Shown: piece after piece, positions 1 to 25,291 of the stretch
Layout of the letters: each line of letters begins with the position of its first letter
Numbering within the stretch: the first letter of the stretch is position 1
Virus record (IMG/VR): IMGVR_UViG_3300037294_000109
Location: 1-25,291 of that record
DNA length: 25,291 bases
Reading direction: 5' to 3' (one strand)
From: a virus
Made by a program: the position numbers and the translations under genes
The notes under the pieces: generated by a model
The model's input: only the letters and a program-made list of their open reading frames with translations
Told to the model about the DNA's origin: nothing
Databases searched by the model: none

Positions 1-27
1 TCTGCGGCTACCGTGAAAAGCAAAACA

Positions 28-249
28 TTATCTGATTGCATCGGCCACCACCTCCATACAGCGCTCATAGCCAATCGCTTGGGTTTTGGTCATCCCAATT
101 TGCCCTGACCTGTTCTTTTTGTAGTCCATGACAACTCTCAGCTTGGAGGCTTGTGACTCACGGCCCGCCCTGATGCCAGAGGCAAAGGCTTCATCCATTG
201 CCTGGGTAAACAGTAGGTCAGCGATTTTGTATTTTAGCTCTGTGAACAT
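28..249 (-). CDS. Hypothetical protein, 73 aa
   Basis: I do not recognise a family. The product is 73 aa, charged, with no membrane segment and no cysteine cluster. The basic stretch MDYKKNRSGQ in the middle might contact nucleic acid, but that is a guess. The start is supported by an AGGA ribosome-binding site about 7 nt upstream of the ATG (minus-strand leader TAGGAAACC). It lies 11 nt downstream of the small membrane protein gene and is the last gene of the left operon in this window. It reads in the same direction as the replication genes and is probably expressed with them. Confidence 0.6.
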   Translation of the reverse strand: MFTELKYKIADLLFTQAMDEAFASGIRAGRESQASKLRVVMDYKKNRSGQIGMTKTQAIGYERCMEVVADAIR

Positions 250-260
250 GGTTTCCTATC

Positions 261-407
261 CTAGAACGCAATGTACGAGTCGAAAAAAGCTATGGCAAAT
301 GGCCAAGCCCAGGCGATAATGTGGCGGTGGGTCTCTGTGACAACCAACCCCAAGCCGATTAGGGCCAGGGCTGTCATTGACAAGAATTGTCGGGTGTCTT
401 TGGTCAT
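261..407 (-). CDS. Small membrane protein, 48 aa, two hydrophobic segments
   Basis: The start is set at the ATG at 407 (MTKDTRQFLS) rather than a longer upstream reading because GGAGG lies 7 nt before it; the leader GGAGGCGTAAAG also contains the stop of the upstream gene, so translation is probably coupled. The protein has a charged N-terminus, a hydrophobic segment around residues 9-25, a short His-containing turn and a second aromatic-rich hydrophobic segment around 30-48. A two-pass inner-membrane protein is the likely form. I recognise no family. Small membrane proteins in phage early regions can interfere with host processes or superinfection, but nothing here shows which. Confidence 0.55.
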   Translation of the reverse strand: MTKDTRQFLSMTALALIGLGLVVTETHRHIIAWAWPFAIAFFDSYIAF

Positions 408-409
408 CT

Positions 410-703
410 TTACGCCTCCAAACTTGATAGGTATTGGCCCTCTGCCTTTAGGTTCAAAACACGGCACTCAAACACACCATAAAACTCAGGGTCCAGCAGG
501 TTGTTACAGTCATCATCAAAAAGGTATGCCTCTAGGCCACCTGTGTAAACCAAAGGTGCGTCATCTGCGAGCTTGAATGTTGCATCCCAGTCAATCGCCT
601 TGTGGATGCTCCAGATGCCCAGGTTGCCCTGGTAGCGGGCCAGGGTGTAGCCCTCAAACTCACGAATGATTTCCAGCTCTGTTGCGTTTACTGTTGTAGT
701 CAT
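410..703 (-). CDS. Hypothetical protein, 97 aa, acidic
   Basis: An acidic soluble 97-aa protein (for example DDDCNNLLDPEF near the C-terminus) with no motif I recognise. The start ATG at 703 is preceded on the minus strand by AAAGGG at a spacing of 9 nt. It is separated from the upstream RusA-type gene by about 95 nt of non-coding DNA, so it may begin its own transcription unit; see the candidate promoter at 745-775. Its stop is 3 nt before the start of the small membrane protein at 261-407. Confidence 0.6.
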   Translation of the reverse strand: MTTTVNATELEIIREFEGYTLARYQGNLGIWSIHKAIDWDATFKLADDAPLVYTGGLEAYLFDDDCNNLLDPEFYGVFECRVLNLKAEGQYLSSLEA

Positions 704-744
704 TTTGGGGCCCTTTCATGTGCCTTGGTGGTGCGCTTGATAAG

Positions 745-775
745 ACTCTAGCATGAATGGTGCATAATTGTGCAA
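745..775 (-). promoter_or_regulatory. Candidate promoter with overlapping imperfect palindrome
   Basis: In the 95-nt gap between the RusA-type gene and the 97-aa gene the minus strand reads TTGCAC (770-775), a 19-nt spacer, then TAGAGT (745-750). The -10 hexamer is preceded by TGC, so it fits an extended -10. The spacer is 2 nt longer than ideal, so this is weak. An imperfect palindrome, TGCATAATTGTGCA on the plus strand at 761-774, overlaps the -35 and could be an operator. Both calls are pattern inference. Confidence 0.3.
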
Positions 776-798
776 GTTTATTTATTGGGCGAGTCTAA

Positions 799-1239
799 TT
801 AGCCAAGGTGCCAGGGGATGTCAGCTGGCTCAATCTTGAAATGGACACCCATTTCACCTGGTTCCCCGTAAACCTTTTGGGCCTCCCACTGGACAATCAA
901 AGCATCATCAGTCATTAGCTGGCCATACTTTTCTAGGCTTATAGAATCGCCTAATGAGCGCTGGAGCTTGTCGGTGTCTGGGGCTACGGATGGCCAGAGC
1001 CGCTTTACGGTCTTGGGCCTTGGCATGACAAATGTTGCTGTGACCTTTACGGGCTCAGTGAACATCTGGAAGTCTGGGTGTTGCTCTAGGTAGATTTTTA
1101 CTGCGGCGGCGATACCTTCACGAAATGGGGCCAATTTCTTGCTGGCCTCTATGAACCTTCCACCGCTGGCGTGGTTGCCCCCTACATAACGCTTAGAGCC
1201 CTGGGGGGCGGGTTCTATCCCACCAACCCAGAGCTCCAT
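799..1239 (-). CDS. rusA-like: RusA-type Holliday junction resolvase, 146 aa
   Basis: Endonuclease that would cut branched DNA (Holliday and replication/recombination junctions) before packaging. The start is taken as MELWVGGIEP at 1239 because it lies just after the stop of the upstream small gene (1254); the reading frame itself is open further upstream. RusA-type features in order are an N-terminal strand with PAPQGSKR, a central PRPKTVKR basic segment (residues 73-80), and the catalytic cluster PDTDKLQRSLGD with D88, D90 and K91, then MTDDALIV with D111/D112. In E. coli RusA three aspartates (D70, D72, D91) and K76 are catalytic and match this spacing well. Length is close to the usual 120-150 aa. 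It sits downstream of SSB and helicase in the replication/recombination operon, as expected. The start lacks a good Shine-Dalgarno, so coupling to the upstream gene is likely. Confidence 0.85.
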   Translation of the reverse strand: MELWVGGIEPAPQGSKRYVGGNHASGGRFIEASKKLAPFREGIAAAVKIYLEQHPDFQMFTEPVKVTATFVMPRPKTVKRLWPSVAPDTDKLQRSLGDSISLEKYGQLMTDDALIVQWEAQKVYGEPGEMGVHFKIEPADIPWHLG

Positions 1240-1253
1240 GCTTTGCTTGGTTG

Positions 1254-1409
1254 TTATTTTTTCCCCTGCCTCACAGCTAGGACTATTGAGGTAAGGAATA
1301 GCCACGCACAAAGAATGTACGCCGCACCCTGGAGGAAAATGTTGCTTGCATCAGCGGCCAGTAAGCCAAGAAAAACGGCAAACACCAATGTATAAGCTAG
1401 AGCGGCCAT
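1254..1409 (-). CDS. Small two-TM membrane protein, 51 aa
   Basis: An easily missed gene between SSB and the resolvase. On the minus strand an ATG at 1409 opens 3 nt after the SSB stop (TAGCTAATG) and runs 51 codons to a TAA at 1254-1256. The product begins MAALAYTLVFAVFLG and ends LAVRQGKK. It has two hydrophobic stretches (about residues 3-18 and 29-45) separated by a short ADASN-containing polar turn, then a positively charged tail, so both ends are probably cytoplasmic. It fills the gap exactly, with the resolvase ATG 14 nt after its stop, which argues that it is a real coupled gene. No family recognised. It has no clear Shine-Dalgarno of its own and probably relies on termination-reinitiation. 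Confidence 0.6.
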   Translation of the reverse strand: MAALAYTLVFAVFLGLLAADASNIFLQGAAYILCAWLFLTSIVLAVRQGKK

Positions 1410-1412
1410 TAG

Positions 1413-1700
1413 CTAAAATGGCATGTCATCAGCGGTGACTGTTTCGATTTTTGGGTTGTTGACATGAATTGCGGCGTAGCGGATTTGACCATTATCGCCC
1501 TCAAATTCCTCAACACGAACTGAGAGATTTCCGCTGACATTGACGATAGCGCCAACCTTAATTCCAGCGGGTTGCTCCCAGACAGTGAACTTCTCTTTGC
1601 GGTCTGTGCCCTCACGGTCTTTGAATGATGTGGTGACAAAGATTCCCTTGTCCGTAATCAATCGCTCAACCGTTCCATCTGTAATCTGTATTTTAGCCAT
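1413..1700 (-). CDS. ssb-like: Single-stranded DNA-binding protein, 95 aa
   Basis: A short OB-fold-type SSB. It is beta-rich (for example VGAIVNVSGNLSVRVEEF at about residues 50-67) and ends in the diagnostic acidic tip ADDMPF, equivalent to the DDDIPF C-terminal peptide by which bacterial SSBs recruit helicases, recombination proteins and primases. At 95 aa it is shorter than bacterial SSB (about 160-180 aa) because the disordered linker is nearly absent. The start ATG at 1700 has a strong AGAGAGG Shine-Dalgarno with the leader AGAGAGGCCGAA, a leader type shared with two structural genes. It lies just downstream of the DnaB-type helicase and would coat single strands at the phage replication fork and during annealing recombination. 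Confidence 0.8.
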   Translation of the reverse strand: MAKIQITDGTVERLITDKGIFVTTSFKDREGTDRKEKFTVWEQPAGIKVGAIVNVSGNLSVRVEEFEGDNGQIRYAAIHVNNPKIETVTADDMPF

Positions 1701-1726
1701 TTCGGCCTCTCTTTATTATTCCGTTC

Positions 1727-2965
1727 CTAAACATTGCGCTTAGGATTTTCCACCCTAGCACAACCGCCATTGAACACTAGGTCCATTTCGCCAGTTATGC
1801 CGTGGCGATTCTTTGCTACATCCATGACCATTCTAGTCTGCTCAAACTCAGCATCCCGCTCGGACCTCTCACGCCTAAGCAAAATCACCACATCAGCATC
1901 CTGCTCAATCGCTCCAGAATCTCTAAGGTCAGAAAGAGCTGGGGCTTTATCTAGCCTTGATTCGCTTTGCCTGTTCAGCTGAGCCAGTGCGATAACGGGG
2001 ACCTCAAAGTCTCTGGCCAGGGCCTTGAGGCTCATTGAGAAATCGCTGATTGATTCATACCTTTTGCGGCCTGGGATAGTGTCATGGATTAGCCCCAGAT
2101 AGTCAATGACAATCGCTCTGAGTCCACCATTTTGCTGGAGGGTCCTAGCGTGTGACCTGATGTCATTGATGGTCTGTGTGCCCTTGTCAACAATCGCCAG
2201 GTTGGACTCACTTAGTTCATCCTTGGCCTTGTTCAGCGCTTTCCAATCGTAGTCAGAGAGGGTGCCTTTTTCCAGGTTGCCTAGATAGACGCTTGAGGTC
2301 ATTGAGTACATTCTGGTTAGTAGCTCTGTCTTAGACATTTCCAAGCTGTGGAATGAAACTGGGCCCTCTTTGCTGAGGTGATAAGCCGCCTGTAATCCAA
2401 CCACGGTCTTACCCACGCCAGGGCGAGCTCCAATGACATACATTGCGCCAGGGCGAAACCCACCAATCGCTGTGTTGAGTGCATCCCAGGGGCTCTTTAG
2501 GTAGGTCCTGGGAGTAGCCAAAACATCCAAATGACCCAGGGCAAGGTGGCTGACATACTCAATTTTTCCAGTGGTCCTGCTCTCAGCAAGTTTGCCGAGG
2601 TTGCGGCGGGCTTCATCAATGACGGCATCCAGGTCCTGTGATGGGGACTTGGCTACGATGTCATGGCCTGTGTTTTTGAGGTCACGCCTGATGGATTCAT
2701 CACGCACAATCTGAGCATAAAAGCTGACATTTTCAGCGGTAATGCTCTCATGTTGCCAGGCATGAACATCCACAGAATGACTGGGTAGCTTTGCGGCTAC
2801 CGTCAGGGCATCAATGGCCTGATGTTGTTTCCTCATGTCACACAGAGCCTGATAGACCCTGCCTAGCTTGTGGTCATTGAAGTCCTCTGGGGTCAGGTTT
2901 AGTTCATCAAGTGCCTGGCCTTTGGAGAGCAAGATGCTCCCAATAATTGCGGTCTCAGGATTCAT
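1727..2965 (-). CDS. dnaB-like: DnaB-type replicative helicase, 412 aa
   Basis: Hexameric 5'-3' replicative helicase of the RecA-fold SF4 class. The N-terminal domain (about residues 1-100) starts MNPETAIIGSILL, typical of DnaB N-domains. The motor domain carries Walker A GARPGVGKT (179-187), the conserved HSLEMSKTELLTR segment (about 206-218), Walker B IVIDYLGLI (285-293, D288) and the later LAQLNRQSE, ALSDLRDSGAIEQDADVV and KNRHG motifs, all standard for DnaB. The length is slightly shorter than bacterial DnaB (about 450-470 aa). Its ATG shares one base with the stop of the upstream initiator gene (TGATG), so the two are translationally coupled, consistent with a loader-helicase pair. Confidence 0.93.
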   Translation of the reverse strand: MNPETAIIGSILLSKGQALDELNLTPEDFNDHKLGRVYQALCDMRKQHQAIDALTVAAKLPSHSVDVHAWQHESITAENVSFYAQIVRDESIRRDLKNTGHDIVAKSPSQDLDAVIDEARRNLGKLAESRTTGKIEYVSHLALGHLDVLATPRTYLKSPWDALNTAIGGFRPGAMYVIGARPGVGKTVVGLQAAYHLSKEGPVSFHSLEMSKTELLTRMYSMTSSVYLGNLEKGTLSDYDWKALNKAKDELSESNLAIVDKGTQTINDIRSHARTLQQNGGLRAIVIDYLGLIHDTIPGRKRYESISDFSMSLKALARDFEVPVIALAQLNRQSESRLDKAPALSDLRDSGAIEQDADVVILLRRERSERDAEFEQTRMVMDVAKNRHGITGEMDLVFNGGCARVENPKRNV

Positions 2966-3663
2966 CAGTTGCCCCCTGTGAACTTGTGCTTTTTAACTGG
3001 TGCCTCTTGTTTTCCCTTTGACCACTTTGCGCTGTTCCTAATCCAGTTTTCCCAGGTCAGGTTCCAGTTGATTTTGTTTGCGTTCCTGCCAGTAGATTGC
3101 CAATGAGCCTTGAAGGCGTGAGTCTCCAGCTTTAGGTCCACCCAAGGGAAGTGCTCAGCCATTGTTTTGAGACTCTCTGGGCTTGGCTCAAAGTCCATAG
3201 GGATAGCGTGAGCCTTTGGTTTGGTTGGCTTTTCATCTGTTTTTACATGCTGGGTTATAGTGTTCTTAACCTGGTCTTCTTTAGTTATAGTCTTCTTAGG
3301 GGTCGGATTATCCGTCAACGGGTTTTCCGTCAACGGTAAATCCACGGGCTCGTGAGTGGTCCAGATTGACTCACCAAACCTTCCGCCCTCATTTGGTTGA
3401 GAGCGTGACAAATAGCCAAGCGCCTCAAGCTCTTGAATTGCAGACCTAATGGCATCCTTGCCCTCTTGGTTTTGGTCTGCTAATGAATTAATGCTAAGTG
3501 ACCAGCCTTGGGAGTGACTCATTACTAGTGAAATTAGCCCTCTTGCTTTGAATGAGAGTCTTGTATCTCTCAGCCAAGCATTAGGCATTTGGGTGTAATG
3601 GTCATCAAAGCTATGATGTCCTCTAATTAGTGGCATTTGCGGCTCATTTCCATGTCGTTTCAT
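2965..3663 (-). CDS. Winged-helix replication initiator / helicase loader, 232 aa
   Basis: Likely binds the phage origin and/or loads the adjacent DnaB-type helicase. Residues about 20-110 (from YTQMPNAWLRDTRLSFKARG through ALGYLSRSQ) have the pattern of the N-terminal winged-helix domain found in many phage and plasmid initiators: a T/S-hK-x-R-G-L-hxxhxS helix followed by a recognition helix. A disordered Pro/Thr/Lys linker follows (about 115-155). The C-terminal part has F-x-x-H-W...NWNLTWENWIRNSAKW (about 183-215), resembling the DnaT/DnaD-like ssDNA-binding C-terminal motif of helicase loaders. The start is the ATG at 3663, but there is no Shine-Dalgarno; the ATG at 3636 (MPLIRG) is a reasonable alternative. 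The upstream 54 nt contain an imperfect duplication of the start region. Confidence 0.75.
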   Translation of the reverse strand: MKRHGNEPQMPLIRGHHSFDDHYTQMPNAWLRDTRLSFKARGLISLVMSHSQGWSLSINSLADQNQEGKDAIRSAIQELEALGYLSRSQPNEGGRFGESIWTTHEPVDLPLTENPLTDNPTPKKTITKEDQVKNTITQHVKTDEKPTKPKAHAIPMDFEPSPESLKTMAEHFPWVDLKLETHAFKAHWQSTGRNANKINWNLTWENWIRNSAKWSKGKQEAPVKKHKFTGGN

Positions 3664-3713
3664 GTTACAATTTAGGTGTTACTTGGTGGCTCTCATTCCT
3701 CCATTTGACCCTT

Positions 3714-4079
3714 TCATGTTACGGGAGACCCCTGGCTAATCGCTGGGGGTTTTCCTATTGTCCTGGTAAAGTCATCTAAAAGCAAATACCAGTTACCAGA
3801 AACATAATCATACACTGTCACCTCTAGCGGATTTTGCCAGGTCCTAAGCTTCCAGCCATAGGCCTGAGCGGTCACTGCCGCCTCGCTGGAGGCTTCAATT
3901 AGGTAATTGAAGTAACTGCAAAAGGTGATGATGTTTGAGGCGTTAGAGAGGCGCTTAGCCTTTGAGCCTCCAGCCCCTCGGTTTATCCTGTGCTGAGGGA
4001 CAAGCGTTTCATCCTGGATGCCACAGTGTAAGCAATGGCTGTCCCTGGCTAGGTATTTTCTAAACTCTTTTTCAGTCAC
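3714..4079 (-). CDS. HNH-like endonuclease, 121 aa, possibly degenerate
   Basis: The family signature is visible: CLHCG (C16, C19), then the first catalytic-type histidine in VPQHRINRGAGG (H30), the central asparagine in SNIITFC (N49), then C54 and N58 where standard HNH proteins have a second CxxC and the final H or N. The pattern resembles short phage HNH proteins of the form H-R-x-x-R-G. The second zinc-binding CxxC is reduced to CSYF, so metal binding or catalysis may be weakened. I chose the GTG at 4079 (VTEKEFRKYL), which gives the 8-nt overlap seen elsewhere in this genome; the ATG at 4118 would overlap the upstream gene by 47 nt and is the alternative. Its role could be cleavage of host DNA or a free-standing homing-type nuclease. 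Confidence 0.65.
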   Translation of the reverse strand: MTEKEFRKYLARDSHCLHCGIQDETLVPQHRINRGAGGSKAKRLSNASNIITFCSYFNYLIEASSEAAVTAQAYGWKLRTWQNPLEVTVYDYVSGNWYLLLDDFTRTIGKPPAISQGSPVT

Positions 4080-4236
4080 AGTCTGTAGTGTCGTTCTGAC
4101 AGACCTCACAGTTGCCATCACACTCAGCGCAATAACTGTTTTCTAGCATCTGGGCCATTGCCATTTTGTAGAGCTCTGCAAAAACTCGCCGCTCCATCCG
4201 TTCCGCCCGCCTGGCTTCAATCCATTTAGCAAACAT
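4072..4236 (-). CDS. Cys-rich small protein, 54 aa, probable zinc-binding
   Basis: A gene below common length cut-offs. On the minus strand it starts at an ATG (4236) that shares its A with the TAA of the upstream gene (TAATG), behind a very strong GGAGGGG ribosome-binding site, and ends with TGA at 4072-4074. The product has an N-terminal basic, amphipathic helix (MFAKWIEARRAERMERR) and a C-terminal cysteine cluster CAECDGNCEVC with one more Cys near the end (C36, C39, C43, C46, C53), which looks like a small metal-binding knuckle. The helix plus knuckle could bind nucleic acid or a protein partner. The function is unknown. Its 3' end overlaps the HNH-like gene. Confidence 0.65.
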   Translation of the reverse strand: MFAKWIEARRAERMERRVFAELYKMAMAQMLENSYCAECDGNCEVCQNDTTDCD

Positions 4237-4565
4237 TATCCCCTCCACTCAATTTGAATCAGTTTGCCAGCGGCCATGACGGCCATCTGGGACTCGCTTA
4301 GGTGCCTTATTTTTGCCTTGATTCTGTTCAGTTCTGCTCTGGCCAGGTCAGCTTCAAATCTGGAATCCATAGCCTTGAGCTTGGCCACTGCCTGGCGGTC
4401 CACAATCGTGCCCTGTGCACTGAGTAACTCTGTGGCTTCAATCCTGTCAGCGGCGCTTGCTAGTTCTAAATACTTGACCTCAGCCTCAGCAAGTAGGGAA
4501 ATCCCCTGCTCACTTTGGAGGCGTATTCTCTCCAGTTCCCTGATGACCTGTTTTGGGGTCTCCAT
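4236..4565 (-). CDS. Hypothetical coiled-coil protein, 109 aa
   Basis: Nearly the whole 109-aa product is predicted by eye to be helical, with heptad-like spacing of Leu/Ile/Ala and many Glu/Arg/Lys, typical of a coiled coil. There are no cysteines and no membrane segment. The ATG at 4565 has the leader AGAGAGGTAATAA, a strong Shine-Dalgarno 6 nt away. It lies in the recombination part of the operon, downstream of the annealing protein, so a helper role in recombination or replication is conceivable but not shown. Confidence 0.7.
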   Translation of the reverse strand: METPKQVIRELERIRLQSEQGISLLAEAEVKYLELASAADRIEATELLSAQGTIVDRQAVAKLKAMDSRFEADLARAELNRIKAKIRHLSESQMAVMAAGKLIQIEWRG

Positions 4566-4716
4566 TTATTACCTCTCTCAATTTCATGCCCAATTTTTTT
4601 AGCTCTTTATACTCTGCCTCACCTTCATCCTGGTATCCCTGGAGGTAAAGCGATTGGACCAGCTCTCTCTTTTCATTGATAGCGGCCACCAGTATGTTCC
4701 TACTCAGTAAATGCAT
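4510..4716 (-). CDS. Hypothetical protein, up to 68 aa
   Basis: A short charged protein: a helical region (NEKRELVQSLYLQGYQDEGE) followed by a Lys/Leu helix and a polar Gly/Thr/Pro tail (GTGENTPPK). The ATG at 4716 lies inside the 3' end of the annealing-protein gene and has no Shine-Dalgarno. A GTG at 4689, preceded by AGTAGGAA at a spacing of 7 nt, may be the true start and would give 59 aa. The 3' end overlaps the start of the coiled-coil gene by 56 nt, which is long for this genome and lowers confidence in the tail region. No family recognised. Confidence 0.5.
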   Translation of the reverse strand: MHLLSRNILVAAINEKRELVQSLYLQGYQDEGEAEYKELKKLGMKLREVINGDPKTGHQGTGENTPPK

Positions 4717-5194
4717 TCGCTAAAGCTGTCATTGCTGTAAGTGTTTCCTTAGGTGCCTTAGCCTGTCGGGCCTGATTAAACACATTACGCAAGACCTCAA
4801 CTGTTTCAGCCTTGGTGGCCTCTGCTAACCAGTCACGGGTTTCTGATTGTCTGTTTCGGATTTCCTCAGAGGATGCCACACCCTTTTTTGTGTCTACGGC
4901 AAGCGCCGCAACCATAGCCCTGCCCCAGGCGGCTGTCTCAGCGTTCTGGACCTCTGAGTCCCTAGTGAATCTGGTTGGCCCTGGTACGGGCTCCCAGGCT
5001 GTTCCTATGCCAGGGTTGTTATCCTCTGGTGAGCGGTATGCGGCGGCTGTGTAAACCACCCAATCCTTACCGCCAAAGTCAGTCAGAAACTCAAGCCGTA
5101 CCTGACTCAAATTGCCCTCAGGAAACTTTTCACGAAACTCAATAATGCGGCTGGCTACATCAATGTAATCCAGCGGCCCCTTGTAATCAGACAT
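4700..5194 (-). CDS. ERF/SAK-like single-strand annealing protein, 164 aa
   Basis: Probable phage recombinase that anneals complementary single strands, working with the upstream exonuclease. The evidence is the segment GPTRFTRDSEVQNAETAAWG followed by RAMVAAL (residues 72-98) and then GVASSEEIRNR. This Ser-Glu-Val-x-Asn-Ala-Glu-Thr-x-x-Trp-Gly-Arg-Ala block followed by an Ala-Ser-x-Glu-Glu motif is typical of ERF/Sak-type annealing proteins in actinophages. The N-terminal half (DYIDVASRIIEFREKFPEGN) also fits. At 164 aa it is at the short end of the family. It overlaps the small gene upstream by 8 nt. Assignment to the exact subfamily would need a profile search. Confidence 0.75.
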   Translation of the reverse strand: MSDYKGPLDYIDVASRIIEFREKFPEGNLSQVRLEFLTDFGGKDWVVYTAAAYRSPEDNNPGIGTAWEPVPGPTRFTRDSEVQNAETAAWGRAMVAALAVDTKKGVASSEEIRNRQSETRDWLAEATKAETVEVLRNVFNQARQAKAPKETLTAMTALANAFTE

Positions 5195-5390
5195 CAGCCA
5201 ACCTCACTTCAATCTGGTCAGTTATGGTGAGCCAAATGTCAATCCCACCCACCAAAATTGCTACTTGGTCAGGCATGAAGTAATCAGCCCTAACCCCTTG
5301 GACTTCACCGACTATGTAAGTGTTCTCATTATTTGGGCGATTGATGGTCAAATCAACCACATCCCCAATGTTCAGTTCTTGAGCGTTCAT
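5187..5390 (-). CDS. Small hypothetical protein between exonuclease and annealing protein, 67 aa
   Basis: A 67-aa beta-rich protein (NIGDVVDLTINRP, TYIVGEVQGV, VAILVGGIDIWL, DQIEVRLADV) that reads like a single small barrel, perhaps SH3- or OB-like. That is a by-eye guess. It is tied to both neighbours: its ATG shares one base with the exonuclease stop (TAATG), and its 3' end overlaps the annealing-protein start by 8 nt. This placement makes a role as an accessory to the exonuclease-annealing pair plausible. No family recognised. Confidence 0.65.
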   Translation of the reverse strand: MNAQELNIGDVVDLTINRPNNENTYIVGEVQGVRADYFMPDQVAILVGGIDIWLTITDQIEVRLADV

Positions 5391-6259
5391 TAGTTTCCTT
5401 TCCTAGTTACTAAAAATGGCGTTCCAGACCCTCTGGATTGCCTACTAAACATGTGCTGGCCGTTTACCATCCCACGCTTTGCATTTCCCATAGTATCAAT
5501 GACCTGGCTCTTAAGTGCAAGTGCCACAGCCTTAGCCTTTGATTCAGCTTCAAGTGCTCCACTTAAAGTAATACCGAGCTCACCCAATTCCACTTGAGAA
5601 TCCTGGATGTTTGGGTTCATCAGCCTCACGCTTTCGTAGGTGCTGGTTGACCCATCCCAATCTGGTGCGGTCTTTTCATCCACGCATTGCAAAAATTGTT
5701 CAACCATCATCATGTCTGCAGATTGCTGAAATGCGTCAGCCCTTACCTCAAATTCACGATAGTCAGACCCGCCAATTAGCACAGCCACATAAGCCTTTTG
5801 GAGACCAAGGGTACTCATGTACCATTGGACCTGTGTGAGGTAATAATCAGGCACCCCATCTGTCCAATCGTCTGGGTATTTTGCGGTCTTGATTTCGACC
5901 ACGCTAAGAGAGCCGTCAGGCTCAACCGCCAGGCCGTCAACATTTGCAACCTGGAATGAGTATTCAAGACTTTGCCAGGTGCCAACATCACGCTGAATAG
6001 TCAGCTCTGGGTGTTCGTCAGCGAACTTGTCTAGCACCACCGCTTCTAGTCTGCGGCCCCACTCCATCGGTGGGCTGTCTGGTATCTGGTCAGAAATGTG
6101 TCCTGAGAATTTTGCCCAGGCTGTATAAGGTGACTCCCATTTGTTTAGCCCCGCTATGGTGCCAACCAGGGAACCTCCCACTTTTCCTTTGCGTAGTTCG
6201 TGCCACTCTGGTTGTGAGCTGTCAAAAGTGCCCAGGTGTTTTGCTGTTTGGATTTGCAT
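5390..6259 (-). CDS. YqaJ-type (lambda exonuclease-like) recombination exonuclease, 289 aa
   Basis: A 5'-3' exonuclease that would resect double-stranded ends to make single strands for the annealing protein. It has the YqaJ/lambda-exo PD-(D/E)XK features in order: KVGGSLVGTIAGLNKWESPY (about residues 26-45), MEWGRRLEAVV with E66/E72, ANVDGL with D108, VVEIKTA with E122 and K124 (the ExK), and the QVQWYM helix (143-148). The C-terminal roughly 90 residues are less conserved and end in a helical segment. It is the first gene of the left operon, with an AAAGGA Shine-Dalgarno before the ATG at 6259 and a divergent regulatory region upstream. Paired with the annealing protein it forms a two-component phage recombination system. 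Confidence 0.88.
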   Translation of the reverse strand: MQIQTAKHLGTFDSSQPEWHELRKGKVGGSLVGTIAGLNKWESPYTAWAKFSGHISDQIPDSPPMEWGRRLEAVVLDKFADEHPELTIQRDVGTWQSLEYSFQVANVDGLAVEPDGSLSVVEIKTAKYPDDWTDGVPDYYLTQVQWYMSTLGLQKAYVAVLIGGSDYREFEVRADAFQQSADMMMVEQFLQCVDEKTAPDWDGSTSTYESVRLMNPNIQDSQVELGELGITLSGALEAESKAKAVALALKSQVIDTMGNAKRGMVNGQHMFSRQSRGSGTPFLVTRKGN

Positions 6260-6343
6260 TTTTTCCTTTCATTGTGTGAGAATCATAACCTACATGAGAG
6301 GACATACATTTTGATAACTAGAAATGTGCTACAAATCTGGGAC
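6260..6343. promoter_or_regulatory. Divergent regulatory region between exonuclease operon and zinc-ribbon/WhiB genes
   Basis: This 84-nt gap is where transcription must start in both directions. On the minus strand TATGAT lies roughly 25 nt upstream of the exonuclease ATG and is a fair -10, but no good -35 precedes it at 17 nt. On the plus strand TACAAA (6330-6335) ends 8 nt before the zinc-ribbon ATG, which would give an almost leaderless transcript; TTGATA at 6311-6316 is only 13 nt away and too close for a standard -35. Either promoter may depend on an activator, and the WhiB-like protein encoded next door is an obvious candidate. Inference only. Confidence 0.4.
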
Positions 6344-6493
6344 ATGGATTGCGCTAAATGCGGCACTATGTTTACAGAGCAAGCAAGCAAAATTCCAACC
6401 TGCCAATCTGAGGTCATTAAGTATGGCTGGGAAGCTGGCTGGAGTGTCACCAGGTCTGAGAAGCAGTATTGCCCAGGGTGCCTAAATGTTTGA
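6344..6493 (+). CDS. Zinc-ribbon small protein, 49 aa
   Basis: One of only two plus-strand genes. The product MDCAKCGTMFTEQ... has CxxC (C3, C6), a lone C20 and a C-terminal CPGC (C43, C46), a compact four-cysteine zinc ribbon with two Trp residues in the middle. The open frame extends further upstream, but the ATG at 6344 places CxxC at the very N-terminus, as expected, and lies just after a possible -10. The stop overlaps the WhiB start by 8 nt, so both are translated together. Such ribbons often bind DNA, RNA polymerase or another protein; a partner role for the regulator downstream is plausible but unproven. Confidence 0.65.
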   Translation: MDCAKCGTMFTEQASKIPTCQSEVIKYGWEAGWSVTRSEKQYCPGCLNV

Positions 6494-6764
6494 GAGCCGT
6501 GAGGCTAGACAACTCTGGAATACATTGAATGAAAAAATTGAGGATTTGAAAGTAATTCCTGGATGCCGAGACAGTGACCCTGATGCCTGGTTCCCAACCG
6601 AGACACCAGGAATGGGCCCTGTCTATAACACCGCCAGAAAACTCTGCAATAGGTGTCCAGTCCAGGCACTTTGCCTTGAGTATGCCATTGTGAACAATGA
6701 GGCTCACGGGCTCTGGGGGGGTCTTACATACAGAGAGCGGCTAAAGCTAAAAAGGAACAGATAA
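6486..6764 (+). CDS. whiB-like: WhiB-like transcriptional regulator, 92 aa
   Basis: Fe-S cluster regulator of the actinobacterial Wbl family. The four cysteine ligands are present in the right spacing: C27, then CNRCPVQALC giving C54, C57 and C63. The GLWGG beta-turn (75-79) and a basic C-terminal tail (RERLKLKRNR) for DNA contact follow. Length is normal (85-100 aa). Wbl proteins usually act with the region-4 domain of the primary sigma factor; a phage copy in mycobacteriophage TM4 blocks host WhiB2 function and causes superinfection exclusion. The ATG at 6486 has AGGG 7 nt upstream and overlaps the zinc-ribbon gene by 8 nt. It is followed by a strong terminator and points toward the lysis cassette. 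Confidence 0.92.
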   Translation: MFESREARQLWNTLNEKIEDLKVIPGCRDSDPDAWFPTETPGMGPVYNTARKLCNRCPVQALCLEYAIVNNEAHGLWGGLTYRERLKLKRNR

Positions 6765-6776
6765 TCTAGGCATAAA

Positions 6777-6811
6777 AAAAAGACCCCCAGCAATTAGCTA
6801 GGGGTCTTTTT
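6777..6811. terminator. Bidirectional intrinsic terminator
   Basis: A near-perfect hairpin: an arm of A-tract plus GACCCC (6777-6787), an inner AGC/GCT pairing with loop AATTA (6792-6796), and the complementary GGGGTC plus T-tract (6801-6811). A single C/A mismatch separates the inner and outer stems. A-tract and T-tract flanks make it work in both directions. On the plus strand it ends the zinc-ribbon/WhiB transcript 12 nt after the WhiB stop; on the minus strand it ends the late operon about 45 nt after the holin stop. It therefore insulates the late genes from the left operon. Confidence 0.88.
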
Positions 6812-6857
6812 ATTGGAGTGTAACTAGTAATTCCTAGTCAATCCGCTTGACTACTTT

Positions 6858-7055
6858 TTAGGCTTTCGACTTGGCCACAATGGATGTCAGGATAGATAGC
6901 ACAGCCGCCCCACCTGCCACGCTAATCAATCCAGCGTAGTCAATGCTAAAGAGGCCAACACTGCCAGCACCAAGGGCCGCAATGGCCGCCTGAGCAAATG
7001 TCTTGATGGCTCTCTCACCAGCGTAGCTCCAAAATTCTAGGGTTAAAATTTTCAA
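6858..7055 (-). CDS. r1t-type holin, 65 aa
   Basis: Small membrane protein that forms the lysis-timing lesion in the host membrane. The sequence FWSYAGERAIKTFAQAAIAA (about residues 8-27) followed by a Gly-rich hydrophobic segment and SVAGGAAVLSILTSIVAK (45-62) matches the Lactococcus phage r1t holin family, which typically has the (D/E)RA(I/V)KTFAQ motif and ends LLTSIAS-like. Two transmembrane segments are expected, with a short charged C-terminus (KSKA). It overlaps the preceding two-TM gene by 4 nt (ATGA) and is the last gene of the late operon, directly before the terminator. Confidence 0.88.
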   Translation of the reverse strand: MKILTLEFWSYAGERAIKTFAQAAIAALGAGSVGLFSIDYAGLISVAGGAAVLSILTSIVAKSKA

Positions 7056-7354
7056 TAGTCTGTGTCCTGTCTGTTTCGTTTTACATCTTCTATGGTTGCG
7101 CTGGCTGTGTAGGCCGTTGCAATAATGCTTAAGAGTGCCACCCCGCCAATGACCAGTTGATTGCTTACACCTGTGTCAAAGAAAAAGGTGATTGCGCCAA
7201 AAACAATCATTGCCACAGCTAGGCGATACGAGCCGTAGATTAGCCGCCGCCTAAATTTCCAGGTATCAGAGCTTGAGCTCGGTGTTGCACCTAGAAAAAA
7301 GATTCCATCTAGGACCGATAGACACGCTTTTTTTACAGTGGCCTTTTGCAACAT
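7052..7354 (-). CDS. Two-TM membrane protein of the lysis cassette, 100 aa
   Basis: A 100-aa protein with a basic N-terminus, a Ser-rich stretch (ATPSSSSD), a KFRRRL patch, two hydrophobic segments (about residues 43-59 and 65-83) and a charged, hydrophilic C-terminus (EDVKRNRQDTDY). I chose the ATG at 7354 because AGAGG lies 7 nt upstream; a GTG at 7360 is in frame. It overlaps the endopeptidase gene by 22 nt and the holin by 4 nt. Membrane proteins in this position in actinophages are often second holins or antiholins; this one could regulate lysis timing. No named family recognised. Confidence 0.75.
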   Translation of the reverse strand: MLQKATVKKACLSVLDGIFFLGATPSSSSDTWKFRRRLIYGSYRLAVAMIVFGAITFFFDTGVSNQLVIGGVALLSIIATAYTASATIEDVKRNRQDTDY

Positions 7355-7830
7355 GGGCACACCTCTGGCTCAGCGCCTTTTATGTTAGCCATAATTAGCT
7401 TGTAGACATCAACCTTGTCGGCAGTCACCCCAAATACGCCCTTGAGTGTTTTTGATGCTGTTACATGGACATGAGGTCCTGAGCTAACCCCACTTAATCC
7501 GAGAAGTCCTATCGTCTGGCTCTTTGTGACCTTCTGCCCGACCGAATAACCAGGCTTAGAGTCCATGTGGCAATAGCCCAGATACCAAATAACGCCATCT
7601 TTATCCATGGCCGTTTGAACTACTACCCAACCTAAGACATCTGAGAACTGAATCAGTCGAATAGTGCCTTTGGCAATAGCGGGGATGCGTGTGCCAAGAG
7701 GTCTGGCCCAGTCGGTTCCCGAATGGGGTTGCATCTTGTTGGCTTTGCGAAATGCTGACATCTCGCCATAGTGCGATGTTATGTATTTGGCATCGTAGAC
7801 GAGCCGCCAATCAGCAAATCTAATAGCCAT
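7333..7830 (-). CDS. M23-family peptidoglycan endopeptidase (endolysin), 165 aa
   Basis: Cleaves peptide cross-bridges of the host cell wall at lysis. The zinc site of M23 (LytM/lysostaphin-type) enzymes is complete: HSGTD with H36 and D40, YCHMD with H88 as catalytic base, and PHVHV with H120 and H122. The glycine-rich QTIGLLGLSGVSSG strand lies just before the last motif, as usual. The start ATG at 7830 overlaps the upstream stop by one base (TAATG). There is no signal peptide, so release depends on the holin. An odd feature is the C-terminal CPCCKRPL, a possible metal-binding or disulfide tail in place of a recognisable cell-wall-binding domain. Confidence 0.88.
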   Translation of the reverse strand: MAIRFADWRLVYDAKYITSHYGEMSAFRKANKMQPHSGTDWARPLGTRIPAIAKGTIRLIQFSDVLGWVVVQTAMDKDGVIWYLGYCHMDSKPGYSVGQKVTKSQTIGLLGLSGVSSGPHVHVTASKTLKGVFGVTADKVDVYKLIMANIKGAEPEVCPCCKRPL

Positions 7831-8069
7831 TAGATAACCATCATAATCGAGTTGATGATTGAGACCACGCCAGCGACCAAAGCGGCCCAAGCTATTTTCT
7901 CAATCCATGCGGATTTGGCTTGTTGTATCTCCAATGTAGATACACGCTCAGGCATGTTGTCAAGATAGCCGAGCTTAGCGGTCAGTTGAATTAGTAGGCG
8001 TTCATTTTCCAGTTGCTTTGCGTAAAGCATTTGGAGCGTGACCCTAGCGTGAGGCTCCCGCTCTTCCAT
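7830..8069 (-). CDS. Coiled-coil protein with C-terminal TM segment, XhlA-like, 79 aa
   Basis: The N-terminal part (about residues 8-50) is helical and charged with heptad-like leucines (MLYAKQLENERLLIQLTAKL). The C-terminus is one hydrophobic segment (IAWAALVAGVVSIINSIMMV). This layout matches haemolysin XhlA-type and related phage lysis proteins, in which a coiled coil is held on the inner face of the membrane. It starts the lysis block immediately before the endopeptidase, with 1-nt overlaps on both sides. Assignment rests on topology and position, since the sequence is too short for certainty. Confidence 0.65.
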   Translation of the reverse strand: MEEREPHARVTLQMLYAKQLENERLLIQLTAKLGYLDNMPERVSTLEIQQAKSAWIEKIAWAALVAGVVSIINSIMMVI

Positions 8070-8401
8070 TACTCAGGGGTAGCTTCTGGTTCGGTGGTCT
8101 CAACTGGGACAATTTCAACCCAAGCTAATTCAGACTCATTCCAGTAGTAGGGTTTGCCGTCTTTTGGCATAGCAGTCGGCGCTTTCCAAATGAAGGCTTT
8201 TGAATCAAAGCTCCAAGAATCAAAGGGCTGAGGTGGCTTGAACTTTCCGCCAATTACATCCGAGCCAATCCAAGCGAAACCAGTTAGCTCGGTTTCCTCG
8301 ATTAGCGTATCGGTTGGGAGTAATAGCTGGAGAAGCTCAAGGTTGTCACAGATTACGTTGTTGGTCACCTTGTTGTCTTTTACTATTGCGAAAATTGTCA
8401 T
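8069..8401 (-). CDS. Tail fibre-associated/assembly-like protein, 110 aa
   Basis: It begins MTIFAIVKDNKVTNNVIC and carries the pattern FKPPQPFDSWSFDSKAFIW followed by KAPTAMPKDGKPYYWNES and ELAWVEI. The P-x-P-(F/Y)-x-S-W, W-x-(A/P)-P and D-G-(K)-x-Y-x-W repeat of aromatic motifs is frequent in small proteins encoded right after tail adhesins in aquatic phages. It may be a fibre assembly chaperone or a small virion component. The start is supported by GGAGCATAA overlapping the end of the glycine-rich gene. The last 15 residues are an acidic Glu/Thr/Pro tail. Confidence 0.6.
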   Translation of the reverse strand: MTIFAIVKDNKVTNNVICDNLELLQLLLPTDTLIEETELTGFAWIGSDVIGGKFKPPQPFDSWSFDSKAFIWKAPTAMPKDGKPYYWNESELAWVEIVPVETTEPEATPE

Positions 8402-8402
8402 T

Positions 8403-9437
8403 TTATGCTCCGTTCAATACAATTAGTCCGCCAGCGCCGCCAGAGCCACCAGCGCTTCCGCCATTACCCTGACCGCCGCCGTTTCCAGATACTGCGCCGC
8501 CGCCACCGCCACCACCGCCACCAGCCCCAGCACCTTTAGCACCTGAACCTCCGCCAGCGTAAATTCCGCCGCCGCCGCCACCACCACCGTTACCGCCATT
8601 CCAACCGCCGCCGCCACCGCCTAATCCAAAGTCTCTATAGTAAGGGAACACTGTAAGACTTCCGACTCCCCCAAGTATTGTGGTTCCGCCATCAGTCCTA
8701 GACGGGCCGTTTGAGCCGTTAGAGCCACCAGTAGAACCATCTCCGCCAGGTGTGCCACCTCCTGGCGAACCAGCGCCACCGCCAGAGCCGCCGTTACCGC
8801 CACGCTGTCCTAGAGCCATTGACTGCCCAAGTAAACCTCCGTCTGCAGTCTGGCCGTTGAATGTGCTAGCACTTCCGTTAGCATTTCCTGCGCCTCCTGC
8901 CCCAACTACTAGGCTGTATGTTCCAGCGGCGGCGCTACTTGCGACCATGTAACCAGAGCCGCCACCGCCACCACCGCCACCAAATCCATCGCCGCCACCG
9001 CCACCACCGCCTAATAATGCGTATTTTCGTGGACCAGCTAGCGTCACGCTTTGTGAAGTAGTAAAAACAGTAGTAGTCAACACCAAGCCTTGTTCAAAAG
9101 CGTTATTGTATTCAACAGAAAACCAAGTGAGGGCTGTGGCCTGTACTACTGCAAACGCTATGTCTCCCGTTGCCCTAATGTTTAGCTCAAGCGGATTTCC
9201 GCTGGCCCCTGAATCTGGGTCAACGAGTACTCCTGAGCCAATAGCAACATCAAGGTTATTATAAAAAGTAACCGTAGCGGCGGGGCTTCCAGAATAGGTC
9301 TGGCTCCAACTTTTGACATTGTAAATACCAGGTGAGCCTGACAACTCTATTTGGCTTTTACCTGTTACAAGAGAAAATACTCTTGGCTTAGTGCCGCCAA
9401 CTGCCGCCACTGGTGCTGGAAATTGTGCAACACTCAT
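8403..9437 (-). CDS. Glycine-rich minor tail/adhesin protein, 344 aa
   Basis: Residues 1-142 are a beta-rich domain (SQIELSGSPGIYNVKSW, ATVTFYNN, ALTWFSVEYNN) that probably joins the tail. From residue 143 to about 330 the protein is dominated by Gly runs (up to 8 consecutive) with Ser, Asn, Ala and occasional aromatic residues, ending in AGGLIVLNGA. Such glycine-rich domains occur in phage tail tip proteins, and in the T4-like phage S16 adhesin Gly-rich strands form polyglycine-II helices carrying receptor-binding loops. A receptor-binding role here is inference from composition and position. Its ATG overlaps the upstream stop by one base. Confidence 0.75.
   Translation of the reverse strand: MSVAQFPAPVAAVGGTKPRVFSLVTGKSQIELSGSPGIYNVKSWSQTYSGSPAATVTFYNNLDVAIGSGVLVDPDSGASGNPLELNIRATGDIAFAVVQATALTWFSVEYNNAFEQGLVLTTTVFTTSQSVTLAGPRKYALLGGGGGGGDGFGGGGGGGGSGYMVASSAAAGTYSLVVGAGGAGNANGSASTFNGQTADGGLLGQSMALGQRGGNGGSGGGAGSPGGGTPGGDGSTGGSNGSNGPSRTDGGTTILGGVGSLTVFPYYRDFGLGGGGGGWNGGNGGGGGGGGIYAGGGSGAKGAGAGGGGGGGGGAVSGNGGGQGNGGSAGGSGGAGGLIVLNGA
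8448..9011. repeat. Low-complexity GCC/ACC-rich tract encoding poly-glycine
   Basis: The plus strand is full of CCGCCA/CCACCG-like triplets, densest around 8490-8625 and 8958-9012, complementary to Gly codons of the tail protein. Triplet identity varies enough that the reading frame is stable, but the tract is a likely place for in-frame expansion or contraction by slippage or recombination, and for assembly errors. Confidence 0.8.
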
Positions 9438-9769
9438 TAGCTAACCTCGCTACCGAATAGGTGAAAAGCCAAGGCGTCTGCCGTGGCTGAATTGACCGTT
9501 AGAACATCAGTCGCACCCATAGTGATACCAAGGGTAAAAGTGTTCAAAGAATTAGCGGGAACGCTGACATCGTAAGCGATGGCGTTATTGGTAGTTGCTG
9601 GGACTCCCGCTTGGCGAACATAAACCCTAGCTAGTGCCACCGTTGCAGTGACGTTGGTAATTACCAAGGTGCTGATTACCGTTGAAGTGCCACTGGGGAC
9701 CGTGTAGAGGTTTGCGTTACTCGTGTCGCTTGGGTTTACTTGGCCCAAGACTTTATAAGTCGTTGCCAT
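9437..9769 (-). CDS. Putative virion/tail structural protein, 110 aa
   Basis: A small beta-sandwich-like protein: Thr/Val/Ala-rich strands (STVISTLVITNVTATVALAR, NAIAYDVSVPANSLNTFTLG) with no charged clusters and no cysteines. Proteins of this kind, with VYVRQAG and VPANSLNTFTLGI-like segments, are common beside tail tip genes in siphoviruses and may decorate the tail tip or baseplate. No enzymatic motif. The start ATG at 9769 has GGAG 9 nt upstream in a leader (GGAGCATAA...) that is repeated before the gene at 8069-8401. Exact function unknown. Confidence 0.6.
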   Translation of the reverse strand: MATTYKVLGQVNPSDTSNANLYTVPSGTSTVISTLVITNVTATVALARVYVRQAGVPATTNNAIAYDVSVPANSLNTFTLGITMGATDVLTVNSATADALAFHLFGSEVS

Positions 9770-9772
9770 TTT

Positions 9773-10273
9773 TTATGCTCCAATCATTAGGAAAGGGTGA
9801 AGTGCTTGCTGAGAGGCGATGATGAAAGTTCTGCGGTCTGTGACATCGGCGGAAACTATCGAGGTTGCCGAGCTAGGGATTGTGACCAAGCCGATAAGGA
9901 TTTGATAAATGCCGACATTAGTTTGAGTGGGAGTTGGTGGGACTGGGTTGCTCGCCACCGCTGTCCCCTGAATTACTTTCAAGACAATAGTGTTGGCCGC
10001 TGGGTCAAGCTCCACAACCACCCCATCAATTCTGGTGTCTGTTCCAGCGGTGTCTAGTGTAAGAGTGGCTTGGCTGGTGTTTATGTAATAGTGACCACGA
10101 ACCATGGCCTCACCAGCGGCAATGCGAACCTGTAAACCAGAGTCATCACCAGTAACTCTTAGGTAACTGGTATCTGGTCCACCATTGACACCCTCTCCAA
10201 TGTGCCTAGCCCAAAGGCTAAATTGACTCTCTGTGACATCAACATTTTCAAAGGGGTAACTTTGTTGGGCCAT
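9773..10273 (-). CDS. Putative baseplate/minor tail protein, 166 aa
   Basis: The N-terminus SYPFENVDVTESQFSLWARH and the following GEGVNGG...LRVTGDDSGLQVRIAAGEAMVRGHYY resemble a domain found at the start of many siphovirus baseplate or receptor-binding proteins, in which the virion-proximal part carries an AG(E/R)A-(M/F/W)V(R/N)G motif and is followed by TDTRIDGVVVELD and ADVTDRRTF. This protein contains only that domain and lacks a long distal part, so it may be a baseplate hub or an attachment point for the Gly-rich adhesin encoded downstream. The leader AAAGAGAGAGAGAA before the ATG at 10273 is a good Shine-Dalgarno. Confidence 0.7.
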   Translation of the reverse strand: MAQQSYPFENVDVTESQFSLWARHIGEGVNGGPDTSYLRVTGDDSGLQVRIAAGEAMVRGHYYINTSQATLTLDTAGTDTRIDGVVVELDPAANTIVLKVIQGTAVASNPVPPTPTQTNVGIYQILIGLVTIPSSATSIVSADVTDRRTFIIASQQALHPFLMIGA

Positions 10274-10324
10274 TTCTCTCTCTCTTTCGCTTTTATTTTA
10301 TAGCTTATTAGCAATACTAAACGG

Positions 10325-11488
10325 CTAGTTTCTCTCTAGGTTTGAAACTCTTTGCTGGAGCTCATTGGTTTTGGCCAGCACTCTTGCTTCATACTCAATT
10401 CCAACTGGTGTACCTACGGTTGCCCCAAGGCGTACCCCGTCAGATTCAATGGAAATGCCAACCTCTGTGACTACCGCACTTGCTTCTAGGTCGTTGATAA
10501 CCACGGTAACCCTGTCACCCAGATACCAGTCTTGACCAAACCGCATGTTGAAATCATCTGACGGTGTTACCGACATTTGGACAATGGTTTTTCCATCGTC
10601 AACCAAAAGCTCCTCGCCCGATTGAGCCAGCTGTGCGGTAGTGTCTGAGCCACGGCTATCTGAAAACACTTCAATCCTGCGGGACCATTCTGTTTCTGCG
10701 GCTTGAGAGGCTGTAGTTGTGACCTCAAGAAACTCTCTAAGCTCAGCCTGACCACTGCCGCCAATAATCGCCCTGGTAACTTTTGCTGAGGCGTAAGCAT
10801 ACATAGCCCGTGAGAGCTTATTGTTGTCCATGTCCATTCTGATGGTGGCCGTTTTATCGGTAGGCAAATAAACCTGAAACTCTAAGCTAGTCCCTAGTTG
10901 CTCTACAGCGTAGCCAACGGCACCAGTCTGGGCTAGGGCATAAGCAGTTTGTTGTAGTGTCTGAAACCTAGCGTTACCAGAAACTATTTCACCACGCCCA
11001 GCATCAGCCTGAATTTGTAGCCCCGCTATTTTTCTGGCGATTGGTGCGTTAGGTCCAATGTTGGCTGAGACATAGCCCTTAAGCACAGTTTCAGCCACAC
11101 CTGAGCGCACATCATGTGAATCAGTTTGCTGTGTGACATCAGCGCTGGATGGCGTTGGATAAGCAAGTCGCTCTGAGAGGATGATGTCATCGCTAGTTCC
11201 AGTTATGGTCCAGTCACCATCCACGATTTCAGGGGTCTGAACTAGGGTTGCTGAAAATGTAGGACCTGAAAAGATAACTGAATCATCTGGGCCAGTTACA
11301 ATAATGCCATAACCTGGAAGCCTCAAGAGCTCCCCAAGTTTGCTCCCCTGTGGCAAGCGCATTTCCCAAGTCCCAACATTGTTGAACCTCAGGATGAACT
11401 TAGCACCCACCAAATCGCTTGGCCTAAATTGACCAATGCGGGCCAGCGTAGGGTCCCTAACCTCAATGAGTAGTTCATCAACTTGCAT
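10325..11488 (-). CDS. ReqiPepy6 Gp37-like minor tail protein, 387 aa
   Basis: It begins MQVDELLIEVRDPTLARIGQ, with the conserved RxxxRIGxI-type opening, then NVGTWEMRLPQGSKLGELLR (about residues 36-55) and GYGIIVTGPDDSVIFSGPTF, the standard signature of the ReqiPepy6 Gp37-like tail family. The C-terminal half carries YLGDRVTVVIN followed by alternating strands and ends in a short coiled-coil tail (AKTNELQQRVSNLERN). It is structurally related to baseplate hub (Tal-like) proteins and probably forms part of the tail tip. The 1-nt overlap with the distal tail gene upstream suggests matched expression. Confidence 0.85.
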   Translation of the reverse strand: MQVDELLIEVRDPTLARIGQFRPSDLVGAKFILRFNNVGTWEMRLPQGSKLGELLRLPGYGIIVTGPDDSVIFSGPTFSATLVQTPEIVDGDWTITGTSDDIILSERLAYPTPSSADVTQQTDSHDVRSGVAETVLKGYVSANIGPNAPIARKIAGLQIQADAGRGEIVSGNARFQTLQQTAYALAQTGAVGYAVEQLGTSLEFQVYLPTDKTATIRMDMDNNKLSRAMYAYASAKVTRAIIGGSGQAELREFLEVTTTASQAAETEWSRRIEVFSDSRGSDTTAQLAQSGEELLVDDGKTIVQMSVTPSDDFNMRFGQDWYLGDRVTVVINDLEASAVVTEVGISIESDGVRLGATVGTPVGIEYEARVLAKTNELQQRVSNLERN

Positions 11489-12342
11489 TAGTGAATTACC
11501 TCATACCTTGGTGAGTAGGTCAGCAAGACATTGAAATCCAAATCGGTGTCTATGCCTAGGATGGTCAGGCCAGTTGTGCCTGGTGGCAAGCTGAAAAGCT
11601 TTGGTGCAACATTGAGGCGGGCATAAAGATTGTCACCATCAAAGTTTGTAACGCTACCAGTCTCAGTGTTTACGGTAATCACCTCACCAGAAAAAACATT
11701 GGCAAAGCCAAACTGCTCCACGCCGTTGCCAATAACCAGGTCACTTACGGGGCCAGTGATTTTCCAAATTGGGAAAGCCCTAACATCCCCAGCGTTTACA
11801 ACCGTCACAACCCCAAGGGTGGAGCTGGATGAAACTTTCATTTTGGTCAGCAAGGGCAAAAGTCCCCTGCCAGTTGACCCAGTGCCAATGCTAAATTGTT
11901 CCTCAATAGCGCTGAGCCAAAATGGGTTAGGTGCCCTCATGCTGATAACCCAGCGGCACCAGGTTAGCCCAGCGGTGTTGCTACCCCAAACGGTCTCACC
12001 GCCACCTGTGTAATGTAGTGGCAGAAATAGGCTTGTACCATCTGAGTAGTCAGCTTTAATTTGGGTGGGCCCTTGGTTGTCCTGCAAGATTCTGCCCAAG
12101 CGCCTGAGGTTTTCTTGAACCTCACCACGGTCAGCGCCAAAGATAGTGATTGGCAAGTCAACATCCCTAGGCAATCTTTTGCTGTGCCTGTAGACACCGC
12201 CGTCACCAGCGCTGGCTTCAATCCTTACAGAGGTTGGTGGGATTCCAAAGCCAGTTAGTCCTGTGTTTAGAACATAGGTTGTGTAGTCAAATGTAATTGA
12301 ATCATCATTGGACCCCTCTAGGCTGTAGGTTACATTTACCAC
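11488..12342 (-). CDS. Distal tail (Dit-like) minor tail protein, 284 aa
   Basis: It follows the tape measure gene, the standard position for the distal tail protein that joins tube to tip. The pattern SVRIEASAGDGGVYRHSKRLPRDVDLPITIFGAD... (about residues 39-71) then NLRRLGRILQDNQGPTQIKADY fits the siphovirus tail-component family, with an N-terminal tube-like half and a galectin-like C-terminal half (WKITGPVSDLVIGNGV, GEVITVNTETGSV). It begins with GTG (12340-12342), 7 nt inside the end of the tape measure gene, behind AGGTGG. The family call comes from gene order and fold-like patterns. Confidence 0.75.
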   Translation of the reverse strand: MVNVTYSLEGSNDDSITFDYTTYVLNTGLTGFGIPPTSVRIEASAGDGGVYRHSKRLPRDVDLPITIFGADRGEVQENLRRLGRILQDNQGPTQIKADYSDGTSLFLPLHYTGGGETVWGSNTAGLTWCRWVISMRAPNPFWLSAIEEQFSIGTGSTGRGLLPLLTKMKVSSSSTLGVVTVVNAGDVRAFPIWKITGPVSDLVIGNGVEQFGFANVFSGEVITVNTETGSVTNFDGDNLYARLNVAPKLFSLPPGTTGLTILGIDTDLDFNVLLTYSPRYEVIH

Positions 12343-14510
12343 TGTGCCACCACCTTAGCTCTACGCATTGCTGTGAATAATTCTTGTTCTGAATCTATGG
12401 ACTGGTTAGGTGCGGCGTAGTAGTTTATGGTTTTTCCTCCACCTTGGTCTAGTCCCATCATACTTTCAAACCTGTCAAGTGGCATAACTACCTCAGGGCC
12501 AGCCTCTCCAATAAGTGCGTTGGTTGGCTTGTTCACAAAGCCACCCTCGGCCAGCGCAACTCTTGGGATTGAGACCCTGCTGAGGTTAGGCAAGTTCAGT
12601 CCAATAGTAAAAGCATCAGCAAATGGTGTGGCTGGAATGTTGATTCGCAATGTGTTCAGTAGGTTTATGAGCCCGTTGACTCCATCAATAACGAAATTGA
12701 TAAAGGTTTCAAAAATGTTTATGTAGCCGTTTACAATGTTCCCAAAGAAACCACCAATAGCACTAAAGACCGTTTCAAAAATCGTCTGGAATCCGTTGAC
12801 AACTTTATCAAACCCCTCTTTGAACCCATCCCAGATTCCTGTGACGATGCCAACAAATCCATCCCAAACATCACCTAGGAATGAGGTGGTTTTTTCCCAG
12901 CTTTCGCTGAGGCTTTCACCGATGCCCACAAAGAAATCACGGATAGCTTCCATCACTGCCATAAAAAGTTCTTTGAAACCCTCCCAAGCCGTGCTAACAA
13001 ACTGAGTCATTGTTGCCCAAATGTCTTGAAAGAATGTGGTCTGTGTGGCCAGGTAAACAATTCCAGCAATTAGGGCGGCCACTGCAATGGCTACTAGGGT
13101 CAATGGATTCAAGCTCATAACTGTATTTAGTATGCCCTGTGCAATGCTCAGCAAGGTGGTCACTGTGGTGGCAATTGTGACCGCTATTGTTTGCAAGTTG
13201 AACGCTATGAGCATTAGCCCTAAGACCCCAATAAATGTTGCGATAGTTGGGATGTTGTCTGTGATGAAACCAAAAAAAGCTCCAAATGCTGGGACCAGGG
13301 TGTCTGTTATAAACTCACTAACCCCCTTGAAGGCTGGGACCAGGGTGTCCTCCAAAAAGGGGACAAAGGTTGTGGTCAAAAAGTCAGTCAGGCCCACTGC
13401 GATTGGTAAGAGAATTGTGCCAAGAGTTAGGGACAGATTTTCAAATGCCACCTTATTCCGCTCAGCGCTACGGGTTGCATCAATTTCCTCAAATGCGGCG
13501 GCGGTGGAGCCAGCGGCCTCACCCTGAGCGGCAAGCTCAGCGGCAAACTTCTCAGCACCAGTTCCAGCCAGTACCTGGACGGCAGACACGGCCTCAACTG
13601 AGCCAAGTAGCTCAATCATTTTTCCGTTATTGCCGTCAGCGTAATCACTCACCGCACCTAGAGCAAAGCCAAGCCCCTCTGATTCAATAGCGGCCTGAGC
13701 GCTGTCATAGCCAAGCCCCTGGAAGATAGCATCCATTTCCTTAGAGGGTCTCTGGAGTCCGACCAGGGCGGCCTTGAGCTGGTTGGTTGCTACTGAGGTC
13801 TCAGTTCCACCCACAGTTAGGGTAGCGATTGCGGCGTTGATTTCCTCAAAGCCAACTCCAGCCGCCGCCGCCGCTGGGGCAACATTTGACATGGATGAAG
13901 ATAGTTCAGCAAAGGTGGTCTTTCCACCCTTGACCGCTGTAAACATTGAGTCAGCTACTCTTTGTGCATCATCGGCGCTAAGTCCAAAGGCGTTGACCAC
14001 TGTAGAGAGACCATCAACCGCTGTGTTGACATCTGTAGTTCCAGCAATGGCGGCCTTAGAGGCAACCTGTAGAAAACTTAGAGCATTTTTCTTTGGCACA
14101 CCAGCTGAGATTGCGTTATAAAGTCCATTAGTCAGGGTGCTCTGGGCAATGCCAAACTCTTTAGAAACATCCTGAACCAAGCTGGAAAACTCTCCCAGGC
14201 TTGTTTTTGCGGCGGCACCCGTGGCACCCGTTAGAGTTACAACCTCAGTCAGGGATGTCTTTAGGTCAGTGGCCTCAGTAACCGCTCCCGATAGAAACCC
14301 GCCAATCTTTGCGGCGGCAAAAGCGCCACCAACAATGCCGATGGCTGGGCCGATTGCTTTTTTTATGTTTCCTGCAAAGCCTTGGCCTGTAGATGTAGCA
14401 AGTGCCGCTCCACCAGCACCGCCAGCGTTGCCCATTTCCTTGGCAATGGCCCCTTGGAATCCCTTGGCTACTGGTATGAGTGTTACATAAGCATAGGCTT
14501 GCTCTGCCAT
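12336..14510 (-). CDS. Tape measure protein, TP901 family, 724 aa
   Basis: The longest gene in the window. The N-terminal half has the TP901 core: LTEVVTLTGATGAAAKTSLG, followed by EFSSLVQDVSKEFGIAQSTL and later KGGKTTFAELSSSMSNVAPA and GGTETSVATNQLKAALVGLQ (about residues 90-255). The middle contains long hydrophobic stretches (about 355-375, 395-450 and 465-490), and the C-terminal part is aromatic-rich (repeating F-W-D-G-F segments) and ends in NKPTNALIGEAGPEVVMPL, typical of tape measure C-termini. By the usual rule of about 0.15 nm per residue the tail would be near 110 nm; that is an estimate. The ATG at 14510 has GGAGACC upstream and lies in the end of the chaperone gene. Confidence 0.93.
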   Translation of the reverse strand: MAEQAYAYVTLIPVAKGFQGAIAKEMGNAGGAGGAALATSTGQGFAGNIKKAIGPAIGIVGGAFAAAKIGGFLSGAVTEATDLKTSLTEVVTLTGATGAAAKTSLGEFSSLVQDVSKEFGIAQSTLTNGLYNAISAGVPKKNALSFLQVASKAAIAGTTDVNTAVDGLSTVVNAFGLSADDAQRVADSMFTAVKGGKTTFAELSSSMSNVAPAAAAAGVGFEEINAAIATLTVGGTETSVATNQLKAALVGLQRPSKEMDAIFQGLGYDSAQAAIESEGLGFALGAVSDYADGNNGKMIELLGSVEAVSAVQVLAGTGAEKFAAELAAQGEAAGSTAAAFEEIDATRSAERNKVAFENLSLTLGTILLPIAVGLTDFLTTTFVPFLEDTLVPAFKGVSEFITDTLVPAFGAFFGFITDNIPTIATFIGVLGLMLIAFNLQTIAVTIATTVTTLLSIAQGILNTVMSLNPLTLVAIAVAALIAGIVYLATQTTFFQDIWATMTQFVSTAWEGFKELFMAVMEAIRDFFVGIGESLSESWEKTTSFLGDVWDGFVGIVTGIWDGFKEGFDKVVNGFQTIFETVFSAIGGFFGNIVNGYINIFETFINFVIDGVNGLINLLNTLRINIPATPFADAFTIGLNLPNLSRVSIPRVALAEGGFVNKPTNALIGEAGPEVVMPLDRFESMMGLDQGGGKTINYYAAPNQSIDSEQELFTAMRRAKVVAQW

Positions 14511-15108
14511 TCAAGGTCTCCATCTTTAGCTTTTTGTAGGATTGCTCTTGCATCCCTGCGGTTTGTCTTGCCAATGCGTGTTTTGTCTTGCTTGCCCCAG
14601 GGTCTCGGCCACGGTTTGGGTTTTCTCTTTGAGTTCACCTGGGCAAGTAGGTCATAGGTTGCGGCGTGAACAGTCCACTCAAAAGTAATTGGGTGTTGCC
14701 ATTTGTTTTTGGCTGTCTGTAACCAGCTGGTGGGGTCTGCAATAAGAATTGAAACCAAGCTGACAACCTCTGGCCAGGGAACCTCATTCCCCAGCGCTCC
14801 CAGACCCAAGCCAAACCTGGCTCTAAAGTCATAGGTGAAAGCGTGTTTATAGTCCTCTAGGAATTGGAGGACTTCAAGGATTCCCCCAGTGGGGCCCCCT
14901 GTGTCCAGCCCTGCATTGCCTCGGTAAATTCCATCAGGCTCATAGTGTCTATAACAGCCAAGCCCTTTTCATCCAAGACTGACTCAAGCATAAACCACAT
15001 TTGTTCATCAGCCTCAAGTTTCCTGGCTTTGCGTAGAACGCCTACGGGGAGGTTGCTAAAGCTGGGTAAGTTTATTTTGTTCTTGTTGTGGGTTATCGTG
15101 TAAGACAT
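14483..15108 (-). CDS. Tail assembly chaperone, frameshifted G-T fusion product
   Basis: Long form of the tail assembly chaperone that coats the tape measure during tail building (lambda gpGT equivalent). The two frames are joined by a -1 slip near 14881-14887. After the slip the second frame reads GILEVLQFLEDYKHAFTYDF followed by RARFGLGLGALG and NEVPW, with no stop until 14483. The second part continues with WQHPITFEWTVHAATYDLLA and a basic region (KPKPWPRPWGKQDK), and resembles DUF5361-type chaperone C-parts. Frame +1 hits TGA at once, so only -1 joins the two. The distal segment has no usable start of its own apart from a weak TTG near 14809. Predicted total is about 208 aa. Confidence 0.8.
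14851..14887 (-). promoter_or_regulatory. -1 programmed ribosomal frameshift signal
   Basis: Reading the minus strand in the gpG frame, codons CTG GGG GAA give a G-GGG-GAA slip site (plus-strand ttccccc, 14881-14887), where tRNA-Gly can re-pair one base back on GGG. After a 7-nt spacer (14874-14880) there is a perfect 7-bp hairpin, AGTCCTC (14867-14873) with GAGGACT (14851-14857) and a 9-nt loop. Spacing and stem placement are those of known stimulatory elements. A second G run (CAG GGG GCC) 12 nt upstream is an alternative slip site. Confidence 0.75.
14857..15108 (-). CDS. Tail assembly chaperone, short form (gpG-like), 83 aa
   Basis: Unshifted product, made in excess over the fusion. The start is the ATG at 15108 (MSYTITHNKNKINLPSFSNL), behind AGAGAGG at 8 nt; an ATG at 15159 is in frame but has no ribosome-binding site. 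The PSFSNLPVGVLRKARKLEAD segment, followed by a helical DEQMWFMLESVLDEKGL, is typical of the small chaperone of actinophages. The stop TAG (plus-strand cta at 14857-14859) lies at the edge of the loop of the frameshift hairpin. Confidence 0.85.
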   Translation of the reverse strand: MSYTITHNKNKINLPSFSNLPVGVLRKARKLEADEQMWFMLESVLDEKGLAVIDTMSLMEFTEAMQGWTQGAPLGESLKSSNS

Positions 15109-15136
15109 AAATGCGGCCTCTCTTAGTGTTACGGCT

Positions 15137-15206
15137 AGGGTGGGATTTTTAGGCCCCACCCTGTAAGTGTAGCCCTGAGCCGCCGCCGCATTGAAGCGAC
15201 TCAGGG
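15137..15206 (-). other. Two hairpins between major tail and chaperone genes
   Basis: The roughly 108-nt gap after the major tail protein gene holds two inverted repeats. One pairs CCCTGAG (15173-15179) with CTCAGGG (15200-15206), with further GCG/CGC pairing inside. The other pairs AGGGTGGG (15137-15144) with CCCACCCT (15155-15162) across a 10-nt loop. Neither is followed by a T-run in the direction of transcription, so they are better read as mRNA-stabilising or partially attenuating structures than as complete terminators. Confidence 0.6.
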
Positions 15207-15216
15207 GTTCTTTGGT

Positions 15217-15750
15217 TTAGGCTTCTAGCTGGCTAAAGAATTTCTTGAAGGTGGTTGCACCAGCATCCGCATAAGCGGTCACTGTTACCTGGTAGCCTAC
15301 TGCCTCGCCTGAGGCAAGGGTGCGTGTTCCAACTGCGGTGATTTCACCAGCTGGGATGTAAATGCGCTCAATGATAGCGCCATCAATAACATCAATCACG
15401 AACGATTGACGGCCACCTGTGGATGTAGGGTCTCCAGTCAAAACACCTGCGGTGATGGTTGAGCCGTAGTAAAGCTCTAGAACAGCTTCACTGGTTTCAA
15501 TGAAAGTCATTTCAATTGTGTAGGTTCCCTCAGAGGTAACCTCACGAACTAATGACCCATTCTGCCAAGCTCTAATCTGGTTGGTTGTGCGGTCAATGTT
15601 CTCAGCAATGCCGTCAGCTGAGACATAGCCAAGGTCAATGAAAGCCACATCAAGTGCGGTTCCTGAATCGGTTGGTGCGGTGGTGCCAGTTGGTGCGACA
15701 TAAACAGCGCCAGAAACGGCCACCCTTACATTGTCTGAATCAAGTGCCAT
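15217..15750 (-). CDS. Major tail (tube) protein, 177 aa
   Basis: Subunit of the tail tube. It starts MALDSDNVRVAVSGAVYVAP, with the GAVYVAPxGTTxPTD motif shared by many actinophage tube proteins, then ALDVAFIDLGYVSADGI and a beta-rich body (VREVTSEGTYTIEMTFIETS, GYQVTVTAYADA). Position between the tail terminator and the chaperone pair is the standard one. The length of 177 aa is normal for a tube protein without an added Ig-like domain. The ATG at 15750 has AAGGA upstream. Downstream hairpins may help raise its yield over the following genes. Confidence 0.88.
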   Translation of the reverse strand: MALDSDNVRVAVSGAVYVAPTGTTAPTDSGTALDVAFIDLGYVSADGIAENIDRTTNQIRAWQNGSLVREVTSEGTYTIEMTFIETSEAVLELYYGSTITAGVLTGDPTSTGGRQSFVIDVIDGAIIERIYIPAGEITAVGTRTLASGEAVGYQVTVTAYADAGATTFKKFFSQLEA

Positions 15751-15763
15751 GATTTATTCCTTA

Positions 15764-16153
15764 CTAGTTTGAGAGGTTTGACCCTCTGTGATTTACGGTG
15801 AAGCGTAAAAATCTACGCTCTCCCCTAAGGTCTGTCACATCCTGAATTGAGGATTGAACAGAGGTTGCCACAATGGGACTTCCATTTGGCAAATCATCGA
15901 AAATTGCTTGGGTCAGTAAGGCCAAAGCCTCTGCCTGTCCATAGCTCTCTTCATAAATTGTCACACCGATAACAGATTGCATCAGTGTCTTGCTTGGCTG
16001 TGTGCCCCCGTCACGCCTCAAGATGACTTGTGCGGGGGTTTCATCTGCCCTAATAGCAACTCGCACATCAGAGCGGGCTTGAGCCGTTAGAGCGGCGTTT
16101 AGCCTTGACACCAAATGAGCCATGATGTCTGTAAAAATTACCGCATCAGCCAT
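15764..16153 (-). CDS. Tail terminator protein, 129 aa
   Basis: Likely the ring that stops tail growth and joins the tail to the head. It begins MADAVIFTDIMAHLVSRLNA, a helix typical of gpU/gp17-like terminators, followed by beta strands (DVRVAIRADETPAQVILRRD, VIGVTIYEESYG) and ends with GERRFLRFTVNHRG, a strand pattern shared by actinophage proteins at this position. It directly precedes the major tail gene, as expected. The start overlaps the previous stop by one base (TAATG). The family call relies mainly on gene order. Confidence 0.7.
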   Translation of the reverse strand: MADAVIFTDIMAHLVSRLNAALTAQARSDVRVAIRADETPAQVILRRDGGTQPSKTLMQSVIGVTIYEESYGQAEALALLTQAIFDDLPNGSPIVATSVQSSIQDVTDLRGERRFLRFTVNHRGSNLSN

Positions 16154-16452
16154 TAGGTCCTCTTATTCGGTTTGCGTGTTTTGACCTGAGTGCCTCTATC
16201 GCCACCTGCCAAGTCTAACGCTCTAGATAAATTGCCTGTGTTTGCTTCATCAAAGTCAGAGCCATTTATTACTTTGGCCCTGGCCCTGTTTCTGCCAGCG
16301 CTGACTTCTAGCTGGGAGCCAGGCACAGCGCCCTTGACTCTTTCCATCCTGTCGCTGAGCATGCTTTGGATTTCGGGGGACCTTAGTAACTCACGCATCC
16401 CAGACCTGTTTAGTTTTACAGTGCCTCCACCGCCTGGGATACTACTAGCCAT
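16153..16452 (-). CDS. Neck protein, HK97 gp10-like, 99 aa
   Basis: The start is the ATG at 16452 (MASSIPGGGGTVKL), giving an 8-nt overlap with the upstream gene; the open frame continues upstream but without need. The segment TVKLNRSGMRELLRSPEIQS followed by MLSDRMERVKGA and a Ser/Arg-rich middle, with ARAKVINGSDFDEANTGNLS and a basic C-terminus (KTRKPNKRT), matches the common short HK97 gp10-like/neck proteins (VKLN-x-x-G(V/M)R-x-LLxSPE). It probably helps join head and tail. Confidence 0.75.
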   Translation of the reverse strand: MASSIPGGGGTVKLNRSGMRELLRSPEIQSMLSDRMERVKGAVPGSQLEVSAGRNRARAKVINGSDFDEANTGNLSRALDLAGGDRGTQVKTRKPNKRT

Positions 16453-16765
16453 TGATTTCCTTTTGTAAGTCAATAACCGTGCCAGGTGTCCAGTATCCCA
16501 GACCGTTGACCCAGTTGAAAGATTCACCGTCTAAAATGTAGCGCTCGCTAAGGTAAACAAAGACATCACTGTTTCGAATTTCAACACCAGAATCTAGATA
16601 AACCGTTAGCCCTGAGGTGATTGTTATTTCTGCGGCCCCTACTGTTTTGGAACCAGTGCGGGCGGCAACTTTTGCGTTTAGTTCAATCTCTGTGGTTGTG
16701 AAAGTTGGTTCACCGTATTGGTCAACCCCTGCCAAAGCTTGTCTGATTTGGGTAATTACTTGCAT
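16445..16765 (-). CDS. Head-tail stopper/minor capsid-like protein, 106 aa
   Basis: The gene sits between the connector and the gp10-like gene, where the head-closure protein is usually encoded. The product is beta-rich: TTEIELNAKVAARTGSKTVG, ITITSGLTVYLDSGVEIRNS, DVFVYLSERYILDGESFNW, GYWTPGTVIDLQ. The pattern of a central G-L-T-V-Y-L/P followed by I-x-x-S-D-x-F/V and a C-terminal W-x-P-G-x-V fits short stopper proteins of actinophages. Its start lies 44 nt inside the connector gene. Family inferred from order and pattern. Confidence 0.65.
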   Translation of the reverse strand: MQVITQIRQALAGVDQYGEPTFTTTEIELNAKVAARTGSKTVGAAEITITSGLTVYLDSGVEIRNSDVFVYLSERYILDGESFNWVNGLGYWTPGTVIDLQKEING

Positions 16766-17324
16766 AGTTTCCGTTCCCCATGGTTGATGTTGATTTGAAT
16801 GTCAGACCACGGTAAGAATCCGCAACCTTGGCCTCTACTGGGGACATCATTACCTGACCCCCTACGGCCCAAGCCGCATAGCTCTGAGAAAATGGGCCCA
16901 CGCTTTGTTGTTGAACACCAGAGGCGGCATCAGGATTGATTGAGAGTGTTCTGGCTACCATGCCAGCGACTACCGCCACCACATCATCTGGGATGCTGGC
17001 AGAGCCATGCTCATAGCTGACTGTCACTGGAGTGTAAGAGCCCAGGTCATAAATGCTTTGGTGCCCGTCAAAGGTGAAATCAATGATGTTGCCATCAAGG
17101 TCTTTGACTTCGCTAACAACTATGACTGGTCTTTGCACTAATCGCACCACGCCATCCTTTGGGAATAGCCTGACCACGCTCTCACCCTGCTCAAACTTTT
17201 GCACAGCCCGTTGAATAAAAAGAGCTGAGGCATCCTTTAGATAAGCGGTGGCTTTGGAGCTTTCGGCGATTGTGAGAGTTCGCCCCAGTCTTGCCTCAAC
17301 ATCAATGATTGTAGCCAGTGCCAT
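16722..17324 (-). CDS. Head-tail connector (adaptor) protein, 200 aa
   Basis: The N-terminal part is helical (ATIIDVEARLGRTLTIAESS, KATAYLKDASALFIQRAV), followed by a beta region (VVRLFPKDGVVRLVQRPVIV, TPVTVSYEHG) and a helix IPDDVVAVVAGMVARTLSIN. This is the typical gp6/gp15-like adaptor pattern: helices, a strand pair with R-P-V-x-x-V, then V-x-x-x-V-A-x-x-x-A. It docks under the portal. The C-terminal 40 residues are Ser/Asn/Tyr-rich. The ATG at 17324 has the AGAGAGGCCCAA leader. It follows the major capsid gene after a hairpin-containing gap. Confidence 0.8.
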   Translation of the reverse strand: MALATIIDVEARLGRTLTIAESSKATAYLKDASALFIQRAVQKFEQGESVVRLFPKDGVVRLVQRPVIVVSEVKDLDGNIIDFTFDGHQSIYDLGSYTPVTVSYEHGSASIPDDVVAVVAGMVARTLSINPDAASGVQQQSVGPFSQSYAAWAVGGQVMMSPVEAKVADSYRGLTFKSTSTMGNGNYASNYPNQTSFGRG

Positions 17325-17358
17325 TTGGGCCTCTCTAAAAATTATTTGGGTGGTATGA

Positions 17359-17390
17359 CTGAGGGGCCAGAGCGAACTCCAGCCCCCCAG
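17359..17390 (-). other. Hairpin with TTCG loop downstream of the major capsid gene
   Basis: The minus strand reads CTGGGGGGC, TGGAG, TTCG, CTCTG, GCCCCTCAG: a continuous 14-bp stem allowing three G-U pairs, closed by a TTCG tetraloop. It lies 14 nt after the major capsid stop. A short T-run (TTTTT) occurs about 18 nt further on, too far for a classic terminator. It probably protects the 3' end of the capsid mRNA or partly attenuates downstream transcription. Confidence 0.65.
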
Positions 17391-17403
17391 TGGTTAGCCT
17401 TGT

Positions 17404-18210
17404 TTAGGCAGAGACATACTTGATAACGGCCTCAGACTTGACAACCTTTGCACCGTAGACATTCAAGCCACGAACAATGTCCGAGAACTTGGTCTGGTTG
17501 CGTAGGGACTCAAGTGACTGAATCTGGTTCACGAAAGCAACGGTGTCACCGTGGTATCCCACAGCCGAGACATCAGTTCCCAATAGGGCAGACTCTAGAA
17601 CATTCATTCCAAACAGTCTGGTGATTTGTCCATTGCGTAGTTCGTCAGTCTGGCCAGCGGCAGAAACATCGGACAGTCCCTGAATTAGCAAGTCAGCAAA
17701 GTCAGGTGTGACCACGATGAAACGGTTTCCAGCTGGAACCTTTGCGGCAGTCATGGCGGTCCTGACTGAGCGCACTGCGGTCTTAGCCTTTTCTGCGGTG
17801 TCAACCACAACTGCGCCAGCGTTCCCGTTAGTTGCACCAGCAAGCATCTGAGCCAATAGGTATTCCTCGGCATCCTCGGCTAGTGCCTTACCAGCGGCAT
17901 CAGTCCAGGCGTTGAAGGTTCCAGCGGCCTGAACCGCATCAACATCATCAACATTGACAGAGAAGGCTTTTTCCTGGTTGAGCAGAAGCTGAACCTCGGT
18001 GTCATTCAACGCCTCAGCGGTGATTGAGCGCCCAGCGGCGGCATAGTCCACAATCGTTGGGGTAGTTGCGTTGATGATGTGGACAGTGTTGCCACGGGTT
18101 GCGTCACCTGAATACTGAGTGTTCAAGGTTGGAATTACAATCTGGTTTGCGATAAAGCTCTGGGTTACGCCAGCGCTCCAGACTTCTGGGATGAAGTTAC
18201 TTATTGCCAT
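17404..18210 (-). CDS. Major capsid protein, 268 aa
   Basis: HK97-fold coat protein. The N-terminus MAISNFIPEVWSAGVTQSFI and the following TLNTQYSGDATRGNTVHII are typical of the group of actinophage coat proteins without a large delta domain. The middle carries AAGRSITAEALNDTEVQLLL and VDDVDAVQAAGTFNAWTDAA (helix), then NRFIVVTPDFADLLIQGLSD and a C-terminal domain ending GLNVYGAKVVKSEAVIKYVS, the usual coat protein C-terminal strand. It follows a separate scaffold gene, so no N-terminal delta domain is needed. Likely the most highly expressed gene here. Confidence 0.9.
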   Translation of the reverse strand: MAISNFIPEVWSAGVTQSFIANQIVIPTLNTQYSGDATRGNTVHIINATTPTIVDYAAAGRSITAEALNDTEVQLLLNQEKAFSVNVDDVDAVQAAGTFNAWTDAAGKALAEDAEEYLLAQMLAGATNGNAGAVVVDTAEKAKTAVRSVRTAMTAAKVPAGNRFIVVTPDFADLLIQGLSDVSAAGQTDELRNGQITRLFGMNVLESALLGTDVSAVGYHGDTVAFVNQIQSLESLRNQTKFSDIVRGLNVYGAKVVKSEAVIKYVSA

Positions 18211-18226
18211 TTGATTTCTCTTTTCT

Positions 18227-18826
18227 TTATAGTTTGCCCATCAGAGCATCAAGGCGGCCATCTTTCGTGGCCTTCATGATGTCTGTGGGGGACATGCTTT
18301 TCAGTTCGTCTCTGCTTCTAATTTGAGACTTGCTAGGATTTTGACCACGGGCACCCTGCCCTAGGTCTGGGATAATCTGCTCAGCGTTTCTGCTATGCGC
18401 CTCAACCCATGACTGAATTGCCTCTGAGTCAATGTTGCCGTCACTCAAAATGAATGAGGCTTTGTCAAAATCAAGTAACGAACTGCCATCAAGTGAGCGG
18501 CCATTGAGCAAGCTTTTAAGCTCAGCATCAACCAGCTTCACAGCAAATTCTTTTCTGATTACTTGAGAGGTTTCCTCACGGGTCTGCTCAATAAGTTTTT
18601 CAGTGTCAGTCAGTTGTGATTTTCTGATTTCGTCTAGCTCTTTAGCGGCTTGGCCATTTGACTTGGCTTGCTGTTCGTTCTTTCGGCTTAGAGATTTCCA
18701 TTTGTCAACCTCTGCCTTTAGAGTGTCCGTTTCGGATAGCTCTGAGATTTCAGTGTCAGTGGTTTCTGCTACTGCCTCTGTTCCCTCGTTTGATTCTAGG
18801 GTTTCTGTCTGATTTGATTCAGCCAT
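18227..18826 (-). CDS. Capsid scaffolding protein, 199 aa
   Basis: Acidic N-terminus rich in Glu/Thr/Ser (about residues 1-35), then a long coiled coil (DTLKAEVDKWKSLSRKNEQQ and following, about 33-95), then a helical C-terminal region with RSRDELKSMSPTDIMKATKD and GRLDALMGKL, a coat-binding tail found in many phage scaffolds ((L/M)(S/T)PxxIxxAxxxGxLxxLMG). Position directly before the coat gene is standard. No protease active site was seen, so it may leave the shell intact or be cut by another enzyme. The leader CAATCCGAAATGGAGACA is shared with the small terminase gene. Confidence 0.88.
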   Translation of the reverse strand: MAESNQTETLESNEGTEAVAETTDTEISELSETDTLKAEVDKWKSLSRKNEQQAKSNGQAAKELDEIRKSQLTDTEKLIEQTREETSQVIRKEFAVKLVDAELKSLLNGRSLDGSSLLDFDKASFILSDGNIDSEAIQSWVEAHSRNAEQIIPDLGQGARGQNPSKSQIRSRDELKSMSPTDIMKATKDGRLDALMGKL

Positions 18827-18828
18827 CT

Positions 18829-18846
18829 TGTCTCCATTTCGGATTG
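18829..18846 (-). repeat. 18-nt start-associated repeat, copy before scaffold gene
   Basis: Second exact copy of CAATCCGAAATGGAGACA, placed so that GGAG serves as the ribosome-binding site for the scaffold ATG at 18826. Just upstream on the message (18855-18886 on the plus strand) are two small inverted repeats, TCAGCT/AGCTGA (18871-18886) and GCTC/GAGC (18855-18867), that could fold in the leader. Confidence 0.85.
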
Positions 18847-18889
18847 GGTATTGCGCTCATTGCGAGCTAATCAGCTTGGTAGCTGAAAT

Positions 18890-19744
18890 CTAAAGCCCAC
18901 CTGGCCCAGTGAAATCCTGGTCTCTCCAGCTAAGTGTGGGTCCGTATTCACCGTGGTTTCTAGTGACAACAATTTCTGTATAATCTGCAAGTCTCTGGCT
19001 ACCGTCAGGGGCGTTGATAATCTTGCCCAAGCCCGCATCCCTAGCTCCAAAGTCTGGGTCAACTTTTAGTTGTTGCTCAATGCTGTCATAGGTTGAGTCT
19101 AGCCTTACCTGGTCAATAACTTGTCCAGGGTCTTGGTTTGCGAAAACGGGCATTTCTCCACAATCGCAACCTGGGTGAATTGGCATCAGCTCACCTCTGG
19201 TGTAGCGCTGTGTTGAGGCTATGGTGCACAGCGCACAATTCTCATTGCCAGTTAGAGTTCTGACATAGTAAGTGATTCCACTGTTTCTATTCCTAGCCTG
19301 AGAGCCAGCGGCCCGCCGAGACAGTTGCATGTCAGTGGAAGCTATGGAACCAATACGCCTAGCACCCTCAGAAATTGCTTGGGTCATGTCATTACCGTTT
19401 GACAATGCCGTGTAAAGAGAAACAAAAGGTCTGCGGTAAACCTCACTAGTATCTGCCCCATTCCTCAGTGCTGAGGTGGTCAAGTTTTTTGCGCTTACCG
19501 AAAACGACTCAAAGCTCTCCCCGCTTATTTTTGCCATTTCGCTATAAAAGGCAACCTGTAATCTAGCCGCCTGTATTTTTGCCCCAGTCATAATGGGGTC
19601 AAGCACATCAACAAAATTGGCATAATCCGCATCACGCCAGGAACCAAGGTTAGTGAAAATTGCCGAGGCCCTGGCCCCAGCGCCCCTGACCAGTTTTGAG
19701 CTTAGGCTGTTATACCCGTCAAGCAACTGCCTTTGGGATGCCAC
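18890..19744 (-). CDS. MuF-like minor capsid protein, 284 aa
   Basis: A portal-associated minor head protein that may be injected with the DNA. The N-terminal half is helical. The C-terminal half carries the metal-binding/MuF signature GNENCALC (C170, C173) and PIHPGCDCGEMPVF (H190, C193, C195). This Cys-Cys-His-Cys pattern is widely seen in actinophage MuF-like proteins, where a capsid protease domain can be fused; I see no protease motif here. It starts with GTG (19742-19744) that shares one base with the portal stop (TAGTG). The unusual Cys-rich region suggests bound zinc. Confidence 0.83.
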   Translation of the reverse strand: MASQRQLLDGYNSLSSKLVRGAGARASAIFTNLGSWRDADYANFVDVLDPIMTGAKIQAARLQVAFYSEMAKISGESFESFSVSAKNLTTSALRNGADTSEVYRRPFVSLYTALSNGNDMTQAISEGARRIGSIASTDMQLSRRAAGSQARNRNSGITYYVRTLTGNENCALCTIASTQRYTRGELMPIHPGCDCGEMPVFANQDPGQVIDQVRLDSTYDSIEQQLKVDPDFGARDAGLGKIINAPDGSQRLADYTEIVVTRNHGEYGPTLSWRDQDFTGPGGL

Positions 19745-21075
19745 TATGCGCTAGGTGTCTGCGGTGTGCCCAATAGTGCCTCTGTCAAAATTGCCTCGCC
19801 AGCCCTTTCAACTTCCATTTCCGCTATTTCAGCTGGGCTAAACTGCCCAATCAATGTCATCCTGGAATTGAACGGAATGTCCTGGAACTTGCTATTAGCA
19901 TCTGCTCGCTCAGAGAGACTGTAGCGTTCTGGGGTTTGCCAGATTGGTTCCAAGTCTAAGAGCTCAGAGCGGATTGTGTCACCAGTGTATTTGAACATTA
20001 GGGACATAACTTTGGACCAGCCAACGGTTGCCCTGGCAATGCGGTCCTCGGTCTTGAACACCAAACCCTCACGGGAAAGAGCGGCACCCTCAGCGCTTTG
20101 GTTTGCACCCTCTGAATTGAGGTAGTGCATTGGGGTCCTGGTCACTGCGGCAAAGTCCTGAATGTCTGCCCTGACTGCGGCAAGAATGTCATTGGTGTCT
20201 GTCTGTCCCATCTCGCCAATGTCAGCATCCTCTGGAAGCATCCACATAGCGCCTGGAGCAGATTCAAATAAACCGTTGTAATCAACTTCATTACCATCAG
20301 AATCATGTGTGGGAAAATCGCCCTTGAGCCACTTTTGTTTGAACGCCTGAGTTGTGGCGATAATTAGCCTTTGGAGTATCATGTGGTTGATTCTGTCAAT
20401 CAAATCTAGGTAAGGCTCATACTCGCCTTTTTCATCCATGTTTGTAAACTTCACAACTGGAACCTCACCAAGAGGGTTGAGTGAGCTCATTTCCTCTTGA
20501 TACATGTAGCCCTCAACATCAAAGGGGCTGTTCTCTTGGGTCTTTTTGTAAACTTCAATTCTGTCAGGGTAGTAGTAATACGCACAGTGAAAGCCATACT
20601 CAGAGAACACCTTAAGGGCACAGAGGATTTCTGAGGGGTCCTCTGGGTCAGAAATGATTTGCATCTGGCGTGGGTCCTCAACTGTAACCAGTGGGTATTC
20701 CCTGCCCTTTTTCATTCCAACGATTGCATAAGCCTCACCGAACTTTAGAAAAAAGGTGTGGAGGTCTGCGGAATAGACATCAAGCTTGTTGGCCTTCCAA
20801 AGGCGGCGGGCCATGACATCGCCGTTTTCATCGTCATCAGCACCAGTGCGGAAACCACCAACACGCATACGCTCACGCACTGCGGCAACCGAAAGCTGGG
20901 CAATGTTCAGGCGGGCCTTTTTCTGGAATCTACGGTAAGCCCGTGACTGCCCCTCAGCGCCCTCAGGCAATGGGGCATCCCCGTCATAGTAGCGCTCTAG
21001 CAAGTTCATTCTGGCTTGCTCTTTAGCAAGCTTTTTTAGCATGCCCTGTTCCAATTCTGTTAGCTGAGTAGCCAT
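19744..21075 (-). CDS. Portal protein, SPP1 gp6-like, 443 aa
   Basis: Dodecameric DNA entry/exit channel of the head. It begins with a helix and the LLERYYDGDAPLPEGAEGQS segment, then NIAQLSVAAVRERMRVGGFR, then AYAIVGMKKGREYPLVTVED followed by PRQMQIISDPEDP, the hallmark of the SPP1 gp6-type portals of actinophages. A later part has IDRINHMILQRLIIATTQAF and TRTPMHYLNSEGANQSAEGA, the stem/crown region. Length is close to the family norm of 440-500 aa. The ATG at 21075 lies only 7 nt after the terminase stop, with an AGGA ribosome-binding site. Confidence 0.93.
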   Translation of the reverse strand: MATQLTELEQGMLKKLAKEQARMNLLERYYDGDAPLPEGAEGQSRAYRRFQKKARLNIAQLSVAAVRERMRVGGFRTGADDDENGDVMARRLWKANKLDVYSADLHTFFLKFGEAYAIVGMKKGREYPLVTVEDPRQMQIISDPEDPSEILCALKVFSEYGFHCAYYYYPDRIEVYKKTQENSPFDVEGYMYQEEMSSLNPLGEVPVVKFTNMDEKGEYEPYLDLIDRINHMILQRLIIATTQAFKQKWLKGDFPTHDSDGNEVDYNGLFESAPGAMWMLPEDADIGEMGQTDTNDILAAVRADIQDFAAVTRTPMHYLNSEGANQSAEGAALSREGLVFKTEDRIARATVGWSKVMSLMFKYTGDTIRSELLDLEPIWQTPERYSLSERADANSKFQDIPFNSRMTLIGQFSPAEIAEMEVERAGEAILTEALLGTPQTPSA

Positions 21076-21082
21076 AAGTTTC

Positions 21083-22741
21083 CTAACCTAATCTGCGGGG
21101 GATGAATGTGCTCTTTGTGGCTTTCCCTTTAGAGAGAGCCTGGAGCCTGGCTTGGTATGCCAGGACCGCCGCAACTGCGGCATCAATTTTGTTTGGTGAC
21201 TCAGGGTGTTCCTTGGCAATAGAGATTCCTGAACGGCTTATGCGGCGGCGAGAGTTGAGAACATGTCTAGATAATACTGACCCATTATGAGTTAGTTCCT
21301 TGTCAATCACAGCATTTTGGAATTGCTCCAATGCTCTGACTACAAGATAAGACCTGTTTCCTGTCATCCACCATTCAATGGGATGGTTCACCGTTGACTT
21401 GACTTTTAGCTTTTTGCCATAAGCGGCTTCCCATTGTGCAATGTAGCTTTCCCATTTTGCGGGGTCAGCAAACATGCCAATCACCTTGTAATCCTCAAAT
21501 GCTTGTTTCACCTGATTGTCAACATCAGTGATAGGGACTTCCCAGTCCTCCCCAGCGGGGCCGCTAGGTTGTTCCCAGACTTTGATTTCAAAGAGGTGGC
21601 CGTCAGAAACACGGCATCCAATTAGGGCGGTGGCATCTGTGGTTCCTCTTATGCGTTTCCTTGAGCCGTCAAAGCCCAGTGTAATTTCCTCACCCTTGCC
21701 AACCTCTTTGGAGGCGTAGGTTGCGGCCCACTCTGTAGCGCTGACCCATGAGTCTTTTGCGCTGGTGGGTTGATTGAAGTAATAGCGGCGTGAATCCTGG
21801 GGGTCATTTCGTGGGTCATAAAATTCAGACATGATTCTTTCAACATCCATGACCTCAGCAAATGGCCCGTAGGCTTCTAAGATTCCAGCTCTGACCTGGG
21901 CTTCATCAGACAAGTCAATGTCAGCATCAGCTTCACGGTGGTCAAAGAAAAGTCTTTGTCTTTTGACTTTGCCCTCATTTATCATTTTGGCCAAGTCGTG
22001 TGTTTCCTCTGCCACTGATTTTTCACCAGGCAAGTACATGGTGGAGGTCTCAAGTGACCAGGGCTCTGCCGCTTTACGCTTTGCCAGGTTGCGCCTAACG
22101 GTGTCATACATCCGTTTTAGTTCTCTAGTTGTGTAAAGGTGGGTTTCATCGAACACCACAAATGTTTCTTTTCCGCCATCCTTGGCACTATTGGAGGCAG
22201 TCGATGGGATTATTTCCCCACCACCTGGCAAAAAGATTCTGGTTAGTCCAGCGGCATCCCTTGGAAGTCCATTGGATAGCGGCCCCTCTGAGAGGTTGAA
22301 ATAAATGTTGTCATAGGTATTGCCAGCCTGGCCTTCTTCTGTCGCTAGGCAACGGATTATAGGGGCAACAATGGCCTTTCCTACGGGCTCACCTTCATTG
22401 TATTTATAGACAAAGCCATCCCTAGTGTATGTCTCAACACCTGTGGCGAATCCGTCAAACCTTGCTGGGCCCATAGCCTCAAACAATGTGATGAATCCTG
22501 CCAGCTCTGACTTGGCCCTACCCTTAGCCCTTGACATAAATGAGGAATCGTAAAGTCTGCGGCCATCATCACCCAGGGCGTAAACATCCAAGACAAATCC
22601 AGCAAACTCTTCATCAAGTTCTATTGGCTCGCCTTGAACATCACCTGGGCCGTGGACACAAAATGTCTCAATCCACCAAATCGCAACCCAGCCTAGTGAG
22701 AGTTTGCGGTCATGGTTGTCAGCCCTAATGCGCTCACGCAT
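21083..22741 (-). CDS. terL: Terminase large subunit, 552 aa
   Basis: ATP-driven DNA packaging motor and nuclease. The start is set at the ATG at 22741 (MRERIRADNHDRKLSLGW), giving an 8-nt overlap with the small subunit gene; the frame is open further upstream. The ATPase has the variant Walker A SRAKGRAKSE (70-79), typical of this actinophage group, Walker B VVFDE (195-199), and a following TTRELKR helix. The RNase H-like nuclease has acidic residues at D358 (LGFDGSRKR), D369, D426 (MFADPAKW) and D520 (NKIDAAVAA), the expected spacing of three to four metal ligands. The C-terminus is basic. Confidence 0.93.
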   Translation of the reverse strand: MRERIRADNHDRKLSLGWVAIWWIETFCVHGPGDVQGEPIELDEEFAGFVLDVYALGDDGRRLYDSSFMSRAKGRAKSELAGFITLFEAMGPARFDGFATGVETYTRDGFVYKYNEGEPVGKAIVAPIIRCLATEEGQAGNTYDNIYFNLSEGPLSNGLPRDAAGLTRIFLPGGGEIIPSTASNSAKDGGKETFVVFDETHLYTTRELKRMYDTVRRNLAKRKAAEPWSLETSTMYLPGEKSVAEETHDLAKMINEGKVKRQRLFFDHREADADIDLSDEAQVRAGILEAYGPFAEVMDVERIMSEFYDPRNDPQDSRRYYFNQPTSAKDSWVSATEWAATYASKEVGKGEEITLGFDGSRKRIRGTTDATALIGCRVSDGHLFEIKVWEQPSGPAGEDWEVPITDVDNQVKQAFEDYKVIGMFADPAKWESYIAQWEAAYGKKLKVKSTVNHPIEWWMTGNRSYLVVRALEQFQNAVIDKELTHNGSVLSRHVLNSRRRISRSGISIAKEHPESPNKIDAAVAAVLAYQARLQALSKGKATKSTFIPRRLG

Positions 22742-23189
22742 CAAGCAATCTCTGGCGGCGGTCCTCAATGTTGGCAACTGCCTCAAGCTGTGGGGCTTCA
22801 TCCTCAAAGTCCACATAGCGGATTCTGAGGTCTCTACGGGAATCCACGGTTGTGCCCATTACCTTTTCACGCATCCTCAATTCAGCCATTGCCGAAATGA
22901 TGCCATGATTAGCCATTGCGTGAACCATTGCGGTATCAATCGCAAAAGCCCAGTCTGAGTCCTGCCACAAAATACAGTGCGGCATTTGAGTTAGTGCGCT
23001 CCACCAATCTCTGGTGCGGTTCTCAATCGGGATTTCGATTGGCTCGCCCTCTTTGATTACCGAGCGGCTTAGTGGGAGCTCTGGTGTTGGGCCGTCATAG
23101 GGAACATTTGCAATCTCGGTCCAGTCAACCGTTGGCTTGTGCCTGGTTACTGTCGGCCTATCTGCGGGTTTTCTACCTGCCATGCCCAT
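22734..23189 (-). CDS. terS: Terminase small subunit, 151 aa
   Basis: Recognises the packaging site and hands DNA to the large subunit. It begins with AGRKPADRP, then a Pro-rich stretch, then a helical core (ENRTRDWWSALTQMPHCILW, DWAFAIDTAMVHAMANHGII, MAELRMREKVMGTTVDSRRD) ending in a charged tail. The W-W-x-x-(W/L)...D/W-x-x-(L/I/A) helical core is typical of actinophage small terminases. I chose the ATG at 23189 because GGAG is 7 nt upstream; the ATG at 23183 is too far. It directly precedes the large subunit gene with an 8-nt overlap. Confidence 0.78.
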   Translation of the reverse strand: MGMAGRKPADRPTVTRHKPTVDWTEIANVPYDGPTPELPLSRSVIKEGEPIEIPIENRTRDWWSALTQMPHCILWQDSDWAFAIDTAMVHAMANHGIISAMAELRMREKVMGTTVDSRRDLRIRYVDFEDEAPQLEAVANIEDRRQRLLDA

Positions 23190-23193
23190 TTGG

Positions 23194-23211
23194 TGTCTCC
23201 ATTTCGGATTG
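23194..23211 (-). repeat. 18-nt start-associated repeat, copy before small terminase
   Basis: The minus-strand sequence CAATCCGAAATGGAGACA occurs here and again, identically, at 18829-18846 before the scaffold gene. It includes the GGAG ribosome-binding site of both genes, and the identity ends exactly at both edges. It resembles in concept the start-associated sequences of cluster K mycobacteriophages. Confidence 0.85.
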
Positions 23212-23225
23212 TGCCCAGCGTTTCG

Positions 23226-23783
23226 CTAGGTAAGTAGGTGCGCCAAGTCTAACTCTTGGAGCGGTGCTCTGGTTATTGCCTGACCTGTCACTGTGAGGTA
23301 ACGGCCATTTGGGTAAATTTCTACGCTCAAGCCATTGCGGCTAAAGCGGCGGCCCTTTTCCAGGGTTGCATAACCCCAAACATGCAAGCCAGTCCCACTG
23401 GGGCTAACTTCAATGTAAGTGTTTGGCAATGAATCAATTAGTTTTTGTGCTTCTTTATTTGGTTTACCATCAAAACAATGGTCTAAATCTATGCAAACAA
23501 TTCCATCACCGTTCAAAACAAAGCCTAAACCTTGTCCTGCTTTTGATTTGGATGCTGTTTGGTAATTAGTCCAGGTCAAAGGGTTGGTTGAACTAGCTGA
23601 ATGTCCCTGGCTTGTGATTGGTACTTTGTTGTTGTGCCTAATCCAGCGGGGTAAAACTCTGAGCTCAACTGGGATGTGATGCCCACGGTGTGAACGGACC
23701 CTGCAAGCGGTCCCGCAAAATCTAGGTTTGCGCCCTCTTGCCCCTGCCGTTACTGGGGTGCCGCATACTTCGCATGTATTCAT
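23226..23783 (-). CDS. NrS-1-like primase-polymerase domain protein with zinc ribbon, 185 aa
   Basis: Likely makes primers or short DNA on phage templates. Residues 1-33 form a zinc ribbon (C4, C7, C23, C27). Then comes a primase-polymerase core of the kind seen in the N-terminus of phage NrS-1 polymerase and many plasmid primases: WTNYQTA (about 71-77), GLGFVLNGDGIVCIDLDHC with the metal-binding D99-x-D101, TYIEVSPSGTGLHVWG (H134), GLSVEIYPNGRYLTVTG (E155, R161). The helicase/C-terminal domain found in full-length members is absent; the DnaB-type helicase is encoded about 20 kb away. A near-consensus promoter places the transcript start at the ATG itself. The position directly upstream of terminase is unusual for a replication gene. 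Confidence 0.82.
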   Translation of the reverse strand: MNTCEVCGTPVTAGARGRKPRFCGTACRVRSHRGHHIPVELRVLPRWIRHNNKVPITSQGHSASSTNPLTWTNYQTASKSKAGQGLGFVLNGDGIVCIDLDHCFDGKPNKEAQKLIDSLPNTYIEVSPSGTGLHVWGYATLEKGRRFSRNGLSVEIYPNGRYLTVTGQAITRAPLQELDLAHLLT

Positions 23784-23789
23784 AGCCCC

Positions 23790-23818
23790 AGTTTATCGTT
23801 ACATCAGGGCTAGGTCAA
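23790..23818 (-). promoter_or_regulatory. Sigma-70-type promoter, predicted leaderless start
   Basis: Minus strand: TTGACC (23813-23818), 17-nt spacer, TAAACT (23790-23795). The -10 ends 7 nt before the A of the primase-polymerase ATG (23783), so transcription should start on the start codon or within 1-2 nt of it. There is no Shine-Dalgarno before this ATG. Leaderless mRNAs are common in Actinobacteria. This may also be a main promoter for the packaging and structural genes downstream. Confidence 0.72.
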
Positions 23819-24025
23819 GTTTATCTTGGAATTGCTTGGTGCTCTACAGCCCAGTAAACAAAGGGGTCGAAAGCCTCGGATTTTGCACACACAGCTATCC
23901 ACAGCACCTCTCCGCCCTACCTAGGGGGTGGGGAGGGGGTCCCTGCCCAGGGTCGAGAGCCGCAAAGAATAAGGGCTAAAAGAGCCTTTTTAGGGGACCT
24001 GTGGGAGGTACTAGGTAGAGCACTA
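23819..24025. other. G-rich non-coding region, candidate packaging (cos/pac) site
   Basis: No credible gene in this stretch. It contains a G-rich tract on the plus strand (about 23924-23941), a CCCTG-CC-CAGGG hairpin (23941-23952), a CCTAGG palindrome just before the G tract, a DnaA-box-like CTATCCACA (23895-23903, one mismatch to the consensus) and, at about 23970-23990, a short GGCT/AGCC hairpin followed by five T on the plus strand. A non-coding GC-rich patch between an HNH gene and the terminase genes is a usual place for a cohesive-end site. That role is inference. Confidence 0.4.
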
Positions 24026-24361
24026 TTAGTCATTGATAAATCCTGGATGTTTCTCGCCTGGATGACGCTCAGTGAGCCTTGGTCTGTTAGCTGTAGCCTC
24101 TAGCGCTGTCTTTCGCTTGTGATGCCACACACATAAAAGCTGGAGATTGTCTAGGGATTCGCTCCCGCCTTGAGCTAGGTTCACAATGTGGTCAACCTCT
24201 GTGCCTTGTAAGTAGCACCGCTCTGATGCGTGGCCGCCTTGGGGTAGGTGTTGGCATACCCCTAGGGCTCTCTTGATAACTACTTGCCTGATTGCCGCCC
24301 ATCCTGGGGGGTCTTTTCTTCGGCGGCTTGAATCCCAGTTGTGTGAGGTGGGGGGGGTCAT
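24026..24361 (-). CDS. HNH endonuclease, 111 aa
   Basis: Compact HNH nuclease with C36 and C49 ahead of the core TEVDHIVNLAQGGSESLDNL followed by QLLCVWHHKRKT: D57/H58 as first H, N72 as central N, H81 as last H, and C77 with H80 as further possible metal ligands. Small HNH proteins next to terminase genes are common, and in phages such as HK97 they stimulate cos cleavage by the terminase. The ATG at 24361 overlaps the upstream nuclease stop by 4 nt (ATGA). The first codons contain a run of eight C (plus-strand G at 24350-24357). Confidence 0.88.
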   Translation of the reverse strand: MTPPTSHNWDSSRRRKDPPGWAAIRQVVIKRALGVCQHLPQGGHASERCYLQGTEVDHIVNLAQGGSESLDNLQLLCVWHHKRKTALEATANRPRLTERHPGEKHPGFIND

Positions 24362-24774
24362 AAAATCCTCAGGACCTTACAGACATTTAGAGGGACCTCA
24401 ATAAACTGCTCGCCTTGTGTGTAGACAGTGCGCTTGTGGACTCTCTTGCCCTTGGTAAGTTCCTTACCGTTCACTACTAGGCAGTGAGTAAGGCCGTCAT
24501 TGAGCATCATGAACAGGTTGCGCTCTGAGTCTTTGATGAACTTTTCTTTGCGCCCTGCAAAATGTACGGTGTCAAAGGGGAATTGTGGCCCTGTCCAGTT
24601 GTGCTTGACCTCAACCTCTACCTCATAGAAGCCTCTAGGGCCTGATGCGAGTAGGTCAATGCCATACTGGTCGGGGTTTACCGTTGCTTCTATGTTGAAT
24701 GTCTTGAGCCAATCAATGATTATCAGCTTGGCTTTGTCATCCTGGGTATACAAATCTAGGTCGAATGGCTTCAT
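24358..24774 (-). CDS. PD-(D/E)XK-type nuclease-like protein, 138 aa
   Basis: The start is the ATG at 24774 (MKPFDLDLYTQDD), which shares one base with the stop of the metallophosphoesterase gene (TAATG). The pattern NPDQYGIDLLASG (D40) followed by FYEVEVEVKHNW (E55-x-K57) is a compact restriction-endonuclease-like active site with D-x(14)-E-x-K spacing. The rest has VHFAGRKEKFIKD and TVYTQGEQFIEVPL, conserved-looking segments seen in unnamed phage proteins. It may cut or trim DNA during replication, recombination or packaging. Substrate unknown. Confidence 0.65.
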   Translation of the reverse strand: MKPFDLDLYTQDDKAKLIIIDWLKTFNIEATVNPDQYGIDLLASGPRGFYEVEVEVKHNWTGPQFPFDTVHFAGRKEKFIKDSERNLFMMLNDGLTHCLVVNGKELTKGKRVHKRTVYTQGEQFIEVPLNVCKVLRIL

Positions 24775-25291
24775 TAGAACACCAGCACCGTTCCTTGGAA
24801 TTCTTTTCCCTTTTCCAGCGGGATGCATACAACGCCACAATCAGAATCACCCATGCCACCTGAGTTGCGGTACCAGTCTGAGCCTGAGTCCATTGTTTTA
24901 GCCTGGACCCAATACCTGGAGGTGTTGCGCTCGGTATTTCCTACCTCACGGACCTGCAAGTGGTGAAAATGCCCTGTGGCATACAGCGTGGCACCTGAAA
25001 TGGCTTGGTTACCCATCATTTGCTTAGCTATCCAGCCTGGGATGCCGTCAGGTCTGGCCGCCTGGTGACCGTGAAACAGTCCTAAGCGGTGAAAATTGTC
25101 ACCAAATACATCATGGACCAGGCTTTCATCCCACTCATTAGGCTCAAAGAATCTAATTGGGAGGCCAACCTCTTGGCTTAGCCTGGCTAATGTGCGCCCC
25201 ACATGGACACCCCAGTCATCGTGGCCTGTGCCGATTTTCTGTTTGTTTACACGCCATTGACAGTGGTTTGAACCAACGGTCAAATAAGCTA
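24774..25291 (-). CDS. Metallophosphoesterase-like protein, 5' end beyond the window
   Basis: Only the C-terminal roughly 171 residues are inside the window. The frame is open to the window edge (...AYLTVGSNHCQWR), so the gene continues beyond 25291. Calcineurin-type metallophosphoesterase motifs are visible: VGSNHCQWR in place of the G-N-H-(D/E) motif, LFHGHQA, and the closing ATGHFHHLQ (GHxH). The N-terminal D-x-H and G-D motifs must lie outside. In phages such enzymes may act on nucleotides, RNA ends or DNA (SbcD-like). The G-x-N-H-C variant, with Cys after His, is slightly atypical. Confidence 0.75.
   Translation of the reverse strand, partial: AYLTVGSNHCQWRVNKQKIGTGHDDWGVHVGRTLARLSQEVGLPIRFFEPNEWDESLVHDVFGDNFHRLGLFHGHQAARPDGIPGWIAKQMMGNQAISGATLYATGHFHHLQVREVGNTERNTSRYWVQAKTMDSGSDWYRNSGGMGDSDCGVVCIPLEKGKEFQGTVLVF

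Follow-up and report, generated by a model that had tools for sequence, protein, structure and literature searches.

A four-cysteine protein gene overlapping a WhiB-like gene in an inverted two-gene module of a putative actinophage

WhiB genes rank among the commonest regulators of actinophages. The WhiB of S. venezuelae (8dy7/8dy9) acts on RNA polymerase (RNAP) together with a partner, WhiA. That actinophages carry WhiB is well established (PMC8612146; PMC10202952), and the presence of several whiB genes in one actinophage has already been noted (PMC10914622, PMC6802176). The WhiB of mycobacteriophage TM4 (hereafter WhiBTM4) competes with host WhiB2 (PMC6282962) and is, according to a 2021 survey, the sole phage WhiB investigated for biological function in infection (PMC8612146). 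Single substitution of WhiB3 residues F31, F32 or W76 by alanine abolishes binding to region 4 of sigma-A, and these residues are equivalent to F17, F18 and W60 of WhiB1 (PMC10245118). A published survey of gene neighbourhoods found that synteny is cluster-specific.

The window analysed here, an entire virus record of 25,291 bases that may itself be a fragment, contains a whiB gene locked to the gene of a four-cysteine small protein (hereafter the ribbon). Like WhiBTM4, a phage member of the Wbl family (PF02467), its WhiB is phage-encoded and has the cluster cysteines, the G[LIV]WGG turn, the sigma-contact aromatics and a short basic end. In the window, whiB runs opposite to the remaining genes and is locked to the ribbon, whereas no coupled four-cysteine partner is known for WhiBTM4. 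The multi-whiB actinophages are the same kind of phage, but in the lineage of the window an unrelated four-cysteine protein takes the first place. The openly searchable full texts on WhiB, zinc ribbons and phages give no description of the ribbon/WhiB pair. A partner gene locked to whiB provides a compact, testable handle on phage WhiB action at the host sigma factor.

Layout of the module and its surroundings

The first-pass annotation had described ribbon and whiB as the only plus-strand genes, and every other gene-like ORF of the window indeed lies on the minus strand (Table 1). These minus-strand genes take up 94% of the window; the longest stretch they leave free (6260-6857) is the gap occupied by the module. 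Its orientation was also correctly described, divergent from the YqaJ exonuclease and replication genes and convergent with the r1t-holin-like gene and M23 peptidase, as was the bidirectional terminator. The terminator hairpin is flanked by A and T tracts, with z = -6.2 on the plus and -6.4 on the minus strand (equalled by 0 of 200 shuffles), and in ribbon-bearing relatives it is preserved through compensatory changes. Canonical sigma-70 promoters ahead of the ribbon did not exceed chance. Neither RNA families nor tRNAs were found in the window. Homology to phiPsal1 (a phage of Pontimonas salivibrio), the presence of WhiB itself and a GC content of 49.5% suggest an actinobacterial host from an aquatic habitat, perhaps a member of the Microbacteriaceae.

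Table 1. Features of the module and the genes that border it.
Feature	Position	Strand	Remarks
YqaJ-type exonuclease	5390-6259	-	Pfam YqaJ 2.6e-22; opens the recombination/replication operon; synteny anchor
Divergent control region, exonuclease/ribbon	6260-6310	.	51 bp; no consensus sigma-70 site
Shine-Dalgarno (SD) site AGAGGA	6297-6302	+	8 nt before TTG 6311; equivalent SD at the other inspected ribbon loci
Four-cysteine small protein (ribbon)	6311-6493	+	60 aa; TTG start (most likely); frame, SD and N-terminus conserved in 14 lineages
Earlier-proposed ribbon start, internal ATG	6344-6493	+	49 aa; not conserved
SD-like site for whiB, AGGG	6475-6478	+	within the C-P-G-C codons; 7 nt before ATG 6486
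Overlap of whiB start and ribbon stop	6486-6493	+	8 nt, ATGTTTGA; 8-19 nt in relatives
WhiB-like protein	6486-6764	+	92 aa; Pfam Whib 5.2e-18; PHROG WhiB; PDB WhiB/WhiB1; Foldseek WhiB1:SigA
Bidirectional intrinsic terminator	6777-6811	both	divides module from late operon
Lysis end of late operon	6858-7890	-	syntenic in relatives
r1t-holin-like gene	6858-7055	-	late operon, lysis end
Small protein	7052-7360	-	late operon, lysis end
M23 peptidase	7333-7890	-	late operon, lysis end

The WhiB and ribbon proteins

The second gene had been proposed to encode a WhiB-like protein, and this identity is secure, the Pfam score (65.8 bits) being far above the curated cut-off of 23.6 (Whib, PF02467). The cluster cysteines C27, C54, C57 and C63 are invariant and follow the pattern C-Xn-C-X2-C-X5-C, the G[VIL]WGG beta-turn motif is present as GLWGG (75-79), and the protein ends in the short basic sequence KLKRNR. 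Its best solved sequence relative is the S. venezuelae WhiB in the RNAP-WhiA-WhiB complex (E 2.6e-13), which has a similar length and short tail; WhiB1 was matched as well. An AlphaFold model of modest confidence (68.8) gave structural matches exclusively to WhiB proteins, including WhiB1 bound to SigA. W35, F36 and W77 align with the sigma-A region 4 contacts F17, F18 and W60 of WhiB1. A sigma contact is a reasonable reading given the retention of these residues, which occupy positions essential in WhiB3, and the phage protein probably binds region 4 of host sigma-A and redirects or blocks host promoters.

The ribbon cysteines form a CxxC (C14, C17) and a CxGC (C54, C57) motif. Frames at 6344-6493 and 6486-6764 with an 8-nt overlap exist as first annotated, but the ribbon start proposed there, ATG 6344, is very probably incorrect. 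Translation most likely starts 11 codons upstream at TTG 6311, which is preceded by a well-placed SD where ATG 6344 has none at proper spacing. The upstream residues IW[DE] are conserved and the extension is constant in length in the nearest clade, whereas the internal Met is replaced by Ile in L037. In the 16 further loci examined the gene starts at the equivalent N-terminal position, with TTG or ATG and AAAGGA/AGAGGA-like sites ahead, and AlphaFold models the N-terminal extension as confident strands (mean pLDDT of the whole protein, extension included, 86.7). The ribbon is thus 60 rather than 49 aa long, and the divergent region, earlier given as 6260-6343, shrinks to 51 bp.

Conservation of the ribbon frame at the protein level had been set beforehand as a check on the module, and it is evident. 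Between the window and its nearest clade, ribbon identity is 62%, synonymous sites are almost saturated and omega for codons 1-58 is 0.11-0.17, while the other two frames share 36-41% and are broken by stops. Across 14 lineages identity to the window protein is 21-62%, and in 18 aligned sequences from these lineages C14, C17, P29, W44, C54 and C57 never change, so that both putative metal knuckles of CxxC type are invariant. The SD-like site of whiB inside the ribbon frame also has counterparts, with GGGT/GGGGTG at the equivalent position in most relatives.

To which family does the ribbon belong? No Pfam family matched above its cut-off, and a PDB fold search with the ribbon model gave only chance-level matches (none with E <1), with no solved zinc ribbon among them; the zinc-ribbon fold named in the first-pass annotation is therefore a candidate only. 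The best PHROG match is weak (E 1.5e-4; PHROG 926 / 12041 / 17873) and leads to families of unknown function which, like the ribbon, comprise small cysteine-rich phage proteins but, unlike it, are not tied to WhiB. Weak matches to PHROG 926 (E 3e-4 to 7e-4) are confined to the window clade, more divergent ribbons matching other PHROGs or none, and phrog_926 had no match in 25 WhiB-bearing virus records that do not contain a ribbon. Among predicted structures, the best fold match is BFVD A0A8S5MEX6 (TM 0.81); a fold match at TM 0.81 is recorded for a 64-aa siphovirus protein, and weaker ones for proteins of mycobacterium, arthrobacter and microbacterium phages. No ribbon was detected in bacterial genomes by pattern scan or in named phages by tblastn. 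A scan of viral contigs with the single ribbon protein returned nothing because the exact 8-residue stretch it uses is common to no relative. Descent of the ribbon from a degenerate WhiB copy was ruled out by hhalign against the first of the tandem WhiBs described below (0.7% probability).

Distribution of the pair and natural variants of the slot

Scans of 2.9 million viral contigs anchored separately on ribbon, WhiB and exonuclease gave concordant results; they used degenerate patterns, built for the ribbon from its closer relatives, which very divergent ribbons elsewhere would escape. Every complete ribbon from the ribbon-first and exonuclease-first scans has a WhiB overlapping its 3' end, and neither scan found an unlinked ribbon. 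The exonuclease-anchored scan, which is blind to both module genes, yielded 44 loci: the overlapping pair is present in 41, one is cut by a contig end and two (L136 and L137) have WhiB alone. The pair occurs in at least 14 WhiB lineages when these are delimited at 80% WhiB identity. The distances of ribbon, WhiB and exonuclease correlate with one another (Spearman 0.73-0.83), which indicates that the slot has for the most part been passed on as one unit.

The linkage anticipated in related phages is therefore seen throughout the syntenic lineage, but the broader claim of constant pairing does not extend to phage WhiBs at large. Among the best 80 loci of the WhiB-anchored search the ribbon is present in 19 and absent in 61, where a broad ribbon HMM had no match near WhiB; its four weak matches (E 0.008-0.04) are distant from WhiB. 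Pontimonas phage phiPsal1, with genes partly homologous to those of the window, also has WhiB without ribbon. Since most phage WhiBs lack it, the ribbon can be rejected as a general companion or cofactor of these proteins.

Sister phages carry other genes in the same position. In L040-L056 the slot holds two tandem WhiBs (e.g., L041:6621-6878 and 6926-7219), in L063, L083, L087 and L089 a single WhiB, and in two syntenic records of 31 and 33 kb (L136:2670-2966 and L137:2648-2968) WhiB stands alone with the ribbon absent. The latter are natural comparisons for the role of the ribbon, and the three versions of one slot (ribbon+WhiB, WhiB+WhiB, WhiB alone) are directly comparable. The first tandem WhiB retains the cluster and sigma-contact parts but has no basic tail, ending just past GIWGGTxPxER; in all nine aligned copies it stops at, or at most 2 residues past, the ER/DR after GIWG. 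Such a protein is expected to bind sigma without binding DNA, and its presence as the first gene of the slot is consistent with a sigma/RNAP-related function for whichever protein is encoded there. It is not homologous to the ribbon, and the shared position is accordingly weak evidence of shared function.

Expression signals differ between these versions. In tandem-WhiB relatives TAnnnT lies 11-13 nt before the start in 8 of 12 first copies and 9 of 10 second copies, against a background of 4.2%, although the loci are related and the counts hence not independent. Several second copies also have TTGACA about 17-18 nt further upstream. This arrangement suggests separate leaderless transcripts for the tandem WhiBs. 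At ribbon loci TAnnnT is absent before both the ribbon (0/6) and WhiB (0/6). With no separate whiB promoter, expression of whiB would be tied to that of the first gene only where this gene is the ribbon, a version that would place both proteins on one message.

Possible roles of the ribbon

Conservation of the pair suggests that both proteins serve one as yet undescribed function in the takeover of host transcription. We tentatively favour, at somewhat under an even chance, a module locked by translation, whose WhiB would dock on the sigma-A of the host, with the ribbon as an accessory of this complex. A single mRNA would arise from a promoter in the 51-bp divergent region and end at the bidirectional terminator. 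Ribosomes would translate the ribbon from TTG 6311 and restart on whiB within the last ribbon codons through the embedded SD, so that both proteins are made together. WhiB with its [4Fe-4S] cluster would dock on region 4 of the principal sigma factor of the host and redirect or block host transcription during infection. The ribbon, with its four cysteines probably binding Zn, would join the sigma/RNA polymerase complex, either as adaptor or to supply a DNA/RNAP contact missing from the short-tailed WhiB.

That the ribbon belongs to the sigma/RNAP complex of WhiB is the more doubtful part of this scheme, though still a serious possibility. It is suggested by the genetic coupling, by the tail-less WhiB in the slot of sister phages and by analogy with S. 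venezuelae WhiB and its partner, even though that partner, WhiA, binds DNA, is encoded by the host and bears no relation to the ribbon. The pair in 41 of the 44 exonuclease-anchored loci and the purifying selection on the ribbon support the scheme. Against it, adjacency and vertical inheritance are no proof of joint action, the adjacent exonuclease being equally conserved, and the ribbon is absent from two syntenic loci and from almost every other phage with WhiB. A further-reaching version is less likely than not as a whole: the ribbon would be a dedicated WhiB partner, representing a new class of tiny phage proteins that join WhiB on host sigma-A region 4/RNAP, and would give the short-tailed WhiB its promoter specificity or blocking activity in place of the tail-less first WhiB.

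The two genes might instead be co-expressed for timing only, WhiB antagonizing a host WhiB paralogue, as WhiBTM4 does with WhiB2, and the ribbon serving as an independent takeover or counter-defence protein. By family resemblance the WhiB might, in the manner of WhiBTM4, repress host whiB2 and exclude superinfection, and control of the divergent promoters, as raised in the first-pass annotation, would be a further possible role. Though less likely than not, an independent small takeover protein is nearly as likely as a role in the same complex. Small four-cysteine proteins of similar predicted fold, with no known function, occur in many phages, and elsewhere among phages WhiB usually comes without a ribbon; but an overlap of 8-19 nt and the lack of any unlinked ribbon in 14 lineages exceed what timing would need, and the ribbon has no PADLOC match among defence systems.

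Less probable again is a ribbon that binds nucleic acid and autoregulates the divergent region, balancing the exonuclease operon against the module while WhiB acts elsewhere. Its position as first gene, adjoining a region devoid of consensus promoters, would suit such a regulator, but the protein is not notably basic, the PDB fold search gave no DNA-binding fold, and a non-exhaustive search identified no operator-like site. The least tenable proposal, that the frame is a leader ORF whose peptide is itself unimportant, would account for the whiB start and SD within the last ribbon codons but is rejected on the strong amino-acid constraint (cysteines, P and W unchanged throughout 14 lineages in which synonymous sites are saturated) and the confident predicted fold.

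Other features of the window and its relatives were noted in passing. The 242 nt at 23784-24025, flanked by minus-strand genes, contain no convincing gene, the longest such stretch besides the module, and could contain a late promoter or packaging signal. Close relatives carry mosaic whiB alleles (L009:2518-2796, L016:5393-5671 and L017:745-1023), in which N-terminal and cluster-binding parts are shuffled among phages that otherwise hardly differ, a sign of recombination within whiB. The M23 peptidase of the window, which has a CPCC motif at its C-terminal end, shares about 35% identity with those of its own clade but 85-92% with those of the tandem-WhiB phages L041, L044, L054 and L055, a pattern showing that this lysis gene near the module has been exchanged.
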